DNA from: Flavobacteriaceae bacterium UBA980
GTDB taxonomy: Bacteria > Bacteroidota > Bacteroidia > Flavobacteriales > Flavobacteriaceae
DNA: 64,000 nucleotides
Assembly: GCA_002292265.1 (NCBI GenBank)
Contig: DBBQ01000015.1
Span: forward strand, 62,001 to 126,000
Direction: 5' to 3'
Shown: positions 1-64,000 of the stretch, one piece after another
Layout of the letters: every line of letters starts with the position of its first letter
Numbering within the stretch: position 1 is the first letter of the stretch
Made by a program: the position numbers and the translations under genes
The notes under the pieces: generated by a model
Databases searched by the model: none
Told to the model about the DNA's origin: nothing
Seen by the model: only the letters and a program-made list of their open reading frames with translations

Positions 1-20
1 AAAATTCCTGATGGGAAGGC

Positions 21-42
21 AAAACAGCTGCAACTGTTTTTA
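21..42 (+). terminator. Weak hairpin, possible terminator of an upstream gene
   Basis: Inverted repeat AAAACAG (21-27) / CTGTTTT (34-40) with a 6-base loop, followed by a short T run. The stem has few GC pairs and the gene it would terminate lies outside the window, so this is only a candidate. Bases 1-20 show nothing recognisable. Confidence 0.3.
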
Positions 43-50
43 TATCTTTG
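43..50 (+). promoter_or_regulatory. Bacteroidota -7 promoter element
   Basis: TATCTTTG matches the Bacteroidota -7 consensus TAnnTTTG exactly and lies 20 bases before the ATG of the 30-codon gene at 71. No clear -33 TTG is visible at the usual distance. Confidence 0.45.
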
Positions 51-70
51 AAAATTAAAAATCAATTCTT

Positions 71-163
71 ATGACTCCATTTGGTGTAGCAGTAATAGTA
101 GTAATTACGATGATTGGAGTGCTTATTGCACTTTTTGGCGACATGCTAAAATCCAAAGATTAA
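71..163 (+). CDS. 30-residue single-span membrane protein
   Basis: A 30-codon reading frame starting ATG ACT CCA and ending in TAA. Residues about 4-23 are almost all hydrophobic (rich in V, I, G, L) and end in a short charged tail (DMLKSKD). This looks like a small protein with one membrane span and a polar C-terminus. A perfect TAnnTTTG element lies 20 bases upstream, which supports a real transcript. I do not recognise the family. It stands alone, followed by the convergent small zinc-ribbon gene. A chance frame of this length is possible, but the hydrophobic composition plus the promoter favour a gene. Confidence 0.5.
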   Translation: MTPFGVAVIVVITMIGVLIALFGDMLKSKD

Positions 164-210
164 TCTCTTTTTTGTCCTCTTAACTAGCGTTAGGATTACC
201 TATTTACGCA

Positions 211-372
211 CTATTTTTTCCAAGTCCCCCCATAGCGATACAAAGGATTGTTTTCTTTGACTTCCAGTAAGCAGCTTTTACATAAAAACTCCCAGTGGCG
301 TTGTACTTTGTATTGTACTCGATACAGCACATCAAACTCCTTTTTACAAAACGCACAATTTTTTTTTCGCAT
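211..372 (-). CDS. Small two-CxxC zinc-ribbon-like protein
   Basis: From the ATG at 372 the product is 53 residues. It has two CxxC pairs (CAFC near the start and CKSC about 25 residues later), which suggests one bound zinc ion, and ends in an aromatic YGGTWK tail. The frame is open further upstream to a TTG at 396, but a TAnnTTTG promoter element on this strand covers 394-401. Transcription should therefore begin after that TTG, and the ATG at 372 is the better start. Similar short, functionally unassigned proteins are common in Bacteroidota. Function is unknown; RNA or protein binding is only a guess from the zinc-ribbon pattern. Confidence 0.7.
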   Translation of the reverse strand: MRKKNCAFCKKEFDVLYRVQYKVQRHWEFLCKSCLLEVKENNPLYRYGGTWKK

Positions 373-393
373 AGAACGGATCTGTTCGCTGCT

Positions 394-413
394 CAAAATT
401 AAATGTAAATTTG
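394..413. promoter_or_regulatory. Overlapping divergent promoter elements
   Basis: Two TAnnTTTG elements on opposite strands sit almost back to back. TAATTTTG on the minus strand (394-401) points to the small zinc-ribbon gene, and TAAATTTG on the plus strand (406-413) points to the DedA-like gene at 429. Neither has an obvious -33 TTG. The two polymerases would compete for this site. Confidence 0.5.
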
Positions 414-428
414 CTCTAAATCCAAAAG

Positions 429-878
429 ATGGAATACTTTTTAGAATGGGGCTATTTCGGATTGTTTCTTTCTAGTTTTTTAGCTGCAACAGTACTCCCC
501 TTAAGTTCTGAAGTAGTGTTGAGTGTGGTTCTTGCAAATCAGTATCCTCTGGCAGTAAGCATCCTCTTTGCTACTTTGGGAAATTGGCTGGGAGGCCTCA
601 GCAGTTATGGATTGGGGCGTTTGGGAAAGTGGTCTTTGTTGCAACGTTTTTTTGGAGTCCAAGAGCCTCAAGTCAAAAAAATGAAAGCCAAGATCAGCCG
701 CTGGGGCAGTGCACTGGCCTTGCTTTGTTGGCTGCCCGTCGTAGGTGACTTGTTTGCGGTGGGTTTGGGATTTTTCCGGATTGATTTTGTCAAAGTGAGT
801 CTTTGGATGCTAGTGGGTAAATTACTGCGTTATGTCCTTTGGGGGATTTTAACCCTTTGGGGAATAATTTTTTTTTAG
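429..878 (+). CDS. DedA/VTT-type membrane protein (YqaA-like)
   Basis: 149 residues with about four hydrophobic segments, beginning EWGYFGLFLSSF. The segment ATLGNWLGGLSSYGLGRLG (residues about 50-68) matches the glycine-rich region of the short YqaA-like branch of the DedA/VTT (SNARE-associated) family. A second family-like stretch, LLCWLPVVGDLFAVGLGFFR, lies near residue 100. Longer relatives are thought to move or scramble lipids across the inner membrane; the role of this short branch is not settled. The ATG at 429 follows a TAnnTTTG promoter by 15 bases. The methyltransferase gene begins 15 bases after its stop and may be co-transcribed. Confidence 0.8.
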   Translation: MEYFLEWGYFGLFLSSFLAATVLPLSSEVVLSVVLANQYPLAVSILFATLGNWLGGLSSYGLGRLGKWSLLQRFFGVQEPQVKKMKAKISRWGSALALLCWLPVVGDLFAVGLGFFRIDFVKVSLWMLVGKLLRYVLWGILTLWGIIFF

Positions 879-893
879 TTTCACAAAAAAAAA

Positions 894-1511
894 ATGAGTA
901 AACGCAATCCTATAGAAGTTTTTAGTGAGTGGGCCGATTTAGACAAAGATTATGGCATGGAAAAAAACCACAGCGCCTCGGTTGAAAACATGCTGGATTT
1001 TGCTTTAAAAAACCAGCAAACCCCTTTTTCATTTATTGACGCAGGATGCGGAAACGGCTGGGTGGTTCGCAAGGTAACGGAGCTCCCAAACTGTTACGCT
1101 GCGCTTGGTGTAGATGGCTCTGAAAAAATGATCCAAAAAGCGAAAAAAATAGACCCCTCAAGAGCCTATTACTGTGCCGATTTAACATCTTGGACTCCAG
1201 AAAGCAAAGTAGATCTTGTGCATTCTATGGAGGTGTTTTATTATCTGAATGATCCCAAAATTATTATTCAACGGATTTTCAACGATTGGCTAAAAGCTGG
1301 CGGACGATTGATTGTTGGGCTGGATTTTTATTTGGAAAACAAAACCTCTCACGACTGGCCCGAAAGCTGTGGAATCAATACGATGAAACTTTTTAGTCAA
1401 CACGAATGGGTGGGCTTTTTTAAGGCAGCAGGTTTTCACAGCGTAGAATCTTGGCGTCATGGGGCAGAGAAAAACTGGGAGGGTACTTTGATTGTGACGG
1501 GGATAAAGTGA
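894..1511 (+). CDS. Class I SAM-dependent methyltransferase
   Basis: 205 residues with a Rossmann-type methyltransferase core. The SAM-binding glycine motif is FIDAGCGNGWVVRK (residues about 43-56), followed by GVDGSEKMI (post-beta-2 acidic region) and a VHSMEVFYYL strand equivalent to motif IV. The protein has no signal peptide and should be cytoplasmic. The substrate cannot be told from the sequence. It follows the DedA-like gene closely and ends directly against the convergent SDR gene, with no base between the two stop codons. Confidence 0.85.
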   Translation: MSKRNPIEVFSEWADLDKDYGMEKNHSASVENMLDFALKNQQTPFSFIDAGCGNGWVVRKVTELPNCYAALGVDGSEKMIQKAKKIDPSRAYYCADLTSWTPESKVDLVHSMEVFYYLNDPKIIIQRIFNDWLKAGGRLIVGLDFYLENKTSHDWPESCGINTMKLFSQHEWVGFFKAAGFHSVESWRHGAEKNWEGTLIVTGIK

Positions 1512-2312
1512 TTATTTTTTCTCGTAACGTCCTGGAGCCAATCGCTTGCTAAAAAAGGGAAACAGAGAGTGCGGTAGTACTTTCAGTAAAAAAACAATGA
1601 TTTTAAACGTTTTTGTAGGTACACTTACTTTTTTCCCTTTTAGGGTAGCTTCTACCGCTTCTTCGGCAACCCGATGTGCCTCTTTTTTCATAAAAGAAGG
1701 AACGCGATCCATTTCCTGCTGTACTCTACTTGCCGTATGAAAATTGGTAACGGTATAGCCTGGGCATACGGCTGTTGATGTGATTCCCAAAGCGTTATAA
1801 CTCAGATTCAACCCCTCACTAAAACGGTTGATGAAGGTTTTTATAGGGCCGTATAAGGTTTGGATTGTAGAAGGGGGCGCAAAGGCCGCAACGGAGGAAA
1901 TCATCATGATTTTACCTTCTTTTGCTGTAATCATGTCGGGTAAAAATAATTTGGTCAAAGCCACTACCGAAATCCCTAAAACCCGTAAAAACTTTTCTTC
2001 CGCTTCCATTGGGGTTTTATGAAACGCATCGGGAAGAGCATAGCCCGCATTATTGACTAATAACGAGATGAAGTAGCCCTTGTTGATACAAAATTCAAAT
2101 ATGGCTTTTGGAGCAGCAGGATCTTCTAAATCACTTACAAAATACGTAACCGGAGTCTTGTAATTTTGAATTAAATCTTGACTTACCTCTTTTAATTTAT
2201 CTTCTCGTCGAGACACAAGTACCAAGGAAAAACCCTTTTGTGCTAAAACTTTTGAAATTTCTAAACCTATGCCAGAAGATGCTCCAGTTATTAAAGCGTA
2301 TTCCTTTTTCAT
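1512..2312 (-). CDS. Short-chain dehydrogenase/reductase (SDR)
   Basis: 266 residues from the ATG at 2312 (a TTG at 2339 would add nine residues, but the ATG places the nucleotide-binding motif at the normal distance from the start). Classical SDR features are present: TGASSGIG for the dinucleotide, an NNAGYA motif, a serine in MMISSVAAF, the catalytic YGPIK (YxxxK), and a PGYTVTNF segment after the last core strand. An arginine after the early beta strand (VSRREDK) suggests preference for NADP(H). The substrate is unknown. C-terminal hydrophobic residues (KIIVFLLKVLPHSLF) may lie on the membrane. Confidence 0.88.
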   Translation of the reverse strand: MKKEYALITGASSGIGLEISKVLAQKGFSLVLVSRREDKLKEVSQDLIQNYKTPVTYFVSDLEDPAAPKAIFEFCINKGYFISLLVNNAGYALPDAFHKTPMEAEEKFLRVLGISVVALTKLFLPDMITAKEGKIMMISSVAAFAPPSTIQTLYGPIKTFINRFSEGLNLSYNALGITSTAVCPGYTVTNFHTASRVQQEMDRVPSFMKKEAHRVAEEAVEATLKGKKVSVPTKTFKIIVFLLKVLPHSLFPFFSKRLAPGRYEKK

Positions 2313-2401
2313 TTGTGCGCTCTTTACTAATGTGTTCAAGGTACTTAATCTTAATTGAATTTTTCAAATAGATATTTCGATCTCAAAAAAATTAGTCTTC
2401 T

Positions 2402-2409
2402 TATATTTG
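2402..2409 (+). promoter_or_regulatory. Bacteroidota -7 promoter element
   Basis: TATATTTG fits TAnnTTTG exactly and lies 21 bases before the ATG of the secreted protein gene at 2431. No strong -33 element is visible. Confidence 0.5.
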
Positions 2410-2430
2410 TGATACTGTAGACTAAACACA

Positions 2431-2940
2431 ATGAAGTATTTATATGCTTTTCTCTTTTTTTTAAGCTTGAATTTTCATTCAAAACTAGCTGCCCAAACCC
2501 TCTTTAAATCTTTTGCTTTTCAAATGCCTCTAGATGCCGCAAAAGATCTTCTGACTAAGGAATCAAAAGAGTTGAAAAACCTCTCTTTTGGAGGTGGCAC
2601 CCTCTATGCTGTAAGAAAGAAATCGCTAGTGGGGAAGAATGGAAAATTAGTAAGCTTAAACCTAGGAAGTAAAAAAAACTTAAACCTAAATCAAGCTGAG
2701 GCGTATTTAAAAAAATCTCGTGCTTATTTTGAGTCCAAAAATTTTAAAGTGGTTTATGCTCAAGAAAACTGGTCGAAACCCACTTTAGTTAAAAAAAATC
2801 TTCCTGGAATTCGGTTTGTCGATCCTGATAAAACAGTTGTAGTAGAGGTTGATCCAAGAGGTCAAGGGAGTGTGTACAACGTTTTTATTACCTTTTACAA
2901 CTATGAGTGGTTTCTCAAAAAAGCGAGAGGAGAAGAATAG
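2431..2940 (+). CDS. Secreted protein of unknown function
   Basis: 169 residues. It starts with a clear signal peptide (MKYLYAFLFFLSLNF, cleavage probably after KLAAQ). The mature part is about 145 residues, basic, with no cysteine and no repeat. It contains a glycine patch (FGGGTLYAV) and a C-terminal aromatic stretch (VFITFYNYEWF) suggesting a small alpha/beta fold. I do not recognise a family. It has its own TAnnTTTG promoter and ends flush against the convergent DUF3078 gene, so it is probably a single-gene unit acting in the periplasm or outer membrane. Confidence 0.7.
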   Translation: MKYLYAFLFFLSLNFHSKLAAQTLFKSFAFQMPLDAAKDLLTKESKELKNLSFGGGTLYAVRKKSLVGKNGKLVSLNLGSKKNLNLNQAEAYLKKSRAYFESKNFKVVYAQENWSKPTLVKKNLPGIRFVDPDKTVVVEVDPRGQGSVYNVFITFYNYEWFLKKARGEE

Positions 2941-3879
2941 CTAAAGGTCAATATTGACTCCCAAACCCAAAAGTTCGCGGACTTGTAAATCACTCACCAG
3001 ATCGTCATCATACAAAAGGTGAAGGACAAAGTTTCCCGAGACTTTACTATTTACTTTAAAACGCAGATTGGCGTTCCAGTCAAAATCTACATTCTGAGTA
3101 TTTTCGAGATAATTGACATAAATACTAAAATTATTTTCCCAAATAATATTTTTCATTATCTCTTTTTTGTAGTAACCAGTAATCAAAGCTCCAAAAAACA
3201 ACTTACTGCTTTTTTGAGCATCTACACCAAAGTACTTTTTCCCTTCCGCTAGGTTTTCTGTATATTTTTTTGAAACAATAATTGCTCTACCCGTCACCGG
3301 GGAGAGGTTGACTCTAAAATCAGTACTCTTTTTATAATACCACCCTAAACCTGCCTGGAGAATAAGAGGAGATAAAAACTGCGATACTTGTTCCCGCATC
3401 TCTATCCCATCTTCTGTATAAAACCGATACCCCGGCAATAGCTGTGTTTTCAGATTGAGAAGGCCAGAGTAACTCCAGTTTTGATTGATTTGTTTTCCAA
3501 CAAGTGATCCAATTTCAAAACGGTCGTCTGCTTTTTTTAAAAATTTATTCCCCGAAATATAGGTCGTCCCTAGGGACAAAAGTAAATTGGTGTCCCACAC
3601 TAAACCGCTTCGATCGGAATAATTGAAATTATAATCCAGTCCGTACAAAAGTGTCAAAGCACTCTCCCCACCCGAAATCCAATTGGAAAAATAAGCTTGG
3701 TTGAAATTAAATCGGGTATTTCCATAAAACTTCATCCGTTTTCCCCCCATTTCAGATTCAATCACCGCATCAAAGGGCAATTCTTCATCAGTAAAATCCT
3801 CTACCTCTTCTTGAGCTTGGAGTGTGAAAAAAAAGACGAAGTGCAGGAAGCTAAAAAAGAGCAGTTGTTTTAAGGACAT
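2941..3879 (-). CDS. DUF3078 family outer-membrane-like protein
   Basis: 312 residues with a signal peptide (MSLKQLLFFSFLHFVFFFTLQAQ). The remainder has alternating beta-strand patterns with many aromatic residues. The segment FNQAYFSNWISGGESALTLLYGL is the hallmark of the Bacteroidota DUF3078 family, whose members are predicted beta barrels of unknown function. The sequence ends with strand-like LGVNIDL and no T9SS C-terminal domain. It is probably an integral outer-membrane protein. It appears to be a single-gene unit, with its start 107 bases from the divergent serine hydrolase gene. Confidence 0.82.
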   Translation of the reverse strand: MSLKQLLFFSFLHFVFFFTLQAQEEVEDFTDEELPFDAVIESEMGGKRMKFYGNTRFNFNQAYFSNWISGGESALTLLYGLDYNFNYSDRSGLVWDTNLLLSLGTTYISGNKFLKKADDRFEIGSLVGKQINQNWSYSGLLNLKTQLLPGYRFYTEDGIEMREQVSQFLSPLILQAGLGWYYKKSTDFRVNLSPVTGRAIIVSKKYTENLAEGKKYFGVDAQKSSKLFFGALITGYYKKEIMKNIIWENNFSIYVNYLENTQNVDFDWNANLRFKVNSKVSGNFVLHLLYDDDLVSDLQVRELLGLGVNIDL

Positions 3880-3986
3880 GGAACTTAAACTTTTGAAATT
3901 TTACAATTCAGTTAAATACAGATCTATTTTTTACTAAACTAAAAACGGGATCTTTATTATTATATTGCTTCCTTAAAAAGAGAACA

Positions 3987-5234
3987 TTGAGATCGCTATT
4001 TTTTTTACTTTTCGGGCTCGCAGGCTTTTCCTGTGTCAAAGTATACTCCCAAACCTTAGAAACAAAAACCACAAGCTTGACTTCTCAAGTTACGGAGTTG
4101 ATGGAGTACGGTATTCAAAACCAAGCCTTTCCTGGGGCACAAGTTTTGATTTTTAAACAAGATACGCTCCGACTTCATCAAGCTTACGGTTATCACACCT
4201 ATGACTCCATCACACCTGTGTCCAAAAACCATCTCTACGACTTGGCTTCGGTGACCAAAGTATTGGGAAGCACCCTCGCCTTGATGAAGCTTTATGAACT
4301 ATATGATCTGAATTTAGAAGCTCCCGTTTCCCAATGGATTCCCTTATTAAAAAGAAGCAACAAAAAAGCCCATAACCTCAAACAGATTTTAAGTCATAGT
4401 GCAGGCTGGAAGCCCTATATCACGCATCAAAATTTGGTGTACAACAAAAAAGGAAATTATAAATGGAATACCCTTTCACACAGCAAAAGCAAACGATTCC
4501 CCCATCCGGTAAGCGACTCCTTGTTTGTACACAAACGCTATCAAAAAAAGATCTTTCGCCGTATCAAAAAAACAGAACTTACTCCTTTGGGAGAGCTGGT
4601 TTATTCTGGAATGTTTTATTTTTTTATGCCCCAACTGGTTCCCAGGCTTAGTGGTCTTAGTTTTTCGGAATTTTTAAATACGCACTTTTTTAAACCTATG
4701 GAATTGGAGCGTATCACTTTTTTACCGACAGAGAAATTTCCAAAATCCGAGATTGTACCTACAGAGAGCGACAGCCTCTTCAGAAAACAACTGATTCACG
4801 GATGGGTTCACGACGAAGCCGCTTCTTTGATGGGGGGCATTTCGGGAAATGCAGGCCTTTTTGCCAATACGACTTCTTTAGCTCCTTTATTACAAATGTT
4901 ACTTCAAGGGGGAAGCTACAAAGGCACACAGTATTTAAAGCCTGAAACCATTGCTCTTTTCAGTCAACGCACCTATCCGGAAGGAGAGAACTACAGAGGT
5001 TTGGGATTTGACAAACCCACTTTAGAACCTGGAGAAGACCGCTATCCCTCCCCTTTGGTAAGCCCTGAAACTTTTGGTCATACTGGCTATACGGGAACCA
5101 TGGTTTGGGTGGACCCTACCAACGATTGTTTTATCATTCTCTTGACCAATCGCGTTTATCCCTCTCGTACCCAAAGAGGTTTGTATCAGCTGAACATTCG
5201 ACCCAAACTATTGGATTATGCAATTCAGAATTAG
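3987..5234 (+). CDS. Serine beta-lactamase-like hydrolase
   Basis: 415 residues starting at a TTG that begins the only frame containing the signal peptide (RSLFFLLFGLAGFSC). The serine hydrolase nucleophile motif is ASVTK (S88, K91). A YSG motif stands where class C beta-lactamases have YxN, and HTGYTGT near residue 355 replaces KTG. This pattern is typical of the Pfam Beta-lactamase family of D-Ala carboxypeptidases, esterases and amidases rather than true resistance enzymes. In many Flavobacteriaceae this domain is fused to a GH3 domain; here it stands alone. Its last 17 bases overlap the D-Ala-D-Ala dipeptidase gene, so the two are probably translated together and both may act on D-Ala-containing peptides in the periplasm. 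Confidence 0.85.
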   Translation: MRSLFFLLFGLAGFSCVKVYSQTLETKTTSLTSQVTELMEYGIQNQAFPGAQVLIFKQDTLRLHQAYGYHTYDSITPVSKNHLYDLASVTKVLGSTLALMKLYELYDLNLEAPVSQWIPLLKRSNKKAHNLKQILSHSAGWKPYITHQNLVYNKKGNYKWNTLSHSKSKRFPHPVSDSLFVHKRYQKKIFRRIKKTELTPLGELVYSGMFYFFMPQLVPRLSGLSFSEFLNTHFFKPMELERITFLPTEKFPKSEIVPTESDSLFRKQLIHGWVHDEAASLMGGISGNAGLFANTTSLAPLLQMLLQGGSYKGTQYLKPETIALFSQRTYPEGENYRGLGFDKPTLEPGEDRYPSPLVSPETFGHTGYTGTMVWVDPTNDCFIILLTNRVYPSRTQRGLYQLNIRPKLLDYAIQN

Positions 5235-5901
5235 GTGTTTTCTTTTTGCAGGCTTATTTTCATGGGGATTGATAGGACAAACACTTCCCGAAGGTTTTGT
5301 TTTTTTGAACGAGCAAATCCCCGACTTAGAAGTTTCTCTTCGTTATGCCACAACTGATAATTTTACAGGACGTATTGTAAACGGATATCACCCACAGCAA
5401 AAAGTTATTGGTACTGCCACCTTGGCTCAAGCATTAAAAAAGGCACAATCAAAATTAAAAGCTAAGGGACTTGGGCTAAAAATCTTTGATGCTTACCGCC
5501 CTCAGCGTGCTGTAGATGCTTTTTTTGAATGGTCACAACGCCCGGAAGACACGCTGACCAAAGCCAACTACTACCCCCAACTTCCCAAAGACCGTCTGTT
5601 TGAAATGGGGTATATCGCAATGAAAAGTGGTCATAGTAGAGGGAGTACAGTGGATCTTACTTTAGTTTATTTAGACGGAAAGAAAAAAGGAGAGGCACTT
5701 GACATGGGCGGAAACTGGGATTATTTTGGAGTACGCTCTCATTATGATTTTAATCCTTTAACCCCAATTCAAAAAGAAAATCGAAAGCTCCTTCGAGAGG
5801 TGCTGCTCCAAAATGGATTTAAACCGTATGAAAAAGAATGGTGGCATTTTACCTTGATCCAAGAACCCTTCCCCGATCTGTATTTTGATTTTGTTCCTTA
5901 A
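5218..5901 (+). CDS. D-Ala-D-Ala dipeptidase (VanX/DdpX family)
   Basis: 227 residues with an N-terminal hydrophobic leader (about residues 4-20) suggesting export. M15D family features are present: a DAYRPQRAV segment supplying the conserved arginine, SGHSRGSTVD (SxHxxGxxxD zinc ligands), and EKEWWHF near the C-terminus supplying the catalytic glutamate and third zinc ligand. The family cleaves free D-Ala-D-Ala. In Gram-negative bacteria such enzymes recycle or catabolise the dipeptide; no other van gene is present, so vancomycin resistance is not implied. The gene starts inside the end of the serine hydrolase gene. Confidence 0.9.
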   Translation: MQFRIRCFLFAGLFSWGLIGQTLPEGFVFLNEQIPDLEVSLRYATTDNFTGRIVNGYHPQQKVIGTATLAQALKKAQSKLKAKGLGLKIFDAYRPQRAVDAFFEWSQRPEDTLTKANYYPQLPKDRLFEMGYIAMKSGHSRGSTVDLTLVYLDGKKKGEALDMGGNWDYFGVRSHYDFNPLTPIQKENRKLLREVLLQNGFKPYEKEWWHFTLIQEPFPDLYFDFVP

Positions 5902-5937
5902 AATGAAGTTTTTTTATCGAAATCAACGACAGTTGTT

Positions 5938-7401
5938 TTATGGAGAAAGATTTTTAGGAAAAGCAGACAAATCAATCTCCCAAAGAACAGGGAGTAGAAA
6001 ATATACCAGTAGAGTAATCAGCAGAATGGAAAATAAATTCATTGCGATACCTCGGGAAACCATATCGGGAATTTTTAAATATCCTGAACCAAAAACTACA
6101 GCATTTGGGGGTGTTGCCACTGGAAGCATGTAGGCACAAGAAGCGGCTACTGCCGCACCTACCATCAGTCCAAAAGGATGAACCCCTACTTCTAAAGCCA
6201 AGGGTGCCAAGACGGGTAACAACATGGCTGTGGTCGCTAGGTTTGAGGTGATTTCTGTTAAAAAATTTACTGCCGTGACCAAGAGGAGAATCAACACAAA
6301 CAAAGGCAATCCTCCAAAGGCCGTCATCAACTCCCCCAACCAAATCGCCAACCCACTGGTTTCAAAAGCTTTTGCCAAGGCCATCCCTCCTCCAAAAAGG
6401 AGGATGATTCCCCAAGGTAGTTGGGTAGTGTCTTTCCAGTTTAACAATGCTTTCTTTTTGTTTTTTGAAGGCAATACAAACAAGAGTAAACCAAAAGTAA
6501 TTGCGATAATCGTATCGTCCAATGCAGGAAGAAATCCCTGTAAGAGATACGACCGACTGATCCAACAAAATCCTGCCAAAGCAAAAACAATAGCGACACG
6601 TTTCTCCTCATAAGAAATGGGACCCAGCTCTTTTTTTAATCGTGTAATCTCTGCTTTCCCCCCTGGAAATTCAGTTTGTTTAAAAGTGTAAGCCACACGG
6701 GTCAGATAAACCCAACAGAAGATTAACAAGGTAATTGAAATAGGAAAGCCAAAAAGAAACCACTCCAAAAAGGTAATCTCATATCCATAGGTTTCTGAAA
6801 TCACACCTGCCAAAACCAAATTTGGTGGGGTTCCGATGAGGGTAGCCACTCCACCAATGGAAGCGCTGTAGGCAATTCCCAACATGAGTGCTTTTCCAAA
6901 AATTTTGTTTTCGTCTTCTACCGTAGCAGGGTTGTCTTTGAGTTCTTTAATAATGGCAATCCCAATGGGGAGCATCATCACCGAAGTGGCTGTGTTTGAA
7001 ATCCACATCGACAAAAAAGCGGTAGCTACCATAAAGCCCAAAATAACGTATCGAACATCGGAGCCGATGAAAGAAATGATATTAATGGCGATGCGTTTGT
7101 GCAAATTCCATTTTTCAATTCCAATCGCAATTAGGAATCCTCCCAAATACAAAAAAACAAACCGGTGCCCAAAGGCTGCTGTAGTTGTGGAAAGTTCCAT
7201 TCCCCCAGAGAGTGGAAAAAGCACAATGGGTAAGAGTGCCGTCGCCGCAATGGGAACCGCTTCGGTAATCCACCAGATCGCGACCCAAAAAGTTGTCGCC
7301 AAAACGGCTTGCCCTTCCTGAGATAGTCCTTCAAAAGGACCGATAAAAAGTAAAAGAAAAAACCCTAAGGGTCCTAATAGAAAACCAATCCTTTTTTGCA
7401 T
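5938..7401 (-). CDS. DASS (SLC13) family sodium/anion symporter
   Basis: 487 residues with about 11-12 hydrophobic segments. Two family substrate-site motifs are visible: ISNTATSVM (about residue 135) and TSNLATTAM (about residue 385, with L in place of the usual T of SNT). Other family-like regions are WWITEAVP near the start and VATPPNAVVFGSG near the end. Such proteins use sodium to import dicarboxylates, tricarboxylates or sulfate; the sequence does not decide which. Four bases separate it from the preceding DUF4440-like gene on the same strand, so it is probably the last gene of a three-gene unit with the M20 amidohydrolase. Confidence 0.88.
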   Translation of the reverse strand: MQKRIGFLLGPLGFFLLLFIGPFEGLSQEGQAVLATTFWVAIWWITEAVPIAATALLPIVLFPLSGGMELSTTTAAFGHRFVFLYLGGFLIAIGIEKWNLHKRIAINIISFIGSDVRYVILGFMVATAFLSMWISNTATSVMMLPIGIAIIKELKDNPATVEDENKIFGKALMLGIAYSASIGGVATLIGTPPNLVLAGVISETYGYEITFLEWFLFGFPISITLLIFCWVYLTRVAYTFKQTEFPGGKAEITRLKKELGPISYEEKRVAIVFALAGFCWISRSYLLQGFLPALDDTIIAITFGLLLFVLPSKNKKKALLNWKDTTQLPWGIILLFGGGMALAKAFETSGLAIWLGELMTAFGGLPLFVLILLLVTAVNFLTEITSNLATTAMLLPVLAPLALEVGVHPFGLMVGAAVAASCAYMLPVATPPNAVVFGSGYLKIPDMVSRGIAMNLFSILLITLLVYFLLPVLWEIDLSAFPKNLSP

Positions 7402-7405
7402 AGTC

Positions 7406-7852
7406 TTACTTAGATGAAGAAGTATGATCTGAAATAACCAACCAACTTCCGTCTTGTTTTAACCAGGTTAATGTAAAATATCCACTGCTGTCCTCTATTT
7501 CTCGGGTCAAATAAAAAGCCCCTTGGAGTTGCACCACTTTGGGACTCAACTGCATCATGCTTAGTATGTCAAACTTCAACTCCCCCATCATCACCCGATT
7601 GTAATAGCTTTTTTTATAACGATCGCGAGTGGCTTCCCAGCCATAAATAGGACCAGAGGCCCCCGAAAAAACCAACTGATCCGTTTTGATGTATCCTTCC
7701 ATAAAAGCATCAATATCGCCGCGGTTCCAATCTTCTTCTTGCTTAAACAATGTTTTTATAATTGCTAGAGAGTCCGACTTAGAAACGCTTTTTTGGGCAA
7801 CAACCAAGGTGGAAAAAAATACTAAAAAGAGACCCAAAAAATGCTTCATCAA
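7406..7852 (-). CDS. Secreted NTF2-like (DUF4440/SnoaL-type) protein
   Basis: 148 residues with a signal peptide (MMKHFLGLFLVFFSTLVVAQ). The rest fits the NTF2-like cone fold: an N-terminal helix with EEDWNRGDIDAFMEGY, then beta strands ending in a WLKQDGSWLVISDHTS tail, as in DUF4440 proteins. These small domains bind diverse ligands and sometimes isomerise or hydrolyse them; no specific activity can be assigned. Its start overlaps the stop of the M20 amidohydrolase by four bases (ATGA type), indicating translational coupling and perhaps a shared periplasmic role. Confidence 0.8.
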   Translation of the reverse strand: MMKHFLGLFLVFFSTLVVAQKSVSKSDSLAIIKTLFKQEEDWNRGDIDAFMEGYIKTDQLVFSGASGPIYGWEATRDRYKKSYYNRVMMGELKFDILSMMQLSPKVVQLQGAFYLTREIEDSSGYFTLTWLKQDGSWLVISDHTSSSK

Positions 7853-9459
7853 TTTTTATTTAAAGTTGGATATTGAATGTTGAGTTGCTCTAAATAGCTA
7901 TCGTATTTGGTTTCATCAAAATAAAATTGCTCCAATTCAGGACGGTATTGCTTCATAATATCTTTGTTCAAATAGATCGGCGGTGGATCTTTTTCTGTAA
8001 TCATAGGACGGTATTGCGTTTCTTTGCTTTGGACATTTTCAAAATACGCTTTTGCATCAGCTAGAAGTTGAGGTTGAGTCAAAAAATCAATGACCGTAGC
8101 GGCCACAGTCTTGGCTCCAGCGGTAGCACCTTTGTGGGCTATAGGAGTTGCCATGGCAATGGCATTGGACCAGTGGTGCCCTTGTAAGCCTGGAATATTA
8201 GACGGAAATCGCAGGGTTACGGTGGGAATAGTCCAGGAAATATCTCCGATATCATCAGACCCTCCACTCACAGGATTCTTTCGTGGTTTTCCCAATTCAG
8301 ATAATTCTGTGGCTAAGCCTTTTTGATTGTTTGAGTTGACCTCTTCTTGAACGGCTTTAGCAAGTTGTTGATCTGCCTCTGACCATTCTGGAAGTCCTAT
8401 GCTTTGGATATTCTCATACATCTTCTCTGCAATGACTTTATTAAAATGTCTAGGCCAAGCACTCCCCAAAACACGAGAACTTACTTTCGTCTTGGTCATC
8501 AGTGCAGCACCTTCAGCTATGTGGTTTGCGTCGTCGTACATTTCCATAATTCCTTCATAAGTAATGTCTCTAAAGTAATACCATATGGAAGCTTTGGAGG
8601 GCACCACGTTGGGTTGATCTCCGGCATCTGTAAAAATGGAATGAGACCGCTTTAACGGATGCAAATGCTCTCTTTTGTAATTCCAAGCCACGTTCATCAG
8701 TTCCGCTGCATCCAATGCACTTCGCCCTCGCCAAGGGGCTCCCGCAGAATGAGCAGATTCTCCATCAAAAGTATATTCTACAGAAATCAATCCTGTCCCT
8801 CTGGCTTGTCCATAAGACACAGACAGGTTGCTGCTCACATGAGTAAAAATGCACATGTCAATTTTATCAAAATAACCATCGCGAACGTACCAGGCTTTAG
8901 AGCCCAATTGCTCTTCTGCTATCCCGGGCCAAATAACTAAAGTACCCCCTAACTTATTTTTTTTCATTTGTTCTTGAAGGGTTAGTGCTGCCGTAATGAT
9001 CACTGGAACTCCCGAATTATGGCCTTCCCCATGTCCTGGGGCTCCCTCTACCATGGGCTTGTGATAGGCAACTCCCGGATATTGAGAGGCTTTAGGGATA
9101 CAATCCACATCACTACCCAAAGCAATCACAGGACCTTCTCCAAAAGACCAAGTCGCCATCCAAGAAGTGGGAATTCCTGAAAGTCCCGTCTTTACTTCAA
9201 AGCCGGCTTCTTCCAAAATTTTTGTCAAATAAGCCGAGGTTTCAAATTCTTGAAAACCCAGCTCTGCAAAACTAAATACCTTGTCTATCATGACTTGCGT
9301 ATTCTTGTGCTGCGCTTGGACTTGATTTAAGGTTTCTGTTTTTATCTTTTCGATTTGGCGCTTTGAAAATTTTTGTTGCGCCTGAGATGTCGTAACTTGA
9401 AAAACGACTGCCAATAAAAGAGTTCTAGTGAGCAGTGATACTTTATAGTGCATAATCAA
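7849..9459 (-). CDS. Secreted M20-family amidohydrolase (AbgB-like)
   Basis: 536 residues with a signal peptide (residues about 3-27, ending TSQAQ). The M20D core is visible: ALGSDVDCIP for the first metal region and GHGEGHNSG in place of the usual CGHDGH metal ligands. An EEQ pair (PGIAEEQLGS) supplies the catalytic glutamate, and VSGGSDDIGDIS is a later ligand segment. The insertion around residues 210-330 is the dimerisation (lid) domain. This arrangement is closest to p-aminobenzoyl-glutamate hydrolase-like proteins, but a general amide or acyl-amino-acid hydrolase is equally possible. It heads a minus-strand unit with the NTF2-like and DASS genes, suggesting hydrolysis of an amide followed by uptake of an anionic product. 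Confidence 0.88.
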   Translation of the reverse strand: MIMHYKVSLLTRTLLLAVVFQVTTSQAQQKFSKRQIEKIKTETLNQVQAQHKNTQVMIDKVFSFAELGFQEFETSAYLTKILEEAGFEVKTGLSGIPTSWMATWSFGEGPVIALGSDVDCIPKASQYPGVAYHKPMVEGAPGHGEGHNSGVPVIITAALTLQEQMKKNKLGGTLVIWPGIAEEQLGSKAWYVRDGYFDKIDMCIFTHVSSNLSVSYGQARGTGLISVEYTFDGESAHSAGAPWRGRSALDAAELMNVAWNYKREHLHPLKRSHSIFTDAGDQPNVVPSKASIWYYFRDITYEGIMEMYDDANHIAEGAALMTKTKVSSRVLGSAWPRHFNKVIAEKMYENIQSIGLPEWSEADQQLAKAVQEEVNSNNQKGLATELSELGKPRKNPVSGGSDDIGDISWTIPTVTLRFPSNIPGLQGHHWSNAIAMATPIAHKGATAGAKTVAATVIDFLTQPQLLADAKAYFENVQSKETQYRPMITEKDPPPIYLNKDIMKQYRPELEQFYFDETKYDSYLEQLNIQYPTLNKN

Positions 9460-9488
9460 AATATTTTAACTCCTAAAGTACAAATAAA

Positions 9489-10232
9489 TTGGTACGCTAC
9501 GCTTCTTTAAATTTCTTTGGATTACTCCTTTTGCTTAGTCTTAGTTTAACAGGATGCGAATCCGAAGACCCTTCCGCAGATTTCATTCTTCAGAAAAGTT
9601 TAGAAGCACATGGAGGAAGGGAACGTTGGAAGAAAATGAAATGCATCCGTTATCGCAAAACCACAACTTTCTATGATCCTACGGGAGTGATAGAAAAAAA
9701 GAGTGTTCAGCACATCACGCATCAATGGAGACCCAAGCAGACGGAAATGATCTGGGAAAACGAAGGAAAATCATATCAAGCCCTAAAAGATACTACCGGA
9801 ATTTCACTATATAAAGAAGGGATTTTACAAAAAGACAGTTTGCTTTTAGCACAAGCCAATACTAATTTAAAAGCTGCGTTGTATGTGTATTGGCAGCCGT
9901 TCAAACTTTTAAAGGAAGAGGCACAAAAAAACTATTTGGGGATCCAAAAATTATTGGACTCCATTTCTGTTCATGCGTTACAAATTCGCTACTCGGAGGA
10001 AAAAAATGCCGACGTTTGGACTTATTTTTTTGACACACAAAATTACAGGCTTTACGCCGCACAAGTCCTTCATAATAAACGCATCAGTTTGATTGTAAAT
10101 GAAGCCGTAGAATCGGAGACCGGTTTGTTTTTAAATCACAAACGCAAAAGCTACTTTTTAGATTCTGTTGGAAAAATAAAATACCTCCGTGCTGCCTATA
10201 GCTATGAGATCGATAGCTTTACAACCGACTAA
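9489..10232 (+). CDS. Lipoprotein of unknown function
   Basis: 247 residues from a TTG start, which is needed to include the lipoprotein signal (LLLLLSLSLTGC, lipobox LTGC at about residues 20-23). The mature protein begins ESEDPSADFILQKSLEAHGG, a layout seen in Bacteroidota lipoproteins of the DUF6503/outer-membrane lipoprotein-sorting type. The rest is beta-rich (QHITHQWRP, VWTYFFDTQNYRLYAAQV). The second lipoprotein in the window (12382-13122) has a similar layout. No catalytic motif is visible. Only 29 bases separate it from the divergent M20 gene, and its stop overlaps the stop of the convergent NagB fusion by four bases. Confidence 0.7.
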   Translation: MVRYASLNFFGLLLLLSLSLTGCESEDPSADFILQKSLEAHGGRERWKKMKCIRYRKTTTFYDPTGVIEKKSVQHITHQWRPKQTEMIWENEGKSYQALKDTTGISLYKEGILQKDSLLLAQANTNLKAALYVYWQPFKLLKEEAQKNYLGIQKLLDSISVHALQIRYSEEKNADVWTYFFDTQNYRLYAAQVLHNKRISLIVNEAVESETGLFLNHKRKSYFLDSVGKIKYLRAAYSYEIDSFTTD

Positions 10233-12163
10233 TAAAAATAACGCTTAAAGGCCTCCATAGCCTCGTAATCAGCTAGACCCATGGCCTTGTATTTTTTTGC
10301 TGTAGCCGCATTGCGTTCTTCTGCACGCACCCAAAATTCACGGTGGTCATTTCCTTGGAACATCACTCCATCTTTTTGAGACTGGTGGTAAAAGATGGCT
10401 TTTCGCTTTCGCAATACCTGATCGGGACTCATAGGAACAGCCATTTCAATTTCGTGGATTTCCCATTCATGCCAAGCTCCCCTGTAGAGCCAGACCCAAC
10501 AATCTTTCATAAAAGCCTTGGACTTGAGCTGCTTTAACGATTCAAAAATAACATCTAAACACACCCGATGCGTCCCGTGTGGATCTGCTAAATCTCCTGC
10601 GGCATAAATTTGATGAGGCTTAATCTCCTCAATCAATTGGACTGTTAAGTCAATATCTTTTTCTGAAATTGGATTTTTGGCGATCAATCCCGTTTCGTAA
10701 AAAGGAAGATTCATAAAATGCACTTGTTTGTCCGGAATCCCAAAATAGCGGGTCGCTGCTAAAGATTCTCTTTTTCTGATACTCCCTTTTAAATCACAAA
10801 TTTCTCTCGGTGCTGCTTGTTGCGGATTTAGTTGACTAAATACTTTTTTAAGGTTGCTCAAGACCTCACTTTTGTCCGTTTTCAAAACATCTTTCGCTAC
10901 CTCCAGATACCGAAGTGCATCGTGATCAGAAACCGCGATATTCCCTGAGGTTTGGTAGGCAATATGGACCTCGTGACCTTGAGAAACAAGCCGATCAAAA
11001 GTACCTCCCATAGAAATGACATCGTCATCGGGGTGGGGGCTGAAAAGGAGCACCCGTTTGCGCTCGGGAGTTGCTCGTTCGGGACGATACGCATCATCTG
11101 CATTGGGCTTCCCTCCCGGCCATCCTGTGATGCTGCGCTGTAAACGGTTGAAAACTTCAATATTTAAATCATAGGCAGATCCATAGTGGGCTAAAAGATC
11201 CGACATCCCATTTTGGTTGTATTCCTCATCGGTGAGTTTTAAAATAGACTTCCCTGTTTTTTCGCATAGCCAAGTAATCGCTTTAGCACGCAAATCTTCC
11301 GTCCATTCACAACTACTGACCAACCACGGAGCTTTGATCCGTGTCAATTCCGAAGAGGATTCTTGGTCTAGAATTAGAGTGGTATTGCTGTGAAGCTGAA
11401 GATAGGTCGTAGGAATTATTTCTGAGATGGGTCCTTCTATGGCCTTCTGAATGATTTCTGCCTTGTAGGTTCCCCAGGCCATGAGAATGATTTTTTTGGC
11501 ACCGAGGATGGTCTGAATCCCCATGGTTACTGCTTTTCTGGGAACATTTTCTATCCCTTGAAAACCAGCACTAGCATCAAAGCGGGTCAGATGATCCAAA
11601 GTAATCGCCCGGGTTTGAGAATTCAGATGCGATCCAGGCTCGTTAAAACCAATATGTCCCGTTCTTCCAATCCCTAAAATTTGAAGGTCTATTCCTCCTA
11701 ATTTTTTGATTTTTTCCTCATAAGAAATACAGGAGTTACGCAATTCCTCTGGATCCACCTCTCCGTTAGGAATATTAATGTTTCCGGGCTTTATATCGAC
11801 TAAGTTGAAAAGATTTTCATGCATAAAGTAGTGATAGCTCTGAAGATCTTCTTTTCCAATCGGATAATATTCGTCCAAATTGAAAGTTATTACATTTTCA
11901 AAACTCAACCCCTCTTCGCGATGCAGACGCACCAACTCTCTATACACGCTTAAAGGACTAGAACCTGTGGCGAGTCCCAAAACGCAGTTTTGTTTTTGCT
12001 TTTGTTTTTCTAAAATTAAATCTGCTATAGCGTGTGCTATGGTCACAGAACCCTCCAAAGGAGTGTTCACTATGACGTTGTGTAGCTTTTCATAACGGGT
12101 TTCTTCAAAACTTCCTGGTGCTTTATAATCAAGAAGTTTTACTTTTTTTGAATCAATCATCAC
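10229..12163 (-). CDS. nagB: NagB glucosamine-6-phosphate deaminase fused to a PIG-L deacetylase-like domain
   Basis: 644 residues in two parts. Residues about 25-290 are glucosamine-6-phosphate deaminase: GLATGSSPL phosphate loop, FNLDEYYP with the catalytic aspartate, GIGRTGHIGFNEPGS with the active-site histidine. Residues about 370-620 are an LmbE/PIG-L domain: LLFSPHPDDDVISMGG zinc site (HPDDD) and ADPHGTHRVC with another histidine ligand. PIG-L domains remove acetyl groups from N-acetylglucosamine derivatives, so the fusion may combine deacetylation with deamination, but many Bacteroidota carry this fusion and the role of the second domain is not proven. Cytoplasmic; feeds amino sugars into glycolysis. 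The first two codons are both ATG. Confidence 0.9.
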   Translation of the reverse strand: MMIDSKKVKLLDYKAPGSFEETRYEKLHNVIVNTPLEGSVTIAHAIADLILEKQKQKQNCVLGLATGSSPLSVYRELVRLHREEGLSFENVITFNLDEYYPIGKEDLQSYHYFMHENLFNLVDIKPGNINIPNGEVDPEELRNSCISYEEKIKKLGGIDLQILGIGRTGHIGFNEPGSHLNSQTRAITLDHLTRFDASAGFQGIENVPRKAVTMGIQTILGAKKIILMAWGTYKAEIIQKAIEGPISEIIPTTYLQLHSNTTLILDQESSSELTRIKAPWLVSSCEWTEDLRAKAITWLCEKTGKSILKLTDEEYNQNGMSDLLAHYGSAYDLNIEVFNRLQRSITGWPGGKPNADDAYRPERATPERKRVLLFSPHPDDDVISMGGTFDRLVSQGHEVHIAYQTSGNIAVSDHDALRYLEVAKDVLKTDKSEVLSNLKKVFSQLNPQQAAPREICDLKGSIRKRESLAATRYFGIPDKQVHFMNLPFYETGLIAKNPISEKDIDLTVQLIEEIKPHQIYAAGDLADPHGTHRVCLDVIFESLKQLKSKAFMKDCWVWLYRGAWHEWEIHEIEMAVPMSPDQVLRKRKAIFYHQSQKDGVMFQGNDHREFWVRAEERNAATAKKYKAMGLADYEAMEAFKRYFY

Positions 12164-12381
12164 TAAAAATTGTTGAATCTCAAATTTAAGCTTTCTTTTG
12201 TTTTGAAGTTTTTTTACTTGCTGTTTTTTTGATTCATTAAAAAAAACTAACTTTAAAGAAACAATTTAGAAATGAGGCGAGCCCTAGCTTAATTATTGAT
12301 TTTATCTTTTTCCTCCACTGTTCTGTTACCCAGTATTGCCCTATGCTTTTCAATATCGTCTGCAGATAGTATTTCCTTTTT

Positions 12382-13122
12382 TTAATGTTTTGGTAAAAAT
12401 ACCTGAATGTTTTCATTTTCAATTTGGGACACTTCAATCAGCTTGCCCATTTCAAAAAGGAAGGGAAGCGAATCCAAGGGAGTAATTTTTTTTTCTGGCT
12501 TGAAATTGATGTAATCTTGAAAAACAAAACCTTCTTTTTTTTTGCGATTTTTTGCTTTGCGAAAACGCGTTCCTCCCCCATCAGTATGATAGTTATAAGC
12601 TAAATAGTCAATGTGTCCGCTTTCTGGATCAATCCAATAGCGGTATTCATCCTGGAAATCTTCCCCGCCACCCACTTCGTTAAATCGAACTTTCAGAGTC
12701 CAATAGGGTTTTTCGGAGAAGAGGGTCGTTCCTAGAAATTCGGACCGGACAGCCGAATCTTTGAGAGGTCTGGGGAGTTGAAAAAAGTACATGACAGAAT
12801 TTAGAGAATTGGAATAGACATTGACTAAACTGTCCTGCAGTGATACAGGTAGGTTGTCTTTAAAGCGTTCTAATTTTTTTTCCGAAGTCATTACATCTCG
12901 AAAGCTAACGCCCTCTTTTGTTGTAGTGCGTTGATACGAATAAAAGTTTGGCTGTCGAACCAACTCGTATTCATATGCTCTAAAGTCAAAAACCATTTTA
13001 AATTCCCTTTGGTTCCAACCGTACGCTGCAATGGATTTTTCTATGATCTCGTTTGCAGATGGGGGGTTGGATGGAGCACAAGCCACAAAGAATAAACTCA
13101 AAAGAAGGCTGATTTTTTTCAT
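12382..13122 (-). CDS. DUF6503-like lipoprotein
   Basis: 246 residues from the ATG at 13122, where a lipoprotein signal begins (MKKISLLLSLFFVAC, lipobox FVAC). An upstream start at 13158 would put 12 polar residues before the signal and is less likely. The mature part begins ANEIIEKSIAAYGW and continues with beta-rich segments (FKMVFDFRAYEYEL, YWTLKVRFNEVGGGEDF, YRYWIDPESGHIDYLAY), the pattern of Bacteroidota DUF6503 lipoproteins, which resemble LolA/LolB-like folds. Function unknown; probably attached to the outer or inner membrane facing the periplasm. It is a stand-alone gene divergent from trxB. Confidence 0.78.
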   Translation of the reverse strand: MKKISLLLSLFFVACAPSNPPSANEIIEKSIAAYGWNQREFKMVFDFRAYEYELVRQPNFYSYQRTTTKEGVSFRDVMTSEKKLERFKDNLPVSLQDSLVNVYSNSLNSVMYFFQLPRPLKDSAVRSEFLGTTLFSEKPYWTLKVRFNEVGGGEDFQDEYRYWIDPESGHIDYLAYNYHTDGGGTRFRKAKNRKKKEGFVFQDYINFKPEKKITPLDSLPFLFEMGKLIEVSQIENENIQVFLPKH

Positions 13123-13187
13123 AGAAAATTTTGATAAATTTTTAATAAATCTAATCAAAATCCAAGATACAACTAAAAGATATAATT

Positions 13188-13195
13188 TACATTTG
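13188..13195 (+). promoter_or_regulatory. Bacteroidota -7 promoter element of trxB
   Basis: TACATTTG fits TAnnTTTG exactly and lies 18 bases before the trxB ATG. No good -33 TTG is present. Confidence 0.5.
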
Positions 13196-13213
13196 ACATA
13201 AAATTATAACAGC

Positions 13214-14164
13214 ATGGAGATCTTAAAAACCTTGATCATAGGAAGTGGCCCCGCAGGATATACTGCAGCAATTTACGCAGCGCGGGCTGACCTAAAACCA
13301 CTACTCTACACGGGTATGGAGCCGGGAGGACAACTGACCACCACCACAGAAGTTGACAATTTTCCCGGATATCCCGAAGGAATCGATGGTCCTACGATGA
13401 TGGTTCAACTCCAACAACAAGCTGAACGTTTCGGGACGGAGGTTCGTGTAGGTTTTATCAATAAAGTTGAATTTTCAAAAGAGCCTGGAGGAATTCATAA
13501 AGCCTATGCAGAAGACGGTACGGAACTCAAAGCACGCAGTATCATTATCAGTACAGGAGCTACAGCAAAGTATTTGGGACTTCCCAGCGAACAACGATTA
13601 CGTGGAGGAGGGGTTTCTGCCTGTGCAGTATGCGATGGTTTTTTCTACAAAGGCCAGGAAGTAGCTATCGTGGGTGGAGGAGATACTGCCGCTGAAGAGG
13701 CAACCTACCTCGCTAATATTTGCTCTAAAGTAACCATGCTGGTTCGCAAAGATCGTATGCGGGCTTCAAAGGCCATGCAACACCGAGTAACTAACACCCC
13801 GAATATCGACCTGAGATACAACACCGAAATAGATGAGGTTCTGGGCGAACAGGTTGTCGAAGGGCTTCGCATGAAAAACAACCAAACCGGGAAAACCGAG
13901 GAAATTGAAATTACTGGATTGTTTATTGCCATCGGGCACAAGCCCAATACTGATATTTTTAAGGGTCAATTAGACATGGACGAGGCAGGATATTTAATTA
14001 CCCAAGGAAAAACAACTCTCACCAATATCCCAGGTGTTTTTGCTTCTGGGGACGTACAAGATAAGGAGTACCGTCAGGCGGTTACTGCCGCTGGAACAGG
14101 GTGTATGGCCGCTTTAGATGCAGAACGGTATTTACAAAGTGTCGAAGATTTAATCGAAGCATAA
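13214..14164 (+). CDS. trxB: Thioredoxin-disulfide reductase
   Basis: 316 residues, the usual length for the low-molecular-weight enzyme. FAD-binding GSGPAG (residues 10-15) follows the start. The redox pair is CAVC (C137 and C140), the NADPH motif is GGGDTAAEEA, and the C-terminal FAD segment is FASGDVQDKEYRQAVTAAG. It reduces thioredoxin with NADPH in the cytosol. It has its own TAnnTTTG promoter and ends seven bases from the convergent ABC-F gene, with no clear terminator between them. Confidence 0.96.
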   Translation: MEILKTLIIGSGPAGYTAAIYAARADLKPLLYTGMEPGGQLTTTTEVDNFPGYPEGIDGPTMMVQLQQQAERFGTEVRVGFINKVEFSKEPGGIHKAYAEDGTELKARSIIISTGATAKYLGLPSEQRLRGGGVSACAVCDGFFYKGQEVAIVGGGDTAAEEATYLANICSKVTMLVRKDRMRASKAMQHRVTNTPNIDLRYNTEIDEVLGEQVVEGLRMKNNQTGKTEEIEITGLFIAIGHKPNTDIFKGQLDMDEAGYLITQGKTTLTNIPGVFASGDVQDKEYRQAVTAAGTGCMAALDAERYLQSVEDLIEA

Positions 14165-14171
14165 AAAATAC

Positions 14172-16073
14172 TTATTCTAGCGAAAGCTGAAGGACTTCCC
14201 ATTGTTCCATTAAAACTTCAAGTTCCTTTTTCTTAGCTTGATACTTGTTAAAGAAATTAGGCTGACTAATGGTTTTTTCATATTCCACTTCCAAGTCAAA
14301 GTCAATGTCTTTGATTTCTTTTTCCAACCTTGCAATTTGTTTTTCGAGATTTGCTACTTTTTGCTGCGCCCCGCGCTGTTCTTTTTGCTTTTCATATGAA
14401 CCTTCTTCTGTTACGCTCTTAGTCTGGGAGACAGGTTTGGATTTTTTTTCCAATTCCTTTAACGAGTTTAATTTTTGATACTCTAAATAGGCATTGATAT
14501 CCCCTAAAAAGGGTTTGACTTCTCGATCTTTAAAGGACACCACCTTTTCACAAAGACCTTGTACAAAATCCCTATCGTGAGATACCAAAATTAAGGTCCC
14601 TTCAAAATTTTTAAGCGCTTCTTTGAGAACGTTTTTAGATAAAATATCCAGGTGATTCGTGGGTTCGTCCATGATCAAAACATTGAACGGCTGGAGTAGT
14701 AATTTACACAGTGCCAAACGATTTCGTTCCCCACCAGAAAGTACCTGTACCTTTTTATCCACAGCTTCCCCTGGAAAAAGAAAGGCTCCTAAAAGATCTC
14801 TTACTTTGGTTCTGTTTTCCGGAGTTGAAGAATCTTCAGCTGCTTCTAAAACAGTCTTCTTCCCATCCAAATAGGCGGATTGATTTTGAGCAAAATAACC
14901 AATCTGAACATTGTGCCCCAAGCGAAGTTCACCCCCGCATTCCAATTCGCCTACCAAAATTTTAGCTAAGGTGGATTTTCCTTGCCCATTTTGACCCACA
15001 AAGGCAATCTTTTCTCCTCTTTCAATTTCGAGATCTACAGCTTCCAGTACCTGTTTTTCTCCAAAAGATTTGGAAATATTTTGGGCTTCTAAAATAATCT
15101 TTCCCGGCTGATGCGATACGGAAAATACAAATTTGATGGTTTTACTTTCTTCAGGATCAATTTCAATGCGCTCCACCTTTTCCAGCTTTTTTATGAGCGA
15201 TTGCGCCATGCTGGCCTTAGATGCTTTTGCACGAAAACGCTCGATAAGCTTTTCGGTCTGTTGAATTTGTTTTTCTTGATTTTTTTGAGCGGCTTGTTGT
15301 TGTGCACGAAGCTCCTCTCGAAGAACCATATACTTTGAATACGGTTTTTTAAAGTCAAAAATACGCTGCTGCACAATTTCTATTGTCCTATTGGTCACCT
15401 GATCTAAAAACATCCGGTCGTGAGAAACCATCACCAACGCCCCCTTGTACTTTTTTAAAAACTGTTCCAACCAAATGATGGACTCAATATCCAGGTGATT
15501 TGTCGGCTCATCCAGCAACAGGATATCATTGTCTTTAAGGAGAATTTTAGCCAATTCGATACGCATCCTCCATCCCCCCGAAAAAGTTTCTGTAGAGGCA
15601 TGTAGGTCGTCCATAGAAAATCCTAATCCGAGGAGAATCTTTTCTGTTTGTGCCTGATAGTGATACCCTCCTATCAGCTCATAGCGATTGTTCAGTGTGG
15701 TCAATTCGTCTAAGACCTCCATGTACGAGTCGCTTTCAAAATCCTGAGTCTGTTCCATGATTTTATGGATTTCTTCTTGGCGTGCCTCTACTTTTTTTAT
15801 TTCTTCAAAAGCCAAGTAGGCTTCCTCTAAAACCGTTAGCCCTTGATTAAAATCCAGGTCTTGTGGTAAATACCCAATTTTTACATTTTTTTCTAGAGCA
15901 AATGTTCCTGAAGTCGGCTGATTTACACGTGCCATTAATTTTAGTAGGGTGGACTTCCCCGCACCATTTTTTCCGATCAATCCTACGCGATCTCCTTTCC
16001 CCAAACGAAAGGAAATCGAATCGAAAAGAGTTTCTCCACCAAAACTTACGCTGATGTTGTGCGCGTTAAACAT
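14172..16073 (-). CDS. ABC-F family ATPase (translation factor type)
   Basis: 633 residues from the ATG at 16073; a frame-open extension to 16115 lies inside the upstream gene and precedes the family's normal N-terminus (MFNAHNISVSFGG). It has two ATPase domains without membrane segments. The first carries GKNGAGKST, FSGGW and LLLDEPTNHLD; the second carries GQNGQGKST, LSGGE and LIMDEPTNHLD. A charged linker (about residues 240-300) and a C-terminal coiled coil (about 555-630) complete the ABC-F layout, resembling YheS/Uup. Such proteins act on ribosomes. Its start overlaps the end of the FAD oxidoreductase gene by eight bases, so the two are probably co-transcribed. Confidence 0.93.
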   Translation of the reverse strand: MFNAHNISVSFGGETLFDSISFRLGKGDRVGLIGKNGAGKSTLLKLMARVNQPTSGTFALEKNVKIGYLPQDLDFNQGLTVLEEAYLAFEEIKKVEARQEEIHKIMEQTQDFESDSYMEVLDELTTLNNRYELIGGYHYQAQTEKILLGLGFSMDDLHASTETFSGGWRMRIELAKILLKDNDILLLDEPTNHLDIESIIWLEQFLKKYKGALVMVSHDRMFLDQVTNRTIEIVQQRIFDFKKPYSKYMVLREELRAQQQAAQKNQEKQIQQTEKLIERFRAKASKASMAQSLIKKLEKVERIEIDPEESKTIKFVFSVSHQPGKIILEAQNISKSFGEKQVLEAVDLEIERGEKIAFVGQNGQGKSTLAKILVGELECGGELRLGHNVQIGYFAQNQSAYLDGKKTVLEAAEDSSTPENRTKVRDLLGAFLFPGEAVDKKVQVLSGGERNRLALCKLLLQPFNVLIMDEPTNHLDILSKNVLKEALKNFEGTLILVSHDRDFVQGLCEKVVSFKDREVKPFLGDINAYLEYQKLNSLKELEKKSKPVSQTKSVTEEGSYEKQKEQRGAQQKVANLEKQIARLEKEIKDIDFDLEVEYEKTISQPNFFNKYQAKKKELEVLMEQWEVLQLSLE

Positions 16074-17133
16074 AGGGTGTTTTTGGATTGCTAAAATAAG
16101 TTTCAAAACGATCAATAGCTACTTCAGAGGGCAAATCTTTTTGATACTCCATAAATTGAAATAACCAATCTGCGAGCAGCGGTCCCATCAGTACGCCTCG
16201 AGTTCCTAAGCCATTAAATACATAAAGTTGTTTGTACTGAGGATGAACCCCTAAGAGCGGTCGTCGATCTTGAACAGTAGGTCGAATGGCCGCTCGGTGC
16301 TCTACCACTTTAAAAGGATGATGCAGCAGTTTTTTTAATTTGGTTAAAAGCCATTCTTTTCCCTTTTCAGTAGGTTGAGTTGTCTTGTCCTCTCTACTAA
16401 AGGTGGCTCCTACCCAATATAGATTTTTTGCGATGGGTACTATAAATACGCCTCCTTTTACGATTTTATTTGGAGCAAGCCCATCCGTTCGAATATGAAG
16501 AAACTCTCCTTTGGATCCCGTTAGAGGCAAATAAGAAAACCACGGATTTTGCTTTAACCCAAAACCCTCACAAAAGACAATGGATTTAGCTTCTACACCT
16601 TTGTAGACTACTTTCTCAGGATATAATTCTAGTGCTTGATAATCAAAAGATTCTTTTAAAAAATCTTTAGAAGTCAAATGATTTCGAAAAATGTCCAACA
16701 TCTTCTGGACCTCTAGCTTGCCTACATTTTGAAGCTTTGCATAACCAAAATCTCCTTGAATTCCTTTTGGATCGGATTGTAAAATGGACGGTACAAGAAA
16801 TCGATTTAACCCCTTTGAATGCGATGCTACAGACCAATTGTTATGGTCTGAAACTTGACTAAGATAATGATGGATAGAAAAGTCTTGAAGGACCGAAGTG
16901 TGAAACTCTGCTTCAAAATTCCGGTAGGTAGGAAGGGCGTGATCGAAAAAATTAACCCCATTCCATGCAAGCGTATAACGTTTTAAAATTGTGGGATTCA
17001 GAACACCTCCTGCATTTCTACTGGCTCCTGAAGCACCATCGGAAATTAATACAAACTCTTTTCCCTGCTTTTGCAATTGACGTGCGTAGTGAAAACCTGC
17101 CAGTCCACACCCAACGATTATGGCGTATTTCAT
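16066..17133 (-). CDS. FAD-dependent oxidoreductase (DAO family)
   Basis: 355 residues. FAD-binding GCGLAG (residues about 8-13) begins the protein, followed by SGASRNAGGVLNP, the second conserved FAD contact of the D-amino-acid-oxidase-like fold. The C-terminal HRAAIRPTVQDRRPLLG and FNGLGTRGVLMGP segments resemble the oxidase part of MnmC and glycine/sarcosine oxidases. The substrate is not evident; no methyltransferase (MnmC N-terminal) domain is fused. It precedes the ABC-F gene with an eight-base overlap. A tRNA-modification role by analogy with MnmC is only a hypothesis. Confidence 0.82.
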   Translation of the reverse strand: MKYAIIVGCGLAGFHYARQLQKQGKEFVLISDGASGASRNAGGVLNPTILKRYTLAWNGVNFFDHALPTYRNFEAEFHTSVLQDFSIHHYLSQVSDHNNWSVASHSKGLNRFLVPSILQSDPKGIQGDFGYAKLQNVGKLEVQKMLDIFRNHLTSKDFLKESFDYQALELYPEKVVYKGVEAKSIVFCEGFGLKQNPWFSYLPLTGSKGEFLHIRTDGLAPNKIVKGGVFIVPIAKNLYWVGATFSREDKTTQPTEKGKEWLLTKLKKLLHHPFKVVEHRAAIRPTVQDRRPLLGVHPQYKQLYVFNGLGTRGVLMGPLLADWLFQFMEYQKDLPSEVAIDRFETYFSNPKTPYV

Positions 17134-17150
17134 CCTTGTAAAAATAGTAT

Positions 17151-17183
17151 AAAAAAAAGCGCTAGTGTTTCCTCTAGCGCTTT
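17151..17183 (-). terminator. Rho-independent terminator of gldKLMN
   Basis: Perfect 10-base stem AAAGCGCTAG (156-165) / CTAGCGCTTT (174-183 of the 17 kb block) with an eight-base loop. On the minus strand it is followed by a run of eight T. It lies just after the gldN stop codon and before the next minus-strand gene. Confidence 0.88.
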
Positions 17184-17203
17184 GTTTTGATTTTTATAGA
17201 AAT

Positions 17204-18103
17204 CTAATTACTCCACATGTCTTGTTCAAAATCTCGAATAACAGACTTGATTCGCTCTGATTCTAAAAGTTGTCGTAAGGCATCTTCGTAAATGTACTCT
17301 TTCACCTCTCGGTCTTCATAGACGTTTTCTTCTTTGTAAATAACAGAATTGAATCTTCTCGAATTTAGCATCTTGTCAAACGTAATGGGCTGAGAAGAGT
17401 TTCTCGTATTGAAAACACTGTTTTTATTCAAGCTGTTACGGGCATCTGGGAACCAAATCCAAAAAAGAGGTATGATGACTTTCTCTGCTGAGGAATCTGC
17501 CAAAGTAGACACATCTGGTGCACCTGGAGCAATTCCAAGCAAGCGATATTTGAGTTCTCCCAATCTTTTGTCAAAATACCAAGTTCCCTTGATAAAATAC
17601 TGAACTACTTTAAAAGAATCGATAATATACGTATCGTAATCATTCTGCGTTACTTCTTCACCTGAATTCGATTTGATTCTCCCATCTTCGGTCAAGATAC
17701 TGTACTCCAGTATGGGATTCAAATCTTCAAAGGTGAGCTTTTCATTAAAGTAATCTGTAGCATAGATCTCGTTGATATTTCCTGCTTCGATATTATCCAT
17801 AAGCACTCGAAATAAAGACTGACGTTCTCGAGATAAGTACCCGTTGTTTTTGGTTGGGTAGTAATAAGGAAAGTTAATTCTCTCATCCAAGTCAATGACT
17901 TCCCAAACCGTTTTTGACCATACTATATCACGATCATCTACATATCCATATTCGATGGGGGCCACTTCATTTGCTAAAATTTGTTGCTCGTTCAATTGAC
18001 CCACTTCTTGGGGAACTCTAGCATTCAACAAATTAGACTGTGCACACACAGCATTTAGGCCTAGTATCAGAAAAGATAAAACTATGGAAAACGTATTCTT
18101 CAT
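17204..18103 (-). CDS. gldN: Gliding motility / T9SS protein GldN (PorN)
   Basis: 299 residues with a signal peptide (residues about 1-21, FLILGLNAVCAQ). The body holds the GldN pattern: EYGYVDDRDIVWSKTVWEVIDLDERINF followed by PYYYPT (shown here as a broken motif), and IPLFWIWFPDARNSLN. GldN is a periplasmic partner of the lipoprotein GldK, and together they form a ring under the outer membrane in the type IX secretion system. It is the last gene of the gldKLMN unit, 12 bases after gldM, and is followed by a strong terminator. Confidence 0.95.
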   Translation of the reverse strand: MKNTFSIVLSFLILGLNAVCAQSNLLNARVPQEVGQLNEQQILANEVAPIEYGYVDDRDIVWSKTVWEVIDLDERINFPYYYPTKNNGYLSRERQSLFRVLMDNIEAGNINEIYATDYFNEKLTFEDLNPILEYSILTEDGRIKSNSGEEVTQNDYDTYIIDSFKVVQYFIKGTWYFDKRLGELKYRLLGIAPGAPDVSTLADSSAEKVIIPLFWIWFPDARNSLNKNSVFNTRNSSQPITFDKMLNSRRFNSVIYKEENVYEDREVKEYIYEDALRQLLESERIKSVIRDFEQDMWSN

Positions 18104-18115
18104 GAGTGCAATAGA

Positions 18116-19693
18116 TTAGTTAACTGTAATCGATATAGGTGAAGTCTGTCCTAGCTTATAACTTGGATTTGAAGGAATTATTACTTCAATATCAGAAATA
18201 ATTACAGTTTGGCCATTTTTTATTCGGCTGAGCATGGATTTCGCTTTGCTGTCTAACTTATCACCGTTTACGACAATACTGGGTTGTCCAGGAGCTCGAA
18301 AACGGAAGGATTTAGTTTGCAATGGCAAATCAAAATCAAAGTCTTCTAGACGGGCTTCAACCGTTCCTCTTTCCAAACTGGATTTTGGAATGGTAAAGGA
18401 TCCTGATTTTCCTCTAAAATAACCCGCTGGTTTTGGTATTTCCTTTATTCGAAAGCTAGAGACTGAAGAAACACGATTTCCGTCAGGAAGTGTCCCCGAG
18501 ACATTGATCTTCACTTCACGCCCACTAGAAGGAAATAAATTGTATTTGCTACCTCTAACACGTTTTAAACCCGGTGCGCTTGCTTTGATTTTACTGTCTA
18601 CAATTCCAGGGATGGATATGGTCATCGGGTTTTGAACTCCACGATAAACTACATTCATCTTGTCTGCTGAGATCACCGCAGAATTGGGTTTAGAGATTAC
18701 TGTATAGGTTTGCTTTACATTGATTCTAGATTCTTCTCCGTCGTTTAAGAAAAGTAAGTCTCCTTCAATGGTATGATCTCCAGGGTTTCCAGAATTTACA
18801 TTGAGTTTTATTCCCCCAGGGATTAATTCATAATCCCTTTCTGAAATTTTTCTACCATCTATTTTAAGATCGACTCCATTTGGATTTTGTGCTCCTCCTT
18901 TTCTTCCCAAAATAACACTGCCATTAAAGGTTTCTCCAGGATAGTAAGCTCCTTTTTCTGTAACTAACAAACTGGTGTAGTTCATTTGGTTTACTTTGGA
19001 TGACATCTTCAACTCTTTACCCATTAAGGTTGCAAATACATCATGTTCAGTCTGGCGGATATCGTTTTGCATCATTGTCAACTTTGCCAAAGAAGAAATT
19101 AAAGGAAAGCCTTTAAAATTTGAGTCCAACCAAGGTTCATCAATTCCGTCTCTATTTAGAACATTGTTGTTCATATCGCCTGTAAAAAAACGTGCTTCTA
19201 CCATTTCAATGGACTCTGGATATCGACTTCCAAAGACTTGAATAACATGCATTTTATATTCCTGAATCAGGTCAATAAATTCGTTTTTAGCCGCTTCAGA
19301 ACCTTCTTTAAACCAAATAACGTCAAGGGCTTCTCCCTTGTCCATTTGTGAAAATTCCTTTAATTCAGGATCTTTCTCTCTTTGTTTTTCGGTGATTGTT
19401 TTTTTTAGATTTTCTATGACGTTGTAAAAAGCATCTGATTCTGATTTAATCTGTTCAGCTGTTCTTTTGTGATCGATCCACTTACCACCTTTTTCCTCCG
19501 CATTTACAAGAATATTTTCTAAAAGTGCATTGTTACTTTCGTCTACTCTAGTATTTGCATCTGAAATCTTCTCATACATTTGGCCAAATCCATCTAACAC
19601 CTCTTTACTTACATTAAGTGCTAGCATCGTGATAAAGACCAAGTACATCAGACTGATTAGTTTCTGCCTGGGGGTTTCTTTTGCTCCTGCCAT
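18116..19693 (-). CDS. gldM: Gliding motility / T9SS motor protein GldM (PorM)
   Basis: 525 residues. Residues about 12-30 (LMYLVFITMLALNVS) form the single inner-membrane span that pairs with GldL. A coiled periplasmic stalk (about 35-220) is followed by four beta-rich domains ending in SYKLGQTSPISITVN. GldM with GldL is the proton-driven motor of the type IX secretion system and of gliding. It sits 10 bases after gldL and 12 before gldN on the same strand. Confidence 0.96.
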   Translation of the reverse strand: MAGAKETPRQKLISLMYLVFITMLALNVSKEVLDGFGQMYEKISDANTRVDESNNALLENILVNAEEKGGKWIDHKRTAEQIKSESDAFYNVIENLKKTITEKQREKDPELKEFSQMDKGEALDVIWFKEGSEAAKNEFIDLIQEYKMHVIQVFGSRYPESIEMVEARFFTGDMNNNVLNRDGIDEPWLDSNFKGFPLISSLAKLTMMQNDIRQTEHDVFATLMGKELKMSSKVNQMNYTSLLVTEKGAYYPGETFNGSVILGRKGGAQNPNGVDLKIDGRKISERDYELIPGGIKLNVNSGNPGDHTIEGDLLFLNDGEESRINVKQTYTVISKPNSAVISADKMNVVYRGVQNPMTISIPGIVDSKIKASAPGLKRVRGSKYNLFPSSGREVKINVSGTLPDGNRVSSVSSFRIKEIPKPAGYFRGKSGSFTIPKSSLERGTVEARLEDFDFDLPLQTKSFRFRAPGQPSIVVNGDKLDSKAKSMLSRIKNGQTVIISDIEVIIPSNPSYKLGQTSPISITVN

Positions 19694-19703
19694 GGTTGTT
19701 TAT

Positions 19704-20318
19704 TTATTTTTTTGACATTGCATTAAGCATTCCTCCATAGACATTATTTAGTGCCGCTAGATTTGCAGATAAACTTTCCATTTGTTGTTTGAGTTCGTCC
19801 GCTTTTTGATTAGCACTGATTTGCTTTTGGTAATTCGCATTGAGTGCCTCCAATTGTGTTGCAGCTTTAGCCAATTCTTGAGAATACGTTTGAGAAGCTG
19901 AAGCAGCTTCTGAAGCGGGATTCAATGCCTTTGCTGAGCTTTCTAAATCTTTTATACTTTTTGCTAATGAATTCATTAGATTCACATCTAATTTAGCTTC
20001 TTGCATTAAGGCGTCAATTTTGGACGAAAGGCCTTCATCACCACTTGCAGCGCTTTTGGCCGGTGCTGCTCCTTTAAGTTTTTTTACAAAATCTTGGTGC
20101 TCTTCTTTGATTTCACCCGTATTGAGTGCAGCAACCGTAAAAATAAGTGCTTCAGTTCCAAGACCAAGTCCCAAAACTAAACCCCCTGTAATGGGTCCAA
20201 TTTCCAAGTGTAAGATTTTAAAGAGTGCCCCAATAATTACTACAGCACCCCCAAGTCCAAAGAGCATGTGCATTGCTACTTTACTTCGCAGTCGTTTGTT
20301 TAAAGCTTTGTCTGTCAT
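19704..20318 (-). CDS. gldL: Gliding motility / T9SS motor protein GldL (PorL)
   Basis: 204 residues. Two membrane spans lie near the N-terminus (about 13-33, MHMLFGLGGAVVIIGALF, and about 40-65, ITGGLVLGLGLGTEALIF). The glutamate in the second span (GTEALIF) corresponds to the residue implicated in proton coupling in this family. The remaining 130 residues form a cytoplasmic, alanine-rich coiled region. It is the membrane component of the GldLM motor. It follows gldK by 37 bases. Confidence 0.95.
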   Translation of the reverse strand: MTDKALNKRLRSKVAMHMLFGLGGAVVIIGALFKILHLEIGPITGGLVLGLGLGTEALIFTVAALNTGEIKEEHQDFVKKLKGAAPAKSAASGDEGLSSKIDALMQEAKLDVNLMNSLAKSIKDLESSAKALNPASEAASASQTYSQELAKAATQLEALNANYQKQISANQKADELKQQMESLSANLAALNNVYGGMLNAMSKK

Positions 20319-20355
20319 TGTTTTTGATTTTTGTTATTTAAATATAGATATAAAT

Positions 20356-21732
20356 TTACTTAATTTTAACTTTTTGAGAGCCTAAATAATCCTGAACCGT
20401 TCGGAAACCAATGTAACTTCTGGAGGTGTCTGAATATTCATAATCTCTTGAACTGACACGTAGAAAGTAGGCCACATCTTTCCAAGAACCTCCTCGAACT
20501 ACTTTTCGCTTCTCATTTGAAAATGAAATATTTGGGTTCAAAGAAGCCACGTAATCGTAGGATCCAGCATCGTATGAGGAGTTGGTCCATTCGGCTACAT
20601 TCCCCGCCATATTGTAAAGGTTATAGTCGTTGGGTAGATAGGATTTTGCTTCTACGGTATAAACCGCTTGATCTACTGCATAGTCACCTCTCAAGGGTTT
20701 GAAGTTTGCTAAGAAACAAGCTCTGTCGTTTAATAAATAAGGAGATCCCCAAGGATAGGTTCCTGAAGGTATCCCTCCCCGTGCAGCATATTCCCATTCT
20801 GCTTCATTGGGCAAGCGGAAACGACTCACATTGGGTTTTCCTTTATCCCGCTGATACCCATTTTTAAAGTTGGTTCTCCAATTACAAAAAGCAACTGCCT
20901 GCGTCCAAGAAACCCCCACTACAGGATAATCTTGATAAGCTGGGTGTGAAAAGTAATCGTTATGCATCGGCTCGTTGTAGGAATAGGTAAAATCTTTAAT
21001 CCAAACGGTCGTGTCAGGATATATCTGAATTTCTTCCTTTTTGATGAAAGGCGCGCGGTCAATAAATTGTTTTCGCGTTCTTCTGGATTCTGCCGCTGCC
21101 GCTTCTGCATCAAACCAGGTGTAGGCATAGACAAGCTTGGAGACGTCCAATTTAATTTCACCGTTGTACCACAACTCGGGTGGCAAGTAAAGCGAGTCCA
21201 TCACTTCAGCATAATTTTTATCTACATAGTCATCCGTGTCCCAACTAAGATCTGCATCCCAATTTAAAGCACGCCCGGCGTAGAGATCTTCTGATACATC
21301 ATAATAGTTTTCCCGCATGTATTTTTGAAACTCATTGAGTTTCGTTGTATCAGCATCTTTAAAAGCAAATTCTCCGATACCGTCTTTATTGTCTTCACCC
21401 AATTCCAACTCATCCGCTTTTCTTGCAAGCATCGCAAGAGCTGTAGAATCTTTTACCCAATATATAAATTGACGGTATTCGCTGTTTGTAATCTCAGTTT
21501 CATCCATATAAAAGGAGGGAACGGTAACGGTCTTTGCTGGAGCGTTTTGGAGTTGTGCAAGGTCTTCATCAGCTTTCCCCATGATGTAGGCTCCTCCTTC
21601 AACAAGGACCATACCATAGGGTTTTTCTCCAAACCACTTTTTCTGTTTTACCCCGAGTAATTCTCCCCTGTTTTTACTTCCACATGAGACGGAAACAAAG
21701 CCGAGGGCCAATAAAACTAAAAGTCTTTTCAT
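20356..21732 (-). CDS. gldK: Gliding motility / T9SS lipoprotein GldK (PorK)
   Basis: 458 residues from the ATG at 21732, where the lipoprotein signal begins (MKRLLVLLALGFVSVSC, lipobox SVSC). The ATG 51 bases upstream would bury the signal. The mature protein has the formylglycine-generating-enzyme-like fold: GGAYIMGKAD, RLPNEAEWEYAARGG, MAGNVAEWTNSSYD and VVRGGSWKDVAYFLR, without the catalytic cysteines of true sulfatase modifiers in the usual context. GldK pairs with GldN to form the periplasmic ring of the type IX system, anchored to the outer membrane. First gene of the gldKLMN operon; the arginase-like gene and topA lie directly upstream on the same strand. Confidence 0.95.
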   Translation of the reverse strand: MKRLLVLLALGFVSVSCGSKNRGELLGVKQKKWFGEKPYGMVLVEGGAYIMGKADEDLAQLQNAPAKTVTVPSFYMDETEITNSEYRQFIYWVKDSTALAMLARKADELELGEDNKDGIGEFAFKDADTTKLNEFQKYMRENYYDVSEDLYAGRALNWDADLSWDTDDYVDKNYAEVMDSLYLPPELWYNGEIKLDVSKLVYAYTWFDAEAAAAESRRTRKQFIDRAPFIKKEEIQIYPDTTVWIKDFTYSYNEPMHNDYFSHPAYQDYPVVGVSWTQAVAFCNWRTNFKNGYQRDKGKPNVSRFRLPNEAEWEYAARGGIPSGTYPWGSPYLLNDRACFLANFKPLRGDYAVDQAVYTVEAKSYLPNDYNLYNMAGNVAEWTNSSYDAGSYDYVASLNPNISFSNEKRKVVRGGSWKDVAYFLRVSSRDYEYSDTSRSYIGFRTVQDYLGSQKVKIK

Positions 21733-21844
21733 CAAAATTTTGTTAAGACCAGCTTTGTGATATAAAAACATAAAACTAGTCATTTTTTTTTACTGTAGTT
21801 TTAACTCCAAACGGAATTCGATTTTTTGCCCCATAAAATTTAAA

Positions 21845-22996
21845 TCAGTGCAACCTTCTTATGGCATTATACCATCTTTCAGGTAAAATATCCTTTGTTG
21901 CAGATTCATAATCTTTTTTGGTGCATGCTAATAACGCAACAGTTTTTGTTTTATTATTCAAATGTAAATTATTTGTTAATTCCATCCACCAACGATCACT
22001 TTTTTCGCTTTTGTAAAAAACCAAGGTCTGGTCCGAAAGTGTTACTGAATATTTTAAAAAATTTTCTTTGGTATTGACAGGGTGCTCATTGAAACGAAAC
22101 TGAACCCCTTCGATAAAATACCACACGATTTGTGCCAATAACTGATCCATCATTGGAGTCGCAATGAGCTCGTGCAATCCAAAAAAACTTACCCGATCAC
22201 TAATTCCAGCATACCGACTGAACGCGCAGATCGATCTAGAATCGATTCCGTTTGGCTGTCCTTTGAGGGGGTCTGCGAGGGCTTGCCAAGACAAGCACTT
22301 CATATCAAAACCTACAACATCTGCATCTCTAAATACGGGTTCTGCTAGGGATAGATCGTCTAAAAGCTGTCCCAGTCGAATACCGTCAAAATATAATTTG
22401 TCCATCAAGTCTTTTTCTTCGATCGCACAATAATAACTCTGATACCCCAGATTGGTATAATTGTGTAACACGTTGGGTTTTTCCATAATGATTTTACTCA
22501 TGTAGGAACGGTCTGAGATCAGCTTATCTTCTTGAGAAAAATCAAAAGAACGATCTACAGAAACAATATTGACCAATTGTTTGAATTCTTGAAAGACCTG
22601 ATAAACAGGAAAAATCAGGTCGTGACTTCCGCCTATAAAAATAGGGATGATATTCATTTGCTTTAGGTGATATCCTATTTCTTTAACGGCAAAATAAGTG
22701 TCTTCCACCTTGTCGCCATTAGGCAAGTCCCCTAGGTCTGCAATTTTTAAATTCCAATTTCCTGGATACAATTCGTAAAATGATTTTCTAAATCGATTGA
22801 CATCGTATTGGGCATTGGCAAAAAAACTGTTGCGCTGTTCAGAAAGTCCAATAATCGCTAGTTGAAGTCCCCTCAACTCTGGGAGTCCCGAGCCCTCTGT
22901 ATGAATCGCGATGTTTTTACCCAAAACCTGTTTAGGAGACAAGGCTAGTCCTGCAATAGCTTCGCTTGCTACTGGAAGCAATACTTCTAAACTCAT
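21845..22996 (-). CDS. Arginase/formimidoylglutamase-fold protein with incomplete metal site
   Basis: 383 residues, ureohydrolase fold. GGSHD (about residue 135) matches the first manganese-ligand motif. The second motif reads DRSFD where active enzymes have DAHxD, so the histidine is a serine. The third reads FDMKC where active enzymes have SxDxD, so the second aspartate is a lysine. Two of about six metal ligands therefore look lost, and classical arginase or formimidoylglutamase activity is doubtful. Genes of this type occur beside topA and gldK in Flavobacteriaceae and are often labelled formimidoylglutamase by similarity alone. It overlaps topA by four bases and precedes gldK by about 110 bases, so a structural or accessory role tied to envelope or motility genes is possible but unproven. 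Confidence 0.85.
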   Translation of the reverse strand: MSLEVLLPVASEAIAGLALSPKQVLGKNIAIHTEGSGLPELRGLQLAIIGLSEQRNSFFANAQYDVNRFRKSFYELYPGNWNLKIADLGDLPNGDKVEDTYFAVKEIGYHLKQMNIIPIFIGGSHDLIFPVYQVFQEFKQLVNIVSVDRSFDFSQEDKLISDRSYMSKIIMEKPNVLHNYTNLGYQSYYCAIEEKDLMDKLYFDGIRLGQLLDDLSLAEPVFRDADVVGFDMKCLSWQALADPLKGQPNGIDSRSICAFSRYAGISDRVSFFGLHELIATPMMDQLLAQIVWYFIEGVQFRFNEHPVNTKENFLKYSVTLSDQTLVFYKSEKSDRWWMELTNNLHLNNKTKTVALLACTKKDYESATKDILPERWYNAIRRLH

Positions 22997-25464
22997 TTTT
23001 TCTTTGCCGTTTTTCTTTTTGGTTTTGGAGCTCCAAGGTGTTTTTCTGCGTCGGCAAGCGTCAGTTTTACAGCATCCACCTCTTTGCCAATTTCGACTTT
23101 CTGCTTACCTCGAATAATGTGGTGTCTGCCCCAGCGTGCTTTTTCTACACGTATTCCTGCTTCCTCCCAGTCGTGAATAATTTTATCTTTTTCTTTTTGA
23201 ATTTTTTCATCTATTAAAGTGACGATGTCCTGCTCACTCAAGTTGTCAAAATCGTATTTTTTATTGACATTTATAAAAAGACCACTCCACTTTAAATAGG
23301 GTCCAAAACGACCCACTCCCTTGGTTACAGGAAGGTCTTTGTGTGTGTAAATAGGGGCGTCTGCTTTTTGTTTTTCGTCAATTAATTGTTCTGCTATTTC
23401 TAGATCAACCTCGGTCGGTAACATCCCCTTGGGCAACGAAACAAAAACCCCTTTGTGCTTGATATAAGGACCAAATCGACCGTTGTTTACAACAACCTCT
23501 TCCTCTTGATAGGTTCCCAGAGTTTTAGGCATTTCAAAAAGCTCTAAGGCCTCTTCAAAAGTGATGTTTTCCAATTGCTGATTGGGGCCCAAACTGGCAA
23601 AAATTGGTTTTTCTTCTTCTTCGGGATCTCCAATTTGTGCAACGGGTCCAAATTTTCCTAATCGAACCTTTACAGGGCGTCCAGAACGAGGATCCACACC
23701 TAACACACGCTCACCAGATTCTCGTTGGGCATTTTCCTTCACATCTTCTACTGTGATGTGAAATTGTTGGTAAAACCCTTTGAGCATTTGCGTCCAATCT
23801 TTTACTCCTTTGGCTATATCGTCAAAATTCTGCTCTACCTCTGCAGTAAAATTAAAATCGAGGATGTCTTTAAAATTTTCTACCAAAAAATCATTGACAA
23901 TCATTCCAATATCGGTAGGGATAAGCTTCCCTTTGTCGGCGCCTACTCTTTCCGTTAACTTTTCAGTTTGAATAGTTCCTTCCTTTAATGTCAACTGCTC
24001 ATAGTCTCGATCGGTTCCTTCTGAAGCCCCTTTTTCTACGTAGTTCCGATTTTGAATGGTCGTAATGGTAGGGGCATAAGTAGAAGGTCTTCCAATACCA
24101 AGTTCTTCCATTTTTTTAACCAATGAAGCTTCTGAATACCGATAGGGAGGTCGTGAAAAACGTTCTGTAGTTGCCATTTTTTTTAAAAGAAGTGTTTCTC
24201 CTAATTGAACCTTAGGGAGCATGGTATTGTCTTCATCGTCCTGATCGTCCACTCCTTCTAGGTAGAGCTTTAAAAATCCATCAAAGGTGATAACTTCTCC
24301 TTTCGCTATAAAGGGATCGGAGTGGGTGTTGGCTTCAATCCGAATTTGAGTTCGTTCTAGAGCAGCATCGCTCATTTGCGAAGCCACGGTCCTGCGCCAA
24401 ATCAATTCGTAGAGTCGAGCCTGATCGTAATCGATATTGAGTTGCTTTTTTGAAAAGTCTGTAGGACGAATGGCTTCGTGTGCTTCCTGCGCCCCTTTGT
24501 TTTTAGTTTTAAATTGACGGGGCTGTAAATAGGTTTTTCCGTAATCAGATTCAACCTGGGCACTGATGTTTTTTTTGGCCTCATTGGAAAGGTTAACACT
24601 GTCGGTTCGCATGTAGGTAATGTGTCCCGCTTCATAAAGTCGCTGAGCCAAGGTCATCGTCTTACTTACCGAAAAATAAAGTTTTCTAGAAGCTTCTTGC
24701 TGAAGTGTTGAGGTGGTAAATGGCGGTGCAGGACTTTTCTTTGCAGGACGTGTATTGATATCACCAACGGTAAACTGAGCCGTCGTATTTTTTTGAAGAA
24801 ATGCAGTCGCCTCTTCCTTAGTATCTACTATTTTTTGATGTTGAGAAGGAATGAGTTTGTTGTGCTCTGTTTGGAAAAGAGCCTGTGTTTTAAAGCTTCG
24901 TTCAGGTAGGAAATTTCTGATTTCACGTTCTCGTTCTACAAGGATTCGAACCGCGACAGATTGGACACGACCTGCAGATAAGCCCCCTTTTACTTTACGC
25001 CACAACACAGGTGATAATTCATAACCCACCAGTCGATCCAAAATCCTTCTTGTCTGTTGGGCATTGACTAAATCATAATTGATGTCTCGCGGGTTTTCTA
25101 TCGCTTTAAGTATGGCATTTTTTGTGATTTCAGAAAAAACGATCCGCTTGGAGTTTTCCTTTGAGAGGTTTAAGGTATTGGCCAAATGCCACGCAATCGC
25201 CTCACCCTCACGGTCTTCATCACTAGCTAACCAAATGGTTTCTGCTTTACTAGCAAGGCTTTTTAACTCCTTTACAATCTTCTTTTTGTCACTGCTTACA
25301 ATGTATTTTGCTGAAAAATCCCCTTGCACATCTACTCCTAATTCTTTGGAAGGGAGGTCTGCAATATGACCAAAACTAGAAGCTACTTTGTACTCCTTAC
25401 CTAAAAACTTTTCAATGGTTTTTGCTTTTGCAGGAGATTCTACAATGACTAAATTTTTGGCCAT
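22993..25464 (-). CDS. topA: DNA topoisomerase I
   Basis: 823 residues, type IA topoisomerase. The N-terminal Toprim domain shows VESPAKAKTIEKFLG and SDEDREGEAIAWHL. The active-site tyrosine is in ITYMRTDSVNLS. The C-terminal part has Bacteroidota-type repeats (NNGRFGPYIKHKG and GVGRFGPYLKWSG) in place of zinc fingers, and a lysine-rich tail (PKPKRKTAKKK). It relaxes negative supercoils. It starts a minus-strand unit with the arginase-like gene, overlapping it by four bases, and has a TAnnTTTG element upstream at 25484-25491. Confidence 0.97.
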   Translation of the reverse strand: MAKNLVIVESPAKAKTIEKFLGKEYKVASSFGHIADLPSKELGVDVQGDFSAKYIVSSDKKKIVKELKSLASKAETIWLASDEDREGEAIAWHLANTLNLSKENSKRIVFSEITKNAILKAIENPRDINYDLVNAQQTRRILDRLVGYELSPVLWRKVKGGLSAGRVQSVAVRILVEREREIRNFLPERSFKTQALFQTEHNKLIPSQHQKIVDTKEEATAFLQKNTTAQFTVGDINTRPAKKSPAPPFTTSTLQQEASRKLYFSVSKTMTLAQRLYEAGHITYMRTDSVNLSNEAKKNISAQVESDYGKTYLQPRQFKTKNKGAQEAHEAIRPTDFSKKQLNIDYDQARLYELIWRRTVASQMSDAALERTQIRIEANTHSDPFIAKGEVITFDGFLKLYLEGVDDQDDEDNTMLPKVQLGETLLLKKMATTERFSRPPYRYSEASLVKKMEELGIGRPSTYAPTITTIQNRNYVEKGASEGTDRDYEQLTLKEGTIQTEKLTERVGADKGKLIPTDIGMIVNDFLVENFKDILDFNFTAEVEQNFDDIAKGVKDWTQMLKGFYQQFHITVEDVKENAQRESGERVLGVDPRSGRPVKVRLGKFGPVAQIGDPEEEEKPIFASLGPNQQLENITFEEALELFEMPKTLGTYQEEEVVVNNGRFGPYIKHKGVFVSLPKGMLPTEVDLEIAEQLIDEKQKADAPIYTHKDLPVTKGVGRFGPYLKWSGLFINVNKKYDFDNLSEQDIVTLIDEKIQKEKDKIIHDWEEAGIRVEKARWGRHHIIRGKQKVEIGKEVDAVKLTLADAEKHLGAPKPKRKTAKKK

Positions 25465-25483
25465 GGATGCTAAATTTTGTGGA

Positions 25484-25491
25484 CAAAAGTA
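25484..25491 (-). promoter_or_regulatory. Bacteroidota -7 promoter element of topA
   Basis: On the minus strand the sequence reads TACTTTTG, an exact TAnnTTTG match, 19 bases before the topA ATG. No -33 TTG is visible. Confidence 0.5.
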
Positions 25492-25592
25492 GGTAAGTTT
25501 TTTTGGAACTATAAAATTTTAAAGGGTTCAAATATTAATTTTCTGTTATTTATCTTGTAAATTCACCTTCCGAAAACACAAACTTCCAACAC

Positions 25593-26237
25593 ATGAAGAC
25601 GCTGGATTTAGCTCCGATAAAAAGCCTCTTTGAATCCGAATTACTCCTTGAGATTGAAAAAGTAGGAATTCACAAAAAAATCCCTCAAGGTGAATTGATG
25701 ATTGATCTAGGCGAAAAAGTTCAATTCATTCCACTAATTTTAGAAGGCGCTATCAAAGTGGTCCGAGAAGATGAATCGGGAGATGAGTTGCTTTTGTATT
25801 TTGTAGAGTTTGGCAATACCTGCGCCATGACGTTAAACTGTTGTTTAGGTCATTCTAAAAGTGAAATTAGAGCTCTCTGTGAATCCGATGTCAGCTTGAT
25901 TATGGTTCCTGTTCAATATATGGACCCCTGGCTTTCTCAATTCAAGTCCTGGCGTTCTTTTGTGTTCAATAGCTTTAATACGCGTCTTTCAGAAATGCTA
26001 AAAGCGGTGGATGCACTTACTTTTTTAAGACTAGACGAACGTTTAAAAAACTATTTGTTGGAAAAAACCAAAGTCCTTAAAAACAAAACGATACATATTA
26101 CACATTTTGAAATTGCTTCTGACTTAAATTCTTCCCGAGTTGTTATTTCGCGTTTATTAAAACAATTGGAAAACGATCGATTTGTCGCTTTGGGTAGGAA
26201 TACCATAAGCTTGATTGACCAATTCGAAACCTTGTAA
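25593..26237 (+). CDS. Crp/Fnr family transcription regulator
   Basis: 214 residues. Residues about 20-115 form the cyclic-nucleotide-binding-like beta roll. Residues about 150-205 form a winged helix with the recognition helix near SDLNSSRVVISRLLKQLEND. The sensor domain carries four closely spaced cysteines in TCAMTLNCCLGH and RALCESD, which do not match the N-terminal iron-sulfur pattern of FNR; thiol or persulfide sensing would fit the neighbouring sulfur genes, but that is inference. The gene lies just before the SulP-YeeE sulfur module. A GTAAC-N4-GTTAC palindrome overlaps its own stop codon and sits about 41 bases before the predicted start of the next transcript, where such a protein would activate. 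Confidence 0.88.
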   Translation: MKTLDLAPIKSLFESELLLEIEKVGIHKKIPQGELMIDLGEKVQFIPLILEGAIKVVREDESGDELLLYFVEFGNTCAMTLNCCLGHSKSEIRALCESDVSLIMVPVQYMDPWLSQFKSWRSFVFNSFNTRLSEMLKAVDALTFLRLDERLKNYLLEKTKVLKNKTIHITHFEIASDLNSSRVVISRLLKQLENDRFVALGRNTISLIDQFETL

Positions 26238-26247
26238 CAAATGTTAC
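26234..26247. promoter_or_regulatory. Palindromic operator candidate for the Crp/Fnr regulator
   Basis: GTAACAAATGTTAC: two five-base arms (GTAAC and GTTAC, perfect complements) with a four-base spacer, the geometry used by Crp/Fnr family dimers. Its centre is about 41 bases upstream of the transcription start predicted from the TATTTTTG element at 26269-26276. That is the classical position for activation where a regulator replaces the -35/-33 contact, and indeed no -33 TTG is present. Confidence 0.6.
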
Positions 26248-26268
26248 TCCGATTCTGTTTTAGAGTCC

Positions 26269-26276
26269 TATTTTTG
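26269..26276 (+). promoter_or_regulatory. Bacteroidota -7 element before the SulP gene
   Basis: TATTTTTG fits TAnnTTTG exactly, 38 bases before the TTG start of the SulP gene. The region where a -33 TTG would be expected is occupied by the downstream edge of the palindrome region. Confidence 0.5.
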
Positions 26277-26314
26277 TATAAAATTAAATCAAACTGAAAA
26301 CCTATTTTCCCATA

Positions 26315-28021
26315 TTGAACTGGCTTTCAGACTACAAGTCTGATTATCTTAAGAGTGATTTGGCGGCTGGAATTACGGTTGCTGTATTGCTTATTCCCCA
26401 AGGAATGGCCTATGCATTAATAGCAGGCTTACCTCCCTTATACGGTCTTTATGCAGCCTTAGTTCCACAAATCGTGTATGCTTTTTTAGGAACTTCCAGA
26501 CAACTGGCTGTGGGTCCTGTGGCGATGGACTCCCTCTTGGTGGCTGCAGGTCTGGGTGCCCTGAGCATTGTCAATCCAAGTCAGTATATCCAAATGGCTA
26601 TTCTATTAGCACTGCTGATGGGTGCCTTACAACTCATTCTGGGTTTGTTGCGGATGGGATTTATCGTTTCCTTTTTATCAAAACCTGTAATCAAAGGGTT
26701 TACTGCTGCCGCAGCAATCATCATTGGATTGAGTCAACTGAAACACCTATTGGGGATTTCGATCACGCAAAGTAATAAAATTCAGGAGTTTATAGCTTCA
26801 GTGTTACAGAACCAAACAACTGTTCATCTCCCTACCTTAGTCCTAGGACTGGGAAGTATTTTACTTTTGATAGGACTTAAAAAATGGACTCCAAAAGTCC
26901 CTTCCGGAATACTTGCTGTGGCACTTGGAATTCTTGGGGTCTATTTTGGAAAACTAGACCAAATGGGCGTTGCGGTAGTAGGTGAAATTCCCAGTGGACT
27001 TCCCTCTTTTACTCTTCCACGCACCGATTGGGAAACGATACGAACCTTGTTCCCTATTGCACTTACCATAGCCTTGGTTGCATATATGGAAGCTGTGTCT
27101 GTAGCCAAAGCCATCCAGGAAAAACATAAAAATTATGAAATCAACCCCAACCAAGAGCTCATTGCATTAGGTGCTTCAAACGTAATCGGCTCATTATTTC
27201 AATCGTATCCCACTACAGGAGGTTTTTCTCGAACCGCAGTAAACGACCAAGCTGGAGCCAAAACAGGGGTGTCCGCATTAGTAAGTGCTCTGATTGTAGC
27301 GATCATTCTCAGCTTTTTTACCCATTGGTTTTTTTACCTTCCCAAAGCAGTCTTAGGGGCCATAATTATCGTCGCGGTTGTGAATTTGATTGATTTCAAA
27401 TACACTTCTCGACTATTTAAAAGCAGGAAAGATGAATTTGGAGTACTGCTTCTCACCTTTATGCTAACTCTGTTTGTCGGGATTACACAAGGAATTCTCT
27501 TCGGAATCATTTTCTCATTGCTTTTATTAGTTTACCGAACTTCCAAACCCCATTACGCTTTTTTAGGCCGTATCGGTACGACTAACTATTTTAAAAATAT
27601 AAAACGCTTTCCCGAGGAAGTTATAGATCGAAAGGATTTGATCATTTTGAGATTTGACGCACAATTATTTTTTGGAAATATTGAGTTTTTTAAAGAACTT
27701 GTCCTTAATGCCATTGAAGAAAACAAAGATCAAGTCAAAGGCTTTGTCATCAATGCACGTGCCATAAATTACATCGATAGCACCGCAACGGAACAACTTG
27801 TAGAACTCATCAAAAAACTACAGAAAAAAGAAATTCATGTGATGATGGTGGGCGCCATCGGACCTGCTAGAGATCTAATAATCAAAAGTAAACTGATCAA
27901 AGTTTTGGGAAAGGAAAATCTGTTCATCACCTCGGGAGACGCAACAGATAGTTTTGATGGAATTTGCAAAAAAACTCCACTACAGAAAAAACTGAGTGGT
28001 CAAAGTAATCTAAAAGTTTAA
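26315..28021 (+). CDS. SulP family inorganic anion transporter with STAS domain
   Basis: 568 residues from a TTG start placing NWLSDYKSDYLKSDLAAG at the normal N-terminus. The transporter core has about 12-14 hydrophobic segments, with the SulP signature PQGMAYALIAGLPPLYGLYAAL near residue 30 (given only in part as PQGMAYA and PPLYGLY) and SYPTTGGFSRTAVN near residue 300. A C-terminal STAS domain (about 445-550) has INYIDSTATEQL. Likely a sulfate or related anion transporter. It opens a plus-strand sulfur operon: the metallo-beta-lactamase/rhodanese gene starts 18 bases after its stop. A palindrome and -7 element upstream suggest control by the adjacent Crp/Fnr regulator. Confidence 0.92.
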   Translation: MNWLSDYKSDYLKSDLAAGITVAVLLIPQGMAYALIAGLPPLYGLYAALVPQIVYAFLGTSRQLAVGPVAMDSLLVAAGLGALSIVNPSQYIQMAILLALLMGALQLILGLLRMGFIVSFLSKPVIKGFTAAAAIIIGLSQLKHLLGISITQSNKIQEFIASVLQNQTTVHLPTLVLGLGSILLLIGLKKWTPKVPSGILAVALGILGVYFGKLDQMGVAVVGEIPSGLPSFTLPRTDWETIRTLFPIALTIALVAYMEAVSVAKAIQEKHKNYEINPNQELIALGASNVIGSLFQSYPTTGGFSRTAVNDQAGAKTGVSALVSALIVAIILSFFTHWFFYLPKAVLGAIIIVAVVNLIDFKYTSRLFKSRKDEFGVLLLTFMLTLFVGITQGILFGIIFSLLLLVYRTSKPHYAFLGRIGTTNYFKNIKRFPEEVIDRKDLIILRFDAQLFFGNIEFFKELVLNAIEENKDQVKGFVINARAINYIDSTATEQLVELIKKLQKKEIHVMMVGAIGPARDLIIKSKLIKVLGKENLFITSGDATDSFDGICKKTPLQKKLSGQSNLKV

Positions 28022-28039
28022 TTTACACTAATTTGAATT

Positions 28040-29449
28040 ATGAATATCGAACAAATCTACACCGGCTGTCTATCTCAAGGGGCTTATTATATCGAAAGTC
28101 AAGGAGAAGCTGCTATTATTGACCCTTTGCGCGAGGTAAAACCTTACCTTGAAAAAGCCAAAAAAAACAAAGCCACTATCAAGTATATATTTGAAACACA
28201 CTTTCATGCAGATTTTGTGAGTGGTCATGTTACTTTGGCCAAGAAAACGGGAGCAACAATCGTGTACGGTCCTGAGGCAAAAACAGGATTTGATTCACTG
28301 ATTGCCAAAGATCAACAGGAGTTTAAAATTGGAGAAATTACCCTTACCGTACTTCATACTCCTGGGCATACCACGGAAAGTACAACCTATTTACTCCGAG
28401 ATGCATCCCAAAAAGACATTGCAATTTTTAGTGGAGACACACTATTTTTAGGAGACGTTGGTCGTCCTGATCTGGCACAAAAAGCAGCCGATATAACTCA
28501 AGAAGATTTGGCAGGAATACTCTACGAAAGTTTGCGAAAAAAAATCATGCCTCTAGCAGACGACGTTCTAGTTTACCCAGCACACGGCGCCGGATCTGCC
28601 TGCGGAAAAACCCTCAGCAAAGAAACTGTGGGAACCCTTGGAGAACAAAAGAAAACCAACTACGCGCTACGAGCAGACATGACAAAAGAAGAGTTTATTA
28701 AAGAGGTTACCGACGGCCTTCTTCCTCCTCCACAGTACTTTCCTTTGAATGTTAAAATGAATAAAGAAGGCTATGAGGATATTGATACCGTACTCAAGTC
28801 AGGCACCACCCCACTAGATACGGAAGCTTTTGAAAAACTAGCCAACCAAAGCGGTGCCGTCATCCTAGATGTTCGCCATCAAGATGCGTTTGCGGAAGAA
28901 CATATCCCTCAGTCTATTTTTATTGGAATAGATGGCGGTTTTGCACCATGGGTAGGTGCCCTAATTGGAGACGTAGAACAACCCATCCTTTTAGTCACTC
29001 CTGAGGGAAGAGAAGAAGAAACCGTCACGCGACTTGCCCGAGTGGGCTTCGACAATACCCTAGGGTATTTAGACGGAAGTTTAAAAGCATGGAAAAAAGC
29101 AGGTAAGGCTACAGACAGCGTGGAAGGAATTAATACGACGGAACTGAAAACGTTGAGTGAAAAAGAAAGTCTAACTGTTTTTGATGTTCGAAAACCTGGT
29201 GAATACCTGTCTGAACACCTCCCGGATGCCAAAAATACTCCTTTAGATTTCATCAATGAACACATGAATGAATTTCCTACAGGAACTCCTTTTTATATGC
29301 ATTGTGCAGGAGGCTATCGAAGTATGATTGCAGCCTCGATTTTAAAAAGTAGAGGAATCCATAATTTGATTGATGTCGGAGGTGGGTTTGGTGCCATTAA
29401 AGAAAGTGGAATGAAGGTCTCTGACTATGTATGTCCTTCAACCTTATAA
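28040..29449 (+). CDS. Metallo-beta-lactamase / double rhodanese fusion (persulfide dioxygenase type)
   Basis: 469 residues. Residues about 1-240 are a metallo-beta-lactamase domain of the glyoxalase II/ETHE1 type with the metal motif THFHADFVSGH, then HTPGHT and GDVGRPD segments typical of persulfide dioxygenases. Two rhodanese domains follow. The first (about 265-360, LDVRHQDAF) has TPEGREEE where a catalytic cysteine loop is expected and is probably inactive. The second (about 375-465, FDVRKPGEY) has the active-site cysteine in MHCAGGYRS. Such fusions oxidise glutathione or low-molecular-weight persulfides and move sulfane sulfur. Cytoplasmic, between SulP and the YeeE/YedE transporter genes, so it probably processes sulfur brought in by these proteins. 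Confidence 0.92.
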   Translation: MNIEQIYTGCLSQGAYYIESQGEAAIIDPLREVKPYLEKAKKNKATIKYIFETHFHADFVSGHVTLAKKTGATIVYGPEAKTGFDSLIAKDQQEFKIGEITLTVLHTPGHTTESTTYLLRDASQKDIAIFSGDTLFLGDVGRPDLAQKAADITQEDLAGILYESLRKKIMPLADDVLVYPAHGAGSACGKTLSKETVGTLGEQKKTNYALRADMTKEEFIKEVTDGLLPPPQYFPLNVKMNKEGYEDIDTVLKSGTTPLDTEAFEKLANQSGAVILDVRHQDAFAEEHIPQSIFIGIDGGFAPWVGALIGDVEQPILLVTPEGREEETVTRLARVGFDNTLGYLDGSLKAWKKAGKATDSVEGINTTELKTLSEKESLTVFDVRKPGEYLSEHLPDAKNTPLDFINEHMNEFPTGTPFYMHCAGGYRSMIAASILKSRGIHNLIDVGGGFGAIKESGMKVSDYVCPSTL

Positions 29450-29475
29450 AATAAACGAAAACTAAATATATTATT

Positions 29476-30033
29476 ATGGAATGGATTTTTAACCCCTGGC
29501 CCTGGTATGTGGGTGGGCTCCTATTAGCGCTGATCCTTTTTTTACTATTGTTTTTTGGAAAGAGTTTTGGAATGTCATCCAATTTAAGAACGCTCTGCAC
29601 CATTTGTGGTGCTGGAAAAAACACTGAGTTTTTTAAGTTTGATTGGAAAACCCAGCAATGGAATCTCTTGGTTGCCGCCGGGGCGATTATCGGGGGGTGG
29701 ATTGCAGCTAATTTTCTTTCTACGGACCCTAGTGTATTGATTCACGAGGATACAATTGCAAAACTGAATCAACTCAACATTAAAAGTGCGGGTACTGCCT
29801 ATCTTCCCGAAGAACTCTTTGGGCTTGATAATTTCCTCAAACCTAAGATTTTTGCTTCCCTAGCATTTGGAGGTTTGCTTGTGGGCTTTGGCGCCCGCTA
29901 CGCTGGTGGCTGTACTTCCGGCCATGCGATCTCAGGACTCAGCAACTTGCAACTGGTATCACTCTATGCCGTTATTGGTTTTTTTATCGGTGGGCTGTTT
30001 ATGAATCACTTTTTACTCCCTTATATCCTATAG
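29476..30033 (+). CDS. YeeE/YedE family sulfur transporter, first half
   Basis: 185 residues with four to five membrane spans. The family motif is GARYAGGCTSGHAISGL (about residues 140-156), containing the conserved cysteine used in thiosulfate-type transport. A second cysteine-rich stretch, LCTICGAGK, follows the first span and is less typical. In many Bacteroidota and Proteobacteria this short form works with a DUF6691 partner, as here. It lies 26 bases after the rhodanese fusion gene and 3 bases before its partner. Predicted to carry thiosulfate or another sulfur compound across the inner membrane. Confidence 0.9.
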   Translation: MEWIFNPWPWYVGGLLLALILFLLLFFGKSFGMSSNLRTLCTICGAGKNTEFFKFDWKTQQWNLLVAAGAIIGGWIAANFLSTDPSVLIHEDTIAKLNQLNIKSAGTAYLPEELFGLDNFLKPKIFASLAFGGLLVGFGARYAGGCTSGHAISGLSNLQLVSLYAVIGFFIGGLFMNHFLLPYIL

Positions 30034-30036
30034 ACT

Positions 30037-30450
30037 ATGAGACAGGTTATTTTTCTTTTTATCGGAATCCTTTTTGGAATTGTGATGTTTAAATCCGAAG
30101 CCGCTTCGTGGTTTCGCATCTATGAAATGTTTCAATTCAAATCCTTTCACATGTATGGCATAATAGGCTCTGCCCTTGCCCTAGGAGTCGTAATGATTCA
30201 ATTGATCAAACGATATCAACTCAAGTCAGCCTTTGGAGAACCCATCGTGATTCCTGATAAGACCAAAAGTTTTTATCGCTACAGTCTAGGTGGAATCATT
30301 TTTGGATTGGGTTGGGGACTTTCAGGAGCCTGTCCGGGTCCTATTTTCACCCTATTGGGTGCTGGATTTTTACCCATCGCTGTCGTGCTTGTTTTCGCTG
30401 TTGTAGGGACTTGGATTTACGGCCTTTTGATGGATAAACTTCCTCACTAA
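30037..30450 (+). CDS. YeeE/YedE (DUF6691) sulfur transporter, second half
   Basis: 137 residues with four membrane spans. The motif GLGWGLSGACPGPIFTLLG (about residues 95-113) has the conserved cysteine of the partner half-transporter. It starts three bases after the first half, which suggests a heteromeric transporter made in equal amounts. It closes the sulfur module; miaB follows with its own promoter. Confidence 0.9.
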   Translation: MRQVIFLFIGILFGIVMFKSEAASWFRIYEMFQFKSFHMYGIIGSALALGVVMIQLIKRYQLKSAFGEPIVIPDKTKSFYRYSLGGIIFGLGWGLSGACPGPIFTLLGAGFLPIAVVLVFAVVGTWIYGLLMDKLPH

Positions 30451-30543
30451 AGTTCCTTTTATTTTACCAAGTTTGGATTTGAGTTTGAAATCTTCTTTTA
30501 AGATTAAAGACTGACAAAATGGCAATATCGTTCCGTTTTTTTG

Positions 30544-30551
30544 TAATTTTG
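30544..30551 (+). promoter_or_regulatory. Bacteroidota -7 promoter element of miaB
   Basis: TAATTTTG fits TAnnTTTG exactly and lies 38 bases before the preferred miaB ATG at 30590. It makes the alternative TTG start at 30560 unlikely, since transcription should begin near 30556. Confidence 0.45.
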
Positions 30552-30589
30552 CAAAGAAATTGAAGCGATTGCGCTTTATAAAACCTGTT

Positions 30590-32059
30590 ATGTCACTAGA
30601 AGAAATACACTCTTTGGGGAAAAAACCTTTGGAACACAATGGAACGCTCAGTTCTAGCACTTCAAAAGAAAATAAAACTTCCAAAAAAGCCTATATCGAA
30701 AGCTATGGGTGTCAGATGAATTTTGCCGACAGTGAAGTGGTTGCTTCTATCTTGACAAAAGAGGGCTATACCATTACCGAACAGTTGGATCAGGCTTCTC
30801 TAGTCTTGGTCAACACCTGCTCCATCAGAGAAAAAGCAGAACAAACCGTTCGAAAACGTCTCGAGTATTTTAACTCTAAGAAAAAAGAACATTCGGAAAT
30901 GACAGTAGGGGTACTGGGCTGTATGGCAGAACGCCTAAAACACAAATTTCTGGAGGAAGAAAAGATTGTAGATCTAGTGGTCGGTCCCGATGCTTATAAA
31001 GATATTCCTAATTTACTTCAAGAAGTTGCTAACGAAAAAGAAGCCGTAAATGTGCTTTTATCAAAGGAAGAAACCTATGGAGACATCGCCCCTGTGCGTC
31101 TCAACTCAAATGGAGTTTCTGCTTTTGTTTCGATCACCAGAGGCTGTGACAATATGTGTACCTTTTGTGTAGTACCTTTTACCCGAGGAAGAGAGCGAAG
31201 CCGAGATCCCAAAAGCATCTTGGAAGAAGTTGCAGATTTAGCTGCCAAAGGCTACAAGGAAATTACACTACTGGGGCAAAATGTGGACAGCTACCTCTGG
31301 TATGGAGGAGGCTTAAAAAAAGATTTTGACAAAGCCTCACCTCTACAACAAAAAACAGCCCTGCGTTTTGACAAGTTATTGAGCTTAGTAGCCGGGGCGC
31401 ATCCCAAAATTCGAATTCGTTTTTCCACCTCCAACCCGCAAGACATGTCCCTAGAGGTGTTACAGGTGATGGCCAAACACGAAAATATCTGTAAGTACAT
31501 CCACCTGCCTGTCCAATCGGGAAGCAATGCCGTTCTCGAAAAAATGAACCGACAACATACTCGAGAGGAGTATTTTGAACTTATTGACTCCATACGAGAA
31601 ATCATTCCCAACTGTGGGATTTCTCACGATATGATTGCAGGTTTTCCAGGAGAAACCGAAGCAGACCATCAAGATACCTTGGATTTGATGGACTATGTGA
31701 AATACGATTTTGGATTTATGTTTGCCTACTCCGAACGACCCGGAACTCTTGCGGCAAGAAAAATAGAAGACGACGTCCCAGAATCGGTAAAGAAAAGAAG
31801 ACTCAATGAAATAATCCAAAAACAACAAGCACACAGTCTGTACCGAACCCAAGAGTTTCTGGGTAAGACCGTTTGCGTTTTAATTGAAAAAACATCCAAA
31901 CGATCCAATACGCATTGGAGTGGTCGTACCACTCAAAATACGGTAATTGTTTTTCCTAAAGAAAAGTACACTGTAGGAGATTTTGTGGATGTTAAGATCA
32001 ATGATTGTACCTCTGCTACTCTTCTTGGTGAAGCCGTTCAACTTTCAAATCAAATATAA
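30590..32059 (+). CDS. miaB: tRNA-2-methylthio-N6-dimethylallyladenosine synthase
   Basis: 489 residues from the ATG at 30590. The N-terminal methylthiotransferase domain has SYGCQMN, NTCSIREKA and LGCMAER, which bind one iron-sulfur cluster. The radical-SAM domain has CDNMCTFC (CxxxCxxC). A TRAM domain ends the protein (TSKRSNTHWSGRT onwards). The enzyme adds a methylthio group to i6A37 of tRNAs reading codons that start with U. It heads a plus-strand run that continues with the sigma-54-type activator only two bases after its stop. Confidence 0.95.
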   Translation: MSLEEIHSLGKKPLEHNGTLSSSTSKENKTSKKAYIESYGCQMNFADSEVVASILTKEGYTITEQLDQASLVLVNTCSIREKAEQTVRKRLEYFNSKKKEHSEMTVGVLGCMAERLKHKFLEEEKIVDLVVGPDAYKDIPNLLQEVANEKEAVNVLLSKEETYGDIAPVRLNSNGVSAFVSITRGCDNMCTFCVVPFTRGRERSRDPKSILEEVADLAAKGYKEITLLGQNVDSYLWYGGGLKKDFDKASPLQQKTALRFDKLLSLVAGAHPKIRIRFSTSNPQDMSLEVLQVMAKHENICKYIHLPVQSGSNAVLEKMNRQHTREEYFELIDSIREIIPNCGISHDMIAGFPGETEADHQDTLDLMDYVKYDFGFMFAYSERPGTLAARKIEDDVPESVKKRRLNEIIQKQQAHSLYRTQEFLGKTVCVLIEKTSKRSNTHWSGRTTQNTVIVFPKEKYTVGDFVDVKINDCTSATLLGEAVQLSNQI

Positions 32060-32061
32060 CC

Positions 32062-33327
32062 ATGGATTCTCTACAAAGTGTCAAACAACGTTTCGGAATT
32101 ATTGGAAATAACTTGGGACTTAATCGAGCGTTGGAAAAAAGTTTACGTGTTTCCAATACGGATATTTCGGTTTTAGTGATTGGGGAAAGTGGAGTAGGAA
32201 AAGAGAGTATGCCTAAAATCATCCATCAATATTCGCACAGAAAACACAACAAGTTCATCGCTGTAAACTGTGGGGCAATTCCCGAGGGGACGATAGACAG
32301 TGAGCTTTTCGGGCACGAAAAAGGAGCCTTTACTGGAGCAACACAAACACGAGCGGGGTATTTTGAAGTTGCAGATGGAGGAACTATTTTTTTAGATGAA
32401 GTGGGGGAATTGCCCCTACAAACTCAAGTACGCTTGTTGCGGGTTTTGGAAAGTGGAGAATTTATCAAAGTAGGGTCATCCAAAGTCCAAAAAACCAATG
32501 TTCGAATTGTAGCTGCGACAAATGTCAATATGATGGAAGCGATTTCTAAAGGAAAATTTAGAGAAGATTTATACTACCGGCTTAGCACTGTAGAAATTCA
32601 CCTCCCGCCTTTACGTGACAGAAAAGAAGACATCGTCTTGTTATTTCGAAAATTTGCTGCAGACTTTGCACAAAAATATCACATGCCCCCAATCAAACTG
32701 GACGAACACGCACAGGCTCTATTAACCGACTATAGATGGAGTGGGAATATCCGACAACTTCGCAATGTCGCCGAACAAATCTCTGTTTTAGAAAAAGAGC
32801 GAGATATCAATGCTGCGGGAATTCGTCCCTACCTCCCAGACAGAGAATCCCAACTCCCCGCATTGATCGACAAAAAAGAACGCAAAAGTGATTTTTCATC
32901 AGAACGTGAAATCTTATACAAAGTACTTTTCGATATGAAAAGCGATCTAAATGATCTGAAAAAGCTCACATTGGATTTGATTAAAAATGGAGCGGAAAGC
33001 GAAATCAATGAAAAAAATCAAAGCCTTATCGACAAGATCTATGGCAAGGAGGATCCCCTTCCCGACGAACCGAAGGCTTTAGATCCGGTTTCGTATACTC
33101 CAGAAACACATGAAATTTCTAAAGTGGAAACCGTAGACAAGTATTCTTATGCGGAGACCATTGAAGAAGAAGAACCTCTTTCCTTGCACGAAAAAGAGTT
33201 GGAAATGATTAAACAAGCACTCATTCGTAGCAAAGGAAAACGTAAATTAGCAGCACAGGAGTTGGGTATTTCGGAACGCACCCTGTATCGAAAAATTAAA
33301 CAGTTTGATCTCAATGACTTGGAATAG
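32062..33327 (+). CDS. Sigma-54-dependent activator without a sensor domain
   Basis: 421 residues. The AAA+ domain begins almost at the N-terminus: Walker A GESGVGKES, the intact sigma-54 contact loop GAFTGA, Walker B IFLDEVGEL and an arginine-rich sensor region. There is no receiver, GAF or PAS domain in front. A variable linker of about 110 residues (about 265-375, partly coiled and acidic) leads to a C-terminal Fis-type helix-turn-helix (KRKLAAQELGISERTLYRKIKQF, last 25 residues). It should open sigma-54 promoters, perhaps constitutively or under partner control. It lies between miaB and lptE, and a sigma-54-like site is found before groES in the same run. Confidence 0.92.
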   Translation: MDSLQSVKQRFGIIGNNLGLNRALEKSLRVSNTDISVLVIGESGVGKESMPKIIHQYSHRKHNKFIAVNCGAIPEGTIDSELFGHEKGAFTGATQTRAGYFEVADGGTIFLDEVGELPLQTQVRLLRVLESGEFIKVGSSKVQKTNVRIVAATNVNMMEAISKGKFREDLYYRLSTVEIHLPPLRDRKEDIVLLFRKFAADFAQKYHMPPIKLDEHAQALLTDYRWSGNIRQLRNVAEQISVLEKERDINAAGIRPYLPDRESQLPALIDKKERKSDFSSEREILYKVLFDMKSDLNDLKKLTLDLIKNGAESEINEKNQSLIDKIYGKEDPLPDEPKALDPVSYTPETHEISKVETVDKYSYAETIEEEEPLSLHEKELEMIKQALIRSKGKRKLAAQELGISERTLYRKIKQFDLNDLE

Positions 33328-33838
33328 AAGCTCAGCTTTTGGAGTATTGCTATTGGTTTTAACCTCTCAATCTTGTGGTATCTATTCTTTTACAGGAGCT
33401 TCCATTCCTCCTGGAGTAACCACTTTTCAGGTTAATTTTTTTGAAAATCTAGCCGGAAACCGGCCTGGCTCTACCGTAGAACCTGGACTGGATAATGATT
33501 TTACCAATGCACTTCAGGATCTCATTATGAATCAGACCAACCTGAATCTGGTCAGTCAAGATGGGCAGTTAATTTACGAAGGAGAGATTACCGAATACAG
33601 TGTGACACCCATGTCTGCCACATCACAAAATACCGCAGCGCAGAACCGATTGAAAATGACCGTGGCTTTTCGCTTTTTTAACATCAAAAAAGAAGAAGAT
33701 GACTACAAAAAAAATTATTCTTTTTTTTATGATTTTCCCGCTGAACTTCAGGTATACGACATCATTGACTCCGCACACAAGGAAATCTTTGATCGCATCA
33801 CTCAAGATATTTTTAACGACACCTTAGCCAAATGGTAG
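33314..33838 (+). CDS. lptE: LptE-like LPS assembly lipoprotein
   Basis: 174 residues from the ATG at 33314; a TTG three codons earlier is possible. The lipoprotein signal ends at TSQSC (lipobox). The mature part begins GIYSFTGASIPPGVTTFQV, and matches the Bacteroidota LptE-like family with FFENLAGNRPG and LIYEGEITEYSV strands. LptE plugs the LptD barrel that inserts lipopolysaccharide in the outer membrane. Its start overlaps the end of the sigma-54 activator gene by 14 bases and its end overlaps the next gene by 7 bases, so the run is translationally coupled. Confidence 0.88.
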   Translation: MTWNRSSAFGVLLLVLTSQSCGIYSFTGASIPPGVTTFQVNFFENLAGNRPGSTVEPGLDNDFTNALQDLIMNQTNLNLVSQDGQLIYEGEITEYSVTPMSATSQNTAAQNRLKMTVAFRFFNIKKEEDDYKKNYSFFYDFPAELQVYDIIDSAHKEIFDRITQDIFNDTLAKW

Positions 33839-34566
33839 TTACAGATGCTCAATCGTTAATTGCTCTAATCAAGGAGTTTGATCCCAGCAACCGGGACCAA
33901 TTCGAAAGTCTTATAAAAGTATTAGATCAACACCCCAATTTTCACTGGGTGCGTGCTCACTACCTCAAAGCCGTTCAAGCATTAGATCCTGAGTCCTTTG
34001 ATAAAAACCTATCCCACACGGCCATTGCGACTTTTGACAGGGAACTGTTGTACGAGTTTGTTGAAACACAAACTCAACCTTTAAAGCAAACAGAATCCAA
34101 ACCCAACACCAAAGACGAGTCGGTCGTCGTACCCGAGGAAAATCAAAAAACGGTAAAAGAGGAAATAAAACTTCAACCTAAAGAAGAAGAACAAATCGTA
34201 GATTCTTTACAATCCGAACCCGAAACTATGCGTTTTTCAGAATGGGCAGGTTATTTAAAGGCGCGGAAAGCACCAGAAAAACAGTTGAAACTTAATGATA
34301 AATTTGAACTCATCGATTCTTTTCTCTCCAAACAAAGCAAAATCATTCCCGACAAAAGTGCAACCAACAAAGAGGACTTAAGTGAAAAAAGTTGGACCGC
34401 TTCCGATGAGTTGATGACAGAAACCTTAGCAAAGGTTTTTGTCAAACAAAAAAAATACAACAACGCACTGGAAGCCTATCAAATATTAGGCTTGAAATAT
34501 CCAGAAAAAAATAGTTTCTTTGCAGACCAAATTAAAGAGATCAAGAGATTAAAAAAACTGAAATAA
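33832..34566 (+). CDS. TPR-like protein with acidic linker, unknown function
   Basis: 244 residues without a signal peptide. The N-terminal 80 residues are helical (QSLIALIKEFDPSN, FHWVRAHYLKAVQ). A low-complexity linker rich in K, E, Q and P spans about 80-130. The last 45 residues contain a tetratricopeptide-like helix pair (TLAKVFVKQKKYNNALEAYQILGLKYP). I do not recognise a named family. It sits between lptE (7-base overlap) and secG (7-base gap), so it may link envelope assembly and secretion, but this is context only. Confidence 0.75.
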   Translation: MVVTDAQSLIALIKEFDPSNRDQFESLIKVLDQHPNFHWVRAHYLKAVQALDPESFDKNLSHTAIATFDRELLYEFVETQTQPLKQTESKPNTKDESVVVPEENQKTVKEEIKLQPKEEEQIVDSLQSEPETMRFSEWAGYLKARKAPEKQLKLNDKFELIDSFLSKQSKIIPDKSATNKEDLSEKSWTASDELMTETLAKVFVKQKKYNNALEAYQILGLKYPEKNSFFADQIKEIKRLKKLK

Positions 34567-34573
34567 TAGCTCA

Positions 34574-34948
34574 ATGAGTACATTTTCCATCTTTATCGCC
34601 CTAATTATCGTAGTATGCTTCCTTCTTGTTTTGGTTGTTATGGTTCAAAACCCTAAAGGAGGAGGACTTTCATCTTCTTTTGGAGGTGGAACACAACAAG
34701 TGGGCGGGGTACAAAAAACCTCTGACTTTCTAGACCGCAGTACCTGGATTTTAGCCACGCTTTTACTGGCTTTAATTTTAATTTCAAATGTAACCCTCTC
34801 CTCTGGGAAAGGTGTCTCGGATTCCAAACTCCTTCAAGAAGGAACCCAACAGCAGAGTATTCCTGAAATCCCTGCACAAGAGATCGATGAAATTCCCGAA
34901 ATCCCAGCAGAGGTTCCTACTACTGAAATTCCCGACCTAGAAAATTAA
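34574..34948 (+). CDS. secG: Preprotein translocase subunit SecG
   Basis: 124 residues. Two membrane spans (about 4-22 and 58-76) flank the conserved cytoplasmic loop NPKGGGLSSSFGGG typical of SecG. The C-terminal tail is acidic and has proline-glutamate repeats (EIPEIPAEVPTTEIP). SecG assists SecYE in export. It follows the TPR-like gene by 7 bases and precedes groES by about 106 bases. Confidence 0.93.
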   Translation: MSTFSIFIALIIVVCFLLVLVVMVQNPKGGGLSSSFGGGTQQVGGVQKTSDFLDRSTWILATLLLALILISNVTLSSGKGVSDSKLLQEGTQQQSIPEIPAQEIDEIPEIPAEVPTTEIPDLEN

Positions 34949-35016
34949 TCCAACTAAGCTGCAGAGTAAACTGACAGGCTGGCATTTTAAAGGTTAAATT
35001 GGCAGTCCTTATTCCC

Positions 35017-35032
35017 TTGGCATAGTTTCTGA
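35017..35032 (+). promoter_or_regulatory. Sigma-54-like promoter candidate before groESL
   Basis: TTGGCATAGTTTCTGA resembles the sigma-54 pattern (TTGGCA, then a TTGC-like block) with GG and the downstream G in nearly standard spacing; the final GC reads GA, so the match is imperfect. It ends 22 bases before the groES ATG. The same DNA could instead be read as a standard promoter (TTG at 34999-35001 and TAGTTTC at 35023), so this is a candidate only. A sigma-54 activator gene lies 1.7 kb upstream. Confidence 0.4.
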
Positions 35033-35054
35033 AAACATCTAAAAAAATCTAAAA

Positions 35055-35333
35055 ATGAGTAAAATGACTATTAAACCCTTAGCAGATCGTGTTCTTGTAG
35101 AACCCGCTGCAGCAGAAACAAAAACATCCTCTGGAATCATCATCCCAGACAGTGCGAAAGAAAAGCCCCAAAAAGGGACTATAGTAGCTGTTGGTGCAGG
35201 AACTAAAGAAAATCCCATAACTGTCTCTGTAGGTGATAGTGTATTGTATGGTAAATATGCCGGAACAGAACTTCAGCATGAAGGAAAAGATTATCTCATC
35301 ATGAAAGAAAGTGATCTTCTCGCAATTGTATAA
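35055..35333 (+). CDS. groES: Co-chaperonin GroES
   Basis: 92 residues, the standard length. [10 protein letters not shown] at the start and [14 protein letters not shown] are family landmarks, and the mobile loop lies around [20 protein letters not shown] (given in part). It caps the GroEL ring during folding. groEL begins 21 bases after its stop. Confidence 0.98.
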
Positions 35334-36986
<1,653 letters not shown>

Positions 36987-37007
36987 GCCGATTTGTCAAT
37001 TAATTAT

Positions 37008-37035
37008 AAAGCTCCCTTATGGGAGCTTTTTTTTT
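37008..37035 (+). terminator. Rho-independent terminator after groEL
   Basis: Stem AAAGCTCCC (37008-37016) / GGGAGCTTT (37021-37029) with a four-base loop TTAT and a T run to 37035. It lies 22 bases after the groEL stop codon. Confidence 0.92.
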
Positions 37036-37085
37036 GATTTAAAATAAAATAATTACATTTCCGGTCTAACACAAATCTTATCATT

Positions 37086-37456
37086 ATGACTAAGCAATTA
37101 TTTTTATCTGGAATTGCAGGCTTTGTCGTTTATTTTTTATTGGGATGGCTTGCTTATGGAATTTTATTCACCGAGGAAACTACGGGTGAAGAATCCATGT
37201 TATTTATCGCTTTGGGTTGTTTGTTTTACGCCTTTGTATATGCAACCATTTTTCGCGTTGGGCAAACATCTCTACCTTTTCTACTGGACTTAAGGCTGGA
37301 GCGATACTTGGCCTTTTATACGAGCTGAGTTGGAAGTTCTTTATGACTATAGGGGACATAGACGTTCTCCCTTTTTTAAAAGGTCTTATCATCAATGTTC
37401 TCATGACTTTACTAATGGCCGGAGTAGTAACTTACGTGAATGGAAAAACTTCCTAG
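37086..37456 (+). pseudogene. Small membrane protein gene broken by a one-base frameshift
   Basis: The first frame codes for residues of a membrane protein (MTKQLFLSGIAGFVVYFLL) up to AFVYATIFRVG. The sense then continues in another frame as ANISTFSTGLKAGAILGLLYELSW and ends in VVTYVNGKTS. The switch falls at GGG (37260-37262): one more G would join both halves into a single 123-residue protein with about four membrane spans, a length and layout seen in small unassigned membrane proteins of Flavobacteriaceae. As written, frame one stops at 37328 after 80 residues. This is either a recent inactivating deletion or a sequencing error in a G run. Function unknown. Confidence 0.8.
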
Positions 37457-37473
37457 TTCCCTATTCCTTAAAT

Positions 37474-37508
37474 AAAAAAGGCTCCTGAAAAATAGGAGCC
37501 TTTTTTTT
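37474..37508. terminator. Bidirectional rho-independent terminator
   Basis: Stem GGCTCCT (37480-37486) / AGGAGCC (37494-37500) with a seven-base loop, flanked by six A on the left and eight T on the right. It can end transcripts from both sides, and it lies between the frameshifted membrane protein gene and the convergent HMA protein gene. Confidence 0.9.
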
Positions 37509-37845
37509 ATTCAATTGTACGTTTGTAAAGACAGCACATGGGCAACTCGTTGTAGGTAGCCTCTGGAGCTTTTGACAAGGGAGTATCGTGTCCTGCTTGA
37601 GCAATTGCAGTTTGAACGTCTTGTAAAGGGACCTTATTGGAATCGTAAATCAAAGAAATCACATTTGAAGGAATATCCCAAGAAACTGTTTTTACTCCTT
37701 TTACCGTTAAGGCTGCTTTTTCAATACGTTTTTTACACATTTCACAGTTTCCACTCACTTCGAAACTGATTTTTTCATTTTTATTGTTTTGAGCTGAAAG
37801 TGCAAAAGGCGCAATCAGTAAACAAAAGATTAAAAGTTTTTTCAT
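37507..37845 (-). CDS. Periplasmic HMA-domain protein
   Basis: 112 residues with a signal peptide (MKKLLIFCLLIAPFALSAQ). The mature part is a heavy-metal-associated domain with NCEMCKKRIE (CxxC) and the alpha/beta pattern VKGVKTVSWDIPSNVISLIYDSNKVPLQDV (given in part). A CC pair (LPMCC) occurs near the C-terminus. Such domains bind Cu(I), sometimes Hg(II) or Zn(II). It is the last gene of a minus-strand cluster with a TonB receptor, an HYC_CC_PP protein and an HMA-MauE protein, which points to copper handling in the periplasm; the metal is inferred. Confidence 0.88.
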   Translation of the reverse strand: MKKLLIFCLLIAPFALSAQNNKNEKISFEVSGNCEMCKKRIEKAALTVKGVKTVSWDIPSNVISLIYDSNKVPLQDVQTAIAQAGHDTPLSKAPEATYNELPMCCLYKRTIE

Positions 37846-37872
37846 AATAACTAAATTTTAGATTAAAGGTAC

Positions 37873-40101
37873 TTATAAATTCCATCGTAAGCCTGTATAA
37901 AGCATTCTTCCAAAAATAGGAGCGTAAACTTGAGCACTATCAAAATTGATACCAAAGGGGTCGTCCGCTCCAATGATGGGGTTGAGTTGTCTGTAGCCCC
38001 CTAAGTTTTCAACTCCAGCATAAATTTCAAAGCTAGCTGAAAAAGCACGGGTCAACTGGCTGTTCCAAACCGCATACGCTGGGGCATTACTGCCCGCTGG
38101 ATCTCTTTGGGTGCTGACCAAACGTTGTTGCCCCAACGCGTGATAGGTCAGATCATAACGCCATTGAGCTTGCTTACTGTTCCGTGGAGATTCCCATCCC
38201 AGATTAACAAAAAATCGGTTTTGTGCTTGTAAAGGGCGTTGTAAAAAACCGGAATTGTAGTTGGTTTTTACATCGTAATTTTTATACGCAAAGCGCAAAC
38301 TCAAGGCCTCGGACGGATTGTAATCTAACGAAAGCTGAAAGCTGTTGGCACGACTTACCCCCTCCAGATTATAAAATGAAATTTGACCTTCCGTTTCCCA
38401 ATCTACAACTACCTGATCGGTAAAATTCGTAATGTAATAGTCTGCGGTAATGTCTCCTCCCCTCCCAAAAAGGGTAAAAATCTGACGTATACTCACGCCA
38501 TAATTCCAAGCTTTTTCGGGGTTTAAACCATAAATAGATCCTCCATTTTCAACAATATTGATCCTTCGATTGGTTCCGAAAAGCGTTTGATTTTCTGCAA
38601 AAATATTAGCTGCTTTCCTTCCGCTTCCCGCCGATAAGCGAATGATGGTTTTCTCCTGTGGGAGATACCTCAAATGTAAACGCGGAGTTATAAACGTACC
38701 CAATCGATTGTGAATATCCACACGAACGCCACCAACCAAAGAAAAATTTTCTAGACTGTCATAACTGTATTCAAAGAAACTCCCCACAGAACGATCACTG
38801 CGGTTAAAGTAAAAAGTATCCACCGTTTCTAGATAGCGATCGTAAGAAAAATTGAGTCCTGCTTTAAATTTATTTTTGGTATTGCCAATAATGGAGTTAA
38901 ATAAAAAGTTGGTATAGACACTTTGATGATCGATATCATATACACGGAAACCGTAAAAAGCATCTTGTTTGTGATGGCTGTAAGCGGATTGAAATCCAAA
39001 ACTTTGAAAGGGTAGTTCTGGAAAAACATAGCCAATTTTTAAAGATGCATCAACACGATTGGTGTTTATTTCACTGCCCCAAAGGGGTTGTTGATTTTGA
39101 TTCTGTTCTGGATCAAAACCTAATTCACCTACTTGTTTGTTGTCTTGCATAAAACGGATACTGCCAAAACCAACCCATCCCTTTTCTGCGTCTGTATATT
39201 GCCATCGGTTGAGGATGTTGTATTGCTGGGACAGTGGGACATCTAAAAAAGTGTCTCCGTTACGATCCATTTCTTGTGTTCTTTGGTTTCCGTGGACAAA
39301 CAAACCACTACTCCAGCGGTCGTTGATTTTCCAATTCCCTTGGAGGTTGGCTTCACGCCTTCCGTTGGCAGAGGTAAATAAATTGAAAAATAAGGGAACA
39401 TCAGAAAAAGGTTTTTTGATTTCCGTATTGATCTGACCCGCTATACTTTCAAAACCATTGATCACACTCCCCACCCCTTTGGTAATTTGAATGCTCTCAA
39501 TCCATGTCCCAGGGGTAAAGGATAGCCCGTAGGCCTGCGACGCACCCCGGACCATGGGAATGTTTTCTTCCGTTATTAAAAGGTAAGGGCTGGTCAGTCC
39601 CAACATTCGGATTTGTTTGGTTCCTGTCAAAGCATCCGAAAAGTTGACGTCTATGGAAGGGTTGGTTTCAAAACTTTCTGATAGGTTACAACACGCTGCC
39701 TTGAGCAATTCTGCACTGTTAACATTGATGATGTTTTGCGCCTCTAAATACGATTTTTGTAGGGCTTTTCGTCTTTGAGTAAGGGTTACTTCATCTAGTT
39801 CTCCTTCGTCGCTTTCATCTAAAAAACGAATTAGTAAGCGGTTTTCTTTTACGCTAAGTGTATCGGACTTGTAGCCAATATAACTCATAATCAAAACTGC
39901 ATCGGGACCTAAATAGGGAATTGAAAATTTTCCTTCTTCATCGGTGATGGTTCCCGTTTGTGTATTCTTCCAAAAGACGCTCGCTCCAATCAGTGGAATG
40001 GTTTCGTTTCCGTCTTTGGCAAGGACTCTTCCCTCCAGGTTCTCCTGAGCGGTGAGTGCAAGCCCGTAAAAGACAATTAGTAATAAAGTATATTTTTTCA
40101 T
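37873..40101 (-). CDS. TonB-dependent receptor, probably for a metal or its complex
   Basis: 742 residues with a signal peptide (residues about 1-18). Residues about 22-100 form the carboxypeptidase-regulatory-like domain common in Bacteroidota receptors. The plug domain (about 120-230) includes the cysteine pair AACCNLSESFETNPS. The remainder is a 22-stranded barrel type ending in MLYTGLRWNL with a terminal aromatic-containing strand. The substrate is not defined, but the gene is flanked by HMA-type and HYC_CC_PP proteins, so a copper-related substrate is a reasonable inference. A hairpin lies just upstream at 40112-40161. Confidence 0.92.
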   Translation of the reverse strand: MKKYTLLLIVFYGLALTAQENLEGRVLAKDGNETIPLIGASVFWKNTQTGTITDEEGKFSIPYLGPDAVLIMSYIGYKSDTLSVKENRLLIRFLDESDEGELDEVTLTQRRKALQKSYLEAQNIINVNSAELLKAACCNLSESFETNPSIDVNFSDALTGTKQIRMLGLTSPYLLITEENIPMVRGASQAYGLSFTPGTWIESIQITKGVGSVINGFESIAGQINTEIKKPFSDVPLFFNLFTSANGRREANLQGNWKINDRWSSGLFVHGNQRTQEMDRNGDTFLDVPLSQQYNILNRWQYTDAEKGWVGFGSIRFMQDNKQVGELGFDPEQNQNQQPLWGSEINTNRVDASLKIGYVFPELPFQSFGFQSAYSHHKQDAFYGFRVYDIDHQSVYTNFLFNSIIGNTKNKFKAGLNFSYDRYLETVDTFYFNRSDRSVGSFFEYSYDSLENFSLVGGVRVDIHNRLGTFITPRLHLRYLPQEKTIIRLSAGSGRKAANIFAENQTLFGTNRRINIVENGGSIYGLNPEKAWNYGVSIRQIFTLFGRGGDITADYYITNFTDQVVVDWETEGQISFYNLEGVSRANSFQLSLDYNPSEALSLRFAYKNYDVKTNYNSGFLQRPLQAQNRFFVNLGWESPRNSKQAQWRYDLTYHALGQQRLVSTQRDPAGSNAPAYAVWNSQLTRAFSASFEIYAGVENLGGYRQLNPIIGADDPFGINFDSAQVYAPIFGRMLYTGLRWNL

Positions 40102-40111
40102 TGGGTATTTT

Positions 40112-40161
40112 TATGGATTAAGGATTTCTCTATTCTCTAAAAAAAGAGCTCCTTAACCATA
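40112..40161. repeat. Long imperfect hairpin between HYC_CC_PP and TonB genes
   Basis: Left arm TATGG-A-TTAAGGA (40112-40124) pairs with TCCTTAACCATA (40150-40161) with one unpaired A. A smaller CTCT...AGAG pairing lies inside the loop. It includes the stop codon of the HYC_CC_PP gene. No T run follows on the minus strand, so it is more likely an mRNA processing or attenuation structure than a simple terminator. Confidence 0.5.
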
Positions 40162-40572
40162 AAAAACAAAAGACTGTTGCGCCAAAAAGAGTTTGTCGAT
40201 TTGAGGGGGAGGGGGATCCCAATTAAATAATGTTTCGGCAACCGAGATCGGTTTTAAATCCAAACTGTAAACGGGCAGTGGGAATTTGGAGTTAAAATTT
40301 ATGACTTTAAGTGCAGCCTGCAACTGAACTTTTTGGGGTTCGTGATTTTGAAAAAGTAGCGTATCGTCTTTGCAGCAGGATTTTTTTGAGAAACCTGTTT
40401 TCAATGGATCTGTGTCTTCCTTGTCCGACTCCATCCCGCAGTTTTCTGGAGTGTAGGCCAAAGAAATTTCTGCAATATGGTCTCCACAATAATGAACGTT
40501 TAGTGCATACCCCACTCGTGTCCCAAAAATTAGTAGAGCAAGGAAAAAACTAACTAAAGACTTCATTTTCAT
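40153..40572 (-). CDS. HYC_CC_PP family protein
   Basis: 139 residues with a signal peptide (residues about 4-23, SFFLALLIFGTRVGYA). The family name comes from three motifs, all present: HYCGD just after the signal, a paired cysteine SCCKD near residue 75, and a proline-rich end (DPPPPQ). There is an additional ENCGM cysteine. The family is known from Bacteroidota and usually lies beside TonB receptors and HMA proteins; its role is undetermined but metal binding through the H and C residues is plausible. Confidence 0.85.
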   Translation of the reverse strand: MKMKSLVSFFLALLIFGTRVGYALNVHYCGDHIAEISLAYTPENCGMESDKEDTDPLKTGFSKKSCCKDDTLLFQNHEPQKVQLQAALKVINFNSKFPLPVYSLDLKPISVAETLFNWDPPPPQIDKLFLAQQSFVFYG

Positions 40573-40590
40573 GGTGTAAAGGTAACGTAT

Positions 40591-41304
40591 TTAACCGATA
40601 TAGCCCAGGAATAGGATACTGGACATCGTTAACATGATCCCATTTTCTATCAGCGTGGCTTCTGTCATAGGAAGTTGTAAAGCCGTTCCTAAACAGGCAC
40701 ATTGAATCGCGTTTTTTTGGAGTATTGAACGCAACACCCCAAAAGTGGTAAAAGACAAGATCACTAGGGTTATAACAAGAGCAATAGGCACATGCCATTC
40801 TAGTAAAAAGGCAATTCCTAAAGCCGTTTCCAAAAAAGGATAGATTTGAGCATATCCTGGTATTTTTTTGGCTAGTGGGTCGTAGCGCTTGAAGGAATCT
40901 GGAAATCCTTGGAAGTCTAAAAATTTAAAAAAGCTAAATACGATAAAAAACAAACCCATAAAGAGAAGCATCCCTTTTTGAGGGCTGGCGCCTACTTGGT
41001 GGGATAAGAAAAGTGTTCCTGCGATGAGATAGACAAAGATTAAAAGCAACGGAGTGAGCTGTTTTAATTTTGAAGATTCCGGTTTCCTGTTTTGTACGGA
41101 GCCCTGATTTTGAACGGTGTACTTAGGTCCCAAAGAAGTTGAAATTTCCTTGGAAGAAAGGACCCTTTTTGAATGAACCACAGTCAGACCGCTTTCCAAA
41201 GTGACCGAAACTTCCTCTACTTCAGGCAAGGCTTTGATTTGTTCGGTAACTGAATTTTGACAACCTGAACATGTCATCCCCATTATATAAAAGCGCTGTT
41301 CCAT
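40591..41304 (-). CDS. HMA domain fused to a MauE/DoxX-type membrane protein
   Basis: 237 residues. Residues about 1-65 are a heavy-metal-associated domain with GMTCSGCQNSV (MxCxxC). The rest has four membrane spans of the MauE type; the IQCACLGTALQLPMTEATLIEN loop with its CxC is a landmark of MauE-like redox-associated proteins (shown in part). The fusion probably passes metal ions or reducing power across the inner membrane to the periplasmic partners. It is the first gene of the minus-strand metal cluster. Confidence 0.88.
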   Translation of the reverse strand: MEQRFYIMGMTCSGCQNSVTEQIKALPEVEEVSVTLESGLTVVHSKRVLSSKEISTSLGPKYTVQNQGSVQNRKPESSKLKQLTPLLLIFVYLIAGTLFLSHQVGASPQKGMLLFMGLFFIVFSFFKFLDFQGFPDSFKRYDPLAKKIPGYAQIYPFLETALGIAFLLEWHVPIALVITLVILSFTTFGVLRSILQKNAIQCACLGTALQLPMTEATLIENGIMLTMSSILFLGYIG

Positions 41305-41319
41305 AACTTTAAATTTTCA

Positions 41320-41327
41320 CAAAAATA
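41320..41327 (-). promoter_or_regulatory. Bacteroidota -7 element before the metal cluster
   Basis: On the minus strand the sequence is TATTTTTG, an exact TAnnTTTG match, 15 bases before the ATG of the HMA-MauE gene. A TTG on the same strand lies 22 bases further upstream. Confidence 0.5.
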
Positions 41328-41399
41328 AGACACTAAACACTCAAAAAGCCAAATTAAAGTTAAATCAATTTAAGCAGATAAAACGCCTTGGAATTAAAG

Positions 41400-41428
41400 T
41401 TTGCACGTCAGATAAATACTTACTTTTG
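41400..41428 (+). promoter_or_regulatory. Complete Bacteroidota promoter of the GAF protein gene
   Basis: -33 element TTTG (41400-41403), 17-base spacer, -7 element TACTTTTG (41421-41428). This is the clearest full promoter in the window. Transcription should start near 41433, only a few bases before the ATG at 41436, so the mRNA is nearly leaderless. Confidence 0.7.
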
Positions 41429-41435
41429 TAAAACG

Positions 41436-41921
41436 ATGTCTACAGCAAATTACAAATCTGTTTTTGAAGCGCTTCAAGCTCTTTTTAACGATTCCAAACC
41501 CTCCGTTATAAGCGGTCTAGAAAAGTGCTGCGAGTTCCTCAGACAACGATTCGACCACTACGACTGGGTTGGCTTTTATTTTGCTGATTTCAACACAGAA
41601 ACACTACATCTCAAGGCTTTTTCAGGAATCCCAACAGATCATACGTCCATCCCTTTTGGAAAAGGAATTTGTGGACAAGTAGCCCTATCCCATCAAAATT
41701 TTATGGTTCCTGATGTACAAGATCAAGACAATTACATTGCCTGTAGTATCGATGTGCGCTCAGAACTCGTTGTACCTTTATTTTTTGAAGGAAAAAATAT
41801 CGGTCAGATTGATATCGACTCGAACAAAATAAACCCCTTTTCTAAGGAAGATGAGCAATTACTAGAAGCTTGTTGTGACCTGATTTCAAGTACCTACGGA
41901 GCTTCACTATTACATATTTAA
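41436..41921 (+). CDS. GAF-domain protein, free methionine-(R)-sulfoxide reductase type
   Basis: 161 residues. The whole protein is one GAF domain: YDWVGFYFAD, GKGICGQVALS, DNYIACSIDVRSELVVPLF, IGQIDIDS. Cys79 (GICG) and Cys103 (IACS) stand at the positions of two of the three cysteines of the E. coli free methionine sulfoxide reductase, including the catalytic one; the third is absent. Reduction of free methionine-R-sulfoxide is therefore likely but not proven. A frame-open upstream TTG at 41388 lies before the promoter, so the ATG at 41436 is the start. purH begins eight bases after the stop. Confidence 0.85.
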   Translation: MSTANYKSVFEALQALFNDSKPSVISGLEKCCEFLRQRFDHYDWVGFYFADFNTETLHLKAFSGIPTDHTSIPFGKGICGQVALSHQNFMVPDVQDQDNYIACSIDVRSELVVPLFFEGKNIGQIDIDSNKINPFSKEDEQLLEACCDLISSTYGASLLHI

Positions 41922-41928
41922 TTTCACT

Positions 41929-43452
41929 ATGCTACCAAAAAAAATTACTTCTGCCCTTATTTCTGTATTTGATAAAACAGGCTTAGCACCTTTAATTGAG
42001 GCTCTGGTTGAAAATGGGGTTTCGCTGTACTCTACCGGAGGTACGGAACGCTTTATTCGCGACCTGGGCTTTGAGGTAAATGCTGTTGAAGATTTAACCG
42101 GATATCCCTCTATATTGGGAGGAAGGGTCAAAACACTCCACCCCAAGGTTTTTGGAGGAATTCTCAATCGATCCGAAAATCCGTCAGACCAAGAGGAATT
42201 GAAAACTTATGAGATTCCTGTTTTTGATTTGGTTATCGTGGACCTCTATCCTTTTGAAAAAACAGTAGCTGGAAATGCCACAGAAAGTGAAATCATAGAA
42301 AAAATTGATATTGGAGGGATTGCCTTAATTCGCGCCGCTGCTAAGAATTACAACGACATTGTATGCCTTTCAGATAAAGCGGACTACAACTCCTTTTTGA
42401 CACTTTACAAAGCCTCTCAGGGAACTACAACTTTAGAAGATCGCAAAGCTTTTGCGGTCAAAGCCTTTCATACCTCTTCGCACTACGATACTGCTATTTT
42501 TAATCATTTTAATGAACGAGAAAATCGTTTGAAATTGAGCATCAGCAACTCCAAAGAACTACGTTACGGAGAAAATCCTCATCAAAAAGGACAATTTTAT
42601 GGTCCGCTCTCAGATCTATTGGAACAAGTTCATGGAAAAGAAATTTCCTACAACAACTTTTTGGACATTGACGCTGCAGTAAACCTCATTTTGGAATTTT
42701 ACGAAGGGGCTCCAGCTTTTGGAATTTTAAAACACAACAACGCCTGTGGATTTGCCGTACGTGAAACCCTTGAAGATGCCTACCGAGACGCTCTAGCAGG
42801 AGATCCTGTTTCCGCTTTTGGCGGGGTACTGATTTGCAATAAACCCATCGACCTAAACACCGCTACTGAAATTCACACTCTTTTTTGTGAGGTGGTGATT
42901 GCTCCGGGATACGATGCCGAAGCCTTACAACTTTTAAAAGAAAAAAAGAATCGAATCCTCTTGATTCAAAAAGAAGGCAAACTTCCAGAACAAAGTCTGC
43001 GAACTTGTCTGAACGGAATCCTGGTACAAGACAAAGATCTCAAAACAGACTTGGAAAGTGATTTAAATACAGTAACTAAAAAAGCGCCTTCCTCTTCTGA
43101 GACTCAAGATTTACTGTTTGCCTCGAAACTCTGTAAACACACAAAATCCAACACTATTGTATTGGCAAAAAACCAACAAGTTCTTGCCTCGGGAACAGGA
43201 CAAACCTCACGTGTAGATGCCCTGCATCAAGCCATCCATAAAGCCCAAAATTTTGGGTTTGAACTTCAAGGCGCTGTCCTTGCCAGTGATGCCTTTTTCC
43301 CCTTTCCAGATTGTGTTGAAATTGCAAGCAAACAGGGAATAAAGGCAGTCATTCAACCTGGTGGATCAATAAAGGACAATCTCTCTGTTGAATATTGCGA
43401 TTCTCAAGGAATAGCAATGGTCTTTACGGGAATACGTCACTTTAAACATTAA
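41929..43452 (+). CDS. purH: Bifunctional AICAR formyltransferase/IMP cyclohydrolase
   Basis: 507 residues. The N-terminal IMP cyclohydrolase domain shows FDKTGL, YSTGGTERFI, GGRVKTLHP. The C-terminal AICAR transformylase domain has RYGENPHQ, ILKHNNACGFA and DPVSAFGG, and ends in FTGIRHFKH. It makes the last two steps of IMP synthesis. It follows the GAF protein by eight bases and is followed by mreB after 31 bases. Confidence 0.97.
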   Translation: MLPKKITSALISVFDKTGLAPLIEALVENGVSLYSTGGTERFIRDLGFEVNAVEDLTGYPSILGGRVKTLHPKVFGGILNRSENPSDQEELKTYEIPVFDLVIVDLYPFEKTVAGNATESEIIEKIDIGGIALIRAAAKNYNDIVCLSDKADYNSFLTLYKASQGTTTLEDRKAFAVKAFHTSSHYDTAIFNHFNERENRLKLSISNSKELRYGENPHQKGQFYGPLSDLLEQVHGKEISYNNFLDIDAAVNLILEFYEGAPAFGILKHNNACGFAVRETLEDAYRDALAGDPVSAFGGVLICNKPIDLNTATEIHTLFCEVVIAPGYDAEALQLLKEKKNRILLIQKEGKLPEQSLRTCLNGILVQDKDLKTDLESDLNTVTKKAPSSSETQDLLFASKLCKHTKSNTIVLAKNQQVLASGTGQTSRVDALHQAIHKAQNFGFELQGAVLASDAFFPFPDCVEIASKQGIKAVIQPGGSIKDNLSVEYCDSQGIAMVFTGIRHFKH

Positions 43453-43483
43453 TTCTTAATTTTACGTACATTTAAAAACAACG

Positions 43484-44503
43484 ATGGGATTTTTTTCAGA
43501 AGACATTGCAATAGATTTAGGTACCGCAAATACCCTAATTATTCACAACGACAAGGTTGTGGTTAACAGCCCATCTATCGTTGCAATAGATCGCACAACA
43601 AATAAAGTCATTGCTATAGGTCAAGAAGCCAGCATGATGCAAGGGAAAACCCATGAGAACATCAGGACGGTCCGACCGCTGAAAGACGGTGTGATCGCAG
43701 ACTTCTATGCCTCTGAGCAAATGATCAGTCGTTTGATCAAAAGTATCCCTACGCTACACCGTCGTTTTTTTTCTCCCTCTTTGCGTATGACAATTTGTAT
43801 TCCATCGGGAATTACTGAGGTTGAAATGCGTGCTGTAAAAGAATCTGCAGAACGGGTCAATGGAAAAGAAGTTTACTTAATCCACGAACCCATGGCTGCA
43901 GCTATTGGAATTGGGATTGACATCATGCAACCCAAAGGAAATATGATTGTGGATATTGGTGGGGGTACTACAGAAATTGCAGTGATCGCACTTTCGGGTA
44001 TTGTCTGTGATAAATCCATCAAGATCGCAGGAGATGTTTTTACTGGTGACATCATCAATTTTATGCGCAGCAAGCACAATCTTTACATCGGAGATCGCAC
44101 TGCAGAAAAAATTAAAATTCTTGTTGGGAGTGTCACTGAAGATTTAGAAAACCCTCCGGAGGAGATGTCTGTACAAGGAAGAGATTTATTAACTGGCAAG
44201 CCCAAACAGGTCGTTATCAGCCATGTGGAAGTCTCCAAAGCATTGGACAAATCGGTGGTTCGAATAGAAGATGCTATTATGGAGACCCTTTCGCAAACCC
44301 CTCCTGAACTTTCTGCAGATATTTACAACACTGGAATCTACCTCGCTGGGGGAGGTGCCTTACTCCGAGGCTTGGATCAGCGCTTGTCACAAAAAACAGA
44401 CCTGCCCATCTATGTCGCGGAAGAACCCTTAGAAGCTGTGGTTCGAGGAACAGGTATTGCACTTAAAAACGTAGAACGATTTAAGACCGTTTTGATTAAA
44501 TAA
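43484..44503 (+). CDS. mreB: Rod shape-determining protein MreB
   Basis: 339 residues. Actin-fold landmarks are IDLGTANTLI near the start, MIVDIGGGTTEIAVI for phosphate 2, and LAGGGALLRGLD. It forms filaments under the inner membrane that guide cell-wall elongation. First gene of the elongasome operon mreB-mreC-mreD-mrdA-rodA, six bases before mreC. Confidence 0.97.
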   Translation: MGFFSEDIAIDLGTANTLIIHNDKVVVNSPSIVAIDRTTNKVIAIGQEASMMQGKTHENIRTVRPLKDGVIADFYASEQMISRLIKSIPTLHRRFFSPSLRMTICIPSGITEVEMRAVKESAERVNGKEVYLIHEPMAAAIGIGIDIMQPKGNMIVDIGGGTTEIAVIALSGIVCDKSIKIAGDVFTGDIINFMRSKHNLYIGDRTAEKIKILVGSVTEDLENPPEEMSVQGRDLLTGKPKQVVISHVEVSKALDKSVVRIEDAIMETLSQTPPELSADIYNTGIYLAGGGALLRGLDQRLSQKTDLPIYVAEEPLEAVVRGTGIALKNVERFKTVLIK

Positions 44504-44509
44504 TTTGTT

Positions 44510-45328
44510 GTGAAGCGAATCCTCAATGCGCTCGTACAATTTAGAAATCCCATACTCTATCTTTTACTTTTAGGGCTTTCCTTCTTTTTTTTAGATAATA
44601 AGAGTAGCTTTCACCAAAGCCAATTGGAAAAATACGGCTTGTATGTTTCGCAAAATCTTTACAGGGTGAGCCACCAAATTGGGAATTATTTTCAGCTGAA
44701 AAAAATCAATGAAAAGCTCCTACAAGAAAATAAGGCACTCAAAGAATTGGAATTAAAATCTAAAGGTATTCCCCTTTACCCAAGTGCATTGAAAGTCAAG
44801 AGACGCTTTCCCTTTCAGGTCAAAGCTGCCCACATTATAAAAAACAGTTTTTTAAATCAGCAAAATTTTCTCATCATTGACAAAGGGGCTGAGGATGGAA
44901 TCAAAGAAGAAATGGCTGTAATTACAGATCGTGGAATTATTGGTATTGTAAAATCTGTCTCTAATCACTACGCTAGTGTCATTTCCATTTTGAATCAAGA
45001 TTTAAAAATAAATGTGCGTCTAAAAAATAGTGCTGCATTTGGAACCCTCTCTTGGAAAGGTAAAAATCCAATCGATTTTCAAGTGGAAGATGTTGTTATG
45101 AATGCCCAGCTAGAAAAAGGAGATACCCTAATCACTGGAGGAATGTCCTCCTACTTCCCTTTAGGAATACCGCTTGGGAAAATTTCTGAATTTGAACACG
45201 ATATTCAAAGTGGTTATTATACAATTAGCACTGAACTTTTTGAAGACCCTTCACAAGTATATTATGTGTATGTCATCGAAAATTTAGATCAAAAGGAAAT
45301 CAACGAATTGAAAAATGAGCAGCCCTAA
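44510..45328 (+). CDS. mreC: Rod shape-determining protein MreC
   Basis: 272 residues from a GTG start. One N-terminal membrane span (about 14-30) is followed by a coiled coil (about 60-85) and a beta-rich periplasmic part with GAEDGIKEEMAVIT and GDTLITGGMSSYFPLGIPLGKI (in part), typical of MreC. It links MreB filaments to the wall synthases. Its stop codon overlaps the mreD start by one base. Confidence 0.93.
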   Translation: MKRILNALVQFRNPILYLLLLGLSFFFLDNKSSFHQSQLEKYGLYVSQNLYRVSHQIGNYFQLKKINEKLLQENKALKELELKSKGIPLYPSALKVKRRFPFQVKAAHIIKNSFLNQQNFLIIDKGAEDGIKEEMAVITDRGIIGIVKSVSNHYASVISILNQDLKINVRLKNSAAFGTLSWKGKNPIDFQVEDVVMNAQLEKGDTLITGGMSSYFPLGIPLGKISEFEHDIQSGYYTISTELFEDPSQVYYVYVIENLDQKEINELKNEQP

Positions 45329-45837
45329 TGAACAGCAGTAGTCTACAACTTGTCAGTATGTTTGTTCTCATGGTTTTACTCCAAGTAATGCTGTTTAACA
45401 ACCTGCAACTCTTTGGATTTATAAACCCTATGGTTTATCTTTTATTTATAATAATGTATCGTTTTGAAAGTGATCAAACCCTCTTTATCCTCTTGAGTTT
45501 TATTCTTGGATTTTCAATCGATTTTTTATCTCAATCGGGAGGGGCTCACAGTATTGCAACACTAACAATTGGTTTTTTAAGACCGCTCCTCATTCGAAAC
45601 GCTTTTGGAGTAACCGCAGAAATTCCAACTAGTTTTTACAACGATTCGAGGACATTGAACAAAACCATATTCCTAGCTCTGATAATTAGTATTCACCACC
45701 TACTTTACTTTAGTTTTGTGTTTTTCAATTGGAATGCAATTTATCTTATTTTAAAGAATACTCTGTTGGCTTCCGTATTTTCATTAATTTTAATTGCTCT
45801 GTTATCAAGCTTTTACAAAAAATTGAATGATTCGTAA
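45328..45837 (+). CDS. mreD: Rod shape-determining protein MreD
   Basis: 169 residues with five to six membrane spans. The family is poorly conserved, but the LGFSIDFLSQSGGAHSIATL segment (helix with D and G) and its place between mreC and mrdA identify it. It is a membrane part of the elongasome. It overlaps mreC by one base and mrdA by 11 bases. Confidence 0.9.
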   Translation: MNSSSLQLVSMFVLMVLLQVMLFNNLQLFGFINPMVYLLFIIMYRFESDQTLFILLSFILGFSIDFLSQSGGAHSIATLTIGFLRPLLIRNAFGVTAEIPTSFYNDSRTLNKTIFLALIISIHHLLYFSFVFFNWNAIYLILKNTLLASVFSLILIALLSSFYKKLNDS

Positions 45838-47689
45838 ATTTCTCTTATTGAGTTTTACACTTGGAAGTTCCCTTCTTTTCATCTTCCAGCTTACAACCTT
45901 GCAATTATTTAATTCAGACTACACAGAACGTTCACTAAACAATGCCGTTCAAAAACGTCCCATTTATCCCACGCGTGGTTTGATTTATGACCGTAACGGA
46001 ACTCTTTGGGTAGCGAACAAACCGGTGTATGATTTAATGGTAGTACCCGAAAACCTAAATGCCTTCGACACTTTGGAATTATCAAAGAGCTTGAAAATCA
46101 CTAAAGAAACACTTCTCACGCAAATCCAAGAGGCAAAACGATTTTCGAGAAAACTTCCCTCAGTGGTTATGCGTCAATTATCCCTAGCTGAGGTAGGCAT
46201 CCTTCAAGAGAAAATGTGGAAGTACACCGGTTTTTATTTCCAAAAGAAATCCACTCGTGATTATTTACTACCCATTGGTGCCAATGTATTGGGATATACC
46301 AGTGAAACCAACCAAAATGAAATCAAAACCAAATCAGATTACGACCTTGGAGAAATGATCGGTCGGCAAGGAATAGAAAAAACCTATGAGGAAGTATTAC
46401 GTGGAACAAAAGGAGAGCAACTTTTCCAAAAAGACCGCTTTAATCGAATCATAGGAGCTTATGAAGGAGGTGCTTATGACAAAGCCTCTGAAGCGGCTGA
46501 AGATCTTACTCTAAGCTTAGATGCTGTGTTACAAGCTTATGGAGAATCTCTTATGAATAACAAAAGAGGGGGTATTGTGGCGTTAGAACCAGAAAGTGGA
46601 GAAGTCCTGGCCTTGATCACCGCTCCAAATTATAACCCCAATTTACTAGTTGGTAGAGACCGTTCCAAATTTTTTAATAAACTGGTCCAGGACACGCTCG
46701 CCAAACCTCTTTTTGATCGAAGCTTGCAGGCGGAATACTCACCGGGATCGCCATTTAAAACCCTCAATGCACTAATCGGTCTTCAAGAGAATGTCATCAC
46801 ATCCGAAACTATTTTTGCTTGTAATGAAGGGCATTTTTATGCGCGTGGGGCCTTTATGGGATGTCATTGTAGAGTGGGTACGAAAAGTGATTTAAAGAAA
46901 GGGATTTACAACTCGTGTAATACCTATTTTGCCAAAACCTTTATGCGTATAATTGAAAGTAAACCGACGCCAGAAGAAGGGGTTAATTTATGGAAAACAC
47001 ATCTTGAAAAGTTTGGATTAGGGAATTATTTAGGGTACGACTTACCCATAGGTAAGCGCGGTTTTATTCCCGATAGCGAGTATTACAATCGCTGGTATCC
47101 TAAAGGAAGTTGGGTTGCTACGAACGTCGTTTCCAACGCGATTGGTCAAGGTGAAATTCTCACAACCCCCATTCAAATGGCAAATTTTACAGCCACCATT
47201 GCCAATCGGGGGTATTATCGAAAACCCCATTTTAAAAAAACCAACTCGCTACAGGAGCGCGATTCGTTGTACCCTATTAACCAAACTTCAATCGACACCC
47301 AACACTTTGAAACGGTTATTGAAGGAATGCACCAGGTAGTTGAAAAAGGAACAGCTCGCATTGCGAGAATTAAAGGAATTGAGGTGTGTGGTAAAACGGG
47401 AACTGTAGAGAATTTTATTCGGTTAAATGGCGAAAAAACGCAGCTAACAGACCACTCCATTTTTGTGGCTTTTGCTCCCAAAGACGAACCAAAGATTGCC
47501 GTCGCTGTTTTTATCGAAAATGGTTATTGGGGAGCCCGATGGGCAGCACCCATTGCCAGTTTGATGATTGAAAAATACTTGAATGGAGAGGTAAAAAGAG
47601 GGTGGCTGGAAAACAGAATGCTGGAAGGAAGTCTCCAATCAGAATACGAAAAACCACTTTTGGGAAAAGCCTTTACAATCAATGAATAA
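45827..47689 (+). CDS. mrdA: Penicillin-binding protein 2 (peptidoglycan transpeptidase)
   Basis: 620 residues with one N-terminal membrane span (about 5-22), a PBP dimerisation domain (RPIYPTRGLIYDRNG onwards) and a transpeptidase domain. The catalytic motifs are SPFK (SxxK, in EYSPGSPFKTL), SCN (SxN) and KTGT. It crosslinks peptidoglycan during cell elongation together with RodA, whose gene overlaps its end by eight bases. Confidence 0.96.
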   Translation: MIRKFLLLSFTLGSSLLFIFQLTTLQLFNSDYTERSLNNAVQKRPIYPTRGLIYDRNGTLWVANKPVYDLMVVPENLNAFDTLELSKSLKITKETLLTQIQEAKRFSRKLPSVVMRQLSLAEVGILQEKMWKYTGFYFQKKSTRDYLLPIGANVLGYTSETNQNEIKTKSDYDLGEMIGRQGIEKTYEEVLRGTKGEQLFQKDRFNRIIGAYEGGAYDKASEAAEDLTLSLDAVLQAYGESLMNNKRGGIVALEPESGEVLALITAPNYNPNLLVGRDRSKFFNKLVQDTLAKPLFDRSLQAEYSPGSPFKTLNALIGLQENVITSETIFACNEGHFYARGAFMGCHCRVGTKSDLKKGIYNSCNTYFAKTFMRIIESKPTPEEGVNLWKTHLEKFGLGNYLGYDLPIGKRGFIPDSEYYNRWYPKGSWVATNVVSNAIGQGEILTTPIQMANFTATIANRGYYRKPHFKKTNSLQERDSLYPINQTSIDTQHFETVIEGMHQVVEKGTARIARIKGIEVCGKTGTVENFIRLNGEKTQLTDHSIFVAFAPKDEPKIAVAVFIENGYWGARWAAPIASLMIEKYLNGEVKRGWLENRMLEGSLQSEYEKPLLGKAFTINE

Positions 47690-48935
47690 TCCCTTTCTTT
47701 TACGCATAGATTGGCTGAGTTTCTTCCTCTATTTAATTCTGGTTTCTTTTGGGATTAGCAATATTTATTCAACAGGCTTTACTGAGGAATCCCTTTCTTT
47801 ATTTGAATGGACAACTCCCGCAGGGAAACAGTTTTGGATTTTTATTTTTTCCCTTGTTCTATTTCCATTTGTAATATTCATCAATTCTAACTTTTTTGAG
47901 CATTTAGCTTATGTGTTCTATGGACTTTCTATTTTGAGTTTAGTGGGCTTGTTCCTTTTTGGTCAAAAAATCTCAGGAGCCACCTCTTGGTATCTTATCG
48001 GGGGGTTTAGTCTACAACCGTCTGAATTTGCAAAAATCACTACCGCTTTATTTTTAACCGCAAGATTGAGTTCCATTCAAATGGACTTTAAAAAAAGACA
48101 GGAGTTATTCAAGTTGTTTTTAGTGATTGGTGTTCCTCTACTCCTTGTCCTCCTCCAGCCAGACGCGGGGTCTGCACTGGTATTTATTGCATTGTTTTTT
48201 GTTTTATTTCGAGAGGGATTAGACATGCGTATTTTTTATCTCGCCCTTGCCCTAGTGATCGTTTTTATTTTGACCCTGCTTTTTCAACCCCTGAATTTCA
48301 GTATTGCCTTAGCTGTTCTTTTTTTGCTCGTTTTTCGATTCTTAAAAAAAAGCAACTCCAAAGTCAAAAAAACCCCTTTTCTTCTTGTTTTTGTCACTCT
48401 TGTATTTTTTTCGCTATCGGTAAATTTCATTTTTAATAATGTTTTTGAACAGCGGCATCGCGATCGTTTTAATGTAGTTCTGGGTCTAGAAACCGACACA
48501 CGCGGGATCGGATATAACATCAATCAATCTAAAATTGCGATCGGTTCTGGTGGTTTTTCTGGTAAAGGTTTTCTGAATGGAACACAAACCAAAGGAGGTT
48601 TTGTCCCGGCACAACATACGGACTACATCTTTACCACCATTGGTGAGGAATGGGGATTTATAGGAAGTAGTGGACTCATTATTCTCTTTACAGTCCTAAT
48701 CCTTCGTATCCTTTATCGTGCAGAAAAACACACGCAACCTTTTCCCAGGATTTTTTCATACTGTTTCGCCAGTATGCTTTTTATTCATTTTTTTGTCAAT
48801 ATTGGGATGACCTTAGGGCTGGTTCCTACGGTTGGAATTCCACTTCCATTTATTAGCTATGGAGGGACAAACCTTTTGGCATTTAGCCTGATGCTGTTTG
48901 TTTATTTAAACCTAGATGCGAACCGACTCAGCTGA
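47682..48935 (+). CDS. rodA: Peptidoglycan glycosyltransferase RodA
   Basis: 417 residues with about ten membrane spans. SEDS family landmarks are LQPSEFAKI, LLQPDAGSALVF (the functional aspartate region), QHTDYIFTTIGEEWGF and PLPFISYGGTNL. It polymerises glycan strands with PBP2. Last gene of the elongasome operon; it ends two bases from the convergent ABC permease gene. Confidence 0.96.
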   Translation: MNNPFLLRIDWLSFFLYLILVSFGISNIYSTGFTEESLSLFEWTTPAGKQFWIFIFSLVLFPFVIFINSNFFEHLAYVFYGLSILSLVGLFLFGQKISGATSWYLIGGFSLQPSEFAKITTALFLTARLSSIQMDFKKRQELFKLFLVIGVPLLLVLLQPDAGSALVFIALFFVLFREGLDMRIFYLALALVIVFILTLLFQPLNFSIALAVLFLLVFRFLKKSNSKVKKTPFLLVFVTLVFFSLSVNFIFNNVFEQRHRDRFNVVLGLETDTRGIGYNINQSKIAIGSGGFSGKGFLNGTQTKGGFVPAQHTDYIFTTIGEEWGFIGSSGLIILFTVLILRILYRAEKHTQPFPRIFSYCFASMLFIHFFVNIGMTLGLVPTVGIPLPFISYGGTNLLAFSLMLFVYLNLDANRLS

Positions 48936-48936
48936 A

Positions 48937-50013
48937 TTAACGCCTCACATCCAATGCATCACTTAAACTGTTCCCCAAAGTCATAAAGGCTAACACCAAG
49001 CTCATGATGGCAAGTCCTGGTAAAATGGCTAAATAGGGTTTCCCTAGAAGTAAATATCTAAAATGGTCTTTTACCATTCCTCCCCAACTGGGCATGGGAG
49101 GTTGTGCCCCAATTCCTAAAAAACTCAATCCGCTTTCCATCAATATGGCACTGGCAAAGTTCGCTGCGGAAATGACAATTAAAGGGGCTAGGATCATTGG
49201 GAGAATATGGTGTACTAAGATTCGAGTTTGAGAAAATCCAAGTACGGTACCCGCTTGGACATAGATTTCTTCTTTTGTGGACTTTACTAAACCCCGAACC
49301 AAACGGGCTACCTCCACCCACATCGTAAAACCGACGGCTACAAAAACTTGCCAAAATCCACGTCCTAAAGCCAGCGTGATGGCAATCACCATAAGAAGGG
49401 TAGGTATGGACCACATTACATTGATAAGCCACAAAATCAATTTGTCCACCCCGCCGCCATAGAAGCCTGCTAAAGCTCCCAAAAAAACACCAACTACTAG
49501 AGAAATAAGCACGGCTACAAACCCGATAGAAATAGAGATTCTTGAACCGATAATCAAACGGCTTAATAAATCCCTTCCATATTTATCCGTTCCAAAAAGA
49601 AAATACTTTTCTTGTAAATACAGCCGCTCGATATCCGCTCTTTGCGTTCCTTTAGAAAATTGAGTAAAGGATATCGTTTCAAAATAATCGGTTGCATTTC
49701 CATACCGTTTAAAGGCGATCTCCTTTTCCGACCATCGTATTTCTTCGATCGGGATTTCCTCATTGGTATTCCGTGATCCCGTAAAAAAATTAGAGTCTTC
49801 CCTAGGAGCATTTCTGGGGATTGTCAAAACGTGACAAGAAAAACCAGGAGGTTTGGAGTGAATAGAAAGTAGCATTTGATTAGCAAACCTTGTTGCGTCG
49901 GGTGCCAATTGATAAGCAAAAACTGCAATCCCACAAACTCCGAGAATATACAGGGCACTGACCAGCGCCCAAACGTCCTTTTTTAATCGATTTAAAGCAC
50001 GTTTAAATTCCAA
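48937..50013 (-). CDS. ABC transporter permease of the DppC/OppC type
   Basis: 358 residues with about six membrane spans. An N-terminal span (about 15-35) and a periplasmic region (about 40-140, longer than usual) precede the permease core. The BPD_transp_1 core has GTDKYGRDLLSR, an EAA-like loop (VQAGTVLGFSQTRILVHHILP) and ESGLSFLGIGAQPPMPSWG, all hallmarks of oligopeptide/nickel permeases. The matching substrate-binding, second permease and ATPase genes are not in the window. It is preceded on the same strand by the Prc protease gene (six-base gap). Confidence 0.92.
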   Translation of the reverse strand: MEFKRALNRLKKDVWALVSALYILGVCGIAVFAYQLAPDATRFANQMLLSIHSKPPGFSCHVLTIPRNAPREDSNFFTGSRNTNEEIPIEEIRWSEKEIAFKRYGNATDYFETISFTQFSKGTQRADIERLYLQEKYFLFGTDKYGRDLLSRLIIGSRISISIGFVAVLISLVVGVFLGALAGFYGGGVDKLILWLINVMWSIPTLLMVIAITLALGRGFWQVFVAVGFTMWVEVARLVRGLVKSTKEEIYVQAGTVLGFSQTRILVHHILPMILAPLIVISAANFASAILMESGLSFLGIGAQPPMPSWGGMVKDHFRYLLLGKPYLAILPGLAIMSLVLAFMTLGNSLSDALDVRR

Positions 50014-50019
50014 ATGGGT

Positions 50020-52176
50020 TTATTCTTTTTTATTTTGAGCAATGGTACGTACTGCCTTTATGGAAGTAGAAAGGTCTTTGAGAATCTCTACCGCTTCGGA
50101 AATATAAATATCTTTTTTCAACGCTTCCGCTCCCCGTTCTCTTTTTTCAATAGTATCTTCATTAGGTACCTCCTTTGCCCCTGCTTCCGGAAGCCATTGA
50201 AATTCAAAGGTCGCCTCGTATTCAGATAGTTTTTTAAATCGTTTTGAATATTCTTTTTTGGTCTCTCGTTCCGTTTTAAATGATTCGTAGTCTAAGAAAT
50301 AGCTAAAATCATTTTGTTGCTTTTCTACCCAAAGTGCTTGTTCATCAATCAAACTGACCATTGGATTTTCATCCAGTCTTTTTTTGCTTCGTTCGAGAGA
50401 ATAGTCAAAGTTGGTCATTGAGGAATAGGGTTTGAAATTTGCAGGTGTAATTCGATCCCAAGCCAGTGGATTGTCCTGATCTTTTTCGCCCATTTCTACA
50501 TAAGCATAGCGATCTGGAAATACAATATCACTTTTTACTCCTTCCAGTTGGGTAGACTGTCCATTGACACGATAAAATTTATCTGTAGTAATTTTGAGCG
50601 CCCCTAAATCACCATAGGTACCCCCGCTGATCATGCGATTGAGGTCCACGATGTTTTGCACGGTCCCTTTTCCGAAGGTTTGTTTACTTCCTAAGATGAT
50701 GGCTCGTTTGTAATCTTGGAGTGCCGCTGCAATAATTTCTGAAGCAGAGGCAGAAAACTCGTTAACTAATACCACAAGTGGACCATCCCAAACTACCGAA
50801 GGGTCTTCATCTTTTAATACTTCTTTTCGTCCCCCTGTGCTTTTTACTTGAACCACGGGACCTTCCTCTATAAAGTAGCCCGTCATGTCCACTACCGTTT
50901 TTAAAGAACCTCCTCCATTATTTCTCAAATCAAGGATAATTCCCTTTACATTTTTTTGTTTGAGTTGTTCCAATTCTTTTTTGACGTCGGTAGCCGCATT
51001 GCGTTCATTGTAATCGTCAAAATTGATGTAAAATTTTGGCAGTTCGATTAGTCCGTACGATCCTGTTTCGTCTTTGATTAAAGTAGATTTTGCATAGGTT
51101 TCTTCAAGTTCTACTACGTCGCGTGTAATTCCAACTTCCTCTATAGTTCCCTCTACGCGTTTGATAGTGAGAAATACTTGGGTTCCTTTAGGCCCTTTGA
51201 TGAGCTTTACGGCATCATCAATGACCATTCCTGAAATGTCTACGGCCTCTTCTTCATCTTCTTGACGCACTTTTAAGATTGCATCGCCCACTTCTAGGAG
51301 ATTGTCTCTCCATACAGGACCTCCAGAAATAATCTCAACTACATTGATTTGTTGATTTCTCTTATTGAGTCGTGCTCCAATCCCTTCGAATTTTCCAGAT
51401 ATGGACATGTCAAAACGGTCTTTGTCTCTAGGTGCAAAATAAAAGGTATGGGGGTCAAATTGGAGGACGATAGCATTGACGTAAATGGAAAACCAATCTT
51501 TGCGTTTCTGATCGTTGTAAATCTCAAAAAAATTAGCCATGTTTTCAGCTACATCTGCTCGAGCGTTTTTCTCTAAGGTTTCATCTGAAATGATTTCATA
51601 GGTCTGGTCTTGTTCTTTTTTCTGGAGCTCTTCTTCCTTTTTTGCTGTAAAGGTTTGTAGCGCACTTAACTTAAATCGCTTTCTCCAAACCGATTTTAAC
51701 TCTGAAACACTTTTGGCATAGGGAAGGTTTTCGTAATCCAAATTGATTTCTTCTTTTTTGGAAAAGTCAAATGGTTTTTCTAACAATTCATTGTAAAAGC
51801 CTTCAACCTGCTCCATGCGTTCCATAAGCTTTGTGAAGGTGAGGTCAAAAAAGTTGATTTGTGCCTCTTTCAATTCATCGTCAATTTTAAATCGATACAA
51901 TTCAAAACTCCGAATGTCTGCGTTGAGGAAAAAACGATGTTGTCCATCGAGATTTTCCAAATAGTTCATGTAGACATTTTCAGAAAAAGTATCGTTAATT
52001 TCCTTGGGATCGTAGTGTCCACTGTCTAGGACATAAGAAATTATTTCTAACAAAAGTTTGTCCTTGTTCGGATCTTCCTCTTTTAGAGAAAATCCAAAAA
52101 CAAATCCACTGATTAAAATAAAAGATAAGATCCAAATATATTTTCGCATAGGGGTGGTTTTTATCTTGGTATTCAT
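50020..52176 (-). CDS. Tail-specific (C-terminal processing) protease
   Basis: 718 residues, S41 family with the long N-terminal region of Prc/Tsp. A signal-like segment is at residues about 11-30 (KYIWILSFILISGFVFGF); an alternative ATG at 52149 starts right before it. A PDZ domain lies at about 250-340. The catalytic serine is in NEFSASASEI and the lysine in SKQTFGKGTVQ. The C-terminal DUF3340 part follows. It degrades or trims periplasmic proteins. Start choice does not affect the function. Confidence 0.95.
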   Translation of the reverse strand: MNTKIKTTPMRKYIWILSFILISGFVFGFSLKEEDPNKDKLLLEIISYVLDSGHYDPKEINDTFSENVYMNYLENLDGQHRFFLNADIRSFELYRFKIDDELKEAQINFFDLTFTKLMERMEQVEGFYNELLEKPFDFSKKEEINLDYENLPYAKSVSELKSVWRKRFKLSALQTFTAKKEEELQKKEQDQTYEIISDETLEKNARADVAENMANFFEIYNDQKRKDWFSIYVNAIVLQFDPHTFYFAPRDKDRFDMSISGKFEGIGARLNKRNQQINVVEIISGGPVWRDNLLEVGDAILKVRQEDEEEAVDISGMVIDDAVKLIKGPKGTQVFLTIKRVEGTIEEVGITRDVVELEETYAKSTLIKDETGSYGLIELPKFYINFDDYNERNAATDVKKELEQLKQKNVKGIILDLRNNGGGSLKTVVDMTGYFIEEGPVVQVKSTGGRKEVLKDEDPSVVWDGPLVVLVNEFSASASEIIAAALQDYKRAIILGSKQTFGKGTVQNIVDLNRMISGGTYGDLGALKITTDKFYRVNGQSTQLEGVKSDIVFPDRYAYVEMGEKDQDNPLAWDRITPANFKPYSSMTNFDYSLERSKKRLDENPMVSLIDEQALWVEKQQNDFSYFLDYESFKTERETKKEYSKRFKKLSEYEATFEFQWLPEAGAKEVPNEDTIEKRERGAEALKKDIYISEAVEILKDLSTSIKAVRTIAQNKKE

Positions 52177-52275
52177 AGCGTTTAAAGATAAGCATATTCT
52201 AATAACAGTTTATGTTAATAATGTTTTAAAAGATTGCGGGTAAAGATTTCTTACTTTAGCTGTGAAACAAGAACT

Positions 52276-53046
52276 ATGAAAACAAAACCTTTAATCCTTG
52301 TAACCAACGACGATGGTATCACAGCTCCGGGTCTTCGAACCTTGATTGAAATCATGAATGAAATCGGAGAGGTTTTTGTTGTTGCTCCGGACTCTCCACA
52401 GTCGGCTATGGGGCACGCCATAACCATAAATTCTACGCTACATTGTCACAAAATTAAGGTCACAGAAGGCCCTCAAGAAGAATACAGTTGCTCGGGAACA
52501 CCTGCAGACTGTGTGAAACTAGCGGTCAACGAGCTCTTGGACCGCAAACCCGATCTGTGTGTTTCTGGGATTAATCACGGTTCCAATTCCTCTATCAATG
52601 TAATCTATTCGGGCACCATGAGTGCCGCCATGGAAGCCGGGATCGAAGGAATTCCTGCCATTGGTTTTTCACTATTAGACTTTCAGTGGAATGCTGACTT
52701 TAATCCACTGAGAAATTACATCCGCCAGATTACCTTGGAAGCTATATCCCACGGAATCCCTAAAGATGTGGTACTCAATGTCAATTTCCCCAAGCTCAAG
52801 GAGGAAGAAATCAAAGGCATTAAAATCTGTCGGCAAGCCCGGGCCAACTGGGTAGAAGAATTTGACAAAAGAACCAATCCGATGGGAAGAGAATATTATT
52901 GGCTCACCGGAACTTTTGTCAATGAAGACAAAGGGGAAGATACAGACGAATGGGCCTTGAGCCAGGGGTATATCTCCATCGTCCCAACACAATTTGATTT
53001 GACCGCACACCACAGTATTCAACAACTCAACACATGGAATTTATAA
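52276..53046 (+). CDS. surE: 5'/3'-nucleotidase SurE
   Basis: 256 residues from the ATG at 52276. VTNDDGITAPGL at the start holds the metal-binding aspartates, followed by AVAPDSPQSAMGHA-like segment (VAPDSPQSAMG), CSGTPADCVKLA and GINHGSNSS. It hydrolyses nucleoside monophosphates. A frame-open extension to 52234 overlaps the likely promoter (TTG at 52234, TACTTTAG at 52252) and is not used. The next small membrane gene overlaps its end by 13 bases. Confidence 0.94.
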   Translation: MKTKPLILVTNDDGITAPGLRTLIEIMNEIGEVFVVAPDSPQSAMGHAITINSTLHCHKIKVTEGPQEEYSCSGTPADCVKLAVNELLDRKPDLCVSGINHGSNSSINVIYSGTMSAAMEAGIEGIPAIGFSLLDFQWNADFNPLRNYIRQITLEAISHGIPKDVVLNVNFPKLKEEEIKGIKICRQARANWVEEFDKRTNPMGREYYWLTGTFVNEDKGEDTDEWALSQGYISIVPTQFDLTAHHSIQQLNTWNL

Positions 53047-53327
53047 AAGATAAATATTTCTTTTGGGGAATACTAGCAGGTTTGCTGTGGACCAGTTTTG
53101 GAGTTCTTGTGCTTCTTTTTGTCCTTTCTGAAGCCTCAATAGAAGCGAGTTTTTCTTCGCTTTACCAACAAAAAAAATTGGGTGGTTTGATTTCTTTAGG
53201 AGCCTTGATCAATCTTCCCATTTTCTTTATCGCGCTACGTAAAAATAAATTTGCCTTTGCTGCTGGTCTGGTTGCCATTTCTTTGGTTTTGGTTCTTCTA
53301 GTAGCGATTCTAAAGCTGGATTTCTAA
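53034..53327 (+). CDS. Small three-span membrane protein
   Basis: 97 residues with three hydrophobic segments (about 9-30, 50-65 and 72-95) and few charged residues. I do not recognise a family. It lies between surE (13-base overlap) and lpxB (11-base gap), an arrangement suggesting a single transcript with lipid A synthesis; the role is unknown. Confidence 0.75.
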   Translation: MEFIKDKYFFWGILAGLLWTSFGVLVLLFVLSEASIEASFSSLYQQKKLGGLISLGALINLPIFFIALRKNKFAFAAGLVAISLVLVLLVAILKLDF

Positions 53328-53338
53328 ATTTTTACGCT

Positions 53339-54448
53339 GTGAAGTATTATCTCATTTCTGGCGAAGCCTCTGGCGATCTTCACGGCTCACATCTTATTCG
53401 CGCCTTAAAAAAACAGGATCCCAAAGCCATTTTTAAAGCCTGGGGAGGCGATTTGATCCAGCAAGAGGGGGCTGTAGTGGTAAAACACTATAAAGACTTG
53501 GCATTTATGGGCTTTTGGGAAGTCCTTTCAAACCTACCTACTCTGATCCGGAATATTGCCTTTTGTAAAAAAGACATTCTTCAGTTTAAGCCCGATGTCA
53601 TTATTTACGTCGATTATCCAGGTTTCAATCTCCGAATCGCAAATTGGGCCAAAAAAAAAGGTTTTAAAAATCATTATTACATCAGTCCTCAAGTGTGGGC
53701 GTGGAAGGAAAACCGAGTTCAGCAAATGAAGCGCTGTTTAGATGCCTTGTATGTGATCCTCCCTTTTGAAAAAGCTTTTTTTGAAGAAAAATACCAATTC
53801 CCAGTCCATTTTGTGGGTCATCCCTTACAGGACCAATTATCTCTTTTTAAAGAAGAGCAAGACTTTTTCAAAACGCATGCGCTGGATCCAAAAACTCCGA
53901 TTATTGCTTTACTTCCCGGAAGTAGAAAACAGGAAATCCGTAAAATGCTCCCCCTTTTTATTCAAGTGGCTTCCCATTTTAAAGCCTATCAGTTTGTCAT
54001 TGCTGGTGCTCCTGGTATTTCTTCAGAGTACTACGATTCATTCATTGAGAATGCTTCGGTAAAAATACTACACTCCCATACCATCGGACTCTTAAAAAAA
54101 AGTAAGGCAGCGCTCGTCACGAGTGGAACTGCTACCTTAGAAACAGCACTTTTGGGCGTTCCTCAATTAGTGTGTTACAAAAGCAATCCCATAAACTACT
54201 GGATTGGGAAAAAAATTGTGAAACTCAAACACATTTCTTTGGTTAATTTAATTCTTGACCGAACAGCAGTTACTGAGCTGATACAAGAGGAATGTAATCT
54301 TGAAAATCTAAATGAACATCTTGACACTCTTTTGAAAAAGAGTAGCCTTGATAAAATCCAAAAGGAGTATCTAGATTTAAAAAAACAACTGGGCGATCCT
54401 GGCGCTAGCGAAAAAACGGCTACGCTTATTTACAAGGCCATTTCCTAA
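53339..54448 (+). CDS. lpxB: Lipid-A-disaccharide synthase
   Basis: 369 residues from a GTG start. ISGEASGDLHGSHL near the start, YYISPQVWAWKENR, LLPGSRKQEIRKM and VTSGTATLETALLG are LpxB (glycosyltransferase family 19) landmarks. It joins two acylated glucosamine units in lipid A synthesis at the cytoplasmic face of the inner membrane. The damaged comEC gene follows after 42 bases. Confidence 0.96.
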   Translation: MKYYLISGEASGDLHGSHLIRALKKQDPKAIFKAWGGDLIQQEGAVVVKHYKDLAFMGFWEVLSNLPTLIRNIAFCKKDILQFKPDVIIYVDYPGFNLRIANWAKKKGFKNHYYISPQVWAWKENRVQQMKRCLDALYVILPFEKAFFEEKYQFPVHFVGHPLQDQLSLFKEEQDFFKTHALDPKTPIIALLPGSRKQEIRKMLPLFIQVASHFKAYQFVIAGAPGISSEYYDSFIENASVKILHSHTIGLLKKSKAALVTSGTATLETALLGVPQLVCYKSNPINYWIGKKIVKLKHISLVNLILDRTAVTELIQEECNLENLNEHLDTLLKKSSLDKIQKEYLDLKKQLGDPGASEKTATLIYKAIS

Positions 54449-54490
54449 TACTGTTTTTTTTTGTTGAGGTAAAAAGCTATTACTTTAGGA

Positions 54491-56510
54491 ATGCGTTTGC
54501 CCCGATCCTTTCTCTACCCATTGGTGGTTTTATTTACTTTAGGAGGTATAGGTTTTCATCTTTTTAAACTCCTCTCGTCATGGCTTTTTCTTGTCCTTTT
54601 TTTGTTTTTTCTTCTAGGCGCATTTTTACTTAAAAATAGCCAAAGACAATTCAAGAGTTTGTTATTATACGCTTGTTATTTTTGCATGGGCTAACTGAAT
54701 TTTCAAGCCTTTTACCATCAAGACAAAACACATTACCTCCAAAATCCTATTTCTCCGAGCTCCGGATTCAAAAAAATTGAGGTCTTGGAAATACTTTATG
54801 AAACGACTTTTTCTTTTGCGTATATCGTTCAACTGAAATCCACTGGAACAAGTCCAGCCTCGGGCAAATTAATTGTATATCAAAAAAAGATAGTCTCGTG
54901 GATGCTTATCAGTTGGGTCAGAAAATTCTTACAACAGCGGCCCTCGTTCCTATTGACGAACCTAGAAATCCAGGCGCTTTTTCATATAAGAAGTATCTAG
55001 AAAATTTGTCGGTTTACGCGCAGCTAGAGTTGAATACAAAAAATACAATACCCTTAAAAGCACCTGAAACTTCTCTTCATCATCGAATGGTGCAGTTGAG
55101 AAAACAAATCCTTTCTAAGATTGAAAACAGCACCCTTCAAAATGAATCCAAAGGAATACTTCAAGCCTTGTTATTGGCAGAGCGAAAAGCCATCGGAGAA
55201 GAACAGATCGAAGACTATGCGTGTGCTGGTGTGTTACATCTTTTGGTACTGTCTGGCCTACACATTGGTCTTCTTGTAGAACTATTACTTTTGCTTTTGA
55301 GCCCTTTGTTGTGGTTTCGTCATGGGTCTATTTTTCGACTGAGTATTATACTTAGCGTTCTTTGGCTTTTTACCTTTTTTGTGGGCTTACCGGCCTCTGT
55401 TGTCCGTGCGGTAACTCTCTTTTCCTTTTTAACCGTAGGACGTTTTATTCATCAAGGGAAAAATACATTTCATCTCACGGTAGTTTCTTTTTTAGTTTTA
55501 TTAGTCGCATATCCCCCCTTTTTAAAACAAATTGGATTTCAATTTAGCTTTTTAGCTGTCTTTGGTATTTTGTGGATTCATCCGATCCTTCAAAGATTTT
55601 GGAACCCTAAGATCGGTTGGATAAGAAAGTATTGGCAGTGGACTACCGTAAGTCTGGCCGCACAAATGGCCGTCGGTCCTTTGAGTGTCTTTTACTTTCA
55701 TCAATTTCCTAGTTTATTTTTGATCAGCAATCTTTTGATTATTCCTTTTTTGGAGTTTTTCTGGTTTTGGTCATGGCTGTTTTTGTGATGCTTCTATTTG
55801 ACCTACTTCCCCATTGTATGGGAACATTCTTCGATGGAGCAGTTCAACTTTTAAATGGGTCCGTTTCTTGGATTGCTCAGAATGACCCTTTGCCATTGGA
55901 TCAGCTTTACCTTCCTGTTCCCGTAATGTTAGGGCTCTATTTAGCTCTCTTTTTTGTCGTGCTTTCCCTAGAAAAAAAGCGTTTCCCTCAATGGGTGGGA
56001 ACCGCAATTTCTTTTTTTATCTTACTCTAGTTGATCCAGCTAGAACAAGAAAAAACCTCAAATGAACACGCTTTTTGGATATTCTATTTACACCGAGAAA
56101 GCAGCTACGGCTATTTTAAATCAGGAGTTTTTTACCATCATTCATCTAACCCTAATAAAAACCGACGTATCCTTTCCGATTTTGCAAATTCTCGACTCCT
56201 TCACCGCTTCGAAAAACTTCCCATCAAGAATTTTTTTAGCGTAGATCAATTTCATTTATTCATCTTGGACAACGAAAAAAGATATACGCTCCCCAATTAT
56301 AGTCCGACTCATATCCTGTTGCGAAACGACCCAAAAATCAATCTAGATCGCTTGCTTTAAATCCATCAACCTCAACTCATTGTCGCAGACAGTTCAAACA
56401 GTCCACGGACGGTGAGCAGATGGGAAAAAAGTTGTAAAAAATACTCGATTCCATTCTACGATACACGAAAAAGTGGTGCTTTAAAAATCAGCCTCGAAAA
56501 CGAGGAATAA
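54491..56510 (+). pseudogene. comEC: Degraded comEC (DNA uptake channel) pseudogene
   Basis: Pieces of one ComEC/Rec2 protein lie in order but in several frames. Key remnants are HLLVLSGLHIGLL (competence-domain signature) and LPASVVRAVTLFSF, with multiple membrane spans. Five lesions break it: an in-frame TAA at 54692, a lost A in the seven-A run 54882-54888, a lost G at 55752-55753, an in-frame TAG at 56028, and an in-frame TAA at 56358. With those repaired the protein would be about 670 residues, a normal length for Flavobacteriaceae. It has the DUF4131, channel and C-terminal parts (ending near IPFYDTRKSG). ComEC imports single-stranded DNA during transformation; this copy cannot. The end overlaps the convergent thioredoxin-like gene by 23 bases. 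Confidence 0.9.
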
Positions 56511-57033
56511 AGTTTTTCTTGTAGATTTCGAAGTCTTCAGGTTTAGAAAATACTTGATAATCTCCCTGCTTGATCATTTTTAAATAGAGTTCGATTTGTT
56601 TGGGCTTGTGATATCCTACTAAGGGCATTATAGGGTCTCCCTCTTCGCTAAAGAAAACCATCGTAGGATACCCTTTAACGCCTAGAAACTGGGTGAACTG
56701 ATGGGTTGCGTTACGTCCTTTTCGGTTGGGGTCATGGTTGGGATTAGTGTAGGTTTGATCGTAATATTGAATTTCTTCTGTCCCTTCCGCATTGAATTTT
56801 ACTGCGTAGTAATGTTCAGAGATATAGCGGGAGACATCGGGATTTTGAAAGGTGTTCTTGTCTAATAATTTACAGGGACCGCACCAGTCCGTATAGACGT
56901 CCATAAAGATTTTCTTGGGCTCTTTTTTCTGAGCCTCTCGGGCTTCAGCCAAAGTCATCCATTGAATTTTTTGAGCAAAAACAGTACTCAGTCCAAGTAG
57001 GAAAAAAAATGTTAGTAGAATGGAATTTTTCAT
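56488..57033 (-). CDS. Secreted thioredoxin-like protein
   Basis: 181 residues with a signal peptide (residues about 1-20, FFFLLGLSTVFAQ). The thioredoxin domain carries the redox motif WCGPCK in FMDVYTDWCGPCKLLDK and the cis-proline region VKGYPTMVFF. It most likely reduces or isomerises disulfides in the periplasm. The substrate is unknown. It precedes no other gene closely; the POT transporter gene lies 48 bases upstream on the same strand. Confidence 0.9.
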   Translation of the reverse strand: MKNSILLTFFFLLGLSTVFAQKIQWMTLAEAREAQKKEPKKIFMDVYTDWCGPCKLLDKNTFQNPDVSRYISEHYYAVKFNAEGTEEIQYYDQTYTNPNHDPNRKGRNATHQFTQFLGVKGYPTMVFFSEEGDPIMPLVGYHKPKQIELYLKMIKQGDYQVFSKPEDFEIYKKNFIPRFRG

Positions 57034-57081
57034 AACTGCACAGCTTTGAATAAAACTGATGTAAAAATATAAAATATTATA

Positions 57082-58440
57082 CTATTGCGCTTTCTCTAAA
57101 TCCTCTGCACCGTGCGTTAACCTTTTTAAGGGTTTTAAGAGTAAAATAACCGATATCGCTATCAGGGTACAAAAAATAAAAATGCCTGTAAAAATTTGCT
57201 TTTCTCCTGCGGTTTCAGCGTAGCCCCCTATACTTGCGGCAAGCTTGTTTCCCAAACCAGTAGCTGCCCAATACAACCCCATAATAGAGGCTGCATATTT
57301 CACAGGAGCCAATTTGGTAATAAACGATAAAGAAACCGGAGAGGCACATAACTCACCAATAGTATGAAATAGATATGCTAATACCAGCCAATACATCGCT
57401 GATTTACCGGCTACCTCATAATCCAAAGCTGCAAAGCGCATAAATAGAAAGCCCATACCCATGATTAAAATTCCAATTGCAATTTTATACAAAGAGGAAG
57501 CTTCTTTCCCTTTTAACTTCCAACGCATCCAAAATCCACCGACTCCAATAGCCAAGGTGATGATAAAAAAGGAATTTAAGGACTGGAACCAAGAAGCTGG
57601 GATTTCCATCCCCATAAGCATGCGATCTGTTTTTTGCTTAGCATACAAATTCATCAATCCTCCTGCTTGCTCAAAAGCTCCCCAAAAAAAGATAATCAAT
57701 AGAAAGGAAATTAAAAGTACTTTGACTCGGTCTTTTTCTACAGCGGTTAACTTTCTTTTTCTCAGTTCACGGTCAGGATGTGACTCTTTTCCAATAAAAT
57801 CTCCTACTCCCACTAAGTATTTTTGACCGTAGAAATACGTAATTTGACCAATGAACATTCCTATCGCGGCCAAACCGAAACCGTAGTGCCAGTTGTAGGT
57901 TTCACCGACCCATCCACATAGAATAGGTGCTGCAAAACCACCGATGTTGATCCCCATATAAAAAATATAAAATCCAAGGTCTCTTCTTTCATCCCCTTTG
58001 GGGTAGAGGCCTCCCACCATGCTTGAGATATTGGGTTTGAGTCCACCCACTCCTAAAATCACAAAAAAGCATCCCAGGTAAAAGCTGAATTCGGTATCAA
58101 AAGCTAAAATCGTATGTCCAATACACAATAAAATCCCTCCTAACATCACGGTTTTCTTTTGCCCCAAAAGGTTGTCCGCTATCCAGCCCCCGGGTACAGA
58201 AGCCAAATAAACAAGCATAGTGTACCAACCGTAGAGTGCAATAGCCTCCGAATTGGTCCAACCAAAACCGGGATTGTCCGTATTGGTTTTAGCAACGAGA
58301 AAAAGGGTGAACAAAGCACGCATTCCATAGTATGAAAATCGTTCCCACAATTCTGTAAAAAAGAGAACATATAGCCCGGGTGGATGACCAAAGATTGTTT
58401 TTGTTTCAGAAAGAGATTTTGCGTCTGCCATGAGCTTCAA
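57082..58440 (-). CDS. POT family proton-coupled peptide transporter
   Basis: 452 residues with about 12-14 membrane spans. The POT signature ELWERFSYYGMRAL (ExxERFxYY) lies near residue 35. Other family segments are GGWIADNLLGQKK and FYIFYMGINIGGF. It imports di- or tripeptides using the proton gradient. An alternative ATG three codons later is possible. The 360 bases upstream hold no clear gene. Confidence 0.94.
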   Translation of the reverse strand: MKLMADAKSLSETKTIFGHPPGLYVLFFTELWERFSYYGMRALFTLFLVAKTNTDNPGFGWTNSEAIALYGWYTMLVYLASVPGGWIADNLLGQKKTVMLGGILLCIGHTILAFDTEFSFYLGCFFVILGVGGLKPNISSMVGGLYPKGDERRDLGFYIFYMGINIGGFAAPILCGWVGETYNWHYGFGLAAIGMFIGQITYFYGQKYLVGVGDFIGKESHPDRELRKRKLTAVEKDRVKVLLISFLLIIFFWGAFEQAGGLMNLYAKQKTDRMLMGMEIPASWFQSLNSFFIITLAIGVGGFWMRWKLKGKEASSLYKIAIGILIMGMGFLFMRFAALDYEVAGKSAMYWLVLAYLFHTIGELCASPVSLSFITKLAPVKYAASIMGLYWAATGLGNKLAASIGGYAETAGEKQIFTGIFIFCTLIAISVILLLKPLKRLTHGAEDLEKAQ

Positions 58441-58800
58441 TTTTATTACAGATTATTAAGGTTAAAGTTAGTCATTTTGGTGTAGAGGTGTTTCTGGGTA
58501 TTTCCTTGTTCGTGGATCGAATGGTTTGTAGACCTCCCGGATCGCGTACATCTTTTCATAAATAGTCTAAATCTAAACTAAGTTGCTGGACTTGGATTTC
58601 CCCAGCGAGTAACAATAAAAAGGGGAGAAAGAAGTAATTGGAGTCTCGCGTTTTACTAAAATCTCGTATTGTTTTTTGTGTACTGGAATTCATGATTAAA
58701 TTTTTAGCGCTTCATTTTCATGGAAAGGCAATTTAGGAAAAATGCGTCAACCTTGATTTTGGAAGGGGTTCAAATTCTGTATCTTTACAAAAAAATTTAG
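58441..58800. other. Intergenic region, 360 bases
   Basis: The only open frame of note is a minus-strand ATG frame of 45 codons (58556-58693), with a central hydrophobic stretch (FFLPFLLLLAG). It has no recognisable family and no clear ribosome-binding site, so I treat it as doubtful. The right end holds the promoter of the HMG-CoA reductase gene. I see no RNA gene, repeat or mobile element. Confidence 0.6.
58759..58787 (+). promoter_or_regulatory. Promoter of the HMG-CoA reductase gene
   Basis: -33 TTG (58759-58761), an 18-base spacer and TATCTTTA (58780-58787), one mismatch from TAnnTTTG. Transcription should begin a few bases before the ATG at 58801. Confidence 0.55.
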
Positions 58801-60120
58801 ATGGGTAAAAAGATTGACGGCTTTTCCAAACTGACCCAATCAGAAAAAATAGATTGGATCACCAACACTCACTTTAAGAACCCTGAAAAAGCACAAAAAC
58901 AATTAGAAGTCTATTGGAACCCTGATTCCAAGCTTCAAAAGCGTCATGATGAATTCATAGAAAACACACTTTCCAATTTTTACCTTCCTCTGGGAGTTGC
59001 TCCCAACTTTTTAATTAATGGTACTACCTACACGCTACCCCTAGTTGTGGAAGAGAGTTCGGTGGTGGCTGCTGCGAGCAATGCAGCTAAATTTTGGGGG
59101 AGTCGTGGAGGGTTTACTACCCAAGTAATTAATACTTTAAAAGTAGGTCATGTTCATTTTTATTTTAAAGGAGATCCCAGAGAGCTGCAAAAATTTTTTA
59201 ATCGTAGAAAAAAGGATCTACTTCAATCTACCCTGTCCCTGACTAAAAATATGGAAGCCCGTGGTGGGGGGATCACCAAACTTGAATTGGTGGATAAAAG
59301 CGAAGCACTCGCCAACTATTTCCAACTGCATATGGAGTTTAAAACAAAAGATGCCATGGGGGCCAATTTTATCAACTCCTGCTTGGAACTCGTTGCAAAA
59401 AAATTCATAGAATTTGCGGAAGAAGATCAGTTAACACAAGGAAAAGAAAACACTTTAGAAATCGCGATGAGCATTCTCTCAAACTATGTCCCTGAATGTT
59501 TGGTTCGTGCAGAAGTGCGTTGCCCAGTAACGGACTTTACGCTTCAAAACAACGGTGTAGCTGGAGCCACTTTTGCAAAAAAAATGGTTGATGCTGTTGC
59601 CATCGCGAGTTGTGAACCCTACCGTGCGGTAACCCATAACAAGGGAATTATGAACGGTGTGGATGCCTTAGTAATTGCTACAGGAAATGATTTTAGAGCT
59701 GTGGAGGCGGGCGTTCATGCTTTTGCCTCAAGATCGGGACGCTACCGTTCCTTGAGTAATGCCTATGTTCAGGAGGAACAGTTTGTAATGGAGCTTACCT
59801 TACCCCTTGCTCTAGGCACGGTGGGTGGGCTTACTAAACTTCACCCTATGGTAGAATGGTGTATGGAACTTTTGGGAAATCCCTCTGCCGAAGAATTGAT
59901 GGAAATTGTCGCAGTAGCGGGATTGGCTCAAAATTTTGCTGCCTTGCGTTCTCTTGTAACTACAGGAATCCAAAAAGGTCATATGAAAATGCATTTGCTC
60001 AATATCCTGAATCAATTTGAGGCCAGCGAGACTCAAAAGAAAGCTGCTTTAGCATATTTCAAAACGGAACCCGTAACGGTTCAGGCTGTAGGTGCCTTTT
60101 TACAAAAAAACAGTCTTTAG
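58801..60120 (+). CDS. mvaA: Class II hydroxymethylglutaryl-CoA reductase
   Basis: 439 residues without membrane spans, as in class II bacterial enzymes. LPLGVAPNFL and PLVVEESSVVAAASNAAK near the start (in part), KDAMGANFIN, NKGIMNGVDALVIATGNDFR and LPLALGTVGGL near the end are the class II landmarks. It makes mevalonate from HMG-CoA in the isoprenoid pathway. The GHMP kinase gene begins one base after its stop, forming a two-gene unit. Confidence 0.95.
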   Translation: MGKKIDGFSKLTQSEKIDWITNTHFKNPEKAQKQLEVYWNPDSKLQKRHDEFIENTLSNFYLPLGVAPNFLINGTTYTLPLVVEESSVVAAASNAAKFWGSRGGFTTQVINTLKVGHVHFYFKGDPRELQKFFNRRKKDLLQSTLSLTKNMEARGGGITKLELVDKSEALANYFQLHMEFKTKDAMGANFINSCLELVAKKFIEFAEEDQLTQGKENTLEIAMSILSNYVPECLVRAEVRCPVTDFTLQNNGVAGATFAKKMVDAVAIASCEPYRAVTHNKGIMNGVDALVIATGNDFRAVEAGVHAFASRSGRYRSLSNAYVQEEQFVMELTLPLALGTVGGLTKLHPMVEWCMELLGNPSAEELMEIVAVAGLAQNFAALRSLVTTGIQKGHMKMHLLNILNQFEASETQKKAALAYFKTEPVTVQAVGAFLQKNSL

Positions 60121-60121
60121 T

Positions 60122-61024
60122 ATGGCTTCATTTTACAGTTCCGGAAAATTATTAATTACCGCAGAATATGCTGTTTTAGGAGGGGCAAAGGCATTGGCAA
60201 TTCCTTGCCAAAAAGGACAGAAGTTACACTTTGAAGAAAGTGCCGAATCCGTACTGCATTGGAACAGTTATGATGAAAGAGGAAACCGCTGGTTTGAAGC
60301 TCAATTTGAATTGCCTGAACTGAAGGTTGTTCAAACTTCAGATCCTAATGCTTCAAAGCGTTTACAAGATATTTTAAACTTTGCTAAAAAAAAAAATCCT
60401 TCGTTTTTAAACTTGGGAGGAACAGTAAAAACCGAATTGGAGTTCAATCGCCATTGGGGCTTAGGAAGTTCTGCTACTCTAATTGTAAATATCGCTTCAT
60501 GGGCAAAAATAAACCCCTACCAATTGCTTGAAAACAGTTTTGGAGGTAGTGGTTACGATGTGGCCTGTGGTCTTGCCGAAGGTCCCATTTTTTTTACCAA
60601 AAAGAAAAACACCCCTAAAGTCGAACCGATAACTTTTTCGCCTCCATTTAGAAATGAATTGTATTTTGTTTATTTAAATCAAAAAAGAGATAGCCAAGAG
60701 GCCGTTCAAAATTTTGACGTGAAACGGGTCACTCCCACTCTTATTTCTACATTAGATCAACTCACCGAAGCTATTTCAATAAGCACAAATTTAAAGGAAT
60801 TTACTGCCCTGATCGAACAACACGAAAATTTAATCGGTCAGTTGATCCAACAAAAAACGATAAAAGAAATTTTATTCTCAGACTTTTTGGGAAGTATCAA
60901 AAGCTTAGGGGCGTGGGGAGGTGATTTTATCTTGGCAACAGGTGGGAAGGAAACCCATGACTATTTTACGGAAAAAGGCTTCGATACTGTAATCCCCTTT
61001 AATCAAATGTGCAAGATCAATTAG
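60122..61024 (+). CDS. GYDIA-type GHMP kinase, probably of the mevalonate pathway
   Basis: 300 residues from the ATG at 60122; the frame is open upstream but only inside the HMG-CoA reductase gene. GKLLITAEYAVLGGA at the start, HWGLGSSATL (ATP-binding GHMP motif) and GSGYDVACGL (the GYDIA motif, here GYDVA) identify the Bacteroidota kinase family. Position directly behind HMG-CoA reductase suggests mevalonate or phosphomevalonate phosphorylation; which one cannot be told from sequence. The last part matches the GHMP C-terminal domain. Confidence 0.9.
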   Translation: MASFYSSGKLLITAEYAVLGGAKALAIPCQKGQKLHFEESAESVLHWNSYDERGNRWFEAQFELPELKVVQTSDPNASKRLQDILNFAKKKNPSFLNLGGTVKTELEFNRHWGLGSSATLIVNIASWAKINPYQLLENSFGGSGYDVACGLAEGPIFFTKKKNTPKVEPITFSPPFRNELYFVYLNQKRDSQEAVQNFDVKRVTPTLISTLDQLTEAISISTNLKEFTALIEQHENLIGQLIQQKTIKEILFSDFLGSIKSLGAWGGDFILATGGKETHDYFTEKGFDTVIPFNQMCKIN

Positions 61025-61035
61025 ATACGGTACGC

Positions 61036-61347
61036 TTAGGTTTTACTGAAACTCATTTTTTGACCATCTAGCACGGCTGTAATTTGATTTTTATCATAAA
61101 CCGCCATAAAGATGTCATCTTCTTTTTTAACGTGAAGAATATTCTTTTTTTTCTTGTAGTCGGCGGAAAAAACTTTGACTTCCTCTTCTTGAGAATTGTA
61201 TTTTACCCAGCCTTCTACTTGGTCTTCATTAGCAAAAATAAGCTTGTAATAACTCGCATCCGGTTCGTTGGTAGAAGTACACATCCAAACCGTCCCTACA
61301 AGGGCTAGAGACTGTCTGATTTTCTTTGTAAAACGAAATAATCGCAT
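61036..61347 (-). CDS. Small protein of unknown function
   Basis: 103 residues. A hydrophobic segment with a cysteine (SLALVGTVWMCTSTNEP) lies near residues 13-29 and could be a lipoprotein-type signal with an atypical lipobox. The rest is a small charged domain with alternating strands (YYKLIFANEDQVEGWVKY, in part, and FMAVYDKNQITAVL). I do not recognise a family. It sits alone between the GHMP kinase gene and the terminator of the PpiD-like gene. Confidence 0.6.
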   Translation of the reverse strand: MRLFRFTKKIRQSLALVGTVWMCTSTNEPDASYYKLIFANEDQVEGWVKYNSQEEEVKVFSADYKKKKNILHVKKEDDIFMAVYDKNQITAVLDGQKMSFSKT

Positions 61348-61387
61348 GAATTATAGCTTTTATCGATTTGCAAATCAAATTTCATGC

Positions 61388-61418
61388 CAAAAAAACCCTT
61401 AAGGCTGTTAAGGGTTTT
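61388..61418 (-). terminator. Rho-independent terminator of the PpiD-like gene
   Basis: Stem AAAACCCTTAA (61392-61402) / TTAAGGGTTTT (61408-61418) with a five-base loop. On the minus strand it is followed by a T run. It lies 27 bases beyond the stop of the gene at 61445. Confidence 0.82.
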
Positions 61419-61444
61419 ATATTGTACAATTTTTAATTACTGCA

Positions 61445-63559
61445 TTAGTAATAGAGAGCTCTATTGTCTTCTATTTCTGCTACGGATTCTAAGGCTACAA
61501 AAACATTTTCAATTAAAGTAAAACTAGCATTTCTTTGAATCTCCTTTGAATAAGCAGAGTAGTCCTCTAGATCTTCAACAATATTTTTCTGATTTAAAAG
61601 GATTTTATAAACACCTTTATCTCCTTGTACTAAATCAGAGAGTTCTCCTTCGTTCATTGCAAAAGCGGTCCCCACAACGTTGGGTTCGTTCCCTGCGCCT
61701 ACAATGGTTGGATTTTTTTGATTTACTGCTGAGGCCGTTTCAACAGTTAGGTTTTCCTCTTCGGACAAAGCTTCTAAAGTAGTTTTATCTGCGTAGCGTT
61801 TTTTAATTAATGCGGCTTTCTTGTCTTCCATGAGGATTTTTCTCACTTCAGCGCCCACCTCGTCAATAGAAGCTAAACCTTCTTTAACTTTTGCGGTGAG
61901 TTGTACTACTACATAGCCTCCTTGGTTTAGTGAAAAGCGTCTGATGTCCCCTATCTTGGTGTCTTCTTCAAAAGCCCATCGAACAATATTTCTTTGTCCT
62001 GGCAGACCGGGTAAATTTTCTTCTAGGGCTGCAATTTGTTGCACGGGTCGTACTTGATAGTTACTTTTTTCAGCAATTGCTAAAAAATCGTTTTGTTCAT
62101 TACTATCCATCTCAAACTGAGTAGCCTCTCTAAAAATTTCATTGGAAGTTTGATCTGAAGGAACCGCTTCGGTTACTACGTCAGCAATCAATGCTAAATC
62201 GTCCTTGTCGGTAACCTTGATAATATGGAACCCAAATTCCGTTTCGACTAAACCTACACGATTAACCCGATTGGTATTGACAAAATTAAAAAATTCTGTG
62301 GCCATTTCGCCCTCTTGGAAAAAGCCTAAATCTCCTCCACGCGTTCTTGTGGGACCATCCGAGTTTTCCAAGGCAAGTGCGTCAAAGTCTGCAGAGGCTC
62401 TTCTGGCAAGGCGATACACCCGATTGGCTTCTTTTTTTGCTTCTTCTTTTGTTCTAGTGACGTTGGAAGAAGCACGGGTTGCCCCTTCATAAGCAATCAA
62501 GATGTGACTCGCACGAAGGGATGCATTTTTTTTACGTCCTAAAAGTCTAGAAATCTTAAATGAATTTCCATCGCGATAGGGACCAAAAACTTCTCCCTCG
62601 TCTAAACTGAAAAGTATATCTGCATATTCGTTGTTGTATTGTCCACGGGGTTTGTACACGGAATCAAAAGAAACTTCGGAATATTGATCTACAAAATCTG
62701 CTACATTTTTGGTTTCTTTAAAACCTTCTAGCGTGTCTGTTAACTTAGAAACATTATTGTAAGCAATACGTTGGGACTTTAGTCCATCAAGGCGCAAACG
62801 AATGGTTGCCAAATCGTCCTCTGTGGGACGTTCATCAAAGGCGACATATTGAATATTTCGGGTCTCGTCTCGCTCGAATTCATCTTTGTGCTCTTGGATG
62901 TATTTTTTGATTTCGGAGTCTGTTACCTCAACAAGACTGTCGGGGATTACATCAAAAGGAATTTGAACGTATTGTATGTTTACATTGTCGTTTTCAAGGT
63001 GGTAATTGGCTTTTGCCTCAGCTTCTGTCATCCCAGCACTCGCCTTAATTAAATCCAGATAAATCCGTTGTTTTGCGATTCCAATGATACTTTGCTCTTG
63101 AAATTTCCAATTTTCGTAGGCCGTGGGGTTTGTAGATTTTAATTGAGCAATAAAATCCGTGAATATTCCAAAATCAAAAAACCCTGCCTCGTTTTGAAAA
63201 TCTGGGTTGTTTACAATGTTATCATCCGATGAGATAATTTGTTCCAGTTGATCTTTACCCGCATCGATTCCTAGTTTTTCAAACTGCTGTTCAAATACAG
63301 TGTTTCTCAACGCTTGATTCCATACAAGGTTTACAGATTGTAAGGTGGAATAATTGTAGGTGCGTTCGGTTTGTTCGACCAGCTGGCGAAAGTAATTGAG
63401 CTCTACCTCTTCGTCATTGATCAGTGCGATAGGATCCGTAGGACCGGAATTTGAAGAACTTCCGTCAAACACTCCGGAGATTACAAAAGCGAAAAGCGCC
63501 ATTCCGATTACGAGAATCAAAAAAATGGAGCGTTGTCTAATTTTTCCTAAAATGGCCAT
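61445..63559 (-). CDS. PpiD-like periplasmic folding factor (peptidylprolyl isomerase)
   Basis: 704 residues. One N-terminal membrane span (about 12-30, FLILVIGMALFAFVISGVF) anchors the protein. A SurA-N-like helical region follows (about 40-230). A parvulin (PPIC) domain starts at RASHILIAYEG and includes GGDLGFFQEGEM and FGFHIIKVTDK (about residues 345-460). The layout is that of PpiD, which helps outer-membrane and secreted proteins fold at the exit of the Sec channel. A hairpin terminator follows. Confidence 0.93.
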   Translation of the reverse strand: MAILGKIRQRSIFLILVIGMALFAFVISGVFDGSSSNSGPTDPIALINDEEVELNYFRQLVEQTERTYNYSTLQSVNLVWNQALRNTVFEQQFEKLGIDAGKDQLEQIISSDDNIVNNPDFQNEAGFFDFGIFTDFIAQLKSTNPTAYENWKFQEQSIIGIAKQRIYLDLIKASAGMTEAEAKANYHLENDNVNIQYVQIPFDVIPDSLVEVTDSEIKKYIQEHKDEFERDETRNIQYVAFDERPTEDDLATIRLRLDGLKSQRIAYNNVSKLTDTLEGFKETKNVADFVDQYSEVSFDSVYKPRGQYNNEYADILFSLDEGEVFGPYRDGNSFKISRLLGRKKNASLRASHILIAYEGATRASSNVTRTKEEAKKEANRVYRLARRASADFDALALENSDGPTRTRGGDLGFFQEGEMATEFFNFVNTNRVNRVGLVETEFGFHIIKVTDKDDLALIADVVTEAVPSDQTSNEIFREATQFEMDSNEQNDFLAIAEKSNYQVRPVQQIAALEENLPGLPGQRNIVRWAFEEDTKIGDIRRFSLNQGGYVVVQLTAKVKEGLASIDEVGAEVRKILMEDKKAALIKKRYADKTTLEALSEEENLTVETASAVNQKNPTIVGAGNEPNVVGTAFAMNEGELSDLVQGDKGVYKILLNQKNIVEDLEDYSAYSKEIQRNASFTLIENVFVALESVAEIEDNRALYY

Positions 63560-63657
63560 AGTTGCTATTTTTGATGGTTTGCGAAATTAAGCTATTCCTT
63601 TGAATAAAGAAAGTTCCTTTGTTTAAAAATAGGGATGTATTTTTTTACAGCTATGAT

Positions 63658-64000
63658 CTAATCTCCTTGTGAATGCTCTAATAGAATTTGTTCAATCTTC
63701 GTAGCTGCAACTTTTTTAATGGTTAAGGTATTGGGTGGAATTTGGATTTGTTGTCCTTTCTTTGGGATTTCGCCAATATGGTATGCAATTAGACCACCTA
63801 AGGTTTCGTAAAACTCACTTTCTGGAAGTGAGAGGTTGTATTTTTGATTTAAATAGTCGACTTCCAAACGCGCAGAAAAATCAAATGTGGTTTCATCCAA
63901 TTGTGTTTCAATATGAGCCACCGTGTCAAATTCATCTTCAATTTCTCCAAAGAGCTCTTCCACTATGTCTTCTACTGTCAATATTCCTGAAATCCCCCCG
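63658..64000 (-). CDS. CorC/CNNM-type protein, C-terminal part (runs off the right edge)
   Basis: The gene enters from beyond the window, so only its last 113 codons are seen. The visible start of the fragment, GGISGILTVEDIVEELFGEIEDEFD (in part), is the end of the second CBS domain found in CorC/HlyC/CNNM proteins. The rest (about 85 residues) is the CorC_HlyC transporter-associated domain with ETLGGLIAYHIGEIP. These membrane proteins are linked to magnesium or cobalt export, and in Bacteroidota are sometimes named GldE when near gliding genes. The full identity needs the next window. Confidence 0.9.
   Translation of the reverse strand, partial: GGISGILTVEDIVEELFGEIEDEFDTVAHIETQLDETTFDFSARLEVDYLNQKYNLSLPESEFYETLGGLIAYHIGEIPKKGQQIQIPPNTLTIKKVAATKIEQILLEHSQGD

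What the first reader, a model, noticed from the sequence alone, without database searches (positions are those of the whole stretch)
54491..56510. comEC broken by three in-frame stops and two one-base frameshifts
The residual protein pieces line up as one ComEC of about 670 residues, the right size for the family. Damage is spread over the entire gene: TAA at 54692, a lost A in the A7 run at 54882, a lost G at 55752, TAG at 56028, TAA at 56358. All three stops could be single-step changes from glutamine codons (CAA/CAG). Neighbouring long genes are intact, so a high overall error rate is unlikely. This suggests the lineage lost natural transformation some time ago, unless another comEC exists.
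Basis: partly seen in the sequence, partly recalled or inferred. Interest (0 to 1): 0.75.

Follow-up and report, generated by a model that had tools for sequence, protein, structure and literature searches.

The report
Decaying DNA-uptake genes in Flavobacteriaceae
The gene for the DNA-import channel ComEC is truly broken in this environmental, probably marine, Flavobacteriaceae genome, and so are three partner genes; related species show every stage from open gene to near-clean deletion, a natural record of natural transformation being given up again and again.

Summary
Confirmed and extended. 54491-56510 is a comEC pseudogene with three in-frame stops and two frame changes, in its usual place between lpxB and a thioredoxin-like gene. 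No second comEC was found in the 91%-complete genome. dprA (two stops, one frame change), comF (one stop) and a ComEA-like gene (stop, 111-base deletion) are broken on other contigs; comM is open. Among 38 genomes of the genus the comEC site was readable in 35: 6 open full-length, 5 full-length but broken, 5 scars, 18 without recognisable comEC (none of the five genes found beyond weak sub-cut-off matches), 1 disrupted. On a seven-gene tree that needs at least 9 losses (6-7 with weak nodes collapsed). Sister species G011 shares none of the dprA, comF or ComEA-like lesions. An intact metagenome ComEC is 94.6% identical to the broken pieces, so the loss is recent, not old. Control genes are broken in 4 of 212 copies, competence genes in 28 of 79 loci. 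In 199 genomes of the family comEC and dprA are missing together in 15. Gene death as such is ordinary; the graded, parallel, pathway-wide series is the interesting part. Cause unknown; transformation itself untested.

The parts
54491..56510 (+). comEC pseudogene (ComEC/Rec2 type; DUF4131 + Competence domains, no Lactamase_B domain seen in two intact relatives)
54692..54694 (+). in-frame stop (TAA), lesion 1
54847..54889 (+). interval holding the first frame change, lesion 2 (A7 run at 54882-54888)
   Evidence: overlap of two tblastn matches
55746..55761 (+). interval holding the second frame change, lesion 3
   Evidence: overlap of two tblastn matches
56028..56030 (+). in-frame stop (TAG), lesion 4
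56358..56360 (+). in-frame stop (TAA), lesion 5
53339..54448 (+). lpxB, intact left neighbour; anchor for the syntenic comparison
56488..57033 (-). thioredoxin-like protein gene, intact convergent right neighbour; anchor for the syntenic comparison
52234..53046 (+). surE, intact (control gene; true start probably a little downstream)

Best explanation
comEC of this genome is a genuine, recently inactivated pseudogene, and the natural-transformation pathway of the species has lost selection. SHOWN: five disabling lesions in comEC; broken dprA, comF and ComEA-like genes elsewhere in the genome; open comM; open orthologues of comEC at the same site in relatives; many separate losses in the genus, from a single frame change to near-clean deletion. 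INFERRED: that without ComEC, DprA, ComF and ComEA the cell cannot take up and recombine DNA (their counterparts were essential in Riemerella, PMC8459023), and that once one gene fails the others drift, collect stops and frame changes, shrink to scars and are deleted. The set of genes already hit differs by lineage: in G014 comEC is gone while the other four are open; in G017 comEC is open while dprA and comM are broken. Cause, inferred with low confidence: the benefit of transformation no longer pays in small-genome plankton, so inactivating mutations are tolerated or favoured.
For: Lesions. One PF03772 match in the genome. Other genes of G000: dprA two stops plus one frame change, comF one stop, ComEA-like one stop plus 111-base deletion, comM open over its full length. 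comEC site in 38 genus genomes: 6 open, 5 full-length broken, 5 scars, 18 without recognisable comEC, 1 disrupted, 3 unreadable. Fewest irreversible losses on the best tree: comEC 9, dprA 12, comF 8, ComEA-like 12, comM 11; with nodes under 90 or 95 collapsed 6-7, 10-11, 7, 10, 7-8. In one search the comEC tree and the seven-gene tree agree where both are resolved, which speaks for vertical descent. No lesion of dprA, comF or ComEA-like shared with sister G011. Breakage 28 of 79 competence-gene loci against 4 of 212 control copies. Family: comEC and dprA both absent 15, comEC only 5, dprA only 1, both present 178, of 199 (test). Metagenome ORFs P0121 and P0122 (91-97% identical) start where the window's frame reopens after its first frame change.
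Against: No raw reads, so the lesions are not confirmed at read level. comM is open and 88% identical to G015's, which a long-dead pathway would not predict. Relaxed selection on the broken comEC is only suggested: 21 against 10 (p 0.07) with the nearest outgroup, 8-13 against 6-10 with four others, and 19-38 against 15-26 in four tests towards P0245, none significant. The wider comEC tree joins G019 with the G015/G000 group (96/94), where the 11-genome seven-gene tree has a weak contrary node (83/83). The genomes are mostly fragmented assemblies, 54-98% complete, so 'not found' for dprA, comF, ComEA-like and comM is weaker than for comEC, whose site was read directly. No phenotype was tested.
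Confidence: 0.88

Rival explanations
1. The stops and frame changes are sequencing or assembly errors.
For: No reads at hand; one frame change lies in an interval with an A7 run, a usual place for errors; small frames at 37086-37456 may be another split gene; control genes of three relatives also carry breaks (G004, G021, G032).
Against: Five lesions fall in one 2-kb gene and more in three partner genes on three other contigs, while control genes are broken in 4 of 212 copies. Metagenome ORFs P0121 and P0122 begin at the same reopened frame. Loss of most or all of the gene in 23 genomes (5 scars, 18 without it) cannot be base errors.
Confidence: 0.04
2. The loss is old and was inherited from the common ancestor of the window's lineage and the 11 species of its clade that lack comEC altogether, as the first reader's 'some time ago' implies.
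For: On the best tree none of the 13 species beside G015 in its clade has a working comEC, so parsimony alone counts one loss there.
Against: Intact ComEC proteins lie next to the broken one: P0246 at 94.6%, and further out P0245, P0248 and P0247. No shared lesion with G011 in the three genes compared. The node that joins the 13 has support of only 83/78.
Confidence: 0.06
3. Inactivation was driven by conflict with mobile elements or phages, as proposed for transformable pathogens, rather than by relaxed selection or streamlining.
For: Such conflict is the subject of PMC11472951 and PMC4774983 (search listing with start of abstract only). In G011 the comEC remnant runs into unrelated sequence.
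Against: The lesions read here are point stops, one-base changes and deletions. In 33 genomes the spacing between the two neighbours leaves no room for an inserted element; G022 is cut by a contig end and G011 is undecided. I did not search for prophages or insertion sequences.
Confidence: 0.15
4. The gene is expressed by recoding (stop read-through and programmed frameshifting).
For: None found.
Against: Three stops at separate places, two frame changes, different lesions in other species' comEC and loss of the gene in related species. Neighbouring genes end normally at stop codons of the same kinds.
Confidence: 0.01

Closest known systems
Frequent loss of competence in Pasteurellaceae (PMC1626085, 2006; passages read)
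   Same: Competence genes broken by stops, frame changes and deletions in individual species (in H. ducreyi comA, comB and comM and more); competence held to be ancestral and frequently lost.
   Different: The passage speaks of 0, 1 or 2 such mutations in the strains it discusses. Here one genome has lesions in four genes, and the series runs on to loss of recognisable comEC in 18 of 38 species of one genus.
ComEC loss in endosymbionts and intracellular pathogens (Blattabacterium, Buchnera, Rickettsia, Francisella, Coxiella; PMC6299819, passages read)
   Same: Loss of the whole comEC family in lineages with reduced genomes.
   Different: Those are host-bound lineages.
Natural-transformation gene set of Riemerella anatipestifer (PMC8459023; abstract and Results read)
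   Same: ComEC, DprA, ComF, ComM, a helix-hairpin-helix protein, a DUF1343 protein, and an outer-membrane protein paired with a DUF5689/DUF5017 protein: genes of each description are found, open or decayed, in this genus.
   Different: Riemerella is transformable. In this genus the outer-membrane pair is found in 3 of 38 genomes, and the DUF1343/NamZ gene is kept in 30 of 38, so that gene does not follow the pathway. Identity with the Riemerella genes rests on domains, not on direct comparison.
comEC interrupted by transposable elements in Piscirickettsia salmonis (PMC12955456; start of abstract only)
   Same: comEC disabled throughout a lineage.
   Different: Insertion elements in a fish pathogen; here point lesions and deletions in an environmental genus.

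Membership tests
ComEC/Rec2 DNA-import channel | Competence domain PF03772 | tested here: met
   E 1.9e-42 on the middle piece
ComEC/Rec2 DNA-import channel | N-terminal DUF4131 domain (the main form in Bacteroidetes, PMC6299819, passages) | tested here: met
   PF13567 nearly whole in intact relatives G015 and G017; only its end on the middle piece of the window gene
ComEC/Rec2 DNA-import channel | One open frame of about 670 residues | tested here: not met
   3 stops, 2 frame changes
Unitary pseudogene | Disabling lesions in the only copy | tested here: met
   single match in a 90.9%-complete genome
Unitary pseudogene | Intact orthologue at the same site in relatives | tested here: met
   6 of 38 genus genomes with an open full-length comEC after lpxB
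Unitary pseudogene | Relaxed selection on the coding sequence | tested here: inconclusive
   21 against 10, p 0.07, with the nearest outgroup; the other tests not significant
Unitary pseudogene | Lesions supported by reads | not testable with these tools
   no reads held
Lost natural-transformation pathway | Other transformation genes decayed in the same genome | tested here: met
   dprA, comF and ComEA-like broken
Lost natural-transformation pathway | All transformation genes decayed | tested here: not met
   comM open over its full length
Lost natural-transformation pathway | No DNA uptake and recombination in the cell | not testable with these tools
   needs a culture
Riemerella-type outer-membrane uptake pair (carboxypeptidase-regulatory-domain protein + DUF5689/DUF5017 protein) | Adjacent genes with these domains | tested here: inconclusive
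   G013 locus L200: DUF5689 clear; PF13715 (30.3 bits, cut-off 32.2) and DUF5017 (25.3 bits, cut-off 28.8) under their cut-offs; not compared with the Riemerella proteins; neither gene found in G000

The most novel reading that the evidence does not exclude
Natural transformation is being dismantled in parallel right now across a genus of free-living, probably marine Flavobacteriaceae: working and broken comEC alleles coexist at about 95% identity, at least nine lineages have lost the gene separately, the outer-membrane uptake pair perhaps goes first and the order of the rest varies, and genes that decay in step with comEC mark the still unknown DNA-uptake machinery of Bacteroidota.
Probability: 0.4. 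Interest if true: 0.72.

Novelty: new member of a known kind. Interest (0 to 1): 0.56.

Why it matters
What keeps natural transformation in bacteria, and what ends it, is an old open question. A genus with open, freshly broken, scarred and deleted copies of the same gene at the same site gives replicated losses that can be set against ecology, phage load and genome size. Genes that decay together with comEC and dprA (here a ComEA-like protein does; DUF1343/NamZ does not) are a filter for the dedicated uptake machinery of Flavobacteriaceae, parts of which have no counterpart in well-known transformation systems (PMC8459023, abstract).

Tried and rejected
Rejected: assembly error as the main cause. 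Rejected: an old inherited loss. Rejected: recoding. Thought unlikely: horizontal replacement of comEC, because its tree agrees with the seven-gene tree where both are resolved; one deep node of the wider comEC tree (96/94) differs from a weak node (83/83) of the seven-gene tree.

Discarded result: one search gave 52 against 10 changes (p 6e-8) for relaxed selection. That count included out-of-frame tails of the tblastn matches. Repeated with each piece cut inside its own frame it fell to 21 against 10 (p 0.07), and the other tests gave nothing. One search had only a partial guard against the same fault; it showed no acceleration in comEC, and repeats its G015 comparison. One search was a quick version of the tree. 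One search counted stops near the true starts of surE and GHMP as breaks; trims the ends. One search printed the control counts and then stopped on a script error; one search ran the competence genes with an identity floor of 30% instead of 35%, otherwise by the same criterion. first tested 29 of 80; the recount is 28 of 79 (5 of 11 near-full-length comEC, 9 of 19 dprA, 5 of 18 comF, 5 of 17 ComEA-like, 4 of 14 comM), tested. These loci were those that the family searches had found, and the Fisher tests ignore relatedness; they are descriptive only.

Rows set aside: in the parsimony G002 and G006 are not on the tree (no lpxB found), G009 is unknown for comEC (contig ends 42 bases after lpxB), G010 for the ComEA-like gene (not found), and G009, G013 and G022 for comM (contig ends). 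dprA of G009 is counted as broken; one search does not flag it. comF of G016 is counted as open; one search shows a stop near its start. The second ComEA-like copy of G013 is left out of the 17. G016's 42 bases are called a scar by eye (likeness to the end of comEC); tblastn gave no match. G037's weak PF03772 match on another contig (22.1 bits, under cut-off) was fetched (L168) but not studied.

Led nowhere: the comF model mostly finds other phosphoribosyltransferases below 30 bits, so presence was judged from the stronger matches. No Rfam or tRNA match in the window.

Full report
What is there. The window is bases 62001-126000 of contig 4 of a 2.09-Mb, 68-contig, 90.9%-complete genome. The nearest named record found is a Flavobacteriaceae MAG, DEBay_Sum22NG08_6, LpxB 78% identical; its contig of 66,062 bases has the same length as that of G011, so they are probably the same genome. 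I did not establish the genus name; that the group is marine or estuarine is my reading of sample names. All 669 residues of the G015 ComEC find a counterpart.

The rest of the pathway in the same genome. PF03772 has one match in the genome, this one. dprA on contig 20 has two stops and a frame change; comF on contig 27 one stop; a ComEA-like helix-hairpin-helix gene on contig 68 a stop and a 111-base deletion; comM on contig 30 is open and 88% identical to that of G015. ComEC, DprA, ComF and a helix-hairpin-helix protein were essential for transformation in Riemerella anatipestifer, and removal of the YifB-family gene (the comM kind) lowered it (PMC8459023, abstract and Results read). That the ComEA-like gene is the counterpart of the Riemerella helix-hairpin-helix gene rests on domain and size; I did not compare them directly. 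Several of its relatives bear names such as 'ComEA family DNA-binding protein'.

The genus. A search of 38 genomes found a ComEC domain in 12, 11 over the cut-off, against 179 of 199 genomes drawn across the family. I read the site between lpxB and the convergent thioredoxin-like gene. Open full-length comEC: G003, G010, G013, G015, G017, G019 (6). Full-length but broken: G000, G012, G020, G022 (cut by the contig end at 90%), G025 (5). Scars, with the distance between the two neighbours: G007 533, G008 463, G001 318, G014 255, G016 42 bases (5; G016 by eye). No recognisable comEC: 18 genomes with -4 to 199 bases. In these 18 neither dprA nor the ComEA-like domain was found, apart from one weak dprA match in G024, and the comM and comF models gave only weak matches that look like other families. 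G011 keeps about 150 bases of comEC and then runs into unrelated sequence. Unreadable: G009 (contig end), G002 and G006 (no lpxB found). Total 38.

Controls. LpxB was found in 36 of 38 and the DUF1343/NamZ gene in 30 of 38, so absence of the competence genes is not just poor assembly. Seven neighbouring genes are broken in 4 of 212 copies, the five competence genes in 28 of 79 loci by nearly the same criterion (Fisher p 4e-14, ignoring relatedness).

How many losses. On a seven-gene tree of 36 genus genomes and 8 outgroups, with loss irreversible, comEC was lost at least 9 times, dprA 12, comF 8, ComEA-like 12, comM 11; with nodes under 90 or 95 collapsed the figures are 6-7, 10-11, 7, 10 and 7-8. 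comEC follows the seven-gene tree where both are resolved; the wider comEC tree differs at one deep node. Sister species G000 and G011 share no lesion in dprA, comF or the ComEA-like gene, which is open in G011, so these genes died separately. The sets hit differ: G014 has lost comEC while dprA, comF, ComEA-like and comM are open; G017 has an open comEC but a broken dprA and a stop in comM; G020 has a broken comEC and the other four open. comM was not found whole in G001, G006 and G016, which have an open dprA, so no single order holds.

How recent. Among metagenome proteins an intact 673-residue ComEC, P0246 (cluster of 229 sequences), is 617 of 652 residues identical to the pieces in the window. 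In a tree it is sister to the window gene plus two truncated ORFs, P0121 and P0122 (support 97/91 for the three, 100/100 with P0246). Two further intact proteins, P0245 and P0248, also have truncated neighbours (P0124; P0125 and P0128), but those sit on contigs under 2.5 kb and may be cut by contig ends. P0121 and P0122 begin where the window's frame reopens after its first frame change, which supports the break from other assemblies; P0121 then ends in another frame than the window's. A third such ORF, P0123, has no source shown, so I do not lean on it. Relative-rate counts give 21 changes on the window's side against 10 on P0246's (p 0.07) and no significant excess in the eleven other tests. 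Under a simple mutation model one nonsense change per 13 missense is expected, so three stops beside about 21 changes fit neutral decay of about that age. This is an inference from small numbers.

Outer-membrane part. Riemerella also needs an outer-membrane protein with a carboxypeptidase-regulatory domain and its DUF5689/DUF5017 neighbour (PMC8459023). A pair of this make-up sits in G013, two of the domains scoring just under their cut-offs. DUF5689 is found in G013, G015 and G017 only, of 38; strong matches to the partner in the same three, with a stop in G015 and in pieces in G017, plus two weak matches (G014, G032) at 22-23% identity. G013 in turn has a stop in dprA. So no genome examined shows all seven genes open. 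Either the pair goes first, or it is not needed in this genus; the data do not decide.

The family. In the same 199 genomes comEC is missing from 20 and dprA from 16, both from 15 (Fisher p 2e-17). comEC is missing from 18 of 45 genomes of at most 2.5 Mb and 2 of 154 larger ones (counted by hand; test). Some of these genomes are incomplete, and their relatedness was not modelled.

What it is and what is known. Frequent, recent loss of competence is the published model for Pasteurellaceae (PMC1626085, passages read), and loss of the ComEC family in host-bound lineages is described (PMC6299819, passages read). Eight searches of the paper library showed no title or abstract opening on decay of competence genes in marine Flavobacteriaceae; two searches listed only 20 of 60 and 15 of 23 papers, and most subscription journals are not held, so this is no proof of absence from print. 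I rate the kind as known and the case as a rich new member of it.

Cause. I favour relaxed selection in small-genome plankton, with low confidence. Loss of dprA, which serves recombination rather than uptake, together with comEC argues that the recombination benefit, not only DNA as food, was given up (inference). Conflict with mobile elements was not tested.

Noticed in passing
window 37086-37456 (+): Two overlapping small open frames (80 and 79 residues) look like one small membrane protein with a frame change; no Pfam match to either piece. A second possible broken gene in the window.
   Followed up: partly
L133 (G011) from the comEC start to the contig end: About 150 bases of comEC remnant, then some 900 bases of unrelated sequence up to the contig end; insertion, rearrangement or assembly join not decided.
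   Followed up: partly
L238 (G013 contig 78): A second, strongly decayed copy of the ComEA-like gene beside the open one on contig 1 of the same genome; a paralogue or a contaminant contig.
   Followed up: no
window 57082-58440 (-) and relatives: The POT-family transporter next to the thioredoxin-like gene is 86-94% identical in many relatives but 32-34% in others (G003, G007, G008, G010, G012-G015, G032, G033), and no POT match was found in the stretch of G037, as if different transporters occupy the site.
   Followed up: no
genus genomes, PF07075: The DUF1343/NamZ domain of a gene essential for transformation in Riemerella is kept in 30 of 38 genomes, including many without comEC, so here it probably serves something else.
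   Followed up: partly
G178 (3.1 Mb, 1 contig, 99% complete): A larger, complete genome of the family with neither a comEC nor a dprA match: loss is not confined to small genomes.
   Followed up: no
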